From Henriciella litoralis (GTDB lineage: Bacteria > Pseudomonadota > Alphaproteobacteria > Caulobacterales > Hyphomonadaceae): a stretch of DNA of 64,000 bases. The stretch lies in contig NZ_NCSS01000006.1 in NCBI RefSeq assembly GCF_002088935.1, forward strand, positions 1,954,407-2,018,406. The letters are read 5' to 3'. Position numbers and translations under genes: made by a program. The notes below the pieces were generated by a model. It worked only from the letters and a program-made list of their open reading frames with translations. It did not search any database and was not told the origin of the DNA. Positions 1-64,000 of this stretch are shown here, one piece after another; position 1 is the stretch's first letter, and every line of letters begins with the position of its first letter.

Positions 1-4
1 AAGG

Positions 5-1087
5 ATGAAACCCCTGCCACCCGGCGCGGTTATCGGCATTCTCGGCGGCGGTCAGCTTGGCCGTATGCTGGCAGGTGCAGCGGCGCGTCTTGGTTTTGAC
101 GTCAATATTTTCTGCCCCGGGGAAAGCCCCCCGGCCGCCCGCGTGTGCGCCCGTCACTTCGACGCTGACTATGACGACAAGGCCGCTCTGAAAGCCTTTG
201 CAGAAGCCTGCGACGTCATCACCTATGAGTTCGAGAACATCCCCGTCGCATCGGTCGCCCACCTTGTCAGCCTTGGCGCAGAGGTCCGCCCCGGCGCAAA
301 ATCGCTAGACGTCTCGCAGGACAGGCTTGCGGAGAAACAGTTCTTAAACGCCATCGGCATTGAGACAGGCCGGTTCGAACCGGTCGCCAGCATCGCTGAG
401 CTTGAAAACGCCCTCAAAGCACTCGGCGGAGAAGGCCTCTTGAAGACGCGCCGCGAAGGCTATGACGGCAAGGGTCAGGCGCGCGTCAAAACCGGCGATG
501 ATCTTGCCGCCGCGTTCGCCGCGATTGGCGAGGTGCCTGCGATCCTCGAAGCCCTCGTCCCGTTTGAACGAGAGATTTCCGTCGTGATCGCCCGCGGCGC
601 CGACGGTAAGACCACCGCCTTCGACCCCAGCATGAACGACCATAGTGGCGGCATCCTGAAACGCTCGACCGCACCCTGCGGCCTCAGCGAAGACGTCATC
701 GCTAACGCCCGAAAGCTTGCTGAAAAGCTCGCAGCGGAAACCGGCCATATCGGCGTTCTCGCGCTTGAACTCTTCGTCCTGAAAGACGGCACGCTGCTCG
801 CCAATGAAATGGCGCCGCGCGTCCACAATTCAGGCCACTGGACGCCCGAAGCCTGCGCCACCGGCCAGTTCGAACAGCATATCCGCGCCGTCGCCGGCTG
901 GCCGCTCGGTCCCGTAACCCGCCATTTCAATGTCGAGATGGAAAACCTGCTCGGCGAAGAAGCCCTCGCCCCGCCAGAGAGCTATCCCGTAGGCACAATC
1001 CTTACCCTCTATGGCAAGCGCGAGGCGAAGGCCGGTCGCAAGATGGGCCATGTGGTCCGGAGGACCGGGCCTGCTGGACAGACCTGA
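5..1087 (+). CDS. purK: 5-(carboxyamino)imidazole ribonucleotide synthase (PurK)
   Basis: ATP-grasp enzyme of cytosolic purine synthesis: it carboxylates AIR to N5-CAIR with ATP and bicarbonate, and PurE then rearranges the product. The 360 residues are a normal length. A nucleotide-type glycine loop GGGQLGRM lies at about residues 14-21, the ATP-grasp segment RREGYDGKGQ near 150, and the metal/substrate motif EMAPRVHNSGHWT near 270-285. An AAGG ribosome site directly precedes the ATG at the window edge, so purE is probably just upstream outside the window. The C-terminus (RRTGPAGQT) is slightly unusual but the domain is complete. Confidence 0.96.
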   Translation: MKPLPPGAVIGILGGGQLGRMLAGAAARLGFDVNIFCPGESPPAARVCARHFDADYDDKAALKAFAEACDVITYEFENIPVASVAHLVSLGAEVRPGAKSLDVSQDRLAEKQFLNAIGIETGRFEPVASIAELENALKALGGEGLLKTRREGYDGKGQARVKTGDDLAAAFAAIGEVPAILEALVPFEREISVVIARGADGKTTAFDPSMNDHSGGILKRSTAPCGLSEDVIANARKLAEKLAAETGHIGVLALELFVLKDGTLLANEMAPRVHNSGHWTPEACATGQFEQHIRAVAGWPLGPVTRHFNVEMENLLGEEALAPPESYPVGTILTLYGKREAKAGRKMGHVVRRTGPAGQT

Positions 1088-1202
1088 TCGCGCGCGTCTC
1101 CCCGAGGTCTTGAACTTGCGCTCATAATTCACGGCAAGATGCACGATCACGACGGGGAGCAAGTGACCGCCAAGACCGCAAACCAATCGGCCTTCACGTC
1201 CG

Positions 1203-1838
1203 CTAATCGGTCTCCCCGCGCCCTCTGAGCCGGTCCAGCAGGTCCAGCCCGGGCTTGGCAAACTTTGAGCCCCACTGGCCAAACTTCATCGCGCCCTGCA
1301 GCCGCTTCTCGATAAACGCGTCGAGGTCCTCTTCGGAGGGCTCATCCTGCCAATAGAGCACGATCTGCGGCAGCACCGCCGAAAGCAGCGCCCGCTTGGT
1401 TTCGCGGTTATAGTCTTCTGCGGTGTCGCCTGCTGCGAGCCAGATCGCGTCCGCCGTCTTCCACGTCCGCTTGGCGGCAGCAGGCGCGTTCCACGGTGCA
1501 AAGCCGCGCACTGCTGCACGTTTCACAGCCTCACGATGAGGCGCCAGCACGCTTAGCCAGGCCTTAATGCCCGCAGCGACCTTTTCATGCGTGCGTAACG
1601 CCGACAAATCCTGCGCCTCAAGCGCGGCCAGCATGTCTTCTTCGGCCCTGTCGAAAAACCGTTCGATTAAATCCGGCACGCCATTTGGGGCGGCGAGTGC
1701 TTTTTCATCGGAACCAAGTCCCGCTTCACGCGCTGATAGGGTAACGGCTTCATCCGTCCATCCCATATCTTCGATGTGTGGCATGAGCGCATCAAGCCAC
1801 TCATCCTGCAGTCGTATTGACGCTCTTCTTGCTGTCAT
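1203..1838 (-). CDS. COQ9 family protein (ubiquinone biosynthesis)
   Basis: 211-residue COQ9-family protein. Members bind lipids and help the COQ7-type hydroxylation step of ubiquinone synthesis at the inner membrane. The recognisable part is the C-terminal half with FAPWNAPAAAKRTWKTADAIW, a helical region ending near residue 170, and a basic amphipathic tail. The start has a GGAGCC ribosome site. The gene is divergent from rpsU, an arrangement that recurs in alphaproteobacteria and supports the call. Family assignment is confident; the exact biochemical role is known only from homologues. Confidence 0.85.
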   Translation of the reverse strand: MTARRASIRLQDEWLDALMPHIEDMGWTDEAVTLSAREAGLGSDEKALAAPNGVPDLIERFFDRAEEDMLAALEAQDLSALRTHEKVAAGIKAWLSVLAPHREAVKRAAVRGFAPWNAPAAAKRTWKTADAIWLAAGDTAEDYNRETKRALLSAVLPQIVLYWQDEPSEEDLDAFIEKRLQGAMKFGQWGSKFAKPGLDLLDRLRGRGETD

Positions 1839-1950
1839 TGCTGGCTCCGGGTGTAGGCAAGCCTGAAATTTGGTGTTATAGGCGCGCCTTCACAAGTAAC
1901 AGACACGCCAGACTATCGCTCGGGCAGGCCCCGAGCAAACCAATGGAGAT

Positions 1951-2166
1951 TTGAACATCGTACAGATCGTCGTCCGCGACAACAATGTCGAACAAGCCCT
2001 ACGCGCCCTAAAAAAGAAGATGCAGCGTGAGGGTCTCTTCCGGGAAATGAAATCCCGTACCCATTTTGAGAAGCCTTCCGAAAAGAAGGCTCGCCAGAAG
2101 GCAGAAGCTGTGCGCCGCGCTCGCAAACTTGCTCGTAAGCGCGCCCAGCGTGAGGGTCTGGCCTAG
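1951..2166 (+). CDS. rpsU: 30S ribosomal protein S21
   Basis: Small basic ribosomal protein of the 30S platform, which helps bring the anti-Shine-Dalgarno end of 16S rRNA to mRNA. The 71 residues match the family, with [20 protein letters not shown] near the N-terminus and the Lys/Arg-rich helix [13 protein letters not shown] at the end. No ATG is available in frame, so the start is a TTG at 1951 just after GGAG (1945-1948), a short spacing. An ATG at 1943 opens a three-codon reading frame whose TGA overlaps this TTG. A strong terminator follows at 2201. Confidence 0.95.
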
Positions 2167-2200
2167 GCCAAACCCGCCAAGTCTGGCGTAGATAAGAAAA

Positions 2201-2233
2201 CCCCTCCAGCTTTCCGGCTGGAGGGGTTTTTTT
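2201..2233. terminator. Rho-independent terminator of rpsU, probably bidirectional
   Basis: A perfect 10-bp stem CCCCTCCAGC/GCTGGAGGGG (2201-2210, 2217-2226) with loop TTTCCG is followed by seven T. The left flank is AAAA, which gives TTTT on the opposite strand, so it can also end the ABC permease transcript arriving from the right. Confidence 0.93.
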
Positions 2234-2266
2234 GTTGCCCGGAGTTTAAACCAGTCGGCGCCCGCC

Positions 2267-3721
2267 TCAGCTAGGCTCCTTCTTCTTCCCCGGAATGATC
2301 TTGCCAAACCATTTGCCGACATCGCCAACCCCTGCCCCATGCACAGCGCCAGCGCGGTAAACGCGTGAAGCGAGCCACAAGACGGTCAGCGACGCGACGA
2401 TCATCAAGATCAGCAGCCCGGCAATCTCCAAGAATGGCAGGCCTGTCGGGATCCGCAGGATCAACAGGAAGGGCGTGAAGAACGGGATCCAGCTCATAAT
2501 CGAGAGGATCGGCGACTCCGCATCTGAAATCGCCACCGTGATCATGAAGAGCGGCACCATCAGCAACACAATCAGCGGGGTCATCAATGTCTGCGCTTCC
2601 TGGATCGTATCACAAAGCGACCCGAGCGCCAGGAACACCGCGCCATACATGAGATAGCCCAGCACAAAGCTGAGGATGGCTGGCGCGAGCAGCTCTGGCC
2701 GCAAGACCGCGCCCGCCACTGAGAAGACGCCTTCACGCAGAGACGGGTCCATCATTGAGCCGAATGAATTGGCCATGATCACCGCGCCCATGGCCCAGAC
2801 ACCCATCAGCGTCAACGCGACGGCGAGAACAGCGAGCAATTTGCCCGCCAGCATGTGCGGCAACTTCACCGAGGTCAGCAGCGAGTCGAAGATCTTGTTT
2901 GACCGCTCCTCAATCGTGCCCATCAGCAGATAGTTGACGACAGAGAAGATCAGGAACCACAGCATGAAGGCCATGATGATCGAGGCGTAGTAAGGCGCGC
3001 GGTCCGCCAGCGTGACCGCTGACCCGCTATCGGACGAGGCGGGCCTTGCGCGCCGCTCTGCAACCGTGCGCGATTGCTCCGCCGCCTGGCGCAAAATACC
3101 CGGGCTGACACCAGCAGCCTCAAAAACACGCTTTTCAGTGAGCGACCGTTCGGCAGAGCGGACCTGCCGCAACAGGGTGTCAGACGTGACGTTCTCACTC
3201 CAATATTCGATCTCGCCGCTACCCTCGGGCACGAACACGGCCGCGAAGAGCGGCTGCGGGCCAGTTGGCGTCTCGACGGTCTTGTCCCCCAGGAGATAGG
3301 GCCGGATCGCCTCCTCGGTGTCGGCGGGTGGAGGCACGCTTATAAAATCAGCCTGGGGCAGCTGAACCTGCGCCCCGCCAGCAGCATCCAGCGCCTCCTG
3401 GACGCTCGCACCTGAATCGATGGCCGCGTCAAAGGCTTCCACTTTCTCGCTCGGTGTGTCGTTCAGAGCCCCCGTTGGATCAAGCAACAAACGCGCTCTG
3501 TCGATACGGTCCTCATCAAGCTCGGCTCTCAGCGCGTCCGCGAAGGCCGTGCCGCTTTCGATGACCGTATAATAACGCGTGGGCTGTGACGCCGCCGCCC
3601 AGCTTGGCGCCATGATGCCGACCGCCATCAGGATCGGCGTCAGCATCAGGCCAAGCCAGAACCCCCAGGCCTGCACATAACCAAGATAGTCACGGCGGGC
3701 GACGAGATAGATAGACCGCAT
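2267..3721 (-). CDS. ABC-2 type transporter permease (NatB-like)
   Basis: Membrane half of an ABC exporter, 484 residues. A first membrane helix at about 20-45 is followed by a long extracytoplasmic domain (about 50-240) and then five or six hydrophobic helices (from YYASIIMAFMLWFLIFSVVN to the C-terminus), the usual ABC-2/NatB layout. Its ATG overlaps the stop of the upstream ATPase gene by one base (TAATG), so the two are translationally coupled. The NatAB family exports Na+ or other cations or drugs; the substrate here cannot be read from sequence. Confidence 0.86.
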   Translation of the reverse strand: MRSIYLVARRDYLGYVQAWGFWLGLMLTPILMAVGIMAPSWAAASQPTRYYTVIESGTAFADALRAELDEDRIDRARLLLDPTGALNDTPSEKVEAFDAAIDSGASVQEALDAAGGAQVQLPQADFISVPPPADTEEAIRPYLLGDKTVETPTGPQPLFAAVFVPEGSGEIEYWSENVTSDTLLRQVRSAERSLTEKRVFEAAGVSPGILRQAAEQSRTVAERRARPASSDSGSAVTLADRAPYYASIIMAFMLWFLIFSVVNYLLMGTIEERSNKIFDSLLTSVKLPHMLAGKLLAVLAVALTLMGVWAMGAVIMANSFGSMMDPSLREGVFSVAGAVLRPELLAPAILSFVLGYLMYGAVFLALGSLCDTIQEAQTLMTPLIVLLMVPLFMITVAISDAESPILSIMSWIPFFTPFLLILRIPTGLPFLEIAGLLILMIVASLTVLWLASRVYRAGAVHGAGVGDVGKWFGKIIPGKKKEPS

Positions 3722-4683
3722 TACGCCGCCTCCACTTTGGTTTGCCCGGCCAGCGACTGGCGCAGATCCTCTGCCTCTGCCTCAGACACCAGCGACACAA
3801 ACACGTCCCGCAGTTTGGCATCCTCTGGCCGGAAGCTTGTGATGGGGGCGCCGGCATCGATGGCGGCGCGAAGCGCATCCTGCTCACCAAGTCCGGTCGG
3901 CAGCGACACGCGCCAGACATCGCCCTGGCGTTCAACATCGACAAAGCCTTTCGGGGCCAGCGCAGCTTGAAGATCAAAGCCTTCCGTCACACCGATCAGC
4001 GCCGCACGGCCAAGCGCGCCGAACGCCTCGTCCAGCGTGCCATCGAAAACCTTGCGGCCCCGCGCCATCATCACGATGGAATCGCAAAGCCGCTCGGCAT
4101 GCTCCATCACATGGGTCGAAAACAGGATCGTCGCGCCGCGCTTGTGCTCCTCAATAATCATGTCCTCCAGCCCTTGCTGGTTGACCGGGTCGAGGCCGGA
4201 AAATGGCTCGTCGAGGATCAGAAAGTCAGGCCGATGCGCGAGCGCGGACAGGATTTGCACCTTCTGCGCCATGCCCTTGGATAGTTTGGAGATACGTGAG
4301 CGGCCAAACTCGGCCAGCCCCATACGCTCCAGCAACTCGTCGGCCCGGTCGCGGGACTCGCCCGCGCTCATGCCTTTCAGACGCCCGAAATAGGAGATGA
4401 TCGCCCGTGGGCTCATTTTCTTGTAGAGGCCGCGCTCTTCCGGCAGGAAGCCAACTCGCCGCAGCGAGGCGATATCAGGGGGCCCGCCGAACAGGCTCAC
4501 CCGGCCCTCATCGGGGCTCAGCACGCCCAGCGCCATACGCAGGCTGGTCGATTTACCGGCCCCGTTCGGCCCGAGAAATCCGGTGATGCTGCCTTGCGGG
4601 ACGGACAGGCTGAGATCCTTCACGGCGGTAAAAAAACCAAACCGTTTGGTGACGGCCTCCATTTCCAATGGCGCTGCAGTCAT
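3721..4683 (-). CDS. ABC transporter ATP-binding protein (NatA-like)
   Basis: Cytosolic ATPase that energises the adjacent ABC-2 permease. It has Walker A GPNGAGKST near residue 40, the signature LSKGMAQKVQ near 135, Walker B FLILDEP, the H-loop STHVMEH, and a C-terminal extension typical of NatA-type subunits. The frame is open to 4728, but the ATG at 4683 sits behind a GGAGGGA ribosome site, giving 320 residues. It is first in a two-gene operon with the permease. Confidence 0.9.
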   Translation of the reverse strand: MTAAPLEMEAVTKRFGFFTAVKDLSLSVPQGSITGFLGPNGAGKSTSLRMALGVLSPDEGRVSLFGGPPDIASLRRVGFLPEERGLYKKMSPRAIISYFGRLKGMSAGESRDRADELLERMGLAEFGRSRISKLSKGMAQKVQILSALAHRPDFLILDEPFSGLDPVNQQGLEDMIIEEHKRGATILFSTHVMEHAERLCDSIVMMARGRKVFDGTLDEAFGALGRAALIGVTEGFDLQAALAPKGFVDVERQGDVWRVSLPTGLGEQDALRAAIDAGAPITSFRPEDAKLRDVFVSLVSEAEAEDLRQSLAGQTKVEAA

Positions 4684-4786
4684 TAGCGTATCCCTCCAAT
4701 TACCGTGCCCCAGATGACCGATAATCAACGCACGGTTTGAAGGCTACCCCTTGCCAAGACATTAAACAGCGCGCACGCTCCAGTTG

Positions 4787-5038
4787 ATGAAACGTAGTGA
4801 CGATCCGGGACGCCCTCCCAGACACCTGCCTCCGCCGCAGACCGACCCGTCTGAAGCCGGTTTTCGCCGTGCGCCAAGACATGATCCGGGCTGCGACCTT
4901 CATCGCATCGACGCAGCGTTGCGGCGCCTCGACAATGGCCGCTTTGGCCACTGTCTCTATTGCGGCGACCAGATCAGCTTTCGCCGTCTGAACCGCGATC
5001 CGGCCATCGAAAGCTGCTCGACCTGCAATGAAGGCTGA
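4787..5038 (+). CDS. DksA/TraR-type C4 zinc-finger protein
   Basis: 83-residue protein. Its second half (RIDAALRRLDNGRFGHCLYCGDQISFRRL...ESCSTC) is the DksA/TraR zinc-finger region, with two CxxC pairs that hold zinc. Such proteins bind the secondary channel of RNA polymerase, or are short relatives of unknown target. It lacks the long coiled-coil of full DksA, so stringent-response activity is uncertain. A TTG three bases upstream is an alternative start and no strong ribosome site is visible. It lies 23 bases before the GFA gene on the same strand. Confidence 0.8.
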   Translation: MKRSDDPGRPPRHLPPPQTDPSEAGFRRAPRHDPGCDLHRIDAALRRLDNGRFGHCLYCGDQISFRRLNRDPAIESCSTCNEG

Positions 5039-5061
5039 ATACCACAGAGAAGGAAAACACG

Positions 5062-5478
5062 ATGACAGCGACCTGCGCGTGCGGCTCGGTTAGCGTTTCC
5101 ATTGAAGACCGCCCGGCTTTCATCTTCGACTGCAATTGCAATATGTGCCGCAAGACGGGCGCAGCCTGGGGCTATTTCCAACCCGGCGCGGTGACCACCG
5201 AAGGTGCAACATCCGCCTTCTCGCGGACAGACAAGCCGTCACCCGCCGTCGCTGTTCATTCCTGCCCGAACTGTGGATCAACGACGCATTGGGTCCGCAC
5301 GGAAGATTTCATCGCAGGGCACGGCAATGACATGGCGGGCGTGAATATGCGCCTGTTCGATCCGGACGCGCTCGCCGGAATCGAAGTGCAATATCCAGAT
5401 GGCAAATCCTGGACAGGGGACGGTCCGTTCGGCTTTCGCCGCCCTGCCCTCACCATCAGCGAAGAAACGCCCTGGTAG
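5062..5478 (+). CDS. GFA family (CENP-V/DUF636) zinc protein
   Basis: 138 residues with the GFA fold: CACGSVSVSI at the N-terminus, CNCNMCRKTG near 30, and HSCPNCGSTTHW near 70, the cysteines that bind two zinc ions. The family is named for glutathione-dependent formaldehyde-activating enzyme, but most members have no proven reaction. A ribosome site AGAAGG precedes the ATG, and it probably shares a transcript with the zinc-finger gene upstream. It is convergent with the SMR gene, 8 bases apart. Confidence 0.86.
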   Translation: MTATCACGSVSVSIEDRPAFIFDCNCNMCRKTGAAWGYFQPGAVTTEGATSAFSRTDKPSPAVAVHSCPNCGSTTHWVRTEDFIAGHGNDMAGVNMRLFDPDALAGIEVQYPDGKSWTGDGPFGFRRPALTISEETPW

Positions 5479-5486
5479 GCGGTCTT

Positions 5487-5807
5487 TCAGCTCGTCGCTG
5501 ACAGGCGCATCAGGACAAGGCCGGACAGGATCAGCACCGCCGCTGCAATCCGCATCGGCGTCATGCTCTCCCCCAGAAACATAATCCCAAGAATAAAGGC
5601 CCCGACAGCGCCTATGCCGGTCCAGACCGTATAGGCCGTCCCGAGTGGCAAGACCCGCATCGACCATGAGAGCAGCGCGAAGCTGCCAATCATCGCCGTC
5701 AGCGTGATGACGCTCGGCCAGAGCTTCGTGAACCCGGCAGATTGTTTCATGAAATAGGCCCAGACCACTTCCAGCAGTCCGGCAATACCAAGGACAATCC
5801 ACGCCAT
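5487..5807 (-). CDS. SMR family efflux transporter (SugE/Gdx-like)
   Basis: Small multidrug resistance protein with four membrane helices (106 residues from the ATG at 5807; the longer frame to 5825 adds six poor residues). The SMR glutamate is in helix 1 (GLLEVVWA), and [12 protein letters not shown] and [13 protein letters not shown] are typical of the SugE/Gdx branch. Gdx proteins export guanidinium, while other SMRs export quaternary cations; sequence alone suggests the Gdx branch. A hairpin with an ACGG loop, the guanidine-II riboswitch loop, lies 25 bases upstream (see 5833). Confidence 0.88.
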
Positions 5808-5832
5808 ATCGGCCCTCAACAGCAATCAAGCG

Positions 5833-5846
5833 CCGGGCCGTCCCGG
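5833..5846 (-). promoter_or_regulatory. Hairpin with ACGG loop upstream of the SMR gene (possible half guanidine-II riboswitch)
   Basis: On the minus strand this reads CCGGG-ACGG-CCCGG: a perfect 5-bp stem capped by ACGG, ending 25 bases before the SMR start. Guanidine-II (mini-ykkC) elements have two hairpins with ACGR loops before Gdx/SugE genes. I find only this one with a clean stem, so the call is tentative. Confidence 0.3.
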
Positions 5847-5942
5847 ACCTGTCTCCCATAAGGGCGAGGACGTGGCCTGCCTTTGCACGCTAAGTAAGGA
5901 GCGGCTCGTTGATTGCCACTCCATGTTTCAGGCTAATCGGCA

Positions 5943-7193
5943 CTAACTTCCGACGAAGCGCAAGTCCTGAAGCCAATCGTGCAAGTGTCCATGCTTTTCT
6001 GGCTGTTCCGTCGACAGCGTCAGCATGAGGAGTTGCACTTCGCGCTCATTTTCATGAGCGACCAGTGCAAACTGGCTTGTCCACCCATCGTCTTCCATCT
6101 GAATATCTTCAACTCGCCAGCTTAGTCCATTTGCCTCAATCAAGGGGCCGTCTTTCAACGATGATGGCCAGCTAAACGGCGAAGCCGTCTTTTTCTCGAC
6201 GCGCATCGACGACACGCGAAGAGCGATCGATCCATGATGATAAATGACCGTCTGATTGTCTGGCGCCGTTGACTCAACCAGGTATCCGGGCAGATGAAGC
6301 TGCCAGCCCTGAAATGGGGCGAGCGACACGGTTCGACGTTGATATCCGATGCCGTCCGGAACTGGCGGCATATCGTCAGAAACCGCTCGGAAGTACTCGG
6401 AAACTGCAGTTTCCAGATCAGCGGGGATCGGCTCGTTTAGCGCTTCCAACTTAGTAACAATAAACCTGATTTGATCATTCGTGCGCGACTCAAGCTCATT
6501 TGCTGGGGCACGCCATTCAGCGACCTGCCAAAGCATGCCGCGAAGCTGATTTAGCCAGAACTGCCCATCCAGCCCTTCTGACCACCATGGAAAGAAGCGT
6601 GCTGCTTCTCCGAGGAGCTCAGCCTCATCTGCCTCGACGACAAATTCTGCCCAAGCGGCAGAATTGTACCCCAATGGACAAGCAATCAATTCAGAGTCCA
6701 GTCCGAGGCCGTATGGAATGCAGAACGAGCCGCCTTCAAATGCCTGCGACCGGTGCGATCGGGTCAGGGATCTTAGAAATTCTGCCATCTGCCCCTGCAG
6801 ACTCGAGAAGTCTCGATCAACCACATAACCCGTCTCGTCAGTGCACTGATCCCCAACGCCACCCCAATTCCAGTTAAAACTCAGCTGATGGGCCACATCT
6901 TCCAGCATGCCCACGACCGCAGCATGGTATCCCGGGCCGGTATTGGATGAGCGGAAATTGACGACGAGACCATCTTTAACCGCCTCAAAAAAAATTGAAT
7001 CCGCGATTGGCAATAGTTTGACAGCGAGCGCTCCGTCAGCTGTGACGGCGCTCGAATAGAGTGGCGCCAATTGGTTTTGCTTTGACCAGGCCTGAGCTTT
7101 CTGATCGACCGCGCCGAGAGCCTTGGCTCCCTTCGCTCGACCAAAAAGAAGCTTCGGCCCCTCAGGCGAATAGGCAGAAGCGTCAATTCCCAT
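5943..7193 (-). CDS. Hypothetical protein, 416 residues
   Basis: I do not recognise this protein. It has no signal peptide or membrane helix. It is Trp-rich (NWNWGGVGDQC, FFPWWSEGLDGQFW, WQLHLPGYLVES), acidic, and appears to have two or three globular parts: about 1-100, 100-270, and 290-416 with beta-rich segments. Base composition is visibly lower in G+C than neighbouring accA, hinting at a different history. It shares the minus strand with accA (33 bases upstream), but the poor ribosome site before its ATG argues against efficient coupling. Function unknown. Confidence 0.75.
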   Translation of the reverse strand: MGIDASAYSPEGPKLLFGRAKGAKALGAVDQKAQAWSKQNQLAPLYSSAVTADGALAVKLLPIADSIFFEAVKDGLVVNFRSSNTGPGYHAAVVGMLEDVAHQLSFNWNWGGVGDQCTDETGYVVDRDFSSLQGQMAEFLRSLTRSHRSQAFEGGSFCIPYGLGLDSELIACPLGYNSAAWAEFVVEADEAELLGEAARFFPWWSEGLDGQFWLNQLRGMLWQVAEWRAPANELESRTNDQIRFIVTKLEALNEPIPADLETAVSEYFRAVSDDMPPVPDGIGYQRRTVSLAPFQGWQLHLPGYLVESTAPDNQTVIYHHGSIALRVSSMRVEKKTASPFSWPSSLKDGPLIEANGLSWRVEDIQMEDDGWTSQFALVAHENEREVQLLMLTLSTEQPEKHGHLHDWLQDLRFVGS

Positions 7194-7226
7194 TTGTATT
7201 TGCCCGCTTTGAGACGAGAACCGCCC

Positions 7227-8189
7227 CTAGTTAAGCCCTTCGCGGCCAATCGCGTAGAAGCGTTCACGACGCTGACGTTTCAGCTCGGTGGCCGACAGAC
7301 CGTCGAGATCACCAAGCGCCTTGTCGATGGCTTTTCCGGCCTGGCTGATGGCACGCTGCGGATCGCGGTGCGCGCCGCCCATCGGCTCTTTCACAATCGC
7401 GTCGATCACTTTCAGCTTCAGCAGGTCGTCTGAGGTAATCTTCATCGCTTCTGCCGCATCGCGCGCCTTGCCGGAGTCGCGATAGAGAATGGATGCGCAG
7501 CCCTCAGGCGAGATCACCGAATAGATGGAGTGCTCCATCATCAGCACCTTATTGGCCGCCGCGATGGCAATCGCGCCGCCGGAGCCGCCCTCGCCAATGA
7601 TCAGCGAGACCATCGGCACGGTCAGAGTCAGGCACCGCTCGGTCGACCGGGCAATCGCCTCAGCCTGCCCGCGCTCTTCGCCGGCCTTGCCGGGGAATGC
7701 GCCAGCGGTATCAACAAAGCTCAGCACCGGCAGCTTGAAGCGCTCAGCCAGGTCCATCAGGCGGACGGCTTTGCGATAGCCTTCCGGGTGCGCCATGCCG
7801 AAATTATGCCGCAAGCGGCTTTCGGTGTTGGTGCCCTTTTCATGGCCCATGATGACGACACTGCGCCCGCGGAAAGTCGCAAGGCCGCCCAGCACGGCTT
7901 CGTCATTGCCGAAGACACGGTCACCGGCCAGTTCCTGGAAGTCATCGAACAGATGTTCGACATAATTGCTGAAGTGCGGGCGCTCTGGATGGCGGGCGAC
8001 TTGCGTCTTGCGCCATGGCGTCAGCGAGGAATAGGTATCCTTCAGCTGCTTGGCCGCTTTGTCCTTGAGCTTCTTCAGCTCATCGGAAAGAGAGGGTCCG
8101 TCACCTGTTTGCGAGATGGATTCCAGCTCGGCAATCTTGGTCTCAAGCTCGGCGATCGGCTTTTCAAAATCGAGATATGTCGTAGGCAT
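7227..8189 (-). CDS. accA: Acetyl-CoA carboxylase carboxyltransferase subunit alpha
   Basis: Alpha half of the carboxyltransferase that, with AccD, moves the carboxyl group from biotin to acetyl-CoA to form malonyl-CoA, the first step of fatty-acid synthesis. The 320 residues are a full length. It begins with the helical FEKPIAELETKIAELE and has the crotonase-fold oxyanion regions (RGRSVVIMGHEKGTNTESR near 110 and IIGEGGSGGAIAIAAANK near 200). Transcribed alone or ahead of the 416-residue orphan gene. Confidence 0.97.
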   Translation of the reverse strand: MPTTYLDFEKPIAELETKIAELESISQTGDGPSLSDELKKLKDKAAKQLKDTYSSLTPWRKTQVARHPERPHFSNYVEHLFDDFQELAGDRVFGNDEAVLGGLATFRGRSVVIMGHEKGTNTESRLRHNFGMAHPEGYRKAVRLMDLAERFKLPVLSFVDTAGAFPGKAGEERGQAEAIARSTERCLTLTVPMVSLIIGEGGSGGAIAIAAANKVLMMEHSIYSVISPEGCASILYRDSGKARDAAEAMKITSDDLLKLKVIDAIVKEPMGGAHRDPQRAISQAGKAIDKALGDLDGLSATELKRQRRERFYAIGREGLN

Positions 8190-8231
8190 GTGCTTGAACC
8201 TAATGTCAGTCGGGTATGAATCCTAGCCACT

Positions 8232-8771
8232 TTACGCTGGCAGGTGGCGCTCAAAGAGCTGAACGTCACTGCCGCGATACGATGTATCTGTCACCCAGAC
8301 AAATCCACATTTCTCAGCAACTGCGCGTGACGCGGCATTGTCATGGTCGATTATGCAGGCAATTTTCGGCGCCTTCAGCTCACTGTCAGCCCAGCTCAGC
8401 ACCGCTTTCAGGGCCTCTGTCGCATAGCCTTGGCCATGGGCGTGGCGCGCAAAGGCCCAGCCGGCTTCGGGTATTCCGGAAAGATCCGGCTGCAGCCCCC
8501 GCATGAAATCAGCCAAGCCGATCTCGCCGAGAAACTGGCCGCTTCCCCGTTCGCAAACGATCCAGTTGCCATAGCCTATAAGGTCCCACATGCCGCGCAT
8601 TCTGCACATGGTGAACCATGCATCCTGATGATCGCGCGTCTGCCCGCCGATAAAGCGCACCACTTCCGGGTCTTGCCACATAGCCGCGCTAGCCTCGAAG
8701 TCGGACGCTGCGGCCCCGCGCAGATGCAGCCGCTTCGTCAGCAGCACGGGCACAGGCCGCCCTTCGCTCAC
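8232..8771 (-). CDS. GNAT family N-acetyltransferase (RimJ/RimL-like)
   Basis: 179-residue acetyltransferase with the RimJ/RimL-type layout: TKRLHLRGAAASDFEA near the start, the acetyl-CoA loop region AFARHAHGQGYATEALKAV (about 105-125), and IIDHDNAASRAVAEKCGF near 145. Substrate unknown. It starts with GTG inside the stop of the SnoaL-like gene (GTGA overlap at 8768-8771), so the pair is translationally coupled. Confidence 0.87.
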   Translation of the reverse strand: MSEGRPVPVLLTKRLHLRGAAASDFEASAAMWQDPEVVRFIGGQTRDHQDAWFTMCRMRGMWDLIGYGNWIVCERGSGQFLGEIGLADFMRGLQPDLSGIPEAGWAFARHAHGQGYATEALKAVLSWADSELKAPKIACIIDHDNAASRAVAEKCGFVWVTDTSYRGSDVQLFERHLPA

Positions 8772-9187
8772 CGCTTCTGCGCTTTCATCTGCTCCAGCAT
8801 CCGGCCCATCGCAGCATGCACCGCCTGCATGCCTTTCAGCGGGCGCACCATCACCTTGAAGTCGGTGATCAGCCCATCCTCATCCCACTCGATCATATCG
8901 ATGCCGTTGACCAGAATGCCGTCCATCTCGCATTCAAACTCCAGCACGGCGCGGTCCTCGCAATCGAAGACGCGCACATAGCGGAACGTGTCACCGCCCA
9001 GCGTCTGTCCCGCCGCGCCGAGATACATCATCGTGATCGCCTTGCCGCGCTGAGGTGTGTGAACGACTGGACTGGTGAAGACGACATCATCATGCAGGAT
9101 GGCAGACAGCGATGCGGCATCATGGTCACCGTGAAAATAGTCCATCCAGCGCTGCAGATTGGCGCTGTGGCCCGTTGTCTCGATCAT
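8768..9187 (-). CDS. SnoaL-like / NTF2-fold protein
   Basis: 139 residues from the ATG at 9187, which has a GAGAGGG ribosome site; the longer frame to 9226 is less likely. NTF2-like pattern: an N-terminal helix WMDYFHGDHDAASLSAIL, then VVFTSPVVHTPQRGKAIT and a curved sheet ending FKVMVRPLKGMQAVHAAM. The SnoaL class includes small isomerases, hydrolases and binding proteins, and the function here is unknown. Cotranscribed with the GNAT gene. Confidence 0.82.
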   Translation of the reverse strand: MIETTGHSANLQRWMDYFHGDHDAASLSAILHDDVVFTSPVVHTPQRGKAITMMYLGAAGQTLGGDTFRYVRVFDCEDRAVLEFECEMDGILVNGIDMIEWDEDGLITDFKVMVRPLKGMQAVHAAMGRMLEQMKAQKR

Positions 9188-9334
9188 GCGTTTTCCCTCT
9201 CGGCAATTTTTTGTAGCGCCAGCCATAGCCCGAACGCGGGCGGGCGCGAACCCCTCGCTTGGCGGAACTCATCTTCATGCCAGCTGTTGGGTTAGAGGGG
9301 TCGGGGAGATCCAATCAAAAAAGGAGGCCAGCAA

Positions 9335-9535
9335 ATGAGTGTTGCTCGCGTCACAGAAATTACCGCCAAAGGCAAATCCATCGACGATTGCATGGAACAG
9401 GGCGTCAAACGCGCTTCTGAAACCCTGAAAAACGTCGAGCATGTCTGGGTTTCGGACATCAAGGCTCGCGTCAAGGACGGCAAGATCGATGACTATTACG
9501 TCACCATGAAGGTGACCTTCGTTCTCGAAGACTGA
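9335..9535 (+). CDS. Dodecin family flavin-binding protein
   Basis: 66-residue dodecin: VTEITAKGKSIDDCMEQGV, then KNVEHVWVSDIKARVKDGK and DYYVTMKVTFVLED. Dodecins assemble into hollow 12-mers that store or buffer flavins. The tryptophan that stacks on flavin is present (HVWV, about residue 38). A strong AAAGGAGG ribosome site precedes the ATG. Single-gene unit followed by a GC hairpin at 9548. Confidence 0.94.
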   Translation: MSVARVTEITAKGKSIDDCMEQGVKRASETLKNVEHVWVSDIKARVKDGKIDDYYVTMKVTFVLED

Positions 9536-9547
9536 CCGAAATGGATC

Positions 9548-9579
9548 GCAGCGCGCGAGGCGAAAGCCCGGCGCGCTGC
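9548..9579. terminator. GC-rich hairpin after dodecin, terminator-like
   Basis: A perfect 9-bp stem GCAGCGCGC/GCGCGCTGC (9548-9556, 9571-9579) with a 14-base loop lies between the convergent dodecin gene and the 9609 gene. There is only a weak T tract, so it may act as a bidirectional terminator or processing barrier. Confidence 0.55.
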
Positions 9580-9608
9580 TGTCCGTTCTTATAGTCTAAT
9601 CAGCCGCA

Positions 9609-10037
9609 CTATTGGCCGATGAGCGGCTTGCCGACCAGAAATTCGCTATAATCATCAAAGCAATAACCCCGGCGCAGAACCCAGCTTGAGGGGAAGGCCG
9701 GATCGACAAAGATCATCTGCACGCGCCCCCAAGTGCGGTGCGGTGTGCCCGTTTCCGGATCCATGATCGCAAAATCGCACGCTGGCGCCCCTGAGCCATC
9801 AGGCTCAATCCAGGCGCCGAAATAGACGCCGCGATTCTGCGTCTCTCCTGCCAGTCCATTGATAAAAGTGATCCCGCGCTGCGCGCTGCCAGCAATTGGA
9901 AACGTCAGCACAGCCTGCCCCAGCGCATTGTCATGATCATAGACAACGCGGCCGATTTCAGTGGTCCATGACTCGTCGGCCATTGCCGCAGGCGCGATGG
10001 AAAGCGCCAGCGCGCCCGCCAGAATGTATGACTTCAT
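9609..10037 (-). CDS. Hypothetical secreted protein
   Basis: 142 residues with a clear Sec signal peptide (MKSYILAGALALSIAPAAMA, cut before DESW), so it is periplasmic or secreted. The mature part is beta-rich with one cysteine pair (about C82 and C128) that could form a disulfide. No family recognised. It is last in a run of three secreted-protein genes, 43 bases after the TonB-like lipoprotein gene. Confidence 0.72.
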   Translation of the reverse strand: MKSYILAGALALSIAPAAMADESWTTEIGRVVYDHDNALGQAVLTFPIAGSAQRGITFINGLAGETQNRGVYFGAWIEPDGSGAPACDFAIMDPETGTPHRTWGRVQMIFVDPAFPSSWVLRRGYCFDDYSEFLVGKPLIGQ

Positions 10038-10080
10038 CAGATTTTCTCCTCAGCGCAGGCCCTTCAAAAGGCCGGCCCAC

Positions 10081-10644
10081 CTAGTCTTGCAGACAGTATT
10101 CCATCGGATAAACGACATTTATGCGGCGGGCCAATGTGCCATTGGTACGAAGCGGCTCAAAGCGCATCTGCGTTGCGGCCTGATAGGTCGGCGCATTGAA
10201 GTCAGCCGATGAGCAGGCCGTCAGGATGTTCTCCGGCCGCCCGTCTGTCGTCACATCCATCATGGCATAGCAAAGGCCTTCGCGCTGCGCGATGACGGCC
10301 CGGTCAGGATAGGTCGGCCAGGGCTGTGTGATCGGCTGGGCATCGCGGTCGACAATAGATGCTGGCGTAGACCGCCCGCCCAGCAGCTCATCGCCTGCTG
10401 ATCCGGCCCGCGATGTCTGCGCCAGACGCGCAGTCCAGCCATCCGGGTAACTCACTGTGGCTGTCGGCGCACCGACATGATTGCATTCGGCGATCAGCTC
10501 TTCGCGAACCACAGGCCCGGTCGTGCCAACGGTCTGATTTGCTGCGGGCGACTGCTGCGCGGGCACGACCATCGGATCGACAGCACAGGCCGCCGCGAAA
10601 ACCAGCGGCAATGCGACAAGCGGAATATATCTAAATGATTTCAA
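10081..10644 (-). CDS. Lipoprotein with TonB C-terminal-like domain
   Basis: The C-terminal part WPTYPDRAVIAQREGLC, DVTTDGRPENILTACSS and the AATQMRFEP strand follow the TonB C-terminal pattern (xYPxxAxxxGxVxVxFxVxxDGxxxNIxV). The frame is open to 10677, but the TTG at 10644 behind TGAGGC gives a compact lipoprotein signal ending FAAAC. It lacks TonB's membrane anchor and Pro-rich spacer, so it is not a classical energy transducer. Its upstream neighbour (10734) has the same domain. Confidence 0.7.
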   Translation of the reverse strand: MKSFRYIPLVALPLVFAAACAVDPMVVPAQQSPAANQTVGTTGPVVREELIAECNHVGAPTATVSYPDGWTARLAQTSRAGSAGDELLGGRSTPASIVDRDAQPITQPWPTYPDRAVIAQREGLCYAMMDVTTDGRPENILTACSSADFNAPTYQAATQMRFEPLRTNGTLARRINVVYPMEYCLQD

Positions 10645-10733
10645 GGAAAAAGCCTCATGATTGCGTTGACGCCGCACTCGGGTTTCCGGTGCGGTGATGG
10701 AAGTTCAACACATAGAACGCCTGAGGCAGACGC

Positions 10734-11282
10734 CTAGTTCTCCGCTGGCTCGTCTGCGAGGCAGTAATTGATCGGCAGCAGGATATCATCAGTCGCCGGA
10801 CTGTCTTGCCCGTCGGCCGCTTCAAACGTCAGATTGGCCAGCATAGCCTCCGTCGCCTTGCCGAAACTCGGAAGCGAACAACTCGTTATGATGTTGGCTG
10901 TCGCGCCTTCGGCGGTGACGTCGAACATCGCTTCGCAGACGCCCTCAACACCGAGGGCGTTCATCAGTGGCGGAAATTCGGGCGCAAGCGCCTGCATCGG
11001 GATCGGCATGACAACATCGCCGCCCGGTGCGTTCGCCTTGTCGATACGCTCTTCCCACCCCTCCGGGATGATCTTGTTGGCAACCGCCTCGCCGCCGCAG
11101 GCTTCGATATCGGTATAGCCGCTCAGAATGCCCAGGATTTCGCTGGTCAGCGGCTCTTCCATGGCCGCATTCAGCGCGTCGATCGTCTCTGGATCAAACC
11201 CGTGATAGTCCATCTCGGCAGCAGCAGAACCGGCCATAGCGGCAGCGCCCGCAAGTGCGGTTACAAAGGGAATAAGTTTCAT
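10734..11282 (-). CDS. Secreted protein with TonB C-terminal-like domain
   Basis: 182 residues with a Sec signal (MKLIPFVTALAGAAAMAGSAAA). Residues about 95-175 repeat the pattern of the next gene: APEFPPLMNALGVEGVCEAM, FDVTAEGATANIITSCSLPSF, and an ending PINYCL against YPMEYCL. The two are therefore divergent paralogues with TonB-C-like domains and shared cysteines. Residues 25-90 are helical and acidic. First gene of the three-gene run; the gap to the next is about 90 bases to its TTG. Confidence 0.7.
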   Translation of the reverse strand: MKLIPFVTALAGAAAMAGSAAAEMDYHGFDPETIDALNAAMEEPLTSEILGILSGYTDIEACGGEAVANKIIPEGWEERIDKANAPGGDVVMPIPMQALAPEFPPLMNALGVEGVCEAMFDVTAEGATANIITSCSLPSFGKATEAMLANLTFEAADGQDSPATDDILLPINYCLADEPAEN

Positions 11283-11323
11283 GGGGGGGCTCCTTGATTG
11301 CTCTTGGATACCCCCACACCCTA

Positions 11324-12379
11324 TCAGGCTGAGTAGGCTTCGGCCAGTTCTGGGTCTTTCCCGGCGACCAGATCAGCCAGATCAGAGATCACCTTGGCCT
11401 GTTTCCAGGTCGCGTCATCCTGCATCTTGCCGTCCAGCATGGCGACGCCTGACCCATCCGGCATCGCTTCCAGAATGCGGCGGGCAAACTTCACCTCGTC
11501 GGCGTCCGGGCTGAACACTTTCTTGGCGATGGCGATCTGGTTCGGATGGAGCGACCATGTGCCGGAACAGCCCAGCAGATAGGCATTGCGGAACTGCTGC
11601 TCGCACGCCTCGCTATCGGAAATATCGCCAAACGGACCGTAGAACGCATTGATCCCGGCCATGCGGCAGGCATCGACCATGCGGGCAATCGTATAGTGCC
11701 ACGGGTCCTGCTGGGCATTGGCGCGAGCTGAGCCGTCTTCATTCGGGTCATCGATGACACGGTAGAAGGGGTGGCCACCGCCAACGCGGGTCGTCTTCAT
11801 CTTGCGGTCTGCGGCAAGATCTGCCGGGCCAAGCGAGATGCCCTGCATGCGCGGGCTCGCCAGCGCGATGTCTTCAACCAGCGCCATGCCCTGGGCAGTT
11901 TCAAGAATAGCGTGGAACAGGATCGGACGTTTCAGCCCGGCCTTGGCTTCGAGTTGCGCCACATACTGATCGGCGAAATGAATGTCCCACGGCCCTTCGA
12001 CCTTCGGCAGCATAATCACATCAAGCTGATGACCGGCCTTCAGGACCAGCTCTGACACATCATCCTGAAACCAGGGCGAGTTCAGCGGGTTTACGCGGCT
12101 CCAGAAGCCTGTGCCCTTGGCCTGCCAGTCGACCATGTTCGCCATCTCGATGGCGCCGGCGCGGGCCGCATCCTTGGCATCAGACGGGATTGCGTCTTCC
12201 AGATTGGCCAGCACAACGTCCGCCTGATCGGCCATTTGCGGCACCTTGGCCCGCACCTTGTCCAGATGCGGCGGCACGAAATGGATCATCCGCTCCAGAC
12301 GCACCGGCAGCTCACGCATCGGATCAGGCGCGCCGATGGCAAGCGGTTTGAAGAAATTGCGCGGTGTTTTCTGGCTCAT
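11324..12379 (-). CDS. HpcH/HpaI aldolase / citrate lyase family protein (malyl-CoA-lyase-like)
   Basis: 351 residues from the ATG at 12379 (GGAGAT ribosome site). CitE-superfamily TIM barrel: [18 protein letters not shown] carries the metal-binding acidic pair, [12 protein letters not shown] and [16 protein letters not shown] the catalytic arginine-neighbour and glutamate regions, and [12 protein letters not shown] and [16 protein letters not shown] the family C-terminal motifs. Relatives cleave malyl-CoA or methylmalyl-CoA, or hydrolyse malyl-CoA; which reaction applies cannot be fixed. Single gene. Confidence 0.85.
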
Positions 12380-12554
12380 TTGTATCTCCCTGTTGCGGCG
12401 CAACATATCGCGGGGAGAGGCGGGGTCAATCGATGGGCCGACTGGTTCGAAAAATTGTCAAAGCAAACTGACTTACCTAGTCGCATCATTGGCAGCTGGC
12501 GTCATAAATGTTGAATAGCAACCCAACTGCTTGAGAAGCAATATCGGCAAACGC

Positions 12555-13577
12555 TTAGTCATCGATCGCTAAAGACAGCTCCAAGGTATCGCCTGGTTTC
12601 TTATACGCTCGGTTCAGCATCGCTTTAAACTGATCCCATGAGTCTGATGCTCGCATGAGCGCGGTCACACCTTCTATGTGCTTTTGCAAGTCCGGATGCC
12701 CACTTTCTTTCGTGAACCATTGATGGTGCTTTGAAGCTCTTCTGCCTGGCGCGACAGTAGGATTTCGTTTGCGAAGCTCATCCGTCAAGCCTGGAGCAAG
12801 CCGATCATACACCAGATCGTTTGTCCAATGTGCAACTACCTGTGGCTTTTTCGTGGTCCACGGCTTGAACTCCCAGCCGCGCAAACGGAAAATTTCCTTA
12901 TAAAAATCGAGCGGAAATGTTTGCGTCCATTTTTGACGTTCTTCTGTCAGGTACTGTTGAAAAATTTTTGCTAGAGCGTCCTTAGCACGAACGTCTTGAT
13001 AACCAGTGGCTTCATCGACAAGTGCAATGATGCCCACTTTAGCCAAACTGCGCATGATTGCGTCAGCAGCTTTTACCATGCTTTCGTAGCGCTCAGGGAT
13101 GGAGCCTGTCTCCGCCAAATGAAAGTCTCGAAAGCGCAAATAAACCTCTGCGGTCAGAGGAAGCAGCTGAGCATTATACCCAACACCTTTGCCACCGTGC
13201 ATCGTTCGATAGAAAACCGGAGTTGTTGCGGCCATCAGCTCGCTGTCGATAAACGGAGCAAACGCGGAAGAACTTAAAAAGAATGGCAGTTCATCAGCAG
13301 TCGCCAGAACCCCAGTACCTGCTTTTGGAGAGCGTGAACGCCCCAACGATCTCAAAAACGTTGCCTGCGTAATGACCCGAGTACCATCGCCAACGATGGC
13401 GCATGAGATTTGTCCATCTCCAAGCGGAATACTTCCTTCGAGGATTGCTTCGGGCAAATGCTTGGCCCAGCGATTCTCAGCGGCCTTCTTGGCAATTTCA
13501 CTTCTACGCTTCGCGCTTAGCTTCGACGATCTGGCGTTAGCTGCTGCAACTTTCTTGGGGTTTTTCTTATCAGGCAT
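12555..13577 (-). CDS. P63C domain-containing protein
   Basis: 340 residues from the ATG at 13577, the better start because AAAGGA lies seven bases before it (a second ATG at 13583 is too close). A Lys/Ala-rich basic N-terminus (KKVAAANARSSKLSAKRRSE) could touch nucleic acid. The rest fits the phage-named P63C family, including YLTEERQKWTQTFPLDFYKE, FRLRGWEF and WTNDLVYDRLAPGLTDELRKRNP. The family has no proven function and is common in phages and islands. G+C is visibly lower than in neighbours, and two dyad repeats lie directly upstream. No integrase is adjacent. Confidence 0.82.
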   Translation of the reverse strand: MPDKKNPKKVAAANARSSKLSAKRRSEIAKKAAENRWAKHLPEAILEGSIPLGDGQISCAIVGDGTRVITQATFLRSLGRSRSPKAGTGVLATADELPFFLSSSAFAPFIDSELMAATTPVFYRTMHGGKGVGYNAQLLPLTAEVYLRFRDFHLAETGSIPERYESMVKAADAIMRSLAKVGIIALVDEATGYQDVRAKDALAKIFQQYLTEERQKWTQTFPLDFYKEIFRLRGWEFKPWTTKKPQVVAHWTNDLVYDRLAPGLTDELRKRNPTVAPGRRASKHHQWFTKESGHPDLQKHIEGVTALMRASDSWDQFKAMLNRAYKKPGDTLELSLAIDD

Positions 13578-13592
13578 GCGCATATCCTTTCA

Positions 13593-13658
13593 GCATTATG
13601 CTTGCATACCTTATCTGCAAGCATAATGCAAATGCTTGCATGGAGCACGTGCAAGCAT
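13593..13658. promoter_or_regulatory. Two tandem operator-like dyads upstream of the P63C gene
   Basis: Dyad 1 is a perfect 14-bp inverted repeat GCATTATGCTTGCA (13593-13606) / TGCAAGCATAATGC (13616-13629). Dyad 2 is ATGCTTGCA (13632-13640) / TGCAAGCAT (13650-13658). Both have exactly 9-base spacers and the same half-site ATGCTTGCA, with centres 34 bases apart. On the minus strand a TTGCAT-N17-TATGCA promoter-like pair falls within them. This looks like a two-site operator for a dimeric regulator. Confidence 0.7.
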
Positions 13659-13660
13659 AA

Positions 13661-13684
13661 CGCTTTCCGCTATTGCGGAAAGCG
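13661..13684. terminator. Perfect hairpin between the P63C region and the 13711 lipoprotein gene
   Basis: CGCTTTCCGC-TATT-GCGGAAAGCG, a 10-bp perfect stem with a 4-base loop, 26 bases past the stop of the minus-strand lipoprotein gene. No T tract follows, so it may be a weak terminator or part of the upstream control region of the P63C gene. Confidence 0.5.
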
Positions 13685-13710
13685 CACCGATAGAAGCGGA
13701 TGAAACTTTG

Positions 13711-14280
13711 TTAGCGCGTAAAACTGTAATGATGGCGGCGGAAGGCTTGGTCGTCGCCCTCCAGCGTCACCATCATGCGGATGGAGAAGGCGCTGGGTGA
13801 AATATCGTAAGTGTATTCGCAGCTCGCCTGCACACCATTGTCCTCGCAAGGCGCCAGCGTCACCACCATCAGGCTGCCATCCTCTTCGATGCGCCGTGTG
13901 ACGGTTTCCTGGTTGATCATGCGGCCATTGTCGGAAATCGTGATGTCCGCGCCGCCATCGGCCTCAGGGTCTTCCGGGAAGGTAAAATACAGCCCGAAGG
14001 TCCGCTCGGTCTGCAGCACCATCAGCTCGACCGGGATCGTGCTCTCGGTCTCGCCGTCACCATAGTCGAGATAGGTCAGCGTGCCCTTCCAGTCCGTCCC
14101 GACAATCGGCTTCAGATCGTCGGGGGTTATCGTCGGCCCATCGGCCGGCGCAGGCACATAGGCCGAAGCCTCTTTTTTGGCCTCAATCGTTGACGCGTCT
14201 TCTTTCGGGGCGGGCTTGTCGGCCTGACCGCACGCAGAAAGGATAAGGCCTGCGCACAGGCAAAGAGTGGCTAAACGCAT
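13711..14280 (-). CDS. Hypothetical lipoprotein
   Basis: 189 residues with a lipoprotein signal (lipobox LSAC at about residue 17), then a charged linker (KPAPKEDASTIEAKKEASAY). Residues 50-189 look like a beta-sandwich or lipocalin-like domain: DWKGTLTYLDYGDGE, MINQETVTRRIEEDGSL, and repeated strands ending in FRRHHYSFTR. It should be anchored to a membrane facing the periplasm. No family recognised. Confidence 0.75.
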   Translation of the reverse strand: MRLATLCLCAGLILSACGQADKPAPKEDASTIEAKKEASAYVPAPADGPTITPDDLKPIVGTDWKGTLTYLDYGDGETESTIPVELMVLQTERTFGLYFTFPEDPEADGGADITISDNGRMINQETVTRRIEEDGSLMVVTLAPCEDNGVQASCEYTYDISPSAFSIRMMVTLEGDDQAFRRHHYSFTR

Positions 14281-14339
14281 TTGATATCTTTCAGTCCGGC
14301 AGATCGCCGTTGAGCATCCGGGCGGACCAGCGTCAATGC

Positions 14340-14579
14340 CTAGTCCTGATCGTCGCCGTAACGGACGAGCCCGACAGACCGCTCATATTTGAGGGCGCTC
14401 ATGAAGAACAGGCCGCTCAGATAAAGGGCAACAAGGGCGGTCACAGCTTCGACACCCCAGAAGATCACGCCTGTGACATGCAGGGTGAACAGGACGAGAG
14501 AGGCAAAGCCGAGCAGGAATGCGCCTGAAACTTCCAGAATGAAAAGTCCGGCGATAGCGGCGCGAATTGTAGCAGGCAT
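14340..14579 (-). CDS. Small hypothetical membrane protein
   Basis: 79 residues from the ATG at 14579 (GGAGCTC ribosome site). Two hydrophobic helices are visible, AAIAGLFILEVSGAFLLGFA and VTGVIFWGVEAVTALVALYL, with a short charged C-terminus (YERSVGLVRYGDDQD). Family unknown. A promoter-like TTTACA-N16-TATTAT is visible about 50 bases upstream on the minus strand, within a GC palindrome. Confidence 0.65.
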   Translation of the reverse strand: MPATIRAAIAGLFILEVSGAFLLGFASLVLFTLHVTGVIFWGVEAVTALVALYLSGLFFMSALKYERSVGLVRYGDDQD

Positions 14580-14616
14580 AAAGAGCTCCAGACAAACCGA
14601 GGCGTCCAAACAAGCT

Positions 14617-14648
14617 CGGGCGCGCAGTCTATAATAGTTGCGCGCCCG
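14617..14648. promoter_or_regulatory. GC palindrome overlapping a promoter-like sequence
   Basis: A perfect 10-bp inverted repeat CGGGCGCGCA (14617-14626) / TGCGCGCCCG (14639-14648) has a 12-base AT-rich loop. On the minus strand the loop supplies TATTAT, and TTTACA lies 16 bases before it. It could be the promoter of the 14340 gene, a terminator of the YceI gene, or both. Confidence 0.4.
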
Positions 14649-14684
14649 GCATTGTAAAAGCGGTGGTATGGAAATTATTGCAGT

Positions 14685-15293
14685 CTACTCGTCTGAATCA
14701 TCTGAAACCTTGACCAGTTCAGTCTCGATCATCAGCTGCAGCTCGTCAGAAACGGCCGGCGCGGCATAGCCCATGCCCCACTCAGAGCGCATCATCGTGC
14801 CCGTGGCCGAAAACCCGGCCTTGTAGGAGCCGCGAGCCTCTCCAGCCTTGTTCAGCGTCACATCGAGCGTCACCGGATGGGTCTCGCCTTTCAGTGTAAG
14901 GTCACCTGTCATTGTGCCCGTCTTGCCGTCTTCGGTTTCAAACGACGTCGCGACGAATTTGGCTGTCGGATATTCTTCGAGCCCGAAAAGGTCCCCGGAG
15001 GAGAGATGGTTCTCGAAATCCTCGCTATCGGGTGTGCCGACCCAGAACCCACCATCGGCAAGATTGAAGGTCACTTCGATCGTGGAGTTTTCCGGGTTTT
15101 CCATGTCCAGCATGAGCGTGCCGTCATAATCGGTGAACTCAATCGCCTGACGGGAAAAGCCCATATGGTCCCAGCTCGCGACGATTGCGGTGTGATCCTT
15201 GTCGAACTCATAGGCGACAGGTTCTGCCATCGCGATCGGGGCGACGAGGGCAAGACCGATAGCGGTCAGTGAAAGTGTTGCGGTTCTGGTCAT
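14685..15293 (-). CDS. YceI family periplasmic protein
   Basis: 202 residues with a Sec signal (TATLSLTAIGLALVAPIAMA) and the YceI lipocalin fold: YEFDKDHTAIVASWDHMGFS near the start, HLSSGDLFGLEEYPTAKFVA near the middle, MTGDLTLKGETHPVTLDV toward the end. YceI proteins bind polyisoprenoid or amide lipids in the periplasm. An AAAGGACC ribosome site precedes the ATG. Confidence 0.93.
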   Translation of the reverse strand: MTRTATLSLTAIGLALVAPIAMAEPVAYEFDKDHTAIVASWDHMGFSRQAIEFTDYDGTLMLDMENPENSTIEVTFNLADGGFWVGTPDSEDFENHLSSGDLFGLEEYPTAKFVATSFETEDGKTGTMTGDLTLKGETHPVTLDVTLNKAGEARGSYKAGFSATGTMMRSEWGMGYAAPAVSDELQLMIETELVKVSDDSDE

Positions 15294-15380
15294 ATAGAAG
15301 GTCCTTTCGTGGGGGAGGAGTCTTTGGCTCTTACCAGAAAGGTGGAGCAGAGCCCGCGCGAGGCAAGCGCCGCATAAGTC

Positions 15381-16292
15381 TTAGCCAGCCAGCGGATGGG
15401 CCATTTCCAGAAGCTCGGCCAGTTCATCGGTCAGCACATGCGTATAGATTTCGGTGGTCGAGATATCCGCATGGCCGAGCAGCGTCTGCACAGAGCGCAA
15501 ATCCGCCCCGCCCTGCAAAAGATGCGTCGCATAGGCATGACGAAGCGCATGCGGATGCACCCGCGCCGGGTCGAGCCCGGCTTTGAGGCTGAGATCCTTC
15601 AGAAGCTGGCCAAGCCTTCGGCGTGTGAGATGCGGCTCCTTGCCCCGCGAGGGAAAGAGATACGCGCTCGCGCCTTTCGCCTTCACCGTTCCTTTCGGCA
15701 GACTGTCTTCGCGAATGTCCAGCCAGTCCGCGATCGCGTCCAGCGCCGGTCGCCCAAGCGGGCAGAACCTGTCCTTATTGCCTTTGCCCCGCACGATAAT
15801 GTCACTCGTCTCCCAGACGCCCTGTTTGCGGCGCGGTAGATTGCCAAGCTTCAGACTGACAAGCTCACTCACCCGCAACCCGGCCCCATAGAGCAGCTCG
15901 AGCAGGCACCGCATGCGGACATCCTCCCCGCACGCATCAATAAGGCGCAAGACATCCTCGCGCGACAGGACATCAGGAATATCGCGCCCCGCCTTCGGCC
16001 CTTCCAGCCGCGAGGTCGGATCGTCCTTGCGCTCGCCTTCTTCAAACTGGAAACGGAAAAACCGGCGCAGCGATGAGAGCTTGCGCGCCTGACTTCTCGG
16101 CGCGAGCCCCTGGGCCGAAAGCCAGGTCATATAGCGGGACACCTCAGCGGCTTTGGCCTTGGTGAGTTTCCCCTTCATCTGGTCCGACGCATCCCGCAAA
16201 TCGCGCCCATAAGCATCCAGCGTATGGGGCGAGGCGCCACGTTCGGCGCTCATCATTTCAAGAAAGGCTTCGATGCGGGCAGCGTCTGACAT
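15381..16292 (-). CDS. xerD: Tyrosine recombinase XerC/XerD family (XerD-like)
   Basis: 303 residues from the ATG at 16292. N-terminal core-binding domain (ERGASPHTLDAYGRDLRD) and C-terminal catalytic domain with the conserved arginine in GAGLRVSELVSL, the HxxR box HPHALRHAYATHLL, LGHADISTTEIYTHV with the nucleophilic tyrosine. Length and motifs fit chromosome-dimer resolution at dif rather than a phage integrase. XerD versus XerC is not settled by sequence reading alone; no dif-like site was seen nearby. Confidence 0.88.
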   Translation of the reverse strand: MSDAARIEAFLEMMSAERGASPHTLDAYGRDLRDASDQMKGKLTKAKAAEVSRYMTWLSAQGLAPRSQARKLSSLRRFFRFQFEEGERKDDPTSRLEGPKAGRDIPDVLSREDVLRLIDACGEDVRMRCLLELLYGAGLRVSELVSLKLGNLPRRKQGVWETSDIIVRGKGNKDRFCPLGRPALDAIADWLDIREDSLPKGTVKAKGASAYLFPSRGKEPHLTRRRLGQLLKDLSLKAGLDPARVHPHALRHAYATHLLQGGADLRSVQTLLGHADISTTEIYTHVLTDELAELLEMAHPLAG

Positions 16293-16329
16293 GCCCCCGA
16301 AAATAGACACTTGGCGTTAACGGGAGACG

Positions 16330-16358
16330 AAAACGGGCGCCGGTTGGCCCGGCGCCCG
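16330..16358 (-). terminator. Rho-independent terminator of the AGCS symporter gene
   Basis: A 10-bp GC stem CGGGCGCCGG/CCGGCGCCCG (16334-16343, 16349-16358) is followed by TTTT on the minus strand. A second smaller hairpin, AAAGAGG/CCTCTTT (16360-16366, 16374-16380), precedes it in the direction of transcription. Confidence 0.8.
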
Positions 16359-16433
16359 AAAAGAGGCTCATCCCCTCTTTAAAAAACACCCCTACGACAC
16401 CGCAGAGGCCCCTTTCGGGACCGCTACGACACC

Positions 16434-18179
16434 CTATTCGGCGGGGGTGTCTTCGCTCTTGTCGATCACGGGGTGACCGTGATCGGGGTCATCATTCATC
16501 TTGTGCATCGCCACCACGACCCCCGAAAGCGCGAGAATCGCAATCAGGTTCGGGAAGGCCATCGACGCATTCGCAATGTCCCCAAACAACCAGAGGGCAT
16601 CGGTGTTTGTGATAATCGCGCCCCCGAAAACGACGATGACCCAGAAGTATCTGAATGGATGGGTCGCCCATTCCCCGATGAGGAAGGTAATCGCCTGCTC
16701 ACCATAATAGGACCAGCCGATAATCGTCGTAAATGCGAAGAAAAACAGGGCAATGGTCACAATCCACTCACCGCCCGGAAGGGCCTCGCCATAGGCCCGC
16801 GCGGTGATCCCGGAAGACTCCGCATCGGTCTCATAGACATAGCGAACATCGTTCAGAACCGTCGCATCTGTTGCCGAGGCCAGCGCCTTGTCGAAATAGG
16901 CCTGCTCGTCCGCTGCAGTGGCATCGGCTGGCAGGTCTTTGGACAGGTCCAATCCAGCCCTCCGGCACGCGGTCAGGAAGGCTGCCGCATCCGTGCCACG
17001 CTCGGCAATCATCGCCTCGCGTCCTTCTGTATAGGCCGACGGGAACAGCGTTTCGACCGAGGTATCTGCCGGCAATTCTACAAGCTCTTCCGAAACACAC
17101 TGGTTCGCGGCGATGAGGCCCGGGCTGCGTGTAAAGTCGCCCGACACGGTCAGGATGACCAGAGCTGTCATCGTACAGATGACGATCGTGTCGATGAAAA
17201 CACCGATCATCGCAATCTCACCTTGCTGGACCGGGTTCTTGGTCTGCGCGGCCGCATGCGCGATCGGCGCGGAGCCCTGACCAGCCTCGTTCGAAAAGAG
17301 ACCGCGCGCGATACCAAATCGAACCGCCTGCATCATGCCGTAACCGGCCGCGCCGCCAACGACTTCCTGAAGACCAAAGGCTGACTTGAAGATAACCGCA
17401 AAGGCGTGCGGAATCTCGCTGGCATTGAGGATCAGCACGATCAGCGCGCAGAGCACATAGGCTGCCGCCATCAGCGGAACAACGCGGCCTGCGACCGAGC
17501 CGATTGACTTGATGCCGCCAATAATCACCGCAAAAACAAGGCCTGCGAGCACAACACCGATCCCCCAGGCAGGGATGGAGAAGCCGAAGTTTCCGCGCGA
17601 GGTTTCCATCGCGGTCTGAGCAATGGAGTTCGCCTGGATCATCGATCCGGTCGCCGCTGCAGAGAACAGCGTGCCGAGACAGAAGATCACGGCGAGCCAG
17701 GTCCATTTCTTTCCGAGGCCGTTCTTGATGTAATACATCGGGCCGCCATTGATGCGGCCATATTCGTCGGTTTCGCGGTATTTGACGGCCAGCGAGCTTT
17801 CAGCAAAGGCGAGTGCCATACCGAGCAGGGCCGTAATCCACATCCAGAAAATTGCGCCCGGGCCACCCATCGCAATCGCCGTCGCGACACCGGCAAGGTT
17901 ACCTGTCCCGACCTGACCGGACAGCGCTGTCGAAAGCGCCTGCCAGGGCGTGATCGCCCCGTCTTCGCCTTGAGACTTTCGCCCCTGCCAGACTTCGGCC
18001 AATGCCGGGAAGAAGCGGCGAACGGGCCGCCCTGCCAGCCGGAACATGATGAAAAGCCCGGTTCCGAGCAGGACAATCGCCAGCGGACCAATTTCACCCG
18101 GTATAACAACAGTGTCGCCCCAGGTCCCGCCCCAGATAAATCCAGCGATATTCTCAATTAGCGTGACGACGCTTTCCAT
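16434..18179 (-). CDS. Alanine/glycine:cation symporter (AGCS family)
   Basis: 581-residue polytopic inner-membrane protein importing alanine or glycine with Na+ or H+. Family marks include GDGAITPWQALSTALSGQVGTGN near residue 75, GGPGAIFWMWITALLGMALAF near 110, GPMYYIKNGLGKKW, and FSNEAGQGSAPIAHAAAQT near 295. It is longer than the usual 450-500 residues because about 100 residues, mostly hydrophilic and holding two cysteines, are inserted at roughly 360-465 between membrane helices. GAGGGC ribosome site; own terminator at 16330. Confidence 0.92.
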   Translation of the reverse strand: MESVVTLIENIAGFIWGGTWGDTVVIPGEIGPLAIVLLGTGLFIMFRLAGRPVRRFFPALAEVWQGRKSQGEDGAITPWQALSTALSGQVGTGNLAGVATAIAMGGPGAIFWMWITALLGMALAFAESSLAVKYRETDEYGRINGGPMYYIKNGLGKKWTWLAVIFCLGTLFSAAATGSMIQANSIAQTAMETSRGNFGFSIPAWGIGVVLAGLVFAVIIGGIKSIGSVAGRVVPLMAAAYVLCALIVLILNASEIPHAFAVIFKSAFGLQEVVGGAAGYGMMQAVRFGIARGLFSNEAGQGSAPIAHAAAQTKNPVQQGEIAMIGVFIDTIVICTMTALVILTVSGDFTRSPGLIAANQCVSEELVELPADTSVETLFPSAYTEGREAMIAERGTDAAAFLTACRRAGLDLSKDLPADATAADEQAYFDKALASATDATVLNDVRYVYETDAESSGITARAYGEALPGGEWIVTIALFFFAFTTIIGWSYYGEQAITFLIGEWATHPFRYFWVIVVFGGAIITNTDALWLFGDIANASMAFPNLIAILALSGVVVAMHKMNDDPDHGHPVIDKSEDTPAE

Positions 18180-18326
18180 AGGCCCTCTTCCCCGGTTGCC
18201 ATCGACTTGAAGGATCGCAGCCTAGAGCAGAAATTGCCTCTGTGAAGCAGTTAATCGACGAATTTACAGCTTTTGGCGCGCCATGGGCGAAAACCGTTCG
18301 CGCCAACAGAACGCCGGGCGGCAGAC

Positions 18327-18788
18327 CTATCCGCCGAAACCCTCGCCCACGCCGAAGTCACGCCGCGCTGAAACGATGGTCACGACCACGCCAGCCAGCA
18401 CATCAAGCAGCGTCATCGTGGTGATGATGAAGAAGACCGATGTCGCAAAGTTGGGCAGCAGCAGAAACTCAACCAGGCAGACGATGAACAGGATCATCGA
18501 GATCGCATGGTTCATGATGGTCGCCGTGCCGGTGCTGGTCGATTTCAGGATTTCCATGAAGAGCAGCGCAATCGTGAACAGGATCAGGATTTCACCATTG
18601 GTGACGGCCCAGTTGACCCCGGAAATCATCGGAAAGGTCACCGCCGAGCTTTGCAGCAGGTCGACCATGGGGGACGCGTTTGCCACCAGCCCATTGGCTG
18701 GCTCATCGCCTGAATAGGACAGGCCGATCAGATTATAGATCGCCACTGGAATGATCAGCAGCGGAAAAATACCGAGTAGAACGCGCAT
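18327..18788 (-). CDS. Hypothetical membrane protein (four helices)
   Basis: 153 residues with four predicted membrane segments: LLGIFPLLIIPVAIYNLIGL, ILILFTIALLFMEIL, NHAISMILFIVCLVEFLLL, and FFIITTMTLLDVLAGVVVTI, with an extracytoplasmic loop between the first two. An AGGGGG ribosome site precedes the ATG. It looks like a conserved alphaproteobacterial inner-membrane protein, but I cannot name the family or function. Confidence 0.7.
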   Translation of the reverse strand: MRVLLGIFPLLIIPVAIYNLIGLSYSGDEPANGLVANASPMVDLLQSSAVTFPMISGVNWAVTNGEILILFTIALLFMEILKSTSTGTATIMNHAISMILFIVCLVEFLLLPNFATSVFFIITTMTLLDVLAGVVVTIVSARRDFGVGEGFGG

Positions 18789-18897
18789 GGTTTAGCCCCC
18801 TGCAGAAATCTTGCGGGCTGAACAGGCCCTTCCGGCGATAGTGCACGCTTTGCAGTTACCACGCTATTAAGCATGGCGGACGCGGCTGCACCGGCCT

Positions 18898-19629
18898 TTA
18901 GATCTCGTCTGCGCCGTCCGGGTTGCGGCGGCGGCGGATCAGCCAGGTGACCCCACGCAGATCAGACAGCGCGGCCCAGAGCCGGCCGAAATTGGTGTAT
19001 TTGGACTGGCCGGTCCCGCGCTCACGATGGTTCACATCCATGAACTCGACATCATGGCCATCGGCCTTGATCAGGGCTGGCATATAGCGGTGCATATGGT
19101 CGAAATAAGGAAGCGCCATATAGACATCGCGCTTGATCACCTTGATGCCACAACCGGAGTCGTCGCAGTCATCGCGCAGCATCCGGCGGCGGATCGCATT
19201 GGCGAACTTGCTACCGAAGCGCTTCCAGGCGGTATCCTTGCGGCTGCCCCGGCGGCCCATCACCATGGCGAGTTTTTCAGGCGCATCGGTTCGCGTCAGG
19301 GCACGGTAAAGGTCTGGCAAATCAGCCGGATCGTTCTGGCCATCGCCGTCGAGCGTACCAATGATGCGGCCACGGGCAGCGCGCGCGCCGGTGCGGATCG
19401 CCCGGCTCTGGCCTGCATTCTTGCGATGGCTGAGGACGCGAAGCGCAGGAAACTCAGCTTTCAGGGCGGCTAGAACGGCGCGGGTATCATCGGTCGAGGC
19501 ATCGTCGACCATGATCATCTCATAGGACCGGCCATCGAGCGCGGTCGCGATCTCACGAATGAGGGCGCCAGCATTCCCGGACTCATTGTGCATCGGGACA
19601 ACAACGGAAAACTCAAGCGATTCAGCCAC
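18898..19629 (-). CDS. Family 2 glycosyltransferase (dolichyl-phosphate-mannose-synthase-like)
   Basis: 243 residues from a GTG at 19629 behind GGAAAGG; the longer frame to 19695 runs into a hairpin and adds a Cys-rich stretch unlike the family. GT-A fold: SVVVPMHNESGNAGALIREI, MVDDASTDDT, GTLDGDGQNDPADLPDL (metal-binding region) and a C-terminal basic tail RRRRNPDG. No C-terminal membrane helices, unlike ArnC. Likely transfers a sugar to a polyprenyl phosphate on the cytosolic face. Confidence 0.87.
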   Translation of the reverse strand: MAESLEFSVVVPMHNESGNAGALIREIATALDGRSYEMIMVDDASTDDTRAVLAALKAEFPALRVLSHRKNAGQSRAIRTGARAARGRIIGTLDGDGQNDPADLPDLYRALTRTDAPEKLAMVMGRRGSRKDTAWKRFGSKFANAIRRRMLRDDCDDSGCGIKVIKRDVYMALPYFDHMHRYMPALIKADGHDVEFMDVNHRERGTGQSKYTNFGRLWAALSDLRGVTWLIRRRRNPDGADEI

Positions 19630-19694
19630 GGCAGGCAGACCTTTCCCACTTCTCAGGAGTGCCTCTTTAAGCAATTCGCAGAAAATACAAAACA

Positions 19695-19711
19695 CCCGAA
19701 CGCCGTTCGGG
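19695..19711. other. Short perfect hairpin between divergent genes
   Basis: CCCGAAC-GCC-GTTCGGG, a 7-bp stem, lies in the 131-base gap between the GT2 start and hrpB. It may be a leader hairpin of the glycosyltransferase transcript. It has no T tract to make it a terminator. Confidence 0.4.
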
Positions 19712-19760
19712 CTGCGACTGCACGTGTCCTCGGTCGAAACTTCAGCTAAAGCGGAATGGA

Positions 19761-22205
19761 ATGGCAGACACGAAAACCCTCCCGATCGACAGCCTGCTGG
19801 GTGACATCCACGCCGCGCTATCGGCGAACAAAAAGCTGGTCCTTGCCGCGCCGCCGGGCGCCGGCAAGACGTCCCGCGTGCCGCTGGCGCTTGCGGGCCT
19901 GATAGACGGGTTCGAGGCCCTGCCCGGCAAGATCGTCATGCTGGAGCCGCGCCGTCTCGCCGCGCGCATGGCCGCGGATCGGCTGGCTGACACGATAGGT
20001 GAGAAGACCGGCGGGCGGATTGGGCTTTCGACCCGTATCGACCGAAAGGTCTCATCGCGCACTGTCATCGAAGTCGTCACCGACGGCCTCTTCACCCGCC
20101 GCCTGCTCGCCGATCCAGGGCTTGAGGGCGTCGGCTGCGTAATCTTTGACGAGATTCACGAACGCAGCCTCAACGCCGATCTCGGCCTCGCCCTGGCGCT
20201 GGAATGCCAGTCTGTGCTGCGTGAGGACCTGCACATTCTGGCGATGTCCGCGACGCTGGAAACCGAAAAGGTCGCCGGAACGCTAAGCGCCCCCGTCATC
20301 GAAAGTGCAGGCCGCCAGTATCCGGTAGAGACCAAATATCTTGGCCGCACGCGCGACCGTATCGAGGACCAGATGGCCCGCGGCATTGAGCGGGCGGTGC
20401 GCGCTGAGACCGGCTCGATCCTCGCTTTCCTGCCCGGCGCCGGTGAAATCCGCCGAACGGCTGAACGCCTCTCAGGCCTGCCGGGTGATGTTGAGGTCTT
20501 CCCGCTCTACGGGGCCCTCTCGCCCAAGGCGCAGGACGAAGCGGTTCGCCCTTCAAAAGACGGGACACGCAAAATTGTTCTCGCAACCGATATCGCTGAA
20601 AGCGCGCTCACGATTGACGGGGTCCACATCGTCGTCGACTCCGGGCTTGCCCGTGTGCCGGAGTTTGATCCTGCAAGCGGGACGCAGGCCCTGCGCACAA
20701 TCCGGGCCGCCCGTGCCAATGTCGACCAGCGGCGCGGGCGCGCCGGACGGCTAGGCCCCGGCGTCTGCTACCGCTTGTGGGACGAGGAAGAAACGCGCGG
20801 GCTTCCGGGCGCGCCGCAGCCTGAAATCCTCAATGCAGACCTGACCGGCCTCCTTCTTTCCCTCGCCGAATGGGGCGAGGCTGACCCGTTTCGCCTGACA
20901 TGGCTGGACCCACCGCCGCGTGGACGCATTGAAGCGGCGCGCGAGATGCTGCTCGCCTATGGCGCGCTCGATGAGACGGGCGCGCTAACCCCGCATGGCA
21001 AACGAATGGCGGCCCTGCCGCTCGACCCGAAATATGCAAGCCTTGTTGCGAGCGCCGAAACCGATGGCGAGCGCGCGCTGGCCTCGCAAATCGCCGCGCT
21101 CGCCAGCGAAGCCGGGATCGGCGGCAATTCGGCCAATCTGCTCGACCGGCTGGAAGGCTTCCGGCGGGACAATAGCCCCCGCGCCAAAACACTGCGCCAA
21201 CAGGCCGAGCGCTGGTCAAAAGGCGCGCGAGTCGAAGGCGACCCAGCCCGGCTGCTCGCCCGCGCCTGGCCGGGACAGGTCGCCCGCAGACGTGACGGCT
21301 CTCAGACGAGCTATCTCCTCGCCAATGGCCGCGCCGGCGAGGTGATGGCGGACACAGCGCTCGCAAAATCGCAATGGATCGTGGTCGCTGACATGGTGGG
21401 CGCCGCCGGACGCGCCCGAATTACGCTCGCCGCGCCGATCGATGAGACGCAAGTGCTTGCACTCTACCCGCCGCGAACCGAGGAGCGCGCGCATTTCGAT
21501 GCCGCAACGCAGAGCTTCAAAGGGCGCCGCGTCAAAGCCATCGGCAAGATTGTGCTGTCAGAAACGCCGCTGCCCAAACCGTCCGGTGAGGCCGCGCGGG
21601 CCGCCTATAGCGAGTTTATCGAAGAAAACGGTTTTGACGCCGCCGGGATCGGCGCGCCAGTGCGCACCTTTCTGGCCCGCCTCAAAATCCTGCATGAGGC
21701 CTTTGGCGAAGACTGGCCAAAGCTCAGTCTCGAAGACCTCGCCGCCACGGTGAAAGACTGGCTACCAGCTGCGCTCGGCGGCGGCAGCTTTTCGATGCCA
21801 TCGGACGGTGCGGTGACGCAGGCGCTGAAACAATCGCTCGGCTGGCCGAAGGCGCAGGAGATCGACGCGCTCGCACCGATATCCATAGACCTGCCCAGCG
21901 GGCGTCAGGCGAGCCTCGATTATCTTGATGAGAAAGCCCCGCTGATCGAGACCAAGGCACAGGAGCTTTATGGGCTGACGCGTCATCCCACAATTGCCGA
22001 CGGGCGCGTGCCCGTGACGCTGCAGCTAATTTCACCGGCCGGTCGCCCGATTGCGCTGACCCGCGACATCGCCGGGTTCTGGCGCGGCGGCTATATCGAC
22101 ATGGCCAAGGATATGCGCGCGCAATACCCCAAACACGACTGGCCGGACGACCCGGCGAGCGCAAAACCGCATGCGGGCATGACGAAGAAGCGGCTTAATC
22201 TCTGA
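19761..22205 (+). CDS. hrpB: ATP-dependent RNA helicase HrpB
   Basis: 814-residue DEAH/RHA-type helicase. Walker A APPGAGKTSRVPLAL is at about 27-41, DEIHER at 130-135, SATL near 160, and the RNA-binding/ATPase motif QRRGRAGR near 325, followed by the HA2/OB-like and the HrpB-specific C-terminal domain (LSLEDLAATVKDWLP, SLGWPKAQEID and the tail MTKKRLNL). Length and tail separate HrpB from HrpA. Cellular role in bacteria poorly defined (RNA metabolism). Confidence 0.95.
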   Translation: MADTKTLPIDSLLGDIHAALSANKKLVLAAPPGAGKTSRVPLALAGLIDGFEALPGKIVMLEPRRLAARMAADRLADTIGEKTGGRIGLSTRIDRKVSSRTVIEVVTDGLFTRRLLADPGLEGVGCVIFDEIHERSLNADLGLALALECQSVLREDLHILAMSATLETEKVAGTLSAPVIESAGRQYPVETKYLGRTRDRIEDQMARGIERAVRAETGSILAFLPGAGEIRRTAERLSGLPGDVEVFPLYGALSPKAQDEAVRPSKDGTRKIVLATDIAESALTIDGVHIVVDSGLARVPEFDPASGTQALRTIRAARANVDQRRGRAGRLGPGVCYRLWDEEETRGLPGAPQPEILNADLTGLLLSLAEWGEADPFRLTWLDPPPRGRIEAAREMLLAYGALDETGALTPHGKRMAALPLDPKYASLVASAETDGERALASQIAALASEAGIGGNSANLLDRLEGFRRDNSPRAKTLRQQAERWSKGARVEGDPARLLARAWPGQVARRRDGSQTSYLLANGRAGEVMADTALAKSQWIVVADMVGAAGRARITLAAPIDETQVLALYPPRTEERAHFDAATQSFKGRRVKAIGKIVLSETPLPKPSGEAARAAYSEFIEENGFDAAGIGAPVRTFLARLKILHEAFGEDWPKLSLEDLAATVKDWLPAALGGGSFSMPSDGAVTQALKQSLGWPKAQEIDALAPISIDLPSGRQASLDYLDEKAPLIETKAQELYGLTRHPTIADGRVPVTLQLISPAGRPIALTRDIAGFWRGGYIDMAKDMRAQYPKHDWPDDPASAKPHAGMTKKRLNL

Positions 22206-22208
22206 GCG

Positions 22209-22661
22209 TCAGTTTTGGCGCTCGTCATGTCCCATAAATTCGGCGATACCGGCGCGCATTTCTTCAGAATTCTCGTAGCAAGTCTCAGACGTCGTTTCAC
22301 ATACCGCAAATCGATCGGCGACATATTCGAGCATCAGCACGTCGCCTTTGCGAACCTCCGCATGGAAGCGCAAATTCATCCTGCTGACAGGCCTGAACTC
22401 TGTCGACTGCCCGGACGAAATCAGGGCCGACAGCTCCGTCATCTCTTTCGACGAGGTGACGGTTTTCTTTTTGTATGCCGCGCGCTCAAGATCAGGTCGA
22501 TCATAGCGGGTTCTGGTGAACACGTCCCACGGCATGAACCGGGCCTGCATAACAAGATACGTGTTTGGCGGGGTTTCTGCCGCCGCGACAGGGCCTGCAG
22601 CGAGCACACTCGTGCATAAAACCGTGCCCATAGCAGAAAAACGCCCAATCAAACGCAGCAT
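22209..22661 (-). CDS. Hypothetical secreted protein
   Basis: 150 residues with a Sec signal (about 1-28, ending VAAAETPP). The mature part is charged and mixed alpha/beta (MQARFMPWDVFTRTRYDRPD, then RMNLRFHAEVRKGDVLMLEY and a short Cys pair VCETTSETCY). It is three bases from the hrpB stop, convergent with it. No family recognised; likely periplasmic. Confidence 0.7.
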   Translation of the reverse strand: MLRLIGRFSAMGTVLCTSVLAAGPVAAAETPPNTYLVMQARFMPWDVFTRTRYDRPDLERAAYKKKTVTSSKEMTELSALISSGQSTEFRPVSRMNLRFHAEVRKGDVLMLEYVADRFAVCETTSETCYENSEEMRAGIAEFMGHDERQN

Positions 22662-22671
22662 CTCTTTGCGC

Positions 22672-23097
22672 CTAGTTCGGACGGTGCTCGTCGCCCCACT
22701 CCATCCCCATCGTCTTCTTCATCCAGTCGGAGAAAGTGGATGGTTTCTCGAGGTTCTTCGGGTCGAGCGTGCCGAAAGACACAATCGGGCCTTCAGCGGT
22801 TTCGAGGCGCACGCCAGAAATCTGCTGCTGCGAACCGGCCCAATTGCGATAATTGGTGCTCGGGTCGAGGATCAGCATGACTTTCTTGCCGCCGGACCCG
22901 TCAACATCCTTGCCGAAGACGAGGCCGTAGACCTTTTCACGGCCAAAGCCGCCGCTATGGGCCTGGCGTTTGCCGTCGAGCAGGACCTCGTCCCAGAGAA
23001 GGTTTCGGCGCCACTGGAGGACGTGCATCTGCTCGTCGTCGGAGATGATCTTGATATCGACCTGATGGAGGCTGACACGAACCAGTTCTGCACGCAT
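22672..23097 (-). CDS. Conserved hypothetical protein
   Basis: 141-residue cytosolic-looking protein without signal or membrane helix. Beta-rich centre (HVLQWRRNLLWDEVLLDGKR, YGLVFGKDVDGSGGKKVML) and an acidic helical tail (STFSDWMKKTMGMEWGDEHR). AAGGA lies ten bases before the ATG. The following secreted-protein gene starts 10 bases after its stop, so the two are probably cotranscribed. It shares an AT-rich divergent promoter region (23098-23197) with the RDD gene. No function suggested. Confidence 0.7.
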   Translation of the reverse strand: MRAELVRVSLHQVDIKIISDDEQMHVLQWRRNLLWDEVLLDGKRQAHSGGFGREKVYGLVFGKDVDGSGGKKVMLILDPSTNYRNWAGSQQQISGVRLETAEGPIVSFGTLDPKNLEKPSTFSDWMKKTMGMEWGDEHRPN

Positions 23098-23197
23098 GGG
23101 AGTTATCCTTCTCTATATTATTATTGTAAAACGATAAATCAGACTTTGTGACGGGTCAAGCACTTTGCAAGACGACAGACCGATTTAAGGTGATGCG

Positions 23198-23770
23198 ATG
23201 GAAGACGACTTCACTTACGCGAGCGCGGGACAGCGCCTGGCCGCCTATGGCATCGATTACTGCATCATGGTGCTCTACGGCATGGCGCTGGTCAGCGTTG
23301 GCCTGGTGCTCGGCGGCGTCGTCACCGGGCCACCTGAGACACTGGCCGGCAAAGCGCTCGCCCATGCGCTCGGCTTTTTCCTGCTGACAGTCCCGACCAT
23401 TCTCTATGGCGCGCTGATGGAAGCCTCATCCTGGCGCGCGACGGTCGGCAAGCGGATGATGGGGGTCTTCGTGACCTCACCAGATGGGGATACGCTGCCG
23501 CTTCGGCGCACGCTGATCCGAAACGCCATCAAGTTTGCACCATGGGAAGTCGCGCATGCCGCCATCTGGTTTGTGCCAGGCCGGCCCTTTGTTGACCCGA
23601 TGCCCGCCTTCAACATTTTCTTGTGTTTCGCGGCGCTCGCCTTCTGGCTTGCCTATGTCGTCATGCTGTTCACGAAAAAGGGCCGCACAGCCTATGACCG
23701 TGCAGCCCATTCAATTGTTCAATCTTTTCCCCGCCCGGACCCGGCTACCCTGCCGGATGATGCGGGCTGA
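23198..23770 (+). CDS. RDD family membrane protein
   Basis: 190 residues. RDD signature near the start (FTYASAGQRLAAYGIDYCIM: the conserved Arg and Asp), membrane segments at about 22-45, 55-75 and 125-150, then the charged TKKGRTAYDRAAHSIV at the end. RDD proteins are small inner-membrane proteins, a few linked to Na+ or H+ exchange; no specific substrate here. GGTGATGCG precedes the ATG. Confidence 0.87.
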   Translation: MEDDFTYASAGQRLAAYGIDYCIMVLYGMALVSVGLVLGGVVTGPPETLAGKALAHALGFFLLTVPTILYGALMEASSWRATVGKRMMGVFVTSPDGDTLPLRRTLIRNAIKFAPWEVAHAAIWFVPGRPFVDPMPAFNIFLCFAALAFWLAYVVMLFTKKGRTAYDRAAHSIVQSFPRPDPATLPDDAG

Positions 23771-23780
23771 TCGCGCCCGC

Positions 23781-24398
23781 CTAGCGGCCCGCAAGCCTCA
23801 GGAACCGGTCCCGCATATCCTTGTCGGTCTTGAAGACGCCGGTGAACTGCGTGGTGATGGTCGAGACGTTTGGATGGTGCACGCCGCGCGTTGTCATGCA
23901 CTGGTGGACCGCATCGATGAGGACGGCGACACCCGCTGGCGCGAGGCTTTCGGTCAGCGCATCGCAAATCTGCGCGGTCATCGTTTCCTGCGTCTGCAGG
24001 CGCTTGGCATAGATCTCGACAACGCGGGCAATCTTGGAGATGCCGACAACAGCCTGCGTCGGCATGTAAGCGACATAGGCGGTGCCGAGGAACGGCGCCA
24101 TGTGGTGCTCACAATGGCTCTCGACGTCGATCTCACGCAGCATGACCATGTCGTCATAGCCCTGCACATCATCAAAGGTGCGCGAGAGATATTTGACCGG
24201 GTCTTCGTCATAGCCCTGGAACCATTCCTTATAGGCGTTGACGACGCGCTTTGGCGTGTCGAGCAGGCCCTCACGGCGTGGGTCATCCCCCGCCCATGCC
24301 AGCAGCGTGCGCACAGCCTCTTCAGCTTCGGCCTGCGTTGGCCGCTTCACCGGCTCAAGCGCGCGATTTTCGTCTTTTGTGATGGCATCCATCGCCAT
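23781..24398 (-). CDS. folE: GTP cyclohydrolase I
   Basis: Converts GTP to 7,8-dihydroneopterin triphosphate, first step of folate (and 7-deazapurine) synthesis. 205 residues from the ATG at 24398 with an AGGA site; the longer frame to 24461 is unlikely. Zinc ligands Cys96 (in [12 protein letters not shown]), His99 and Cys167 (in [11 protein letters not shown]) are all present, marking the zinc-dependent type IA enzyme. Single gene, divergent from cysS. Confidence 0.96.
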
Positions 24399-24665
24399 GG
24401 CAAAATTCCTGTACCGAGGGACGGGGGTCGAGCCGGATTTTCTGTGAGCGCGCCCTTGCACCCCAATACCGGACTTAACGCCCGCCCGAGAGTTACCCTC
24501 AGGGCGTGTTGGCTACATAAGTGGCATACAAGAGGATTTCCAGCAAACCTCAGAGGCGGTTCACCGCGCGTCACGGTAGCGCAGGGCCCGTTGCGGCATG
24601 CGTTTCGTAGGTTTGCAGCGTGGCCGGTCTTTTAGTTTTAACCCTTCCGGCTTAAACACCCGCGC

Positions 24666-26051
24666 ATGCAGATCAAACTCTACAATACGCTCGGCCGCGA
24701 GAAGCAGGTTTTTACCCCGCAGGATCCATCCCGCGTCACGCTTTATGTGTGCGGACCGACCGTCTATAACTACGCCCATATCGGCAATGCCCGCCCGCCG
24801 GTTGTCTTCGACGTGCTGTTCCGCCTGCTGCGCCAGACCTATGGCGAAAGCGCGGTCGTCTATGCCCGCAACATCACCGATGTCGAGGACAAGATCATTG
24901 CCCGCTCGTTGCAGGACGGCACGCCGATCCCTGAGATCACGCGCACCTATGCCGATATCTACAATGCGGACATCGCCTCACTGAATGTCCTGCCGCCAAC
25001 GATTGAGCCTTGGGCGACCCAGCACATCGACGGCATGATCGCGATTACACGCCAGCTGATCTCCAAGGGCTATGCCTATACCGCCCCGTCCGGCGTCTTC
25101 TTCGACGTCGAGCAGATGGATGATTACGGCAAGCTGTCTGGCCGCAAGCTGGAAGACAATGAAGCCGGCGCGCGCGTCGCAGTCTCGGACGAAAAGCGCA
25201 ATCCGGCTGACTTCGCGCTCTGGAAGTTTGCAAAGCCGGGTGAGCCGGATGACGCCATCTGGGACAGCCCATGGGGCCGTGGCCGCCCGGGCTGGCATAT
25301 TGAATGCTCAGCGATGATCGCCGCCAATCTTGGCAAGACCATCGACATTCATGGCGGCGGCATCGACCTGCAATTCCCGCATCATGAGAATGAGATCGCG
25401 CAATCGGAATGCGCGCATGGCGAGCCAATGGCCCGTTACTGGATGCACAATGGCTTTCTCGACATGGACGGCGAGAAAATGTCGAAGTCGCTCGGCAATG
25501 TGAAGCTGATCCACGATCTGATCGAGCACTGGCCCGGCGAAGTGCTGCGGTTTGCGCTCCTCTCAGGCCATTACCGTGCACCGCTCGACTGGACGCGTGA
25601 CCTGCTGGAGCAGGCAAAGACAACGCTCGGCCGGATCTATGGGGCGCTCCGCCGTGTCTGGGACGCCGAAGGCGGCACTGCACGGGACAAAGCTGTGCTC
25701 GCCGCGCTCTGCGATGACCTCAACACACCCATCGCGCTGGCTGAACTTTCACGCCTTGCCTCCGAAGCCAATCAGGCCGCCGATGCCAAGGACGAAGACA
25801 AGATGGCGGCCGCCCGCGCTGACCTGCTCGCGGCAGGCGCCCTGCTCGGCCTGCTGACCAGGACCCCGGCTGAATGGGAACAGGGCGGCACGGCGGATGA
25901 CAAGTCGCGTATCGACGCGCTGGTTCAGGCCCGTGTCGATGCCCGCACCAATAAGGACTGGGCCGAGGCGGACCGCATCCGCAAAGAGCTCGCCGACGAA
26001 GGTATCGAGATCATGGATGGGCCGCAGGGCTCGACCTGGCGGCGGGTCTAA
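24666..26051 (+). CDS. cysS: Cysteinyl-tRNA synthetase
   Basis: Class I synthetase that charges tRNA-Cys. 461 residues: zinc cysteine and HIGH box in CGPTVYNYAHIGNARP (about 28-43), the second zinc region HIECSAM near 220 with HHENEIAQSE, the KMSKS loop in EKMSKSLGN near 275, and a C-terminal DALR-type helical domain ending GSTWRRV. It is followed after 13 bases by the SixA-like gene on the same strand. Confidence 0.97.
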   Translation: MQIKLYNTLGREKQVFTPQDPSRVTLYVCGPTVYNYAHIGNARPPVVFDVLFRLLRQTYGESAVVYARNITDVEDKIIARSLQDGTPIPEITRTYADIYNADIASLNVLPPTIEPWATQHIDGMIAITRQLISKGYAYTAPSGVFFDVEQMDDYGKLSGRKLEDNEAGARVAVSDEKRNPADFALWKFAKPGEPDDAIWDSPWGRGRPGWHIECSAMIAANLGKTIDIHGGGIDLQFPHHENEIAQSECAHGEPMARYWMHNGFLDMDGEKMSKSLGNVKLIHDLIEHWPGEVLRFALLSGHYRAPLDWTRDLLEQAKTTLGRIYGALRRVWDAEGGTARDKAVLAALCDDLNTPIALAELSRLASEANQAADAKDEDKMAAARADLLAAGALLGLLTRTPAEWEQGGTADDKSRIDALVQARVDARTNKDWAEADRIRKELADEGIEIMDGPQGSTWRRV

Positions 26052-26064
26052 TCGGAGAGAACAG

Positions 26065-26607
26065 ATGAAACGCCTGACCTGCTGCCTGATAACGCTTGCT
26101 GCGCTGGCCCTGTCGGCGTGCATGTCGAAACCGGTCGCAGCGCCGCAGGACGCAGGCGGCTTCACCATCTATCTGGTACGCCACGCTGAAAAGCAGAACG
26201 GCTCCGACCCAGCCCTCACGCCCGAGGGCGAAGCGCGCGCCGCTGTGCTCGCAGAGCGCCTTCGCGCCGCTGGCATCGAGACGATCTGGTCAAGCGACTA
26301 TCGCCGTACAAACCAAACCGCCGTCCCACTCGCCGATGCGCTGGAACTCGACATCCAGATTTATGATGCAGGTGACCTTCAAAGCCTCGCCGATCAGCTC
26401 TTGAGCGATGAGAGCACCGCCCTCGTCGTTGGCCATTCCAACACAACCCCGCAACTCGCCGCACTTCTCGGCGGAGATAGCGGAACGCCGATTGATGAGG
26501 CGTCCGAATATGATCGGCTTTATGTTTTGACCGGTTTCATGGATGATGAGGTCGAGACCGACATCCAGAGGTACGGAGCCGCCTATGTCCCAGACGCATC
26601 GGACTGA
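26065..26607 (+). CDS. SixA-like histidine phosphatase lipoprotein
   Basis: 180 residues from the ATG at 26065 (CGGAGAGA ribosome site). Lipoprotein signal with lipobox LSAC at about 19, then a histidine phosphatase (phosphoglycerate-mutase-like) domain: IYLVRHAEKQ holds the catalytic RH, SSDYRRTNQT follows the family order, and VVGHSNTTPQL the second histidine. Membrane-attached and periplasmic, so not the cytosolic SixA that acts on ArcB; substrate unknown. Its end overlaps the exoD-like gene by 23 bases. Confidence 0.87.
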   Translation: MKRLTCCLITLAALALSACMSKPVAAPQDAGGFTIYLVRHAEKQNGSDPALTPEGEARAAVLAERLRAAGIETIWSSDYRRTNQTAVPLADALELDIQIYDAGDLQSLADQLLSDESTALVVGHSNTTPQLAALLGGDSGTPIDEASEYDRLYVLTGFMDDEVETDIQRYGAAYVPDASD

Positions 26608-27199
26608 GGTCAATGACATGCGCTCGCTTCTGGTGTCGCTTGGCGACCATACAGAAGGCGAGACCGTCTCGATTGAAGACCTGCTCAACGCCGTCGGGCG
26701 GCGCTCTTACGGGCCTGTGCTGCTTCTGCTGGGCTTTATCGCGGTCAGTCCGCTCTCGCTGGTGCCGGGGGCAAACTGGCTGGTCGCGCTCGTCACGCTG
26801 ATCTTTGCGACCCAGATCGTTATCGGCCTAAGATTTCCCTGGCTGCCGAAGCGCGCATTGAACGTCTCGTTTCCGCGCAAATATTTGCTGTCAGGCATCA
26901 AGGCGGCCGAGCCACACGCCTATACGGTGGACCAGATTCTGAAGCCGCGTCTGACGTTTCTGACGCGTCCGCCCTTTATCAATATCGTGGCGCTGGCCTG
27001 CGTCGCGGCGGCCTTGATCACCATACCGCTCGGGCTGGTTCCGCTTGGCCCACTTTTGCCAAGTCTCACCATTCTGTTCTTCGGCCTCGCCCTGACCGCA
27101 CGCGACGGATTTGTGCTGCTGCTTGCAGGCGCCAGCCTCGTCGGCGCAACATGTCTGCTGATCAAAATCCTGCCCCGCGTGATGAATTTCTTCACCTGA
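26585..27199 (+). CDS. Exopolysaccharide synthesis ExoD family protein
   Basis: 204 residues from the ATG at 26585 (a GGAGCC site overlaps the previous gene); MRSLLVSLG at 26618 is an alternative start. ExoD pattern: SIEDLLNAVGRRSYGPVLLLLGFIAVSPLSLVPGA, then FATQIVIGLRFPWLP, KPRLTFLTRPPF and hydrophobic helices near the end. ExoD proteins are inner-membrane proteins first linked to exopolysaccharide production; mechanism unknown. Confidence 0.88.
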   Translation: MSQTHRTEVNDMRSLLVSLGDHTEGETVSIEDLLNAVGRRSYGPVLLLLGFIAVSPLSLVPGANWLVALVTLIFATQIVIGLRFPWLPKRALNVSFPRKYLLSGIKAAEPHAYTVDQILKPRLTFLTRPPFINIVALACVAAALITIPLGLVPLGPLLPSLTILFFGLALTARDGFVLLLAGASLVGATCLLIKILPRVMNFFT

Positions 27200-27260
27200 G
27201 AAGCAGGCCGCTCATTCACCGGAACTTGATATTTTAACGATTTGGGGCGATCTAGGCGGC

Positions 27261-27710
27261 ATGAGCGCTGAGCTATATCATAATCGCGTGCTGGAACTGG
27301 CCGCCAATATTCCGCATGTCGGACCGCTTGAGGATGCTGATGCATCCGTCGAGAAGGTGTCGCGCGTGTGCGGCTCTGTTGTGCGTGTCGATATCCGGCT
27401 CAGCGAAGATGGCAAAACGGTTGAGGCGATTGGGGTCGACCCGAAAGCCTGCGCCCTCGGCCAGGCCGCAACGGCCATTCTCGCCGAGCATGCCGTCGGC
27501 GCGAGCGTCGATGAGATTTTTGCGGCGCGTGATGCGCTGAAAGCCATGCTGAAAGAGGGCGGCGAGCCGCCTGTCGGACGTTTTGCCGAATTGCGCCACC
27601 TTGAAGGCGTCGCTGACTATCCACCGCGCCACACGTCCACAATGCTGGCTTTCGAGGCAGCATGTGAGGCCATCGAGACCACGCGAACCATGCGGGCTAC
27701 AGCGGCCTGA
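27261..27710 (+). CDS. NifU-like iron-sulfur scaffold family protein
   Basis: 149 residues resembling the IscU/NifU N-terminal domain: Cys37 (RVCGSVV) and Cys64 (PKACALGQAA) match the first two cluster ligands. The third, normally in a R-x-H-C-S/A-x-L context, is replaced by Thr (RHTSTML, about residue 125); a Cys follows at 135. So it may bind a cluster differently, or not at all. Common as a divergent subfamily in alphaproteobacteria. A hairpin with the stop codon in its loop ends the gene. Confidence 0.8.
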   Translation: MSAELYHNRVLELAANIPHVGPLEDADASVEKVSRVCGSVVRVDIRLSEDGKTVEAIGVDPKACALGQAATAILAEHAVGASVDEIFAARDALKAMLKEGGEPPVGRFAELRHLEGVADYPPRHTSTMLAFEAACEAIETTRTMRATAA

Positions 27711-27726
27711 ACGCCCCGCTGTAGCC
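27695..27726 (+). terminator. Perfect 11-bp hairpin over the 3' end of the NifU-like gene
   Basis: GGCTACAGCGG (27695-27705) / CCGCTGTAGCC (27716-27726) with the TGA stop (27708-27710) inside the loop. No T tract follows. It could protect the mRNA end or limit read-through into yidD. Confidence 0.5.
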
Positions 27727-27818
27727 AGATGTCGGCATTTATCGCAGCCCTATCGGGTTGTGAGCCGCACCCCGCGCGTCTAGAACCGCTTTCACCAGAA
27801 CAATAACCGGAAACCGGT

Positions 27819-28139
27819 ATGCCCGCCCTTCGCAGGAAAGCCGCTTATGCGGCCCTAAAGGCCTACAAGATGACATTGTCCCCCGCCTTTCAGGTGTTTG
27901 GGGCGCACTGCCGTCATGTGCCGACCTGTAGCGAGTATTGCGCTGAATGCGTGTCCCGGCACGGCATGTGGACAGGAGGCTGGATGACCCTCGCCCGCCT
28001 GTCACGCTGTCGGCCCGGAGGCTCATCAGGTTTCGATCCGGCCCCGGAGAAAGCAAATCCTTCACCTTTCTGGGCTCCATGGAGAGCTGGAGACTGGTCT
28101 CTGGGCGAGAGAAAATTTCCCGGCAACCAGCCAGAATGA
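27819..28139 (+). CDS. yidD: Membrane protein insertion efficiency factor YidD
   Basis: 106 residues of the YidD family: the cysteine-rich core CRHVPTCSEYCAECVSRHG and the later RLSRCRPGGSSGFDPAPEK. YidD sits at the inner membrane and assists YidC/Sec insertion. The C-terminal 25 residues (FWAPWRAGDWSLGERKFPGN) are a clade-specific tail. It stops 18 bases before thrS on the same strand. Confidence 0.93.
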   Translation: MPALRRKAAYAALKAYKMTLSPAFQVFGAHCRHVPTCSEYCAECVSRHGMWTGGWMTLARLSRCRPGGSSGFDPAPEKANPSPFWAPWRAGDWSLGERKFPGNQPE

Positions 28140-28157
28140 ATTTGAAAAGCAAGACTC

Positions 28158-30137
28158 ATGATTAATGTAACGCTTCCCGATGGATCGGTGCGACAATACG
28201 AAGACGGCGCGAGCGCGTCCGATGTTGCCATGTCGATCTCTCCCGGCCTGCACAAGGCGGCCCTCGCCGCCAAGGTGGACGGGGAAATGTATGATTTGAA
28301 CCGGCCGCTACCCGGCGATGTGCAAGTTGCCATCGTAACGGCACGTGACCAGGACGGCCTCGAGCTTCTGCGCCATGACGCGGCACACGTGCTCGCTCAG
28401 GCCGTTCAGGAACTCTATCCAGATACGCAGGTCACGATCGGCCCTGTGATCGATGACGGCTTCTATTACGACTTTGCCCGCGAGAAGCCTTTCTCGACGG
28501 AAGACTTTGAGCGCATCGAGGACAAGATGCGTGAGATCGTCGACAAGGACTATCCGATCATCCGCGAGGTCTGGTCAAAGGAAGAGGCCATCAAGACGTT
28601 CAAGGAGATCGGCGAGGACTATAAGGCGCAGATCATCGACGACATCATCCCGCCGGGCGAGGAAATCTCGGTCTACAAGCAAGGCGACTGGTTCGACCTC
28701 TGCCGTGGGCCGCACCTGCCATCGACGGGCAAACTGCCCAAGGCCTTCAAGCTGATGAAGCTTGCCGGGGCCTATTGGCGCGGCGATCATCGCAACGAGA
28801 TGCTGCAACGCATGTACGGCACGGCCTGGGCGAATGAGAAAGACCTCAAGGCCCATCTCGTCCGTCTCGAAGAGGCCGAAAAGCGCGACCACCGCAAGCT
28901 TGGCCGTGAGCTCGACCTCTTCCACCTCGATGGCATGGCCGCCGCCGGGTCTGTCTTCTGGCACGCCAAGGGCTACACGATCTGGCGTCAGATCGAATCC
29001 TATATGCGCCGCCAGCTCGACGCTGAAGGCTATGACGAGATCAAGACACCGCAGCTGATGGACTCGGTCCAGTGGGAGAAATCCGGTCACTGGGGCAAGT
29101 ATCGCGAGAACATGTTCATCGTCCCTGACTTCATCCCCGAGGGTGAAGAGGGCGTTGAAATCTCCGTGCCTGAAGACGCCAAGCTGATGGCATTGAAACC
29201 GATGAACTGCCCGGCCCATGTCGAGGTGTTCAAGCAGGGACAGAAATCCTATCGCGACCTGCCCTTGCGGCTGGCCGAGTTTGGCTGCTGTCACCGCAAT
29301 GAGCCGCACGGCGCCATTCATGGCATCATGCGGGTGCGCCAGTTCACGCAGGATGATGCGCACATCTTCTGCCGCGAAGACCAGATCGTCGAGGAATCGA
29401 TCAAGTTCTGCCGCCTTCTGGAAAGCGTCTATCGCGATTTCGGCTTTGAAGAGATCGCGGTGAAGCTCTCGACGCGTCCTGATGTTCGCGCCGGCAGCGA
29501 CGAGACGTGGGACCGGGCCGAAAAAGGCCTGAAGGACGCCGTCGATGCGGCAGGGCTTCCTTGTGAAATCCTGCCGGGCGAAGGCGCGTTCTATGGACCG
29601 AAGCTCGAATTCCAGCTGACGGATGCCATCGGCCGTGTCTGGCAATGCGGAACGTTGCAACTCGACTATGTGCTGCCGGAGCGGCTCGGTGCCGAATACG
29701 CAGCATCGGATGGCTCAAAACAGCGCCCCGTCATGTTGCACCGGGCGATCCTCGGCTCCATGGAGCGGTTTATCGGCATCCTGATCGAGGAATTTGCCGG
29801 TGCGTTCCCGATGTGGCTCGCGCCTGTGCAGGTCATCGTCGCGACGATCACGTCCGAAGCCGACGACTATGCCGACAAGGCGGCCGAGACGCTTCGGGCG
29901 GCTGGTCTCCGGGTCGAAGTCGACAAGCGCAATGAGAAGATCAACTACAAGGTCCGCGAGCATTCGCTTCAGAAAGTGCCCGTGATTGCCGTTGTCGGCG
30001 AACGGGAGGCCGCCGAAGGCACGCTTGCGCTTCGCCGGTTCGGCTCGAAAGGCCAGCAAATCCTGGGCCTCAGCGAAACGGCCGCCCAACTCGCCGATGA
30101 GGCGACGGCGCCAGACCTGAAACGGGCGAAGGCCTGA
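28158..30137 (+). CDS. thrS: Threonyl-tRNA synthetase
   Basis: Class II synthetase of 659 residues: TGS domain (1-65, starting [16 protein letters not shown]), editing/SAD domain with the HxxxH-type [14 protein letters not shown] near 75 and a Cys/His pair around 180-190, catalytic core with [32 protein letters not shown], and C-terminal anticodon domain ([16 protein letters not shown]). Followed after one base by the O-antigen-ligase-like gene. Confidence 0.98.
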
Positions 30138-30138
30138 T

Positions 30139-31413
30139 ATGACAGAGCGCCGCGGCATTAGTTATGCGACCATACTGGCCGCGGCGTTCATCTTATGGCT
30201 GCCGGTGGCGCTCTTCGGCACGCAAGGCTACTCCAGCCTTGTCGGGTTAACCGCCATCGCAGCAGCCTTCTATGTGCGTTGGACGCGTTTCAATCTGCTG
30301 GTGATCGCCCTCGCCGCGCTCGCGGTCTGGGCGGCGACCAGCAGCATCTGGTCGGCGGTGTCCCAGTCGGTTCTTGTCGGAAATCTTTCCGAAGGCACCT
30401 TCAACATGGAGGCGGCTGGTCTCAGGATCGTACTGACCCTGTTTGCGTCTGTCCTGACCTTTGCCGCAGCCTTGCGGATAAAGCCCGGACGGTATCGAAT
30501 CTCCCTCACAATCATCGGGGTCATGCTGGCCGTGCATGGCGCCGGCACCTTCGCCATGGCCCTGCTGCCGGAGGGCGCACTTGATCTCTATGCCCCCTTC
30601 AGCGACCGCACGACGGAAGCGCCGCTGAATATTCTGCGAAGTGCAAATGCATTCCTGTTGGGGCTTCCCATTTTGCTCGGGCTTTTGATGATGATCGGCG
30701 GGCGCGCGCGCTGGCCCATCGCAGCTGCGCTTCTGGTGGCCTCGCTAGTCGCGTTCTCCCTGCTCGGATCGGATGTCTCAGTGCTGGGCATTGTGCTGAT
30801 CAGTGCGGCGCTGATCGTCACCACACTATTTGCCCGTTCCGGCTTCAAGCTTCTGCTGATTGCCATCTCGATTTTCATTCTGGCCTCCCCTCTCATTCTG
30901 GGCGTCGGCGGCGGCGCGCTGGCGAAAGCCGGATTGCCTCTTCCAACCTCGTTCCAGTCACGGCTCTGGGCCTGGCAACTCACCACAGAGAAAGTCGCCG
31001 AACGCCCCATTCTCGGGCACGGCATCGAGGCCTCGAAAGGGTGGCGCGAAACCTTTGGCGACCACCCTGACCTCTTAAAGCAGATCGTCGCTGACACCGG
31101 CATCAACGATGGACGCTGGGAGTATTACCGTATCCTGCCCGGCCACCCGCATAATATGGGTCTGCAATTGTGGGCGGAGACAGGGCTCATCGGCGTCTCA
31201 CTTGCCGTGCTGTGCCTTCTGCTCATAGCCTGGAAATTACCGCCACCCGAGCGTTTGCCACTCGCCAGCCGGGTCGCCGCTGCCGCGCTGATCGGCGCGA
31301 GCTTTGCTCTGTTCAGCCTGTCCTATAGCGTCTGGAACGAGGCGTTCTGGGCCACGATAGGCATCGCCGCAGCCGGAATCGTCCTCATCCATCGCGCCAG
31401 TCAGCCCCGATGA
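30139..31413 (+). CDS. O-antigen ligase / polymerase-like (Wzy/WaaL) membrane protein
   Basis: 424 residues with ten or more membrane helices and one large extracytoplasmic loop at about 270-345, holding GHGIEASKGWRETFGDH and the motif HPHNMGLQLWAETG, the histidine region of O-antigen ligases and polymerases. It would join or polymerise glycans at the periplasmic face. Start is one base after the thrS stop and its end overlaps the next glycosyltransferase by ATGA, so all three are probably co-translated. Confidence 0.85.
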   Translation: MTERRGISYATILAAAFILWLPVALFGTQGYSSLVGLTAIAAAFYVRWTRFNLLVIALAALAVWAATSSIWSAVSQSVLVGNLSEGTFNMEAAGLRIVLTLFASVLTFAAALRIKPGRYRISLTIIGVMLAVHGAGTFAMALLPEGALDLYAPFSDRTTEAPLNILRSANAFLLGLPILLGLLMMIGGRARWPIAAALLVASLVAFSLLGSDVSVLGIVLISAALIVTTLFARSGFKLLLIAISIFILASPLILGVGGGALAKAGLPLPTSFQSRLWAWQLTTEKVAERPILGHGIEASKGWRETFGDHPDLLKQIVADTGINDGRWEYYRILPGHPHNMGLQLWAETGLIGVSLAVLCLLLIAWKLPPPERLPLASRVAAAALIGASFALFSLSYSVWNEAFWATIGIAAAGIVLIHRASQPR

Positions 31414-32243
31414 CAGAGCCCGTCACAACCGCACTCGTGGTGACTTACCATACCGGGCCACGCCTGCATGAGTGCCTGCACGCGCTGGATGGTGACCCCG
31501 CCGTCAGTTTCATCCGCATCGTCAACAATGGAAATCCCCCTGAGGAGTCCGCCTGGCTGCAAGCCTTTGCAGATGCGCGTGAGACCGTCACGCTGCTGGA
31601 CGAAGTTGGAAATATCGGCTTTGGCCGCGCGGTGAATTTTGCGTCGGAGCGCGCCCCGGACGGCAATCTGCTCATCATCAATCCTGATGCTGTGCTGAAG
31701 CGCGGCTCCGTCGAGAAGATGATCAAGGCCGCGAGCGCGCTGCCCGCGCCATGGATTGTGGGCGGCAAGATTTTCGATAAATGGGGCGTGGAGAACCGGG
31801 GGCCACGGCGCCGGAAACTCACCCTGTTTCGCGCCCTGACGACATATGCGGGCTGGAACACCTGGACGCTCGAGGCCACGCCAGCGCCGCGCGAACCGGT
31901 GCCGATGGATGTCGTGTCAGGCGCGCTGATGCTCACCGACACAAAGAGCTTCGCACTGCTTAAAGGCTTCGACGAGCGCTATTTCATGCATGTTGAGGAT
32001 GTTGATATCTGCCGCCGCGCGGGCGAGGCCGGTGGCTGTGTCATGTACGTTCCGGATGCAGGGGCGCTCCACTATGGCGCCACCTCTGACGCGCCGTCGA
32101 AAACGGTTGCTGCGTATAAGGGGGACAGCCTTGCCCACTATTTCAGGAAGTTCGCTTCCAATCCGGCTGAGAGGCTGCTGGCCGAACTGATCACGCCGAT
32201 CATCACGGCCATTCTTGTGTCTCGGGCGAAAGATCAGGGCTGA
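31410..32243 (+). CDS. Family 2 glycosyltransferase (rhamnosyltransferase-like)
   Basis: 277 residues; GT-A pattern TALVVTYHTGPRLHECLHAL, IRIVNNGNPP, NLLIINPDAVL (metal site), and the typical DVVSGALMLTDTKSF, FDERYFMHVEDVDICRRAG, all of the WbbL/rhamnosyltransferase type. Cytosolic, probably building a surface polysaccharide used by the adjacent ligase-like protein. Convergent with and overlapping the DUF4340 gene by 10 bases. Confidence 0.9.
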   Translation: MTEPVTTALVVTYHTGPRLHECLHALDGDPAVSFIRIVNNGNPPEESAWLQAFADARETVTLLDEVGNIGFGRAVNFASERAPDGNLLIINPDAVLKRGSVEKMIKAASALPAPWIVGGKIFDKWGVENRGPRRRKLTLFRALTTYAGWNTWTLEATPAPREPVPMDVVSGALMLTDTKSFALLKGFDERYFMHVEDVDICRRAGEAGGCVMYVPDAGALHYGATSDAPSKTVAAYKGDSLAHYFRKFASNPAERLLAELITPIITAILVSRAKDQG

Positions 32244-33295
32244 AAATCTGTGGGCGGTGGGGGAACACCTTCGGAGGGTTCCGCGCGACTTACGAGTGAC
32301 GAGACATCCGGCGCAAATTCGCGCCAGTCATATTCAGTCAATTTGAACGCCCACCCCTGAGCCTTGTCATTGATCGTCCGCGCGCGGCGGGCCCCCTCAC
32401 CAGCCTCCACGGCTCTCAAGGTTGCCCAATAACCATCTTCCTCGCGCCAGGCCCGCAAGTCGATTTCGAGGCCATCGAAGGTTCCCGAGATGTGGCGAGC
32501 GACGGGGCGGCCTGAGAGGTCACTTTCTGCTTTGACGTCAACAGGCATGAACCGCGAGATCGCAAGTGCCGAGGTCGACACCGCAAGAGAGCTCCGGATT
32601 TCGTCATTCTGGAATGGCGGCGCAGGCGTGAAGCTTCTGGCGCTCCCGCCCGGAGGCCGCGTGAGATAAATGGAATCGCCGGATGCGTCGGTCATGCGGA
32701 CCGCCGAAATACTGGACGCATCGATATTGATGATGTCGAGATCGAGCCAGGCCTCATGGGTATAGAGCGGCGGCAGTTCCCCATTGACCTGAAACGCAAT
32801 ATTCTCCCGGGGCGCCCGCGCATAGAGCTGGTCGCCGCGGCGGCCTGTAATCATCTCGGCAGTCTTGGCCCCATCGCTGGCGAACACCTCGACCAGAACT
32901 CCATTGCCCCCCTCTGTCGGATCACCGAGGCCAAGCCGGCTGAGCCTGTTCGGGTCTGACGTGCGCCGTGCGCCCCATGTCAGGGTTTCGAGACCTTCGG
33001 CGAGTGTGTTCAACCGATCCATCCGCACCGGATATCCGCCTGTTTCTTCCATCACCCATTGCTCCCCGCGCCGCTCCAGCGTGTAGCTTTCATCGGCCAT
33101 GGTGATCTTGATGCGCCCGGTATCTGCGCGAACGGCTGAAAAATTCTTCAGGACCGGGCTGCCGGTTCTCGGGCTGACATCGCTTTGCGCCGGCCGGAAC
33201 AGAACCAACAGCAGAAGCGCCACCCAGAGCCCGGCTGCAACGAGCGACAGGCGTCTGATGACATGCATGCGGCGATTATCCAGCCTCACACTCAT
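32234..33295 (-). CDS. DUF4340 domain-containing protein of a Gld-type ABC operon
   Basis: 353 residues from the ATG at 33295, which overlaps the GldG-like stop as ATGA. One N-terminal membrane helix (RLSLVAAGLWVALLLLVLFR) and a periplasmic DUF4340 domain with repeated beta units (ITMADESYTLERRGEQWVME, VLVEVFASDGAKTAEMITGR, LEIDLRAWREEDGYWATL). DUF4340 proteins accompany GldFG-type ABC transporters; role unknown. Last gene of the operon. Confidence 0.86.
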   Translation of the reverse strand: MSVRLDNRRMHVIRRLSLVAAGLWVALLLLVLFRPAQSDVSPRTGSPVLKNFSAVRADTGRIKITMADESYTLERRGEQWVMEETGGYPVRMDRLNTLAEGLETLTWGARRTSDPNRLSRLGLGDPTEGGNGVLVEVFASDGAKTAEMITGRRGDQLYARAPRENIAFQVNGELPPLYTHEAWLDLDIINIDASSISAVRMTDASGDSIYLTRPPGGSARSFTPAPPFQNDEIRSSLAVSTSALAISRFMPVDVKAESDLSGRPVARHISGTFDGLEIDLRAWREEDGYWATLRAVEAGEGARRARTINDKAQGWAFKLTEYDWREFAPDVSSLVSRAEPSEGVPPPPTDFQP

Positions 33296-35181
33296 GACGG
33301 GCCTACCTTGCGGCGCCGCCACCAGACAAACAGGCCAATCAGGCCGATCAGAATGGCGCCGCCAAATATGTTGATGAATTTCAGCCAGCCTTCGAGCGCA
33401 TCGATCTCACGCCGGAAATCGCGCTCGATTGACCGCAATCTTGAGCGCGTTTCGACGATGTCAGTCCTCAGCTCGGCAAGCTCGGACCGCTCTTCATCAG
33501 TCAGCGTCGCTTCCAGATCACCTTCAAAAAAGCCATCCGTTGATCCGATCTGCTGCAGCTCCTGCAAGCGCGCCTGCGCCTCGGCCAGACGGTTTTCAAG
33601 CTGTGCCTGTTCGCCAAAGAAGCGCGCCTGCGCTTCGTCGCGCATGGCTTCCACACGCGACATCGGCCGGCGGCTGGACGCTCTCGCGCGCAGGCTGAGA
33701 AGGTTTGCATCGCCGGACATGACGTCGAGGGCGTTCATCAGCAGGGCGCCATTGTCGGCGAAGGCCGTGGCTGACTCCAGATCAACATAAAGGCCGTCAT
33801 CCACCATATCAGCGTCTGACAGGATGAGGATCTCAGCGTCGCGTTCACTGGAGGCGATATGCGGCTGCGCGGTTTGCGCCGAGGCCCGCACAAGCTCTGC
33901 CAGAACCGGATCATCCGGCACGGCTGGCGGCGGGGCGCCATCAGGGAAGGCGGAAACGAGTGCCCCATGCAGGCGCACTGCGAGCGGTTTTTCGCCCTCG
34001 ACCGGTTCATAAAGCGCGAGCGTGTCCTGGACGGACAAATCCTTCACCGCCTCTTCAGCCGGGATCCAGGACGGTGCCTCGCCGGTATGGATCAGCACTT
34101 CGACATCAAAGGGCGACGCCTCGTCGATCTCCAACGCCCCGGGCGCGCCAAAATTGACAGTCCGTGAAAGTTCTGCGGTGATCAGGCTATCACGCGACAT
34201 CATGGCAGGCGGCGCCGCCAGATAGAGCGGGTGGCGGACGACATTCGTACGCCCTTCGCCAACAGGCGCCTGAATCGGCAACGCGCTTTCAGTATCAGCG
34301 ACGGCCTCCTCTGAGAGGTGCACGCCCCACACATCGCCGAACCGGCCCAGGTCAGAGCGTATCTGCCGCTCGCGCAGTCCGCCAAACTCACTGCCGGGTG
34401 CAGTCTTGGCCGCCGGATCGACCAGAATAATTGCCCTGCCCTTGCGCAGGAGAAACTGGTCAATCAGCCAGGTCTGCCAGTCATCGAGGTCCGGCGGATG
34501 GACCATCAGCAAGACGTCCATATCCTCCGGCAGGGCATAGAAGTCTTCATCGATCTGCGTGATGTTGAAGCTCTTGGCCGCTTCCTGAAGGAAGGAATAG
34601 CCCGCGCCCTGACCGTCGCCCTGCATGCCTTGCAGCGTGCTCAGAATTCCGACGGTCGGTGGCTCTGGCCGGTCAAGACGCGCGATGAGACGGGTAAGGT
34701 CATATTCCAGCGTTTCTTCCTGCTCCGGCGCCAGAAAGGGAATGACGCGTTGATCGTCGATCGTGTTGCGACCGATAATCCCAAAATAGAGCGGGTCCTC
34801 ACCATTCGTATCGACCGCGACGATGCCAGCGGCGACCGCTTCATCCTCAGCTTCAGAGAATGGCAGCGGATCGATCTCGCGCACGCGGAGATTAGCGCCC
34901 GCTTCGGCCCGATACGCCTGCAGCAGCTCTCTCACGCGGGTCGCATAGGCGCGGACAGCTGGATATTCCTGACCGACGCGGCGGGTGTAAACGAAGGTCA
35001 GATCCACCGGCTCTTGCAGATTTTGCAGCGCCGATACCGTCCCATCAGACAAGGTGTAGAGACTGGCCTCGGTAAAATCGGCCCGGGCCCCGCGCAATAG
35101 CGGCTGTATGATGAGCGTGGCGGCGATGAAAATCGCCAGCAGCAGCGCGGTCGCAACCGGAAGGAAACTACGCGGGCTCAT
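33292..35181 (-). CDS. GldG-family ABC transporter-associated protein
   Basis: 629 residues. N-terminal membrane helix, then a large periplasmic region related to GldG/IFT52 (DLTFVYTRRVGQEYPAVRAY, DVLLMVHPPDLDDWQTWLIDQFLLRKGRAIILVDP), a coiled coil near 505-590 (EAMRDEAQARFFGEQAQLEN to SIERDFRREIDALEGW) and a C-terminal membrane helix ending WWRRRKVGPS. Overlaps both neighbours by four bases. In Bacteroidetes GldFG serve gliding; elsewhere the substrate is unknown. Confidence 0.87.
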   Translation of the reverse strand: MSPRSFLPVATALLLAIFIAATLIIQPLLRGARADFTEASLYTLSDGTVSALQNLQEPVDLTFVYTRRVGQEYPAVRAYATRVRELLQAYRAEAGANLRVREIDPLPFSEAEDEAVAAGIVAVDTNGEDPLYFGIIGRNTIDDQRVIPFLAPEQEETLEYDLTRLIARLDRPEPPTVGILSTLQGMQGDGQGAGYSFLQEAAKSFNITQIDEDFYALPEDMDVLLMVHPPDLDDWQTWLIDQFLLRKGRAIILVDPAAKTAPGSEFGGLRERQIRSDLGRFGDVWGVHLSEEAVADTESALPIQAPVGEGRTNVVRHPLYLAAPPAMMSRDSLITAELSRTVNFGAPGALEIDEASPFDVEVLIHTGEAPSWIPAEEAVKDLSVQDTLALYEPVEGEKPLAVRLHGALVSAFPDGAPPPAVPDDPVLAELVRASAQTAQPHIASSERDAEILILSDADMVDDGLYVDLESATAFADNGALLMNALDVMSGDANLLSLRARASSRRPMSRVEAMRDEAQARFFGEQAQLENRLAEAQARLQELQQIGSTDGFFEGDLEATLTDEERSELAELRTDIVETRSRLRSIERDFRREIDALEGWLKFINIFGGAILIGLIGLFVWWRRRKVGPS

Positions 35182-35942
35182 CGCATCGCCCCGCGTCGCT
35201 GCGACACCCAGATCACATTCAGCGCAAGACAGAGCGCCACAAAACCGATGAAGAACAGCACCGAGCGTACTTCAAGAACGCCGCGCTCAGCTGTCTCAAA
35301 ATGCGTGAGGAAGGAGAACTGGGCCGCAAGGTCGCCGACCCCGGCTCCGAGCGCGCCCGAAATCGCACCGAGCACCATCGGCCAACCTGCTGCCGTGAAC
35401 ACAAAGGCCACCACAACGCCGATGACATAAGACAGCACCTGACTGCTCAGCAGCGAAGAAATGGCCGCGCCAATCGCAAGATAGGCCCCCGCCATCAGCG
35501 CGCTCATCAGATAGGTCAGCAGAATGGCGGAGTTATCCGGAGCGCCGAGATAATTGACCGTCATCCACATTGGGGTCGTCAGGGCGAGGGCCAGTAAGGC
35601 CACCGTCCAGGCGGCCAAGAGCTTGCCGATGGCGAGCCCGGTAATGGTGATCGGCAAGGACATCAGCAATTCGGTTGTGCCAGCCGCGCTTTCATCAGAC
35701 CAGAGCCGCATCGACAGCGCCGGCAGAAAGATCATGAACAGCCAGGGATGCCAGTAGAAGAAGGGCTGAAGGTCAGCGACGCCCGTATCGAAGAACCGCG
35801 AGGCTTCCCAGGTGAAAAAGCCAAGAAGCATGAGGAATATGGCGATGAACACATAGGCGAGCGGCGTCGCGAAATAGGCCCTCAGCTCACGGATGTAGCT
35901 CGCCCGCAGCCCGGTCATCGTATCCTTCATCCAACCCTTCAT
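35178..35942 (-). CDS. ABC-2 type permease, GldF-like
   Basis: 254 residues, six membrane helices: YIRELRAYFATPLAYVFIAI at the start, LQPFFYWHPWLFMIFLPALS, then MSLPITITGLAIGKLLAAW, the usual NosY/GldF order, and a last helix near 230. Pairs with the ATPase upstream (ATGA overlap) and the GldG-like gene downstream (four-base overlap). Exporter subunit of unknown substrate. Confidence 0.9.
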   Translation of the reverse strand: MKGWMKDTMTGLRASYIRELRAYFATPLAYVFIAIFLMLLGFFTWEASRFFDTGVADLQPFFYWHPWLFMIFLPALSMRLWSDESAAGTTELLMSLPITITGLAIGKLLAAWTVALLALALTTPMWMTVNYLGAPDNSAILLTYLMSALMAGAYLAIGAAISSLLSSQVLSYVIGVVVAFVFTAAGWPMVLGAISGALGAGVGDLAAQFSFLTHFETAERGVLEVRSVLFFIGFVALCLALNVIWVSQRRGAMR

Positions 35943-36667
35943 ACCTGATCGACCTCATGGGTACCGGCAAGCGTTATGAAGGTCTCTTCAAGACCGCCTT
36001 CCGATTGGGCCGCGAGGTCCTGCGGCGTGCCATCGGCCACCACGCAGCCGCGGTCGATAATAATGGCGCGCGTACACATCGCCGGGACTTCTTCCAGCGT
36101 GTGCGTGGAAATCAGGATCGTCTTGTCAGCGGCCATCCGCGTAATCAGCGCCCGGACGGCCCGCTTCTGGATCGGGTCCAGACCGTCGGTCGGCTCATCC
36201 AGCACGAGCACATCCGGGTCATGGATCATGGCACCGGCAAGACCAACGCGGCGGCGATAGCCCTTGGACAGCGTGGCAATGCGCCGGTTCATCACTGAGC
36301 TGATCCGCGCATCCGCGACGACCCGGTCGATCGCCGAGACGCAGGTCTTGCGGTCAATATCGTGCGCACGGCACATGAAATTGAGAAATTCGCGCGGCGT
36401 CATATCAGCATAGAGCGGCACGCCTTCTGGCAGATAGCCAAGTTTGCGCTGCGCGTCGCGCCGGTCACTGATGATAGAGAAGCCTGAGATCGATACATCG
36501 CCGCGGTCCGGCTCGATCACACCGGCAACCATTCGCATTGTTGTTGATTTGCCCGCACCATTTGGCCCCAGAAACCCGAGAACCTCGCCCTGTTTCAGGG
36601 AAAAGCTCACCGATTCAACGGCCTTATGGTCCCCAAAGGATTTTGCGAGCTGCTTGAGTTCGAGCAT
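35939..36667 (-). CDS. ABC transporter ATP-binding protein, GldA-like
   Basis: 242-residue ATPase: Walker A GPNGAGKST near 36, GYLPEGVPLYADMTPREFL, signature LSKGYRRRVGLA near 135, Walker B VLVLDEPTDGLDPIQ, and ISTHTLEEV. First gene of the four-gene operon (ATPase, permease, GldG, DUF4340), all overlapping by four bases. Confidence 0.93.
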   Translation of the reverse strand: MLELKQLAKSFGDHKAVESVSFSLKQGEVLGFLGPNGAGKSTTMRMVAGVIEPDRGDVSISGFSIISDRRDAQRKLGYLPEGVPLYADMTPREFLNFMCRAHDIDRKTCVSAIDRVVADARISSVMNRRIATLSKGYRRRVGLAGAMIHDPDVLVLDEPTDGLDPIQKRAVRALITRMAADKTILISTHTLEEVPAMCTRAIIIDRGCVVADGTPQDLAAQSEGGLEETFITLAGTHEVDQV

Positions 36668-37005
36668 TGATGGACCGGTCCAGATTCGCAGAGCCTCTGA
36701 CTAAACCTCGAGCGCGCGGATGACCAGAGGCGGTCTGACGAAAAGCAGAGCGCAGTCCCACGTCGAGGACGCGGCCATGGCAAATCTTGACTGTTGGGGA
36801 GAGTAGACGTCGGGTGAAGGCATACAGGCGCCCCGGGGGGCTGGGGGGGCTGATGGGTCCGAGGTACCTGCTAGACACCATCACCCGACACGTTCAAAGT
36901 GGTCGTAATCGGTGACCGCCGCAAGGCAAGAATACGGCAAAAACCGGTCAAACGCATTACAAATGCGTCAGGTTTTGCCAGTCAGAAAGGAGCCGGAATT
37001 CCTCT
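36668..37005. other. 338-base intergenic region between the GldA-like gene and the DUF2794 gene
   Basis: Divergent promoter region. I see no credible small gene in it. It holds a G-rich run (36835-36857) and, toward the DUF2794 side, a two-level hairpin at 36936-36979. The 5' part is GC-rich and shows no clear sigma-70 boxes. AAAGGAG at 36986-36992 is the ribosome site of DUF2794, with unusually long spacing (13 bases). Confidence 0.6.
36936..36979 (+). promoter_or_regulatory. Structured 5' leader of the DUF2794 gene
   Basis: The outer arms GGCAAAAACC (36936-36945) and GGTTTTGCC (36971-36979) pair with one bulged A. Inside, ACGCATT (36952-36958) pairs with AATGCGT (36962-36968). The double stem sits just upstream of the ribosome site. 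Function inferred only from position. Confidence 0.4.
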
Positions 37006-37359
37006 ATGGGTACTGTAACACACCTACAGCCACGACCGGAGCCCAAAGTCGCTTTTCATCGCACGGAGATGTCCAGCATCCTGAATGTCTACGGAAAGAT
37101 GGTCATGGCAGGACAGGCCAAGGATTATGCGATCGGTATGTTCAGGGATCACGCCGTCTTTGCGATCTTCCGGCGGCATGCTGAAGCCCCCACCTGGCGG
37201 ATCGAAAAAGTGCCAGACCTCAGAAACCGGCAAGGGGCCTATGCGGTCTATGGCAGCCAGAATCAGGTGCTGAAACGCGGCCACGATCTGGCGAATGTTC
37301 TGAAAGTCTTTGAAACGCGGAAATTCGAGCTGATCAACACGACCGCGCAAAACGACTGA
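37006..37359 (+). CDS. DUF2794 family protein
   Basis: 117 residues of the alphaproteobacterial DUF2794 family: SILNVYGKMVMAGQAKDYAIG, HAVFAIFRRHAEAPTWRIEK, NRQGAYAVYGSQNQVLKRGH. Small cytosolic protein; no known activity. Its stop TGA directly abuts the stop of the convergent chrR-like gene (TGATCA at the junction). Confidence 0.9.
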   Translation: MGTVTHLQPRPEPKVAFHRTEMSSILNVYGKMVMAGQAKDYAIGMFRDHAVFAIFRRHAEAPTWRIEKVPDLRNRQGAYAVYGSQNQVLKRGHDLANVLKVFETRKFELINTTAQND

Positions 37360-38082
37360 TCAGTTCGCCCGGCCTCGTCCGCCGCCGAAAAGGCTCTGGA
37401 AAACGCCGAGGGCGCCTTTGAACTTCATGCCGCCATCTGACACGGCATAGACAAGACAAATGCCATCATCATCTGCCACCGGCTGGTGGGTATCCTGCGA
37501 GGTCTGCAGCGAGATGTCGCCCGGCCCATAGCTTCCGGTCTCATCTGTGAAACCGCCTTCGAGGACCAGTGTCAGCTCATCGCCATGATGGGTGTGCTGG
37601 GGCACCGAGGCACCGGGTTTGATGCGATATAGATGAGAATGGGTGGTGCCCTGATTGGAAATCTCCAGACGGCTCACACCGCTGGTAAGACGACGCCAGC
37701 CGCTTTGCGCGCAGGCCTCAAGCGCCTTCTCCCGCAGAGGCTCCGGCAACCGCATCAGCTCTGTGAGGCGCTCATTGGCAAGATGGGCCGCGTGCAACTG
37801 ATCTGCCGTCCCCTCGTCCAGGGCATCAATCCGCTTGAGAGCTGTCTCGAAAGCGTTCGGCGAAAGGGTTTCACGCTCTTCGGCCTCAAAAAATGCGCCT
37901 GAGATGGCTTCGGCCTGTTCGATGTCACGCCGCACATCCGCGCGCAGCGCCATCTGGGTTTGCACCAGCAACCGGAACGCGGTGCTGAGGCGCCCTGCAG
38001 CATAGGCACTGTACAGTTCTGAAATTTGCGAATGATTCCCGCTCAAATCGCGTTCGCTTTCCCGTTTGCGTAGACAGTTCAA
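37360..38082 (-). CDS. ChrR-like anti-ECF-sigma factor (cupin), N-terminal zinc site lost
   Basis: Partner of the sigma factor upstream. The N-terminal anti-sigma domain (SAYAAGRLSTAFRLLVQTQMALRADVRRD) has the ChrR shape, but the zinc motif HxxxCxxC is replaced (Gln43, Arg47, Val50). The C-terminal cupin keeps its metal set His163, His165, Glu169, His199 with the exact ChrR spacing. The open frame begins with TTG at 38082; a second TTG at 38046 has a better GGGAAAG site. 240 residues from the first. Confidence 0.83.
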   Translation of the reverse strand: MNCLRKRESERDLSGNHSQISELYSAYAAGRLSTAFRLLVQTQMALRADVRRDIEQAEAISGAFFEAEERETLSPNAFETALKRIDALDEGTADQLHAAHLANERLTELMRLPEPLREKALEACAQSGWRRLTSGVSRLEISNQGTTHSHLYRIKPGASVPQHTHHGDELTLVLEGGFTDETGSYGPGDISLQTSQDTHQPVADDDGICLVYAVSDGGMKFKGALGVFQSLFGGGRGRAN

Positions 38083-38154
38083 GGTGTGAGACCGGATATT
38101 GCGCGATCTTCGAAAAGGTCAAGCCGATACAGCCATTAGGCGCATAAGAACCGG

Positions 38155-38742
38155 TCAGTCGCGGGAGATCGTATGCCGCAGCTTGTCGAAGGCGAGACGA
38201 ATACGCGACTTAACCGTACCGAGCGGAATTCCATAAGTTTCAGAGATTTCGCTATGCGACAGACCTTCATAGAAAGCCGCTTTCAGAAGATCGAGCTGCT
38301 CGGACGGCAGCGTTTTCAGCTGTTCACGAACATGCGCCTCAATCTGGCCCTGAGAGACCATGTCATCGGGCTCATCCGGCTGCTGTGGCTGCAACATGGG
38401 CTCGTCCGGCGAGAGCTCTGGCCGGATGGTTTTTCTGAACGTATCGATATGGCGGTTACGGGCGATCCGGAACACCCAAGTGGAGACGGAAGCCTTTGAG
38501 GGATCAAACTGGCCGGCCTTCCGCCACACCGTCAGCATGACATCCTGCACCACTTCTTCAGCCTGCCCATCGCTGGCGCCGAGTTTTCTGAGATAGGCCT
38601 TCAGGCGGGGGCCATAGAATTCAAAAAGCGTCCCGAAAGATCGACGGCATGCCTCGCCTGCGATGCGCGCAACGCAGTCAGCATGCATTTGCACCTCGTC
38701 AGTACTTTTCTGCATCCTGGCTATCGCCACCCGTTTCACCAC
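38155..38742 (-). CDS. ECF sigma factor, RpoE/ChrR-associated (ECF11-like)
   Basis: 195-residue ECF sigma: region 2 (FEFYGPRLKAYLRKLGASDG to VSTWVFRIARNRHIDTFRK), an acidic Pro-rich linker (ELSPDEPMLQPQQPDEPDD), region 4 helix-turn-helix (LSHSEISETYGIPLGTVKSRIRLAFDKL). The linker and the ChrR-type gene 72 bases downstream place it with singlet-oxygen/oxidative-stress sigmas. Starts at Met10 or Met19 are possible. An autoregulated promoter is expected, but I found no TGATCC-N18-CGTA copy upstream. Confidence 0.91.
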   Translation of the reverse strand: MVKRVAIARMQKSTDEVQMHADCVARIAGEACRRSFGTLFEFYGPRLKAYLRKLGASDGQAEEVVQDVMLTVWRKAGQFDPSKASVSTWVFRIARNRHIDTFRKTIRPELSPDEPMLQPQQPDEPDDMVSQGQIEAHVREQLKTLPSEQLDLLKAAFYEGLSHSEISETYGIPLGTVKSRIRLAFDKLRHTISRD

Positions 38743-38919
38743 TTACGAACACACACCGAAAACTTGTGTAAAATATATACCTTACAACCTCAACAGCGCC
38801 GGTCTGTTCCGCTTCATCTGTTGTACGGTCAAATTTCGGCCTTAACTTTTGAGCAGGATGCCTGACTTACACTCAAGGCCATTCCGCCAATTTCATTCCA
38901 GCCAGACTGACGCGAACGC

Positions 38920-39417
38920 ATGATCCGCTTGATAACCGCCTCTCTTATTGCCGCCTCCCTTTCCGCAACCGCTGCCAACGCTGCGCCAACCGCCGTCGGC
39001 AAGTTCAAGGACTGGACCGTCTTCACTGAAAAAGTGAACGGCGAGACACTCTGTTATGCCGCAACTGAAGCGACAGACAAAGCGCCAAGGTCCGCAAGCC
39101 ACGGAGATGTGTGGTTCTTCGTGTCCAACTGGAAATCAGGCAAAGCCCGCAGCCAGCCAAGCCTCAAGGTTGGCTATGAGCTGCGCCCGGATCTGCCTGC
39201 GCGCGCCTCCGTCGGACGGGCCGGGTGGACCATGTACGGCGTCGGTCAGGAAGCTTTCGCCCAGAATCAGGACGATCCGCGTCTCGTCAGCGCCATCAAG
39301 GCCGGTAGCGAGCTTCGCGTTGAAGCGGTGTCAAAGCGCGACACAAAGGTTTCGTACCACTTTTCACTGGCCGGTTCATCGGCCGCTATCGACCGCGCCG
39401 CATCGGCCTGCCGATAA
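38920..39417 (+). CDS. Invasion-associated locus B (IalB)-like family protein
   Basis: 165 residues with a Sec signal (to ANAAP, about 22) and an IalB-type domain: GKFKDWTVFTEKVNGETLCYA, VWFFVSNWKSGKARSQPSL, and a C-terminal Cys (SACR) that could pair with Cys45. Periplasmic. Named after Bartonella IalB, but widespread in free-living alphaproteobacteria, so no pathogenic meaning follows. Divergent from the sigma-factor gene. Confidence 0.83.
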   Translation: MIRLITASLIAASLSATAANAAPTAVGKFKDWTVFTEKVNGETLCYAATEATDKAPRSASHGDVWFFVSNWKSGKARSQPSLKVGYELRPDLPARASVGRAGWTMYGVGQEAFAQNQDDPRLVSAIKAGSELRVEAVSKRDTKVSYHFSLAGSSAAIDRAASACR

Positions 39418-39514
39418 CGCGCCTGATCCAACAAAATCTTTCATAAAGCTTGGGCTTGCCCGAACAGTTTTGTGCGCGCAGAATAAATCACCAATCTGAT
39501 AGAGGGGATTTGTC

Positions 39515-39922
39515 ATGGGGTTTGGTGAAGCCGTCGGCGCTTTTTTTGGACGTTACTTTGATTTCCAGGGCCGCTCACGCCGCGCGGAATACTGGTACAC
39601 ATATCTGTTTCTGATGATCGTCCTTCTTGTCGGCTATGCCGCAATATTCGCAGTTGCGGGCGACGGCGGTGGCAGTAACATCCTGATCGGGCTTATCGGC
39701 GCGGTGCTTGGGCTCTTTTACCTCGCCATCCTGATACCGGGTCTCGCAATTGCCGTTCGCCGGCTTCACGATACGGACAGATCTGGCTGGTGGCTGCTGA
39801 TCACCTTCATCCCTTTTGCCAGTATCGTTCTGCTGGTATTTTTCTGCATGGCTGGCACGGTCGGCCCGAACAAATACGGACCAGACCCGAAAGGCGGCGT
39901 GCGGGACGACGTTTTCGCCTGA
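39515..39922 (+). CDS. DUF805 family membrane protein
   Basis: 135 residues. DUF805 signature: FFGRYFDFQGRSRRAEYWYTYLF at the start, IPGLAIAVRRLHDTDRSGWW near 95, and the ending GPNKYGPDPKG. Four or five membrane helices (about 27-50, 55-80, 105-120). AGAGGGGA precedes the ATG. Inner-membrane protein of unknown function. Confidence 0.92.
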   Translation: MGFGEAVGAFFGRYFDFQGRSRRAEYWYTYLFLMIVLLVGYAAIFAVAGDGGGSNILIGLIGAVLGLFYLAILIPGLAIAVRRLHDTDRSGWWLLITFIPFASIVLLVFFCMAGTVGPNKYGPDPKGGVRDDVFA

Positions 39923-40012
39923 CGCGACGCCCGCGCCCACTTGGCAATCGCTCTCGCAGCCGTCCTGATGTGACGTGTTCGGATTTCGCGCACGCCATGT
40001 TATAGGCGCGCC

Positions 40013-41170
40013 ATGAAAGTGGAACTCGATCTCACCCGCCGCGCCGCCGAAGCGCCCGCCGCTGCCCGCAACCTTGCCGGCATGTCGCTCCCCGCGCTGA
40101 AAGCGGAGATGGAAGCGCTCGGCCTTGAGCCTAAGAAAGCTGGCATGCGCGCCAAGCAGCTGCGCCGTTGGATCCATCATTTCGGCGTTCAGGAATTTGA
40201 CGGGATGACGGATATCGCGAAAGACCTTCGCGCCGATCTCGCCGCCAAATATGATCTCTCCCGTCCTGAGATTACCGAGCATCGCGTTTCAGTGGACGGA
40301 ACGCAGAAATGGCTGACCCGCTTCCAGCCCGGCGTGGAAGGCGAAAGCGTCTACATTCCCGATGTTGGCAAATCCGGCGCGCTCTGTGTGTCCAGCCAGG
40401 TTGGCTGCACATTGAATTGCACCTTCTGCCATACCGGCACGCAGAAACTGGTTCGCAATCTGACCGCTCAGGAAATCGTCGCGCAGATCCTCATCGCGCG
40501 CGACGAACTGAATGAGTGGCCCTCCTCTATGGAGAACCGCAAGCTCACCAATATCGTCTTTATGGGCATGGGTGAGCCGCTCTATAATCTCGATAATGTC
40601 GCCGAAGCGATCGACACGATTTCCGATGGCGATGGGATTGCGCTCGGACGTCGACGCATCACGGTCTCCACCGCCGGCGTCGCCCCGAAAATCCCTGAAC
40701 TTGGCGAGCGCACCGGCGCGATGCTGGCGATCTCGCTGCATGCCGTGCGCGATGATCTTCGCAACGAGATCGTGCCGATCAACAAAAAGTACGATCTCCA
40801 GACGCTGTTTGAAGCCATCCGCGCCTATCCGGACCTTGGCAATTCCAAGCGCGTGACCTTCGAATATGTGATGCTGAAAGGCGTCAATGACTCGCTGGCC
40901 GAAGCGCGTGATCTTGTTCGCCTGCTGCGCGGCGTGCCCGCCAAGATCAATCTGATCCCGTTCAATCCATGGCCGGGCAGCCCTTATGAGTGTTCGGACT
41001 GGGAAACGATTGAAGCATTCGCGGAAGTGGTGAACCGGGCGGGCTATGCCTCGCCGATCCGCACACCACGCGGCCGCGATATCTTTGCCGCCTGCGGACA
41101 GTTGCGGTCTGAAAGCGTAAAGAAATCAGCAGCTGAAGTGCGCCGCGAAAAACTGGCAGCAGAAGCCTGA
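40013..41170 (+). CDS. rlmN: 23S rRNA (adenine-2503-C2)/tRNA methyltransferase RlmN
   Basis: Radical-SAM enzyme that puts a methyl group on C2 of A2503 of 23S rRNA and of A37 in some tRNAs. The 4Fe-4S ligands Cys132, Cys136 and Cys139 are in [25 protein letters not shown], the SAM/core region [13 protein letters not shown], and the catalytic cysteine near the end (IFAACGQL) are present. 385 residues, normal. Single gene. Confidence 0.96.
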
Positions 41171-41290
41171 GCAACACCGCGCTCCGCTGCAGATAGATCA
41201 AAATTGAAAGAAAATTGTCGGGCGTATTTAGCGCCGACTTGATGTGTTTGAGCGACAAGTAACGTGACCTGATTTCACGGAGACACGCTC

Positions 41291-41707
41291 GTGCCTTTTT
41301 CGAATGGGGGCGATACCCCGTTTCACCAACGCCCTCCAAGGGCCCCAACTTCCTCCCCGCAGGGCTCAGAAGAGCCTGCGTCGCAGTCAGCTGATGCGTC
41401 TGTGCTGGCGTTCGTTCCCGCGATCGTCGCCAACGACAATTCACCGACATCCAACGCAAACGCCCTCGATCATGCGCGCAACCGCGCCAGCGCCCAGCGG
41501 GACGCAGAGCAAGAATCTATTTCCTCAGCCAGCATGCTTGTCGATCTCAACGGGGCTCATCTCGCATTGTCAGACGTGGAGGCAGGTCTTGAGAGCCGTC
41601 TTCAGGATGAACTGGCAGAGGCTTACTCCCGGCTGACGGAGCGCTCAGACCTCAAAACCCTCATCGAATCGTCTGCGAGGGCGTCAAAAGGGTCCGAACG
41701 CAATTAG
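41291..41707 (+). CDS. Hypothetical protein (low complexity N-terminus)
   Basis: Open frame of 138 residues starting at a GTG behind an ACGGAG site. N-terminal 60 residues are Pro/Ser/Ala-rich and disordered; a predicted helical region follows at about 75-125 (LEAGLESRLQDELAEAYSRL-like). No recognised family. The ribosome site and absence of an overlapping better frame support it, but composition is weak evidence. Confidence 0.45.
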   Translation: MPFSNGGDTPFHQRPPRAPTSSPQGSEEPASQSADASVLAFVPAIVANDNSPTSNANALDHARNRASAQRDAEQESISSASMLVDLNGAHLALSDVEAGLESRLQDELAEAYSRLTERSDLKTLIESSARASKGSERN

Positions 41708-41736
41708 CCTGCCGGGCACTGGCGCTCTTAAAGCCA

Positions 41737-43050
41737 TCATGAAATCGTCGGCGGGGCTCTTTTAGTCGAACCATCCAGACCTCTGATCAGATTGCGCACA
41801 AAGGTAATGTGGCTGCGCAAATGATAGACTTCCTCAGTATAAGATAGCGGCACATCGAGCGCGCCAACTTCCTGTTGCATGTCTGATAGTTCGTCCAGAA
41901 TCCGGTCGCGTTCAGCCTCGTCGCTGGCCTCACGTCCCCGCGTCTCCAGTTCCCGCAGGTCCGAATACCAGACATAGATCTTCCGGCGCACCCGCCACCG
42001 GTATAGCGGCGGCGCAACGCGGACCAGCGGAATAAGCAAGGTCGCAAGCGGGATCAGAAACACCCAGGCCCGTTCAAGGAAATTTGCGATCTGGAAAGAA
42101 AAATAGTTACGCAGGAAGGATGGGCCGTTCTTCCAGTACCGCTCGGCTTCCGATGAGAGCGGCAGTTCGACCAGCGCTTGATCCGGAAACTCGCCTGCAT
42201 CCGCAAATGCTGTATTGCCCGCATGCAGCTGTTCCGCCGCCTCCAGCAACAGGGACTGGATCGCCGGGTGCGTATGCTCGTTCACCGCAAGCTGGGCCAC
42301 CGAAGCGATCAGCGGCACGTCCGAGGCCGGCAGATCGCCCTGCAGGTCAACCAGTCCGCGGTAGAGGGTCACCTGTGCAAGCGCCTTGGTGCGCCGGGAC
42401 AAGGCCGGCGCGCGGTCAAACGGCAAGAGCCGGATGCCAGACGCCCGCAACAGCTCATTCACGTAGGGCGCATCGATCGACGCGGAAAACGCTGCCGCAT
42501 CAAGGTCACCGGCCAACAAGGCCTCCGCGGCTGTCGCACCACTTTCGGTCCGGCGCGCCTCAGCGGGCCAGTCGCCGCCCCACAAGCCCTGCAATTCCAT
42601 CGCGAGCGCACGTGTGCCTGAGCCTTCAGGCCCGATCGCAAGCCGCGCGCTGCGCAAGTCACCGAAATCAGCTGCTGTGACGTCGGCGCGGACGAACACC
42701 CAGAACGGCTCATGAAACAGCCCGGCAAGCGAGCGCAGAACCTCAGCATCGCCCTTCTCGGCCACGCCGCCCTGAACAAAAGCCACATCGGCTTTGCGGG
42801 TGCGCAGAAGCTCAAGATTTTCCATCGAGCCGCGCGTTGTCAGGATTTCGACATCGACGTCGCTTTCGGCCAGCTGCTCTCGATATTGCTGGGCAAGATC
42901 ATAATAAGCCCCACCCGGGCTGCCAGCAGCGAAGGTGATTTTCGAGGGCGGCGCCGGATCAATAAGGGAAAGCGCGACCCAGATGCTGGCAATGGCAAGC
43001 AGCGCCAGCGGGCCGTAAACCTTGAGCACGTCTTTCATCTTCTTGTCCAT
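41737..43050 (-). CDS. TAXI-family TRAP-type solute-binding protein, membrane-anchored
   Basis: 437 residues: N-terminal membrane helix (about 12-30), a TAXI binding domain (KITFAAGSPGGAYYDLAQQY, DVEILTTRGSMENLELLRTRKADVAFVQGG, IGPEGSGTRALAMELQ), then a second membrane helix at about 325-348 (AWVFLIPLATLLIPLV) and a cytosolic coiled coil. TAXI proteins normally feed a TRAP DctQM permease; none is nearby. Solute unknown. Divergent from ftsH. Confidence 0.82.
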   Translation of the reverse strand: MDKKMKDVLKVYGPLALLAIASIWVALSLIDPAPPSKITFAAGSPGGAYYDLAQQYREQLAESDVDVEILTTRGSMENLELLRTRKADVAFVQGGVAEKGDAEVLRSLAGLFHEPFWVFVRADVTAADFGDLRSARLAIGPEGSGTRALAMELQGLWGGDWPAEARRTESGATAAEALLAGDLDAAAFSASIDAPYVNELLRASGIRLLPFDRAPALSRRTKALAQVTLYRGLVDLQGDLPASDVPLIASVAQLAVNEHTHPAIQSLLLEAAEQLHAGNTAFADAGEFPDQALVELPLSSEAERYWKNGPSFLRNYFSFQIANFLERAWVFLIPLATLLIPLVRVAPPLYRWRVRRKIYVWYSDLRELETRGREASDEAERDRILDELSDMQQEVGALDVPLSYTEEVYHLRSHITFVRNLIRGLDGSTKRAPPTIS

Positions 43051-43176
43051 GTTCTGCCCCCCTCACCCTTTTATCCACGGCAAGGCCCAGCCGTCGAGGG
43101 CAATGGCCAAAACCAGGGCCAAGAGTGCGGCATGGCGTACCAATTGCACAAACCTAACCGCATATTGAGTCGTTTT

Positions 43177-43190
43177 CTGACTTAAGTCAG
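43177..43190. promoter_or_regulatory. 14-bp palindrome upstream of ftsH
   Basis: CTGACTTAAGTCAG, perfect and uninterrupted, sits just before TATGTTATGC in the AT-rich part of the TAXI/ftsH intergenic region, 46 bases before the ftsH ATG. It looks like an operator or a weak promoter element. Confidence 0.4.
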
Positions 43191-43236
43191 CCTATGTTAT
43201 GCTCAACCGCCAACTCTAGAACCGACGGAAACAAAC

Positions 43237-45135
<1,899 letters not shown>

Positions 45136-45162
45136 GGCTCACCGCACAATTTGAATTGCCAT

Positions 45163-45190
45163 GGGGCGCATCCTGTCTAGGGTGCGCCCC
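45163..45190 (+). other. Inverted repeat directly before the 45191 lipoprotein gene
   Basis: GGGGCGCA (45163-45170) and TGCGCCCC (45183-45190) form an 8-bp stem ending at the ATG. It could be the terminator of ftsH or mask the start region of the next gene. Confidence 0.45.
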
Positions 45191-45769
45191 ATGTACATCC
45201 GATCAAGTCTCCTGCTCGCTCTGGCGCTGTCGGCCTGCACGGTCACCGAGCCGGAAAACGAAAGCGCCGACGCGTTTCTCCAGTCCGTCAGCGAGTATTG
45301 CGGCGAAGCCTATTCCGGCACCATTGTCAGCACGGACGCCGCCGACGATGCGTGGCGCGCCGTCCCGATCGTCGCTGACTTCGCGGTTTGCAATGAAGAT
45401 GAGCTGCGCATTCCCCTGCATGTCGGGGCAGACCGTTCGCGCACCTGGATTGTCACGCGCAATGCCGATAACAGCCTGCACCTCAGTCATCAGCACAATC
45501 ACGAGGATGGCTCGCCTGACGCTTTGACCATGTATGGTGGCAGCGCGGCCCCGGACTCGACAGCCGAACGCCAGATCTTCCCGGCTGGAGACGACACAAA
45601 GAAACTGTTCGATGAGGAGGGCATTCCGGTCTCAAAGGACAATGTCTGGACCTTGACGGTCAGCCCGGAAACCAACCTCTTTGCCTACGAACTCAGCCGC
45701 CCGAACCGTCATTTCCGCATTGAATTTGACCTCTCAGCCCCGGTCGAGCGGCCACCGCCATCCTGGTAA
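45191..45769 (+). CDS. Hypothetical lipoprotein
   Basis: 192 residues from the ATG at 45191, with a compact signal MYIRSSLLLALALSAC and lipobox LSAC; a longer frame to 45161 is less typical. The mature part is mixed alpha/beta: CGEAYSGTIVSTDAADDAWR, DRSRTWIVTRNADNSLHLSH, and HFRIEFDLS near the end. Attached to a membrane in the periplasm. No function known. A palindrome just before the ATG leaves no clear ribosome site. Confidence 0.7.
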   Translation: MYIRSSLLLALALSACTVTEPENESADAFLQSVSEYCGEAYSGTIVSTDAADDAWRAVPIVADFAVCNEDELRIPLHVGADRSRTWIVTRNADNSLHLSHQHNHEDGSPDALTMYGGSAAPDSTAERQIFPAGDDTKKLFDEEGIPVSKDNVWTLTVSPETNLFAYELSRPNRHFRIEFDLSAPVERPPPSW

Positions 45770-45829
45770 GGGCGCGGTCTCAGCCATCGCCGCTTTCCTC
45801 AGCACCGCTGACCAAGTAATCCCTTCTGC

Positions 45830-46660
45830 ATGACGCAGGAAAAAGACTCTGGCCCTCAAGGCCGCGTGCTGGTTGTCGCCGGATCGGATTCCGGTGGCGG
45901 CGCGGGCATTCAGGCCGACATCAAATCCATCATGGCGATGGGCGGCTATGCCATGACCGCCATTACCGCGATCACCGTGCAGGATACGCGCGGCGTGCAT
46001 GACGTTCACGCCATCCCGCTTGAAACGGTTCGCGGCCAGATGACCGTCTGCCTCAAGGATATTGGCGCAGATGCAGTGAAAACCGGCATGCTCGCCACGG
46101 CGGAGCTGGTCGAAATCGTCGCCGAGACCCTCGAAGATCTCGCCCCTACAGCCCCCACCATCATCGACCCTGTGATGGTCGCGAGTTCCGGCGACAGACT
46201 GGTGAATGAGCGGGCCGTCCAGTCCCTGCAATCGCTGCTCATTCCCGGCGCCGGACTGCTGACGCCGAACGCGCCAGAGGCTGAGATTCTCACCGGCAAG
46301 TCTGTCGACGGCATCAATGGCCAAAGGCGGGCGGCGGAACTGCTTTTGAAGCGCGGCGCAAAAGGCGTGTTGATCAAGGGCGGGCACATTCCAGGGCGCA
46401 TCGTCATGGATGTCCTGCAAACCGAGCATGGTGAGTGGATTTTCGAGAGCGAACGGATCGACACAAGCTCAACCCACGGCACAGGCTGCTCGCTGGCCAG
46501 CGCCATCGCGGCAGGCATTGCGCAAGGCGCCGCGATTGAAGACGCCGTTGAGGCCGCACGTGACTACCTCATCGGCGCGATCCGAAACGCCAAGGGTTAC
46601 GGCCATGGTCACGGCCCCGTGCACCATGGCTGGCAGCTCGATCGGGACGAGGAAAGATGA
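45830..46660 (+). CDS. thiD: Hydroxymethylpyrimidine/phosphomethylpyrimidine kinase
   Basis: Ribokinase-fold enzyme phosphorylating HMP and HMP-P for thiamine synthesis. 276 residues: GSDSGGGAGIQADIKSI near 18, TAITVQDTRGV near 46, DPVMVASSGDRLV near 107, and GTGCSLASAIAAGIA near 216, the anion-hole motif. No TPP riboswitch is visible in the 60-base upstream gap. It overlaps the M23-type gene by ATGA. Confidence 0.95.
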   Translation: MTQEKDSGPQGRVLVVAGSDSGGGAGIQADIKSIMAMGGYAMTAITAITVQDTRGVHDVHAIPLETVRGQMTVCLKDIGADAVKTGMLATAELVEIVAETLEDLAPTAPTIIDPVMVASSGDRLVNERAVQSLQSLLIPGAGLLTPNAPEAEILTGKSVDGINGQRRAAELLLKRGAKGVLIKGGHIPGRIVMDVLQTEHGEWIFESERIDTSSTHGTGCSLASAIAAGIAQGAAIEDAVEAARDYLIGAIRNAKGYGHGHGPVHHGWQLDRDEER

Positions 46661-47358
46661 ACGCGCCGGTTGAGCTTGAAGAGGTCCGGGCGCGCTATGA
46701 TGCCTGGCTCGCCTCAAGACAGCATCCCGGCCCAGGTATCATGGAAGGGATCAGGGATGCCCATCACATTCGCCTTGATGCAGACGGTCTGAAAGCGCGC
46801 GGCTGGAACGATCTGCCAATCGACTGGATACCGGAAGCCGGCGCCATTGAAGCGGGCGGCTATGGCGAGACCCGCGCCATCTATGACACGCCGATCTTCA
46901 ACCCGCCCGGTCAGACCCCTCGCACGCTTCATCTGGGCCTTGATATCTTTGCGGCGGCCGGAACGCCCGTGCGCTGCCCGCTCGATGGAGAGGTGCACAG
47001 CTTTCAGGTCAATAATAGCGCCAAGGATTACGGCCCGACAATCATCCTCGAGCACCGCCCGGCACCAGACCTCACCTTCTACACCCTCTATGGCCACCTG
47101 AGCGAAAACAGCCTCGCAGGCCTTGCCGCCGGCCAAACGATCAAGGCGGGCGAGACGCTCGGCAGGCTCGGCGACAATGACGTAAATGGCGGCTGGGCGC
47201 CGCATCTTCATTTCCAGATCATGCTCGACATCATGGACAAGTCCGGCGACTTTCCCGGCGTCTGCGTGATTGACGAAAAAGAGACATGGCTGACGCTTTG
47301 CCCTGATCCGTGCCCTCTGGCGGGCCTGCCCCGCATAACCCGCCAAGCGCCTGACTAA
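46657..47358 (+). CDS. Stand-alone M23-type metallopeptidase-like domain protein
   Basis: 233 residues, no signal peptide. The LytM/M23 core is clear: LHLGLDIFAAAGTPVRCPLDG has the HxxxD pair, FYTLYGHLSENSLAGLAAG follows, and HLHFQIMLD has the HxH. Flanks (PTIILEHRPAP, DFPGVC, LCPDPCPLAGLP) resemble the M23-like middle domain of large aminotransferase/kinase fusion proteins. Cytosolic location makes peptidoglycan hydrolysis unlikely. Coupled to thiD by ATGA. Confidence 0.78.
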   Translation: MNAPVELEEVRARYDAWLASRQHPGPGIMEGIRDAHHIRLDADGLKARGWNDLPIDWIPEAGAIEAGGYGETRAIYDTPIFNPPGQTPRTLHLGLDIFAAAGTPVRCPLDGEVHSFQVNNSAKDYGPTIILEHRPAPDLTFYTLYGHLSENSLAGLAAGQTIKAGETLGRLGDNDVNGGWAPHLHFQIMLDIMDKSGDFPGVCVIDEKETWLTLCPDPCPLAGLPRITRQAPD

Positions 47359-47439
47359 ACCATCGCTTAGAAAGTCTGGTTTGTCCCGGCCCGCCGGCGG
47401 TCGTATGTACACGGCTCCCTGATCCAAGGAGCCACTGTC

Positions 47440-48252
47440 ATGACCGCCCTGCCCTTCTTCCAGATCGATGCCTTCGCTTCGAAACCATTTGAAGGCAATC
47501 AGGCCTGCGTCATGCCAATGGACGCGTTTCTGCCGGATGCGACGCTGCTGAAGATCGCAGCCGAGAATAATGTCGCCGAAACCGCCTTCATTGTGCCCGC
47601 AGGCGACGGCGTCTGGAAGCTGCGCTGGTTCACGCCCGCGCTGGAAGTCCCGCTTTGCGGACATGCGACGCTGGCATCGGCCCATGTCCTCTTCTCGCAT
47701 CAGGGTTTTTCGGGCGAGGAGATCGCTTTCGATACCGTCAAATCCGGGCGCCTGACCGTGAAACGGATGCCCGATGGGCGCTATGAAATGGACTTCCCGG
47801 CCCCTGAGCTGCACCGGATGGATGTGACAGAAGATGTCGCCACAGCGCTCGGCGCATGGCCGCTCGAAGCCTGGGGCGGCCCCTTCTACGCCGCCGTCTT
47901 TGGTGACCCTGAGGACATCATCGGCATGCAGGCCGACATCGACCAGATCGCACGTCTCGGCGTGATGAAGGATGTCGACCGCGGCAATCTCGGCGTGCTC
48001 GCCCCCGGCGGCGACGGCGTCGATGTGACCAGCCGCTTCTTCGCCCCGGCCAGCGGCATCCCCGAGGACCCGGCCACCGGCAGCTGGCACTGCATGGTTG
48101 CCGCCATCATGTGCGCGCGTCTCAAAAAACCGCTCGATTGCTACCAGGCCTATCCCGGCCGCGGCGCAAAGATCGGCGTCGAACTGGTCGGCGACCGGGT
48201 GAAACTACGGGGGCAGGCCGTGACAGTGATTGAAGGCAAGTTTTCGCTTTAG
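47440..48252 (+). CDS. PhzF family isomerase/epimerase-like protein
   Basis: 270 residues of the PhzF fold: QIDAFASKPFEGNQACV at the start, the catalytic glutamate in ENNVAETAFIV, CGHATLASAHVLF near 70, and the phosphate-like motif PASGIPEDPATGSWH near 205. PhzF isomerises phenazine precursors; most homologues have unknown substrates. AGGAG precedes the ATG. Confidence 0.9.
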   Translation: MTALPFFQIDAFASKPFEGNQACVMPMDAFLPDATLLKIAAENNVAETAFIVPAGDGVWKLRWFTPALEVPLCGHATLASAHVLFSHQGFSGEEIAFDTVKSGRLTVKRMPDGRYEMDFPAPELHRMDVTEDVATALGAWPLEAWGGPFYAAVFGDPEDIIGMQADIDQIARLGVMKDVDRGNLGVLAPGGDGVDVTSRFFAPASGIPEDPATGSWHCMVAAIMCARLKKPLDCYQAYPGRGAKIGVELVGDRVKLRGQAVTVIEGKFSL

Positions 48253-48299
48253 GCGAGCGGGATTTTGCCCTGCCAGCTTCATCCGAAGCACATGGCGGC

Positions 48300-48383
48300 C
48301 TCGTCCTTCGACTTCGCTCAGGATGAGGCCTTTTTGATAGCTCAGCAATTAAGCGCTCATCCTGAGCGAAGTCGAAGGACGAG
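48300..48383. repeat. Dispersed palindromic repeat, 28-bp perfect arms
   Basis: Arms at 48300-48327 and 48356-48383 are exact reverse complements over 28 bases, separated by 28 bases; the core reads TCCTTCGACTTCGCTCAGGA. It lies between the convergent PhzF and TauD genes. Such intergenic palindromes are typical of REP-like families that occur many times in a genome, and similar cores are widespread in bacteria. Confidence 0.85.
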
Positions 48384-48417
48384 CGCTTCTGGCAAAACAC
48401 CGGCAGGCCGCACCCAC

Positions 48418-49260
48418 CTAAAACGGCCGATCCCCATCGACCGTCACCCGGCGCATATGCCGGCGATGGCCCTGATAGTCATTCAGCGCAAAGTGCCAGG
48501 TTGAGCGATTGTCCCAGAACGCCACCGACCCGGCTTCCCAGCGAAAGCGGCAGGTAAACTCCTCGCGCTGGCAATGCTCGAACAGATAGTTCAGCAAAGG
48601 GCGGCTTTCCTTGCGCGTCCAGCCTTTGAACCGCATGGTGAAAGCCGGGTTCACATAAAGCGCCTTGCGGCCCGTCTCGGGATGGGTCCGCACCACGGGG
48701 TGCTCAAACTCCGGCGCATCAGGCGCTGCGCTTGTCTCCATGGATTGCCGGCCGAGCGCTGATTGGCCCTTCGGCCCATACTCGCCTTTGGCGGAATGGA
48801 TGGCCGTCAGCCCTGAAAGCGTTTCCTTCAAGCCATCCGACAGCGTCTCATACGCCATATGCTGGTTCGCCCACAGCGTATCACCGCCATAGGGCGGCAC
48901 CTCGATGGCATGAAGGATGGAGCCGAGCGCCGGTTCTTCGAGGAAGGACATGTCGGTGTGCCAGCCGCCGCCAAAATTGGTCTTTTCCTCCGGCTCCTTG
49001 ATGATCTCCATGATCTCAGGATGGTCCGCCATCCCTTTCACATAAGGGTGGACGTTCAACGTCCCGAAGCGGCGACCAAACGCCTTGTGGTGTTCAGGCG
49101 TCAGATCATGCTGGCCGCGAAAGAAGATAACATGATGATCAAGGAAGGCCTGGTGGACCTTGTTGAACGCCTCATTCGAGAGCTCATCGGCGAGGCTGAC
49201 GCCCGCGATCTCCGCGCCAAGCGCGCCTGAAATGGGCTTGATCTCGATCTGCGTTGCCAT
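48418..49260 (-). CDS. TauD/TfdA-type Fe(II)/2-oxoglutarate dioxygenase
   Basis: 280 residues: the Fe ligands in GGGWHTDMSFLEEPALGS (His-x-Asp near 98) and the distal histidine in STWHFALNDYQGHRR, followed by the 2-oxoglutarate arginine (MRRVTVDG). Family members oxidise taurine, alkyl sulfates or phenoxyacids; no ssu/tau transport genes flank this one, so substrate is open. Single gene next to the 48300 repeat. Confidence 0.92.
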   Translation of the reverse strand: MATQIEIKPISGALGAEIAGVSLADELSNEAFNKVHQAFLDHHVIFFRGQHDLTPEHHKAFGRRFGTLNVHPYVKGMADHPEIMEIIKEPEEKTNFGGGWHTDMSFLEEPALGSILHAIEVPPYGGDTLWANQHMAYETLSDGLKETLSGLTAIHSAKGEYGPKGQSALGRQSMETSAAPDAPEFEHPVVRTHPETGRKALYVNPAFTMRFKGWTRKESRPLLNYLFEHCQREEFTCRFRWEAGSVAFWDNRSTWHFALNDYQGHRRHMRRVTVDGDRPF

Positions 49261-49334
49261 TTCTGTCCTCCGGGGCTGATCTTCGCGTCAGCACTTGCAG
49301 CCAAGCCTACTCCAAAGGCGCAGGCGCGCAAAGC

Positions 49335-50240
49335 TCACCCAGCGTCAGCTTTTCGGCGCACCCGCCTCTGTGAGAACCAGACCCCGGACAGGATCAGGAT
49401 GAAGGCAAAGAGCGCGTTCCAGCTTTGGGTTTCCCGGAACAGGAAATAGCCGAGCACAGCGGTCATCACCGGGATGACATAGCCCGTCAGCGCAATGAAC
49501 GTCGCGCTGGTGCGGGCGACAAGATACATCAGGATGATCCCGGCAAGCCCTGTCGAAATCGCCCCAAGGCCCAACACAGCCGACACACTGGCCGTAGTGA
49601 ACGTGACCTCGGACCAGTCGGTCAAAGCCAGCATCGGCAGCGAGGCAATTGAGGCGACCGTCAGAAACCCGACCGGTAGGACGGTCGCGCCCATGCGCGG
49701 GGCTTGCCGCGCGATGATGCTGTTCACGGCATAACAAAACGCCCCACCCACCACGAGCAGCTGGGCAATAAAATTGGCATTGCCGAGGCCCTTTAAGGCG
49801 TCCGGTCCGAGCAGCACGGCCACGCCTGCAAATCCAACCAGCAGCCCAAGCGCCTTGAAGCCGGTGAGCTTTTCGTCATGGAATTTGAGATGGGCCAGAC
49901 CGGCCGTAAACAACGGCGCCGCCGAGATGAGGAGGGCGGCCAGCGACGAGTCGATCGTCTTCTGGCCAACCGTGATGAGATAGAAAGGCGCCGCCGTGCC
50001 AATCGTGCCGAGCCCCAATATGGCGAGCCAGGCTGACCTGTTAGAAAAGGGCGGCAGGCGCTCGCCGCGCACCAGCATGACAATCCAGAGGATAATTGCG
50101 CCTGAGATCAACCGGCCCGGAATAATCACGCTGGCGGGTAAATCGCCCACCGCCACCTTTGTCATCACGAACGCGCTGGCCCAGCAGGCAGACAGCAGGA
50201 GGAACAGGCCCCAGTCAGCGGGTGATCGCGAAGTTGTCAT
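49335..50240 (-). CDS. DMT superfamily (EamA) transporter
   Basis: 301 residues from the ATG at 50240; the frame runs to 50354 but the extra 38 residues (RRIKGIIYDNRVRRG...) are not EamA-like. Ten membrane helices in two EamA repeats: LFLLLSACWASAFVMTKVAV at the start, a second repeat from NFIAQLLVVGGAFCYAVNSI, and a last helix ending FSQRRVRRK. Exporter of metabolites (amino acids, sugars) by analogy; substrate unknown. Divergent from serC. Confidence 0.88.
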   Translation of the reverse strand: MTTSRSPADWGLFLLLSACWASAFVMTKVAVGDLPASVIIPGRLISGAIILWIVMLVRGERLPPFSNRSAWLAILGLGTIGTAAPFYLITVGQKTIDSSLAALLISAAPLFTAGLAHLKFHDEKLTGFKALGLLVGFAGVAVLLGPDALKGLGNANFIAQLLVVGGAFCYAVNSIIARQAPRMGATVLPVGFLTVASIASLPMLALTDWSEVTFTTASVSAVLGLGAISTGLAGIILMYLVARTSATFIALTGYVIPVMTAVLGYFLFRETQSWNALFAFILILSGVWFSQRRVRRKADAG

Positions 50241-50366
50241 GCCTGTTTGGTGTTCCTGGGAAAGGGCTGGAGGTAGCGATTTGCACTCCTGCGCGCGCCG
50301 GGCAACCCCTCGCCTGACGCGATTGTCATAAATAATCCCTTTGATGCGGCGCAATAATCTGTCATA

Positions 50367-50429
50367 GGGGCCGTGGGCCAGGCGCCCCCAACGGTGCCCA
50401 GCCTATCTGTAAGGATAGGAGTAAAACAG
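50367..50429 (+). promoter_or_regulatory. GC-rich structured leader of serC
   Basis: Between the divergent DMT gene and serC lies GGGGC...GCCCC (50367-50371, 50384-50388) and a small hairpin CCTATC/GATAGG (50402-50407, 50414-50419) over the AGGATAGGA ribosome site. Alphaproteobacterial serC genes often carry the serC RNA motif; I cannot match its consensus from memory. Confidence 0.35.
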
Positions 50430-51593
50430 ATGACGATTCCCGCTAAGCCGGACGTGCGCCCTGCATGCCCGCATTTTTCTTCCGGTCCGACCGCCAAGCG
50501 TCCCGGATTTTCCCTCGACCAACTTCAGTCTGCCGCCTTCGGGCGCTCGCACCGTGCCAAGGATGCGAAAGCCAAGCTGAAAGAAGCGATCGACCGCACC
50601 AAGACAATTCTGAACCTGCCTGAGGGCTACCGCGTCGCCATCGTGCCAGCGTCCGATACCGGCGCTGTTGAGATGTGCATGTGGTCCATGCTCGGCGCGA
50701 AGCCGGTCGACATCTTTGCCTGGGAAAGCTTCGGCAAGGACTGGGTCACAGACGCCCAGAAACAGCTTAAACTCGACGATTGCGAAATTCACGTCGGCGA
50801 CTATGGCGTGCTGCCAGAATTCGAAAAGGCACGCGATGATGCCGATATCGTCTTTACCTGGAACGGCACCACTTCCGGCGTCCGCGTCAATGATGACAGC
50901 TGGATCAAGCCGAACCCGGACCGCGTCGTGATCTGCGATGCGACGTCTGCCGTATTTGCGCAGGACATCCCTTTCGAGAAACTCGATGTCATCACCTATA
51001 GCTGGCAGAAAGTGCTCGGCGGAGAAGCGGCCCACGGCATGCTGATCCTCAGCCCGAACGCGGTGAAACGCCTCGAAAGCTACACGCCAGACCGGCCTCT
51101 GCCGAAAATCTTTCGCATGACCAATAATGGCAAGCTGAACGAAGCCCTGTTCGAAGGCGCAACGATCAACACGCCGTCCATGCTGGCCGTTGAAGATTAT
51201 CTGAAAGCCCTCGACTGGGCCGAAGAAACGGGCGGCCTCAAGGGCCTTAAAGCGCGCTCCGACAAGAGCCTCGCCATTCTGGAAGACTGGGTCGCGAAGA
51301 CCGGCTGGATCGAGTTTCTGTGCGCCGACAAGGCCACGCGCTCAAACACCGGTGTCACCTTCAAGATCACCGATCCGCGGGTCGCAAAACTCGAGACCGC
51401 TGATCAGGAAGCCTTCGTGAAGAAGATGGTCACGCTGATCGAGAAGGAAGGCGCAGGCTTTGACTTCAACTCCTATGCAAAAGCGCCTCCGGGCCTTCGC
51501 ATCTGGGTCGGGTCAACCGTTGAGCCGTCGGATGTCGAGAAGCTATTGCCTTGGCTCGACTGGGCCTTCGCGACAGTTGCTGCCGAACTTTAG
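50430..51593 (+). CDS. serC: Phosphoserine aminotransferase (SerC)
   Basis: 387 residues from the ATG at 50430 (AGGATAGGA site); the longer frame adds poor residues. PLP enzyme making 3-phosphoserine (and in PLP synthesis). PACPHFSSGPTAKRPG at the start, the PLP lysine in ITYSWQKVLGGEAAHGML, and substrate-binding residues near the end (RIWVGSTVEPSDVEKLLPWL). Large alphaproteobacterial SerC type. Precedes serA on the same strand. Confidence 0.94.
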   Translation: MTIPAKPDVRPACPHFSSGPTAKRPGFSLDQLQSAAFGRSHRAKDAKAKLKEAIDRTKTILNLPEGYRVAIVPASDTGAVEMCMWSMLGAKPVDIFAWESFGKDWVTDAQKQLKLDDCEIHVGDYGVLPEFEKARDDADIVFTWNGTTSGVRVNDDSWIKPNPDRVVICDATSAVFAQDIPFEKLDVITYSWQKVLGGEAAHGMLILSPNAVKRLESYTPDRPLPKIFRMTNNGKLNEALFEGATINTPSMLAVEDYLKALDWAEETGGLKGLKARSDKSLAILEDWVAKTGWIEFLCADKATRSNTGVTFKITDPRVAKLETADQEAFVKKMVTLIEKEGAGFDFNSYAKAPPGLRIWVGSTVEPSDVEKLLPWLDWAFATVAAEL

Positions 51594-51614
51594 ACCGCCA
51601 GATTTCAATTAGCC

Positions 51615-51696
51615 GATCATCCCCGCGAAGGCGGGGATCTCGTGCCACAAGCCTTTCCCTTTATTGCCTGAGGTCCCCGCCTTCGCGGGGACGATC
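51615..51696. repeat. Intergenic double palindrome of dispersed type
   Basis: ATCCCCGC-GAAG-GCGGGGAT (51619-51638) and GTCCCCGC-CTTC-GCGGGGAC (51673-51692) are each 8-bp hairpins and together form a 26-bp inverted repeat with two mismatches (51615-51640, 51671-51696). It lies between serC and serA. This is a common dispersed palindromic repeat type in alphaproteobacteria. Confidence 0.85.
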
Positions 51697-51722
51697 GGGG
51701 TAAAACTTCAGGAAACAAACCC

Positions 51723-53318
51723 ATGCCTAAAGTCCTTATCGCTGACGATCTCAGCCCCGCCGCCGTCGATATCTTCAAGAATCGCGGCATCGAAACCGAC
51801 ATCAAGGTTGGCCTCTCGAAAGACGAGCTGATCGCCATCGTTGACCAGTATGACGGCCTCGCCGTCCGCTCCGCCTGTAAACCGGATGCAGACGTCATCG
51901 CCGCGGCCACCAACCTCAAAGTCATCGGCCGCGCCGGCATCGGTGTCGACAATATCGACATCAAGGCCGCGACCGCCAAAGGCGTCGTTGTCATGAACAC
52001 GCCATTCGGCAACGCTGTGACCACAGCCGAGCACGCCATCGCCATGATGTTCGCAGCGGCCCGCCAGGTCCCCGCCGCTGACGCTGGCACGCAGGCTGGC
52101 AAATGGCCGAAGAAGAACTTCGTCGGTGTTGAACTCTCCTACAAGACGCTCGGCCTGATCGGGTCCGGCAATATCGGCTCTCGCGTGGCTGAGCGGGCCA
52201 AGGGCTTGCTGATGAAGGTCGTCGCCTATGACCCGTTCCTGACTGAGGAACGCGCGATTGAGCTTGGCGTCGAGAAAGTTGACCTCGACACGCTTCTGGC
52301 GCGCGCTGACGTCATCACGCTGCACACGCCGCTGACCGATCAGACCCGCAACATCCTGTCGCGCGAAGCGCTGGAGAAGACCAAGAAGGGCGTCATCATC
52401 GTCAACTGCGCGCGCGGTGGTCTCGTCGATGAGGCCGCTGTGAAGGATCTGCTCGAAAGCGAGCATATCTACGCCGCCGCCTTCGACGTCTTCGCCGAAG
52501 AACCCGCCAAGCAGAACGCCCTGTTCGGCACAAAGAACTTCGTCGCGACGCCGCACCTTGGTGCCTCGACCGTCGAAGCGCAGGAAAACGTCGCCCTGCA
52601 GGTTGCCGAGCAGATGAGTGACTATCTCCTCTCCGGCGCGGTCACCAATGCGCTCAACATGCCTTCGGTCACGGCTGATGAAGCCCCACGTCTCAAACCC
52701 TTCATCGAACTGGCCGAAAAGCTCGGCGCGTTCGCTGGCCAGGTCTCCGACCATGGCTTTGAGGAAGTGGTCATCGAGTATGAGGGCGAGGTTGCAGAGC
52801 TGAACCGCAAGCCGATCACCGCCGCCGCCCTTGCCGGCCTGATGCGCGCCTCGCGCGGCGATGTGAACATGGTGTCGGCTCCGGCGATCCTCGCTGAAAG
52901 CGGTGTGAAACTGTCGGAAACCAAGACCGAGGAAAGCCCTGTCTATGACAGCCTGATCCGCATCAAGGTGAAGGTGCCGAAAACCGCCAATTCCGATGAA
53001 AGCGGCTGGCGCTCGATCGCCGGCACGGTGTCAGCCGGACGCCCGCGTGTTGTCGAAATCAAAGGCATGCCGCTTGAAGGCGACTTCTCGCCCATCGCAC
53101 TTTACGTCAACAATATCGACAAGCCGGGCTTTATCGGCGCCCTCGGCGCCATGCTGGGCGAAGCTGGCATCAATATCGCGACCTTCCACCTCGGGCGTCA
53201 GGACGCCGGCGGCGAAGCCATTGCCCTGATCGGCATCGACAGCGAGCCACCGGTCGCGATGACAGAGAAGCTCGATGCCCTGCCACATGTCCGCTACGCG
53301 AAAGTACTCCATTTCTAG
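51723..53318 (+). CDS. serA: D-3-phosphoglycerate dehydrogenase (SerA)
   Basis: First step of serine synthesis, 531 residues, the long form: catalytic and NAD-binding domains (GLIGSGNIGSRVAERAKG near 146, IIVNCARGGLVDEAA near 224, catalytic His in TPHLGASTVEAQ near 280), an intervening (ASB) domain from about 315, and a C-terminal ACT domain (NNIDKPGFIGALGAMLGEAG) that usually gives serine feedback. Follows serC after a dispersed repeat. Confidence 0.97.
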   Translation: MPKVLIADDLSPAAVDIFKNRGIETDIKVGLSKDELIAIVDQYDGLAVRSACKPDADVIAAATNLKVIGRAGIGVDNIDIKAATAKGVVVMNTPFGNAVTTAEHAIAMMFAAARQVPAADAGTQAGKWPKKNFVGVELSYKTLGLIGSGNIGSRVAERAKGLLMKVVAYDPFLTEERAIELGVEKVDLDTLLARADVITLHTPLTDQTRNILSREALEKTKKGVIIVNCARGGLVDEAAVKDLLESEHIYAAAFDVFAEEPAKQNALFGTKNFVATPHLGASTVEAQENVALQVAEQMSDYLLSGAVTNALNMPSVTADEAPRLKPFIELAEKLGAFAGQVSDHGFEEVVIEYEGEVAELNRKPITAAALAGLMRASRGDVNMVSAPAILAESGVKLSETKTEESPVYDSLIRIKVKVPKTANSDESGWRSIAGTVSAGRPRVVEIKGMPLEGDFSPIALYVNNIDKPGFIGALGAMLGEAGINIATFHLGRQDAGGEAIALIGIDSEPPVAMTEKLDALPHVRYAKVLHF

Positions 53319-53344
53319 TCGGTAGCGACGCGATAAGACTTATG

Positions 53345-53380
53345 CCTGCGCCGGGGGCTTATCTTCGGCGCAGGTCTTTC
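53345..53380 (+). terminator. Terminator-like hairpin after serA
   Basis: CCTGCGCCG (53345-53353) pairs perfectly with CGGCGCAGG (53366-53374), followed by TCTTTC. Placed 27 bases after the serA stop. The T tract is imperfect, so strength is moderate. Confidence 0.65.
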
Positions 53381-53383
53381 CAC

Positions 53384-53417
53384 CTCCTGTCACGAACGCA
53401 AATTTTCGTGACAGGAG
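53384..53417 (+). promoter_or_regulatory. 13-bp palindrome over the ribosome site of the flavodoxin-type gene
   Basis: CTCCTGTCACGAA (53384-53396) and TTCGTGACAGGAG (53405-53417) are exact reverse complements with an 8-base spacer. The AGGAG ribosome site for the gene at 53424 is inside the right arm. It may be an operator in DNA or an RNA hairpin that hides the site. Confidence 0.65.
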
Positions 53418-53423
53418 TCGCAA

Positions 53424-54014
53424 ATGACCAAACTCGCAATCGTCTACCATTCCGGATACGGACACACCGCCAAGGTCGCAGAGCATGTGGCCAAAGGCGC
53501 AAGGACAGTCGAAGGGGCCGAAGTCACCCTTCTCAAGGCTGATGATCTTGTGTCCCCTGATTCAGGGCCATGGGATGTCCTGCAAGACGCCGACGGCATC
53601 ATTTTTGGCGCGCCGACCTATATGGGCTCCAGCTCAGCGGTGTTTCAGCAATTCGCCGAAGCCTCGTCCAAGACCTGGATGAACCAGGGGTGGCGGGACA
53701 AGATCGCGGCCGGGTTCACAAATTCGGGCTCACTTGCCGGCGACAAGCTCAATACACTCCAGCGCCTCTCCATTCTTGCCGGTCAACACGGCATGATCTG
53801 GGCCAATTACGGCGCTTTCCCCGGCTATAATACCAGCACGGCCGACTATGAGACGGCCTGGAACCGGGCCGGCCATATGATCGGGCTGGGCACACAGGCC
53901 ATGACCGACCTTCCGGCTGACCAGGCACCAGACAAAGCCGATCTGGAAACCGCCGAAGACTTTGGCAAAAGGGTTGCTGACATCACCGCGCGCTGGGTGG
54001 CAGGAAAGACATAG
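53424..54014 (+). CDS. Flavodoxin-type NAD(P)H:quinone oxidoreductase family protein
   Basis: 196 residues: FMN-binding loops KLAIVYHSGYGHTAKVAEHV and FGAPTYMGSSSAVFQQF, then NSGSLAGDKLNTLQRL and ILAGQHGMIWANYG, the WrbA/NQO order. Likely two-electron quinone or related reductase in the cytosol. The ribosome site lies in a perfect palindrome that could control its expression. Confidence 0.87.
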   Translation: MTKLAIVYHSGYGHTAKVAEHVAKGARTVEGAEVTLLKADDLVSPDSGPWDVLQDADGIIFGAPTYMGSSSAVFQQFAEASSKTWMNQGWRDKIAAGFTNSGSLAGDKLNTLQRLSILAGQHGMIWANYGAFPGYNTSTADYETAWNRAGHMIGLGTQAMTDLPADQAPDKADLETAEDFGKRVADITARWVAGKT

Positions 54015-54112
54015 ACGCCGGAAAATCAAGGCAATGCCCCCTCAAAATGCTTGACGACAGGCCCGCCCGGTATTCTTTGGGCGGGTCATAAGCCAAATAT
54101 TTGAGGGAACTC

Positions 54113-54700
54113 ATGAAACGAATCGCAGGCCTTGCCGCACTCATCGTCGGAGCGGGTGCCCTAAGCGCGCCTGCCAGCGCGCAAATTCTCGAAGAAGCGC
54201 GCCTCGGCGTCATGCAGCACAATATCTGCGTCGCCAACTGCAAGAACGCCAATAAGGAAGATGGCCCGAACGTGGAAGCCGAACTGGTCTTCACCAGCCC
54301 GGATGTCTTCCGCTACATTCTGAGCCCTCGTCCCTATATCGTTGGCTCACTGAATACCGCAGGCGATACAAGCTTTGGCGGTTTTGGCCTTCTCTGGAAC
54401 TGGGACTTCGCAGAAGGCTGGTCAGTTGAGCCAAGCCTTGGCTATGTCATCCATGACGGCGACCTCGACAGCCCCTACCCACAAGGTGACCCACGTGGCC
54501 CGGCCTATGCCGCTGACCACGTCTTCTTCGGATCGGAAGATCTGTTCCGGACAGGCCTCGCCCTGAACCGCGACATCACCGATCAGTGGGGCGTTCAGCT
54601 TCAGTATGAGCACCTCTCACACGGCCAGATCCTCGGCAATGGACGCAACCAGGGCATCGATAATCTCGGCCTGCGTGTCTACTGGCGCTTTGGCCAATAG
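54113..54700 (+). CDS. Acyloxyacyl hydrolase / lipid A deacylase PagL-like outer-membrane protein
   Basis: 195 residues from the ATG at 54113 (GAGGGAAC site). Sec signal to ASAQ (about 24), then a beta-barrel with the PagL active-site strand YEHLSHGQILGNGRNQG (His-Ser, near 170) and the terminal aromatic YWRFGQ typical of outer-membrane barrels. It would remove the 3-O-acyl chain of lipid A. In addition DVFRYILSPRPYIVGSLN matches the family's first half. Confidence 0.85.
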   Translation: MKRIAGLAALIVGAGALSAPASAQILEEARLGVMQHNICVANCKNANKEDGPNVEAELVFTSPDVFRYILSPRPYIVGSLNTAGDTSFGGFGLLWNWDFAEGWSVEPSLGYVIHDGDLDSPYPQGDPRGPAYAADHVFFGSEDLFRTGLALNRDITDQWGVQLQYEHLSHGQILGNGRNQGIDNLGLRVYWRFGQ

Positions 54701-54743
54701 GCTGACGTGTCGTCAGCCTTGCATTGATCCCGGATCAGACGAA

Positions 54744-54772
54744 TCCTCCCTGTGATAAACCCACAGGGAGGA
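54744..54772 (+). promoter_or_regulatory. 11-bp hairpin over the ribosome site of the monooxygenase gene
   Basis: TCCTCCCTGTG (54744-54754) pairs with CACAGGGAGGA (54762-54772), loop ATAAACC. The GGAGG ribosome site (54767-54771) for the ATG at 54777 is within the right arm. It may also serve as a weak terminator for the PagL-like gene. Confidence 0.6.
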
Positions 54773-54776
54773 ATTC

Positions 54777-56243
54777 ATGCCGCAGAAGCATGCCATCATT
54801 ATCGGAGCCGGCCTTGGAGGCCTGACGGCAGCGATCAAGCTGCAGGAAGCCGGCCACACTTTCGATCTTCTAGACCGCAACCCGAAAGTTGGCGGCACAT
54901 GGTATGAGAATACCTATCCAGGCTGCGCCTGCGATGTGCCCGTTGCGCTCTACCAATTATCCTTTGCCCAAAGCATCAACTGGACGCGCGCCTTCCCACA
55001 AGGCCCGGAAATCCAAGCATATGCCGAGGAAATAACCGACCGCTATCAGCTCCGCCCCAACCTGCACCTCAGCGATGAGGCGGTGTCTGCCGTCTGGAAT
55101 GAGGACGACGCCAAGTGGACCGTCAAAACCAAGAGCGGCAAGACCTATGAGGGCGACATTCTCGTCGGCGCCCTCGGCCAACTGAACCGGCCCAACTGGC
55201 CCGATATTCCGGGCCTCGAGACGTTCAAAGGCCCGAAAATGCATTCGGCCCGCTGGGATCATTCGGTCTCATGGGAGGGCAAACGCGTCGGCGTGATCGG
55301 CTCTGCGGCGAGCGCTGTGCAACTTATTCCGGAAATTGCTAAAACCGCAGCGCACCTCACCGTATTCCAGCGCACGCCCAACTGGGTCACCCCAAGACGG
55401 GACGTGCCTGTCACCCCGCAGGAACAGGCGCTGATGTTCACCGAACCCGAGGTCGCGATGGAGCTCGGCGCGCGCCAGCGCCAGCTCATCTATGACAATG
55501 CCGATCACTTTTTCTGGAAAGTCTTTGAGTGGACCGAGGAAGGCCGAGAGGCTTATACGACCATCGCGAAAAACCACCTCAATGCGCAGATCAGTGATCC
55601 TGAATTGCGCAAGAAACTCACGCCTGACTACCCGGTCGGCTGCCGGCGCATCCTGATCGCGGACGATTATTACCCCGCTCTCGAACGCGCCAATGTCGAA
55701 CTGGTCACTGCCGCCCCCAAATCAATCGACGAGACGGGCGTGACCACGCCAGATGGCGAGCACCGCAAGTTCGATATTCTCATCTTCGCGACCGGCTTTG
55801 AAACGACAGGCTGGAAATGGTCGGTCGATGTCGAAGGCCTGCATGGCTCCCATCTCAACGACATCTGGGCAGATCACCCCGAAGCCTATGCCGGCATCAC
55901 GGTCAGCGGCTTCCCCAATCTCTTCGTCCTTTATGGGCCGAACACGAATCTCGGCCACAACTCGATCACCTTCATGCTCGAACGGCAGGTGGAATATATG
56001 ATGAAGGCGATCACCGCGCTCGATGAAGCCTCCGCCAAGGGCCTGATGCCGTCAAAATCGGCTCAGGACCGCTGGAACAAGCAGATGCAGGAAGATTTGA
56101 AAAAGACGGTCTGGGCCGATCCGGCCTGTAATTCCTGGTACAAGACCGATGATGGCCTCATCACGCAAAACTGGTCTTCGCACACACGCGATTACGCAAA
56201 GGCGGTCTCTGTCGTAAAACTTGAGGATTATGAGCTCGTCTGA
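54777..56243 (+). CDS. Flavin-containing (Baeyer-Villiger-type) monooxygenase
   Basis: 488-residue FAD/NADPH enzyme: FAD Rossmann GAGLGGLTAAIKLQ at 11-24, the GGTWYENTYPGCACD loop, the BVMO fingerprint FKGPKMHSARWD (about 150-160), the NADP Rossmann GVIGSAASAVQLIPEI, and IFATGFETTGW near 340. Oxidises ketones to esters in relatives; natural substrate unknown. GGAGG site masked by a hairpin. Confidence 0.9.
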   Translation: MPQKHAIIIGAGLGGLTAAIKLQEAGHTFDLLDRNPKVGGTWYENTYPGCACDVPVALYQLSFAQSINWTRAFPQGPEIQAYAEEITDRYQLRPNLHLSDEAVSAVWNEDDAKWTVKTKSGKTYEGDILVGALGQLNRPNWPDIPGLETFKGPKMHSARWDHSVSWEGKRVGVIGSAASAVQLIPEIAKTAAHLTVFQRTPNWVTPRRDVPVTPQEQALMFTEPEVAMELGARQRQLIYDNADHFFWKVFEWTEEGREAYTTIAKNHLNAQISDPELRKKLTPDYPVGCRRILIADDYYPALERANVELVTAAPKSIDETGVTTPDGEHRKFDILIFATGFETTGWKWSVDVEGLHGSHLNDIWADHPEAYAGITVSGFPNLFVLYGPNTNLGHNSITFMLERQVEYMMKAITALDEASAKGLMPSKSAQDRWNKQMQEDLKKTVWADPACNSWYKTDDGLITQNWSSHTRDYAKAVSVVKLEDYELV

Positions 56244-56324
56244 CAGCGATCTCATCAACTCCCCTCTTGAAATTCATCGCCAAACCCTGTCTGTGGCCAA
56301 CTGGTTCGCAAGGAGCATATGGCC

Positions 56325-57620
56325 ATGGCAGGCGTAGTCGTTGTCGGGGCCCAATGGGGCGACGAAGGCAAAGGTAAGATCGTTGACTGGCTGTCAGCGC
56401 GGGCGGATGTCGTTGTCCGTTTTCAGGGCGGCCATAATGCCGGTCACACCCTCGTAATTGATGGGCGCACCTTCAAGCTCGCCCTCCTCCCATCCGGTCT
56501 GGTTCGTGGTGGGAAGCTGTCGGTCATCGGCAATGGCGTTGTCGTTGACCCATGGCACATGCTCGAGGAAATCGACGGCATTCGCAAACAGGGCGTCGAG
56601 GTGTCTCCAGATTCGCTGATCCTCGCGGACAATGCGTCGCTGATCCTGCCCTGGCACAAGGATATCGATGCCGCACGCGAAGGCGCGCTTGGCGCGGCCC
56701 AGATCGGCACCACAAAACGCGGCATTGGCCCGGCCTATGAAGACCGTGTCGGTCGCCGCGCCATTCGCGTGGCCGATCTCGCCGATCCCGCTGCGCTGGA
56801 CCTCAAGATCGAAAGGCTGCTCGCCCATCACCGCCCGCTTCGCGGCGGTCTCGGCCTGCCTGAGCCAGATGGCGAGAAACTGAAAGCCGACTTGCTGGAA
56901 ATCGCCCCGCAAATCCTCGCCTATTCGAAGCCGGCATGGCGCATTCTTGATGAGCAAGTGCGGACCGGTAAGCGCGTCCTGTTTGAAGGCGCGCAAGGCG
57001 TGATGCTGGACGTTGACCACGGCACCTATCCATTCGTCACATCTTCAAACGTTGTCGCGGGCAATGCCGCCGCCGGATCAGGCGTTGGCCCGGGTGCGAT
57101 TTCCTACGTCCTCGGTCTGGCCAAGGCCTATACGACACGCGTCGGCTCTGGCCCCTTCCCGACCGAGCAGGACAATGAAATCGGCCTGCGCCTTGGAACG
57201 GTGGGCAAGGAAATCGGTGTGAATACGGGCCGCACACGCCGCTGCGGCTGGTTTGACAGTGTGATGGTCCGCCAGGCCTGCGCGACATCTGGCGTCAACG
57301 GCCTTGCGCTCACCAAGCTCGATGTTCTGGATGGTTTTGACGAGATCAAGGTCTGTGTCGGCTATCGCCTCAATGGCGAAACGATCGATCACTATCCTGC
57401 AGGCCTCACAGATCAGGCCGCCGTTGAGCCGATTTACGAAACGCTGCCTGGCTGGAGCGGCTCGACGCGCGGCGCGAGAAGCTGGAATGATCTTCCGGCA
57501 GAAGCGGTGAAATATGTCCGCCGTCTGGAAGAGCTTGTCGGCAAGCCATGCGCGCTGGTTTCAACATCGCCGGAACGCGAAGATGTTATTCTGATGCGTG
57601 ATCCGTTCGAAAATGCCTAG
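56325..57620 (+). CDS. purA: Adenylosuccinate synthetase
   Basis: Joins IMP and aspartate using GTP, first committed step to AMP. 431 residues from the ATG at 56325; AGGAG is 9 bases before it, whereas the in-frame ATG at 56319 is only 3 away. P-loop [16 protein letters not shown], the aspartate/IMP region [10 protein letters not shown], the [19 protein letters not shown] loop, and [12 protein letters not shown] near 305. Its stop shares CTAG with the convergent RcnB-like gene. Confidence 0.97.
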
Positions 57621-57943
57621 GACAGGGCGTCGATAAGGGCTTCGGTGATCAGACCCGACGTCACATTGATCAGATAAGCATCCCCATCAATGCGCACCCA
57701 GCGGTAATCTCGCGGGGCTTTTGAGAGACCGTATTTGCGGTAATCTTTCACATAGTCCCCGCGGTACTGCACGGGCATGTAATCGCCCTTGGCAAAGCGC
57801 TTCTTCGCCTGGCCCGGTGGGACGTGGCCATTCTTCTGTAAGCCTGGCGGCGGCACATCCCCCTTCGAATGGGCTGGCGGCCCGGCATGTGCGGCGCCCA
57901 GCAGGGCCATGGCTGCAACGACTGGGAGGAATAGTTTCTTCAT
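57617..57943 (-). CDS. RcnB/CigR family periplasmic protein
   Basis: 108 residues with a Sec signal ([21 protein letters not shown]), a Lys/Pro/Gly-rich linker ([36 protein letters not shown]), and an RcnB-type C-terminus ([29 protein letters not shown]). RcnB is a periplasmic protein tied to Ni/Co homeostasis; a metal role here is unproven. A small hairpin (57955-57970) overlaps its AGGAG site. Confidence 0.82.
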
Positions 57944-58056
57944 ATTCTTATCTCCTGAACTCTCAGGACAGGAACGGGAGCCTGTTCATGCTTGTTCCGG
58001 CTGGCACGCACTAGAACCGGCCAATCTCGCGATTCATGTGTCTTTCAGGCCTCTAA

Positions 58057-58854
58057 TTACTCGCCAAAGATGTGCGCCAGCGCCACGGCACCCGCTGTGG
58101 CTACATTGATGCTGTCGAATGATGGCGACATCGGTATCCGGACCGGCGTGCATGCGTCAATAAGATCGGCCGGCAGACCCGGCCCTTCCGCCCCCAAAAG
58201 GATGGCGGTCTTCCCCTTGCGCTTCATTTTATAGAGAGACTTTGCCGACGCCTGCGGGGTCATCGCCCAGATGTCGAACCCCGCCGACTTGAGCGCCTCC
58301 ACATGCTCTGCCCCTGTTCCCGAATGGCTGAAAGGCATCCAGAGCGCGCTCCCTGCCGAGACCCTGATCGATTTGCGATAGAGCGGGTCGCAGCTCGCCC
58401 CATCCAGAAGAACGCCGCCGACCCCAAATGCCGCCGCGTTCCGGAACGCGGCCCCGACATTATCATGGTTCGAAATGCCGTTCAGCACGAGAATGGTTTC
58501 AGCAGACAGCAACGCCTCAATAGAAAGCGGCGCACCTTTGCGCGCGCAGGCCAGAACACCGCGATGGATTGGAAAGCCTGCAACTTCATCCATGACGCTC
58601 TGCGGCGCGACATAGATCGGCACGTTACCGGGAACGCTTGCGAGAAGATCAGCCAGCGGCTCCAGTCGCGACTCACCGAGAAACAGGCTCTCGATCTCGA
58701 AGCGCGAGCGCGCCAACAGGATGTCCAGCGTCACTTTCCCTTCGACAATAAACCGGCCATCGGCCCGCCCCGTCAGGTCGCGCTCACGGATTGACGTGTA
58801 GGGCGCAATGCGGGGATCGGCTGCGGAGCTGATTTCGGTTGCGTTGATCTTCAC
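58057..58854 (-). CDS. SpoU/TrmH family RNA 2'-O-methyltransferase
   Basis: 265 residues: N-terminal RNA-binding part (DPRIAPYTSIRERDLTGR, KVTLDILLARSRFEIESLFL) and C-terminal SPOUT knot: GISNHDNVGAAFRNAAAFG (motif 1), AILLGAEGPGLPADLIDAC (motif 2), and SFDSINVATAGAVALAH (motif 3). Knotted SAM-binding enzyme that methylates ribose in rRNA or tRNA; target not assigned. Divergent from the 58894 gene. Confidence 0.9.
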   Translation of the reverse strand: MKINATEISSAADPRIAPYTSIRERDLTGRADGRFIVEGKVTLDILLARSRFEIESLFLGESRLEPLADLLASVPGNVPIYVAPQSVMDEVAGFPIHRGVLACARKGAPLSIEALLSAETILVLNGISNHDNVGAAFRNAAAFGVGGVLLDGASCDPLYRKSIRVSAGSALWMPFSHSGTGAEHVEALKSAGFDIWAMTPQASAKSLYKMKRKGKTAILLGAEGPGLPADLIDACTPVRIPMSPSFDSINVATAGAVALAHIFGE

Positions 58855-58893
58855 GCCTGTTCTATCCAGAGTTGGAGGGCTTCGGGAGGCGGC

Positions 58894-59484
58894 ATGTCAG
58901 ATCATAAGAACAGTGAACCAGCGGGTCGAGAGGACTTTGCGCCCTACGAGACGCGACCGCGCAAAAAACGCATAGGTCTCTGGATCGGTCTAGGCATTGC
59001 GGGTGTCGTCATATTGCTGCTCGGCACGTGCGGATGGACGTTCGCCGGCCTCTGGAAAGACACTCTGGAGCGCCAGGACGCAACACAGGTCTTCATCGCG
59101 CAAGTCTACGAAACCGGCCTGCCGCCGGCAGGGGACCCAATCTATCATCCGCAATTTGCAGCAACCCAGCAGCAGATCGACGAAGTCTCTACTTTCGCAG
59201 ACTCATTCGGAGCCCCCATAGAAACCGGTGCCACAAGCTGTACGACGACCGTCAGCGCAAATAGTGACGCGCTTCAGAGCGGCAAACGCTCCGAATGCGC
59301 CACCCCAATGCAATTTAAAGGCACCGGAGGCCAGATCGCCGTCATCTGGAAGATGGACGGCGACACTTGGAAGGTTTTCCACGTCGGCTTCAATTACGAG
59401 AATATCGCCGCCGCTAACCCGGCGTCGCCGGCAGAGACGGAAATGCGCCCCGAAGATAGTCAGGGACAGGCCAGCCCGGACTAG
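58894..59484 (+). CDS. Hypothetical single-pass membrane protein
   Basis: 196 residues. Short basic cytosolic N-terminus (PYETRPRKKRI), one membrane helix (about 27-48), then a periplasmic domain with a Cys pair (ATSCTTTVSANS and KRSECATPMQFKG, about residues 114 and 133) probably disulfide-bonded. Acidic C-terminal tail. GGAGG site before the ATG. No family recognised. Confidence 0.7.
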   Translation: MSDHKNSEPAGREDFAPYETRPRKKRIGLWIGLGIAGVVILLLGTCGWTFAGLWKDTLERQDATQVFIAQVYETGLPPAGDPIYHPQFAATQQQIDEVSTFADSFGAPIETGATSCTTTVSANSDALQSGKRSECATPMQFKGTGGQIAVIWKMDGDTWKVFHVGFNYENIAAANPASPAETEMRPEDSQGQASPD

Positions 59485-59499
59485 GCCGAGCTGTAAGAT

Positions 59500-60387
59500 C
59501 TAGGCGCCCGCCGGAAGCCCCTGCTCTTTTGCCATCCGCTTCATCGCTTTCTGAATCTTCTCGAAAGCACGCACCTCGATCTGACGGATGCGCTCGCGGC
59601 TGACATTGTAGACTTCCGACAGCTCTTCGAGCGTTTTCGGTTCGTCGGTCAGGCGGCGTTCCTGCAGGATATGCTGCTCACGCTCTGAAAGGTCAGCCAT
59701 GGCTTCCTGAAGAAGCGTCATCCGGCTATCGAATTCCTGGCGGTTGGCATAGTTCTCGGCCTGGCCCGGCTCATCATCGGTGAGCCAGTCCTGCCACTCC
59801 ATGTCGCCTTCGGTGCCCATCGGCGCATTCAGCGACGCGTCCGAGCCGCTCATTCGGCCATTCATGCTGAGAACGTCTTTCTCAGGCACGTTGAGGCGGG
59901 TCGCAATTTCGGTCACTTGATCGGGCTTCAGATCACCGGCTTCAAGCGCGTTAATCTCACCCTTGATGCGGCGAAGATTGAAGAACAGCTTCTTCTGCGC
60001 GGCCGTGGTGCCGAGCTTCACAAGGCTCCATGAGCGCAGGATATATTCCTGGATCGCCGCGCGGATCCACCACATCGCATAGGTTGCGAGGCGGAAGCCC
60101 TTATCGGGGTCAAACTTCTTGACGGCCTGCATCAGGCCGACATTGCCTTCGGAAATCACCTCAGCCATTGGCAGGCCATAGCCGCGATAGCCCATGGCGA
60201 TCTTCGCCACGAGACGCAGGTGCGAGGTCACCATCTGCTCAGCGGCGTCCGTGTCCTCATGCTCCTGCCAGCGCTTGGCGAGCATGAATTCCTGCTTTTT
60301 TTCAAGCATCGGGAATTTGCGGATCTCTGTGAGGTAGCGGCTCATGCCCTGCTCAGGGCTCAACGCGACCGATGTCTTTACAGCCAT
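59500..60387 (-). CDS. rpoH: RNA polymerase heat-shock sigma factor RpoH (sigma-32)
   Basis: 295 residues: region 2 (SHLRLVAKIAMGYRGYGLPMAEVISEGNVGLMQAVKKFDP), -10 recognition WWIRAAIQEYILRSW, the RpoH box QKKLFFNLR, and region 4 helix-turn-helix (LEELSEVYNVSRERIRQIEV). Directs heat-shock promoters (chaperones, FtsH and similar). FtsH encoded at 43 kb would turn it over by analogy with E. coli. Single gene with a 5' leader of about 100 bases. Confidence 0.96.
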   Translation of the reverse strand: MAVKTSVALSPEQGMSRYLTEIRKFPMLEKKQEFMLAKRWQEHEDTDAAEQMVTSHLRLVAKIAMGYRGYGLPMAEVISEGNVGLMQAVKKFDPDKGFRLATYAMWWIRAAIQEYILRSWSLVKLGTTAAQKKLFFNLRRIKGEINALEAGDLKPDQVTEIATRLNVPEKDVLSMNGRMSGSDASLNAPMGTEGDMEWQDWLTDDEPGQAENYANRQEFDSRMTLLQEAMADLSEREQHILQERRLTDEPKTLEELSEVYNVSRERIRQIEVRAFEKIQKAMKRMAKEQGLPAGA

Positions 60388-60589
60388 AGGCTTATTTCTC
60401 CGTATCTACAGGTACTGACCCTTGAAACAGGCATCAGTTCCGTATCGGTTATGGAGAAAGCTTGTAGCCCCGAATTTCGGCAGCGTCTTTCCCCCTAATG
60501 CGCATTTGCGATATCGCGCCATCGCATAAATGGGGTTTCATCTGTGTTTAGAAAAGAGGGACAGGACGTCAAAAACGCCTGTTTGACCC

Positions 60590-60622
60590 AAAAAACCCCG
60601 GATGCGGGGGAAGCATCCGGGG
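60590..60622 (-). terminator. Rho-independent terminator of the 60648 micro-protein gene
   Basis: CCCCGGATGC (60596-60605) / GCATCCGGGG (60613-60622), a perfect 10-bp stem, is followed on the minus strand by TTTTTT (A-tract at 60590-60595). It lies just past the stop of the minus-strand micro-protein and supports that gene. Confidence 0.9.
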
Positions 60623-60647
60623 TCTGTCAGCGCCAAATTTTGGAGGG

Positions 60648-60746
60648 CTATTTGCCCTTGGGCTTGCCAGGGGCTGAAGGCTTGCCCGGTTTGGCTGCTG
60701 GTTTGACGGCTGGTTTCGATGCAGGTTTTGCAGTTTGCGATTTCAT
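60648..60746 (-). CDS. Lys/Pro/Ala-rich micro-protein (32 residues)
   Basis: Too short for ordinary gene calling. The minus strand reads ATG (60746) to TAG (60648) with no interruption: MKSQTAKPASKPAVKPAAKP followed by GKPSAPGKPKGK. Ten lysines, no acidic residue, with KPA/KPx repeats as in histone-H1-like tails. A GAGAG site is eight bases before the ATG and a strong terminator follows after 26 bases. It may bind DNA or RNA. Annotated homologues unknown to me. Confidence 0.65.
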   Translation of the reverse strand: MKSQTAKPASKPAVKPAAKPGKPSAPGKPKGK

Positions 60747-60980
60747 CGCTTTGCTCTCGGACGGGCAGTGTCGTTTGTGCCCGCAAACGTCGAAGCGCCA
60801 TGCTCCGGCATCCTTAAAATATGTCGTGTTCAGACGCCGCGCAATTCCCGCTCAGGTGAATATTTTGTTAGTCGGCCACCGACAGGCAAAACACCTGCGT
60901 CGAGGAAGCGCAGATGCCCCTGCATGACAATTGCGCTCAGACGGCGTAAGTGGGGAAGACGATGCAGGAGAAGTTTCCGA

Positions 60981-61184
60981 ATGGCCAATATCCTCACAAT
61001 TGGGTTCTATATCGCGCTCGCCGTTCTGGTGGTCATCCTTGTGCTGGGCATCGCAAACCTGGCCCGTACAGATGATGCGCAAGCCAGCCGGTCCAACAAA
61101 TTGATGCGCCTTCGGGTTCTTGTTCAGGCCATAGCGATCGCTCTTCTCTGTGCGCTTGGATTTGCTGTAGGGGCCTTCAGCTAG
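60981..61184 (+). CDS. Twin-transmembrane (HIG1-like) small protein
   Basis: 67 residues from the ATG at 60981 (CAGGAG site). Two helices with a short charged loop: ILTIGFYIALAVLVVILVLG, then RTDDAQASRSNKLMRLRVLVQ, then AIAIALLCALGFAVGA. This is the bacterial HIG1/twin-TM pattern; eukaryotic HIG1 proteins assist cytochrome oxidase assembly. It precedes the adenosyltransferase gene by 26 bases. Confidence 0.8.
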   Translation: MANILTIGFYIALAVLVVILVLGIANLARTDDAQASRSNKLMRLRVLVQAIAIALLCALGFAVGAFS

Positions 61185-61210
61185 GCCCGATCAAACTGGA
61201 GGGCCGCCCG

Positions 61211-61783
61211 ATGGTTAAACTCGATAAAATCTATACCCGGACCGGCGATGACGGCCAGACCCGCCTCTCGACCGGAGAGAAGGTCGCCAAATGGAGTGAG
61301 CGGGTCACGGCCTATGGCAGCGTCGATGAGGTGAATGCAGCGCTTGGGGTCGCCAGCCTGCACGCCGAAGGCGACATGGCCGCCGCCATCAAGCGGATAC
61401 AGAATGATCTGTTCGACCTTGGCGCTGATCTTGCGACGCCTGACCGCGGCAAAAAGCTTGCCTGGGAGCCGCTGCGGGTCTCGCCCGCCCAGACAGCGCG
61501 CCTGGAAACAGAGATCGACACGCTGAACGCGGAGATCGCGCCGCTCGATAGCTTCATTCTACCCGGCGGTTCAGAGCTTGCGGCACATCTGCATGTCGCG
61601 CGCACAATCTGCCGCCGCGCGGAACGGGACGTCGCGCGCCTCGCCAGCATTGACGACGAAGCGGTCAGTGAGGCCGCGCTCAGCTACGTGAACCGCCTGT
61701 CGGACTGGCTGTTTGTCGCCGCCCGCGCCGCCAACGAGAATGGCAAGTCGGACATCAAATGGGTGCCCGGCGCCAATCGGTAG
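61211..61783 (+). CDS. Cob(I)alamin adenosyltransferase, PduO type
   Basis: 190 residues. Makes adenosylcobalamin from cob(I)alamin and ATP. Signature KIYTRTGDDGQTRLSTGEKV near the start (ATP loop), VDEVNAALGVA near 40, and FILPGGSELAAHLHVARTICRRAERDV near 115-145. Useful to B12-dependent mutases or reductases elsewhere in the genome. Followed after 8 bases by a small hypothetical gene. Confidence 0.95.
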   Translation: MVKLDKIYTRTGDDGQTRLSTGEKVAKWSERVTAYGSVDEVNAALGVASLHAEGDMAAAIKRIQNDLFDLGADLATPDRGKKLAWEPLRVSPAQTARLETEIDTLNAEIAPLDSFILPGGSELAAHLHVARTICRRAERDVARLASIDDEAVSEAALSYVNRLSDWLFVAARAANENGKSDIKWVPGANR

Positions 61784-61791
61784 GAATTGAG

Positions 61792-62205
61792 ATGTCGACT
61801 CCACCGCACAAACGTTTCCTTGGCAAATGGGTCCTCGACCCTGCGAGCTGCAAATACGAACAAGGCGAAGCTCCCGTCAGCGGGACCTACGTCATTTCGG
61901 AAAGCGGAGATGACCTCGCCTTTCAAATGAGCTGGACAGACAGATCAGGGCAGGACCACGACGCCCACTTCCAGGGCAAGCCTGACGGCATCGCCACCCC
62001 CTTCAATGCGCCCGGCCTGGCTGATAGTTTCTCTATCGACATGCCGACCCCATCCGAGCTCAACTCATCAGCCTCGCTGAACGGCGCACTCACCATGCGC
62101 GCAACGCGAACACTTATCGATGACGACACAATGCGGATTGTGCAGACCGTCTTTCTCCCCGATGGCACACAGCCGTCGAACCGATCAGTCTATTATCGCG
62201 ATTGA
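61792..62205 (+). CDS. Hypothetical protein
   Basis: 137 residues from the ATG at 61792 (GGAATTGAG site). Cytosolic, beta-rich: KRFLGKWVLDPASCKYEQGE at the start, MSWTDRSGQDHDAHFQGKPDG, and TMRATRTLIDDDTMRIVQTV near the end, resembling small lipocalin or calycin-like folds, but without a certain family. Probably cotranscribed with the adenosyltransferase gene. Confidence 0.65.
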   Translation: MSTPPHKRFLGKWVLDPASCKYEQGEAPVSGTYVISESGDDLAFQMSWTDRSGQDHDAHFQGKPDGIATPFNAPGLADSFSIDMPTPSELNSSASLNGALTMRATRTLIDDDTMRIVQTVFLPDGTQPSNRSVYYRD

Positions 62206-62234
62206 ATCAGATTGTCTGAGTAGCAGGCGCCCGC

Positions 62235-62753
62235 TCAGCTCGATGTCGGAGGCATCATGTCCCGATCGACAAAATTCGTATCCGCAAGCGCGGCGACATA
62301 GGACCTGCGCAGCTTCTTCAGGATTGGCGCCATCTGTTTCCACTCCTCCGACGTCAATGTCGAAGCAATACTGTTCAGATCAGGCGACACAGACGCATCA
62401 CACTCCTGTTTGACCGCAACACCAAGCTCCGTAAGCTCAACATGTTTCGCCCGGCGGTCAGTCGTGGATGGCACAATTTTCACGAGCTGCTTGCGTTCGA
62501 GTTTACGCACGGTCGATGACATTGTTGGCTGAGACACGTGCATCAGATCTGCAATCTGCGTGATCTTCATGGGGCGCTCAGCAGATTGCATGACGAACAG
62601 CACAGCGTATTGCGCCACAGTCATCTCTCTCGGGAGAAGACCCGTCATCATGCAGGCGCCAAGATGAGATATCCGCCCGATCTCTATCAGCGCCGCATGG
62701 GCCACGGCATCGTGAAGAAACCAGGCTTTCTTAGTATCTCCATCTGCTGGCAT
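62235..62753 (-). CDS. MarR family transcriptional regulator
   Basis: 172 residues from the ATG at 62753; the frame runs to 62921 but its first 56 residues are Cys/aromatic-rich and unlike the family. Winged helix: VAQYAVLFVMQSAERPMKIT, IADLMHVSQPTMSSTVRKLERKQLV, STTDRRAKHVELTELG. Binds as a dimer; ligand unknown. The AT-rich region 62754-62995 upstream is a likely target and shares the promoter with the DUF3297 gene. Confidence 0.88.
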   Translation of the reverse strand: MPADGDTKKAWFLHDAVAHAALIEIGRISHLGACMMTGLLPREMTVAQYAVLFVMQSAERPMKITQIADLMHVSQPTMSSTVRKLERKQLVKIVPSTTDRRAKHVELTELGVAVKQECDASVSPDLNSIASTLTSEEWKQMAPILKKLRRSYVAALADTNFVDRDMMPPTSS

Positions 62754-62995
62754 GAATGGTGAACCTAACTCTTTAAGACAGTTTGATCTAAGGCAAAACA
62801 GATAGATCCAAGAGTAAATTTTGAAACATTCGCAATAAAGAAAACCAAATCCAGTTGGGTGACAACTTCGCCGCTGTACTTGGAATATACCCCTGGTTGT
62901 TCGCGTCAATCTTTGCGGCAATCGCGGCGGGGCGAAGAAGTTTCACACGCTTTTCAGGCTTGAGATTTGCGCGCCACGCGTGCATCTATCGCCGC

Positions 62996-63241
62996 ATGAC
63001 CGATACACCGCCAGACAGACTTAGCCTCGATCCGCGAAGCCCCTTCTATGACGAGGCCCTCATCGCGCGGGGCGTCGGCGTCCGCTACAAGGATCAGGAG
63101 CGGACAAACGTCGTTGAGTACTGTTTGTCCGAAGGCTGGATCAAGGTGGTCGCCGGAAAGGCGCTCGATCGGAAAGGCCAACCCTTGACGCTGACGCTGA
63201 AAGGCCCTGTCGAAGTCTGGTTCGAAGACGTCGAAAGCTAG
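62996..63241 (+). CDS. DUF3297 family protein
   Basis: 81 residues from the ATG at 62996. DUF3297 pattern: PPDRLSLDPRSPFYDEALIA, ERTNVVEYCLSEGWIKVVAG, KALDRKGQPLTLTLKGPVEV. Small cytosolic protein found in many alpha- and gammaproteobacteria, function unknown. The long frame reaching back to 62855 adds a hydrophobic segment that is not conserved. Confidence 0.92.
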   Translation: MTDTPPDRLSLDPRSPFYDEALIARGVGVRYKDQERTNVVEYCLSEGWIKVVAGKALDRKGQPLTLTLKGPVEVWFEDVES

Positions 63242-63372
63242 GTTTTTCAAGGGGACTGGCGCGCTGGCGACAGCGACGAAATGACCTTTGACCCGCCGAC
63301 ACGCTTGATTGTTACAGGTTGCTTCTCTAGTTCATCATCAGTCTTCTGAATTGCAACTATGGGAGCTAGCCT

Positions 63373-64000
63373 ATGAAGGTGCTCGTACCCGTCAAACGGG
63401 TCATTGATTACAACGTCAAAGTTCGCGTCAAATCTGACCAGAGCGGCGTTGATCTCGCTAACGTCAAGATGTCCATGAACCCGTTCGACGAAATCTCCGT
63501 CGAAGAAGCGGTGCGCCTGAAAGAAAAAGGCCCCGTTGAGGAAGTCATCGTCGTCTCCGTCGGGCCGCAACAGGCGCAGGAAACCCTCCGCACCGCGCTC
63601 GCCATGGGCGCTGACCGCGGCATCCTCGTCAAAACCGACGATACGGTTGAGCCTCTGGCGGTCGCCAAGATCCTCAAGGGCATTGTCGAGGCCGAAGGCC
63701 CCGATCTCGTCATCCTCGGCAAGCAAGCCATTGATGACGACTCCAACCAGACCGGTCAGATGCTGGCCGCGCTGCTTGACTGGCCACAGGCAACTTTCGC
63801 CTCCGAAGTCGTGCTGGAAGCTGGCAAAGCCACCGTCACGCGCGAAATCGATGGCGGTCTGCAAACGCTCTCGCTTCAGACGCCGGCAATTGTCACGACT
63901 GACCTTCGCCTCAACGAGCCACGCTATGCGTCGCTTCCAAACATCATGAAGGCAAAGAAAAAGCCGATTGATGAGAAGGCCCCTGGCGATTTTGGCGTCG
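63373..64000 (+). CDS. etfB: Electron transfer flavoprotein subunit beta (partial at window edge)
   Basis: 209 residues visible from the ATG at 63373, cut by the window end. ETF beta accepts electrons from acyl-CoA and related dehydrogenases and, with EtfA, passes them to ETF:ubiquinone oxidoreductase. [19 protein letters not shown] at the start, [17 protein letters not shown], then [19 protein letters not shown] with the AMP-binding part, and [20 protein letters not shown] near the visible end. etfA is expected outside the window. Confidence 0.95.

Follow-up and report, generated by a model that had tools for sequence, protein, structure and literature searches.

Phage and plasmid repressors of the lambda CI/Cro type have tandem inverted repeats lying over the promoter from which the regulator itself is expressed. 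Proteins carrying the P63C domain occur widely in phages, in satellites and on plasmids, yet they have no known function: the PF10546 and PHROG 2384 families are annotated without one, and a search for reports of an operator, or of a peptide acting as its binder, turned up nothing for either. Likewise, we found nothing on P63C function and no description of the operator or the peptide considered below in the open-licence literature, although such a search does not prove absence. The namesake of the domain, p63 of Myxococcus phage Mx8, was recovered as a structure match to the protein studied here in a viral library (E 2e-9). In the window (the whole 64-kb stretch of DNA that was analysed), the start of a P63C-domain gene is preceded by four copies of the half-site ATGCTTGCA. 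Judged from sequence comparisons, this array is probably the operator of a self-regulating P63C protein, whose N-terminal peptide would bind the half-sites and probably repress its own gene.

The array consists of two inverted pairs, with a spacer of 9 nt in both dyads and 34 bp from the start of dyad 1 to the start of dyad 2 (Table 1). This arrangement, as well as the perfect pairing of the first dyad over 14 bp, had been described in the initial annotation and was recovered unchanged on re-measurement; the distance to the ribosome site, given there as 3 bases, is 2 bases when measured from the end of the 14-bp arm. All four occurrences of ATGCTTGCA in the window belong to the array, compared with 0.94 expected from shuffled sequences, of which 1 in 100 reached four. 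Across the 3.78-Mb genome, the exact pattern TGCTTGCA-N9-TGCAAGCA is confined to these two dyads, the next best match having 2 mismatches, and the genome-wide check that had been proposed for the dyads thus returned zero unrelated exact copies. Relaxing the spacing to 0–30 added one more exact TGCTTGC/GCAAGCA pair. A perfect 10-bp hairpin, CGCTTTCCGC-AATA-GCGGAAAGCG (13661–13684), adjoins dyad 2, beyond the stop codon of the next gene on the minus strand; no T run follows this hairpin.

Table 1. Features of the P63C locus, in positions of the 64-kb window
Feature	Position	Strand	Basis or remark
Half-site ATGCTTGCA, dyad 1 arm 1	13598..13606	+	Within perfect 14-bp arm 13593–13606
Half-site ATGCTTGCA, dyad 1 arm 2	13616..13624	-	Within perfect 14-bp arm 13616–13629
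Half-site ATGCTTGCA, dyad 2 arm 1	13632..13640	+	9-bp arm
Half-site ATGCTTGCA, dyad 2 arm 2	13650..13658	-	9-bp arm
Promoter-like TTGCAT-N17-TATGCA in array	13603..13631	-	-35 13631..13626, -10 13608..13603; read from sequence, weak
Ribosome site AAAGGA	13585..13590	-	7 nt 5' of ATG 13577; read from sequence
Gene for the 340-aa P63C-domain protein, the proposed operator binder	12555..13577	-	PF10546, PHROG 2384
N-terminal peptide codons, residues 7–37	13467..13559	-	Half-site association; predicted helices 7–18, 22–37
P63C domain codons, residues 205–297	12687..12965	-	PF10546 match
Inserted segment with gene and operator	12433..13712		Approximate borders; genus comparison, lower G+C

The P63C gene more likely starts at ATG 13577 than at ATG 13583. 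The initial annotation also noted that the array overlaps a promoter-like sequence, which can indeed be read in the letters, its putative -10 overlapping the innermost half-site and its -35 sitting between the dyads; it is nevertheless a weak candidate, since a consensus scanner did not list TTGCAT-N17-TATGCA.

Membership of the protein in the P63C family is clear, the PF10546 match covering all 93 positions at 108.1 bits (curated cut-off 26.1, E 3.6e-31) and the PHROG 2384 match spanning the whole protein length. An AlphaFold2 model places two helices at residues 7–18 and 22–37 (block pLDDT 76–89), followed by a beta-containing domain and then by a C-terminal part that is helical, with uncertain relative placement of the domains (pTM 0.56). 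The N-terminal peptide is basic, and this head, when predicted alone, adopts the same two-helix hairpin. It has no convincing match in Pfam or the PDB, 30 residues being too short for such an absence to mean much, and Foldseek against the PDB returned nothing significant for either the head alone or the whole model, a result that does not show a new fold. The HIF1A bHLH model was matched by 1 of 17 head peptides (alignment A2) at E 0.0075, a lone weak match that is probably due to chance. The middle domain is weakly similar to BRO-N/KilA-N (Z at most 6.2), and BRO proteins appear among the viral matches with E above 0.001. Residues 208–298, in the C-terminal part, match the anti-repressor Ant profile PHROG 2899 (E 1.3e-11). 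The defence-system library gave no match.

Half-sites are also present in upstream regions of other P63C genes, whose comparison had been suggested in the initial annotation, even before divergent homologues. As sole query, the P63C protein recovered zero relatives from the viral collection and one from the genome collection; an alignment query returned at least 80 loci. In an enlarged set of 131 non-redundant P63C proteins (<80% identity), sampled with conserved P63C words and with start codons picked by a simple rule, we scored the peptide KGGxARAxxLSxExRSEIAxxAAxxRW near the N-terminus. TGCTTGC was present within 120 bp upstream of the start in 67 of the 96 genes encoding the peptide versus 0 of the 35 genes without it (Fisher p 1.7e-14); in the first set of 89 proteins, the corresponding counts were 55/68 and 0/21. 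Absence of the peptide is not an artefact of start choice because the whole open frame back to the preceding stop was judged, although a frameshift could still mask one. For the same 96 loci, TGCTTGC was found 2 times downstream and 0 times within the gene, and shuffled upstream regions gave a mean of 7.65 and a maximum of 17, against the 67 observed. Unprompted, the commonest 7-mer upstream of the peptide-bearing genes is GCAAGCA; the peptide-less group has no comparable word. By coordinates, exact half-site pairs (gap 0–28) were located in 23 of 32 P63C-bearing records, all just 5' of the P63C start, while a reversed control pattern gave 4 matches in all across these records. This is the pattern expected of an autoregulatory operator: the sites recur at the promoter of the gene for the putative regulator, while the controls are near zero.

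These sites occur in several bacterial phyla, upstream of P63C genes in phages, in bacterial genomes and on plasmids of Caballeronia, Paraburkholderia, Deinococcus, Roseomonas, Acinetobacter and Methylorubrum, some of the plasmids being as small as 5.8–8.5 kb. Among relatives, the half-site occurs in 2 to 6 copies, with variable spacing and orientation that include direct and divergent arrangements and wide gaps. The two-dyad layout, which the initial annotation likened to a cooperative two-site operator, recurs, with 28 bp between copies compared with 34 in the window, and in many relatives one of the half-sites extends over the ribosome site or start codon.

When the search was reversed and started from the dyad (spacers 8–11), 62 loci comprising 607 kb were retrieved from the viral collection. 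A peptide-bearing P63C-type gene lay directly downstream at 10 of the 62. The 3 tandem-dyad loci all belong to these 10, and each peptide-bearing gene of the P63C type found in the 607 kb adjoins a dyad. By comparison, a composition-matched palindrome control yielded 20 loci and 0 with such a gene. Ten more of the 62 dyad loci form one clpS-bearing lineage (L131, L137, L149, L151, L156, L165, L178, L180, L184 and L186), in which a TGCTTGCA-N8-11-TGCAAGCA dyad precedes clpS by ~20 bp and no P63C gene accompanies it. The remaining loci probably reflect chance.

Shared ancestry does not appear to account for the association. A maximum-likelihood tree built from the P63C proteins minus the peptide requires at least 17 switches between presence and absence of the peptide. 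As for INDEPENDENCE from ancestry, of 10 independent well-supported pairs an average of 8.9 show the half-sites changing in the same way as the peptide and 0 in the opposite way; the corresponding median sign-test p for joint change of peptide and half-site (~0.004, 10 independent contrasts) is approximate, because the tree was quick, the model simple and some long branches were flagged. Within the peptide, 65 of the 67 genes with TGCTTGC have I or V at residue 28 (the I of RSEIA), compared with 16 of the 29 without it (p 1.2e-6); the other 13 of these 29 have S, Q, R or A there. Certain peptide variants are accompanied by repeated words of their own, albeit not always in independent genes, since some are tree neighbours. 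RKESS and a repeated TGCACGT occur in the same three genes and in no other of the 131, all three being phage P63C genes (L018, L107 and L210). RKEQA goes with TTGCAAAT, also present in three other genes, and RKERA with TTAGCAT, also present in one other gene; KARL..RSEVA goes with TGCTATC and RSAAA with TGCGTGC. As read from these comparisons, the sites both depend on and covary with the proposed DNA-binding part of the protein, as would be anticipated for an autoregulatory operator.

The setting of the window copy bears on whether the repeats might instead be the termini of a small mobile unit, as the initial annotation had offered in the alternative, or the recombination sites of such a unit with the P63C gene as its cargo. 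The segment is an insertion relative to same-genus genomes: ~1.3 kb separates two conserved genes in the window, in place of 59–65 bp in two genomes of the genus, a single gene is inserted, that gene is absent from all 28 other genomes of the genus, and the G+C content is ~0.47–0.52 against 0.57–0.62 in most flanking blocks. However, all four half-sites are at one end, no half-site is present at the far end, no inverted repeat pairs both ends of the insert, and the phage and plasmid sites likewise lie at the promoter only, so that we regard this explanation as extremely improbable. DNA relatives of the inserted segment were not found among plasmids. It is also highly improbable that the repeats act at the RNA level by forming a hairpin or attenuator within the 5' leader. 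The array does fold stably as RNA (-38.3 kcal/mol, z -4.4), which is expected of any perfect inverted repeat, but the ATGCTTGCA letters are kept in relatives while spacing and orientation vary, the opposite of a conserved stem, and with a promoter-like sequence inside the array most of it would be untranscribed.

Two further explanations accept the half-sites as protein-binding sites. In one, a separately encoded regulator, of the host or of the element, binds them and the P63C protein is merely the regulated product; the sites are placed where any repressor could act, and yet a single foreign regulator shared by several phyla and by plasmids of 5.8–8.5 kb is hard to envisage, and it is on the peptide of the P63C protein itself that site presence depends, peptide variants going together with site variants. 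We consider such a regulator quite unlikely. In the other, which we judge unlikely, the P63C protein does bind its own sites but activates, or serves replication, partition or DNA looping. The frequency of P63C genes on small plasmids and phages, and the 2 to 6 half-site copies, reminiscent of iterated sites, would suit such a use; against it, the sites sit around the promoter and ribosome site of the gene and are rare in the rest of the element, and the window copy is a lone chromosomal insertion with zero replicon genes. Self-binding by the head likewise has observations against it: TGCTTGC is missing from 29 of the 96 peptide-bearing genes, about half of which have another repeated word and the remainder nothing clear, and from 6 of the 51 genes with the full consensus peptide; the variable spacing and orientation of the half-sites are unusual for a rigid dimer; and the middle domain resembles BRO-N/KilA-N folds, themselves able to bind DNA.

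Taken together, at the level of sequence, the half-site is conserved at P63C promoters, dependent on the peptide, covarying with it and scarce elsewhere in the same genomes. From this we infer direct binding by the peptide, the arrangement of the subunits and the sign of regulation. The initial annotation had suggested the P63C protein, on account of its basic N-terminus, as a possible binder, and this gains strong support from the comparisons, as site presence tracks the peptide rather than the remainder of the protein, and site variants track peptide variants. We read the ~30-residue head as probably an undescribed DNA-binding module serving self-control of the gene, because relatives carry the half-sites only when their protein has the head. 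According to the self-binding model, the basic, predicted two-helix hairpin would bind the ATGCTTGCA half-sites, and the central BRO-N-like and P63C parts would probably join subunits and contact partners, such that one oligomer may occupy two or more half-sites; the loose spacing in relatives fits heads on flexible linkers. As the array overlies the promoter-like sequence and extends as far as the ribosome site, binding would most likely repress transcription of the protein's own gene. Repression is likelier than activation because the putative -10 overlaps a half-site, the putative -35 sits between the dyads and half-sites of relatives overlap the ribosome site or start codon; regulation is accordingly probably negative, a claim weaker than that of direct binding.

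The motif is not restricted to P63C proteins. Small proteins (MPKGPKGEKRPADVIGNAVKV...) bear KGGxARA..RSEIAKKAA..RW at the C-terminus and have no P63C domain. Dyads of the form ATGCTT/A..AGCA, often ATGCTTAGCGCAAAGCA, occur within 400 bp upstream of 11 of 28 motif-only genes and downstream of 0 of 28, a pattern formulated after some of the same sequences had been viewed. Motif-only loci with ATGCTTAGCGCAAAGCAT-like upstream dyads include L352, L366, L367, L370, L371, L375, L377, L006 and others, and a second common word, AAACTGAGACACTAC, is found upstream of ~10 of 19 genes for motif-only small proteins (L366–L384). The genome of the window itself encodes a second protein with the motif, fused to a further domain (G000:C6:757608-757694, L365), with TTTTATGCTTATAAGTCAA ~110 bp upstream of its start. 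On balance, we favour the view that KGGxARAxxLSxExRSEIAxxAAxxRW could be a compact, previously undescribed domain that binds DNA with a readable specificity code, in which changes at or around residue 28 go with TGCTTGC, TGCACGT, TGCGTGC, TTAGCAT, TGCTATC and others; it would be common to P63C and the small stand-alone proteins, the latter with ATGCTTAGCGCAAAGCAT-like sites of their own, and be gained and lost along with its operators. If the peptide is indeed a self-sufficient domain with a simple code, a small DNA-binding module would become recognisable in many unannotated proteins. For the P63C family, the prediction of an autoregulated DNA-binding protein provides a first functional handle, and a predicted peptide, its cognate site and natural variants of both permit direct tests with short peptides and synthetic DNA.

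With regard to described systems, the P63C protein resembles the Ant, Rha, BRO-N and KilA-N antirepressors in the Ant profile at its C-terminus, which suggests a protein partner, and in its weakly BRO-N/KilA-N-like middle, but unlike these it adds an N-terminal peptide with sites of its own. It differs from repressors of the lambda CI/Cro type in that its head has no convincing match to a known DNA-binding domain and also occurs on small unrelated proteins, and in that the spacing of its half-sites is loose; it shares with them the placement of tandem dyads over its own, putative, promoter.
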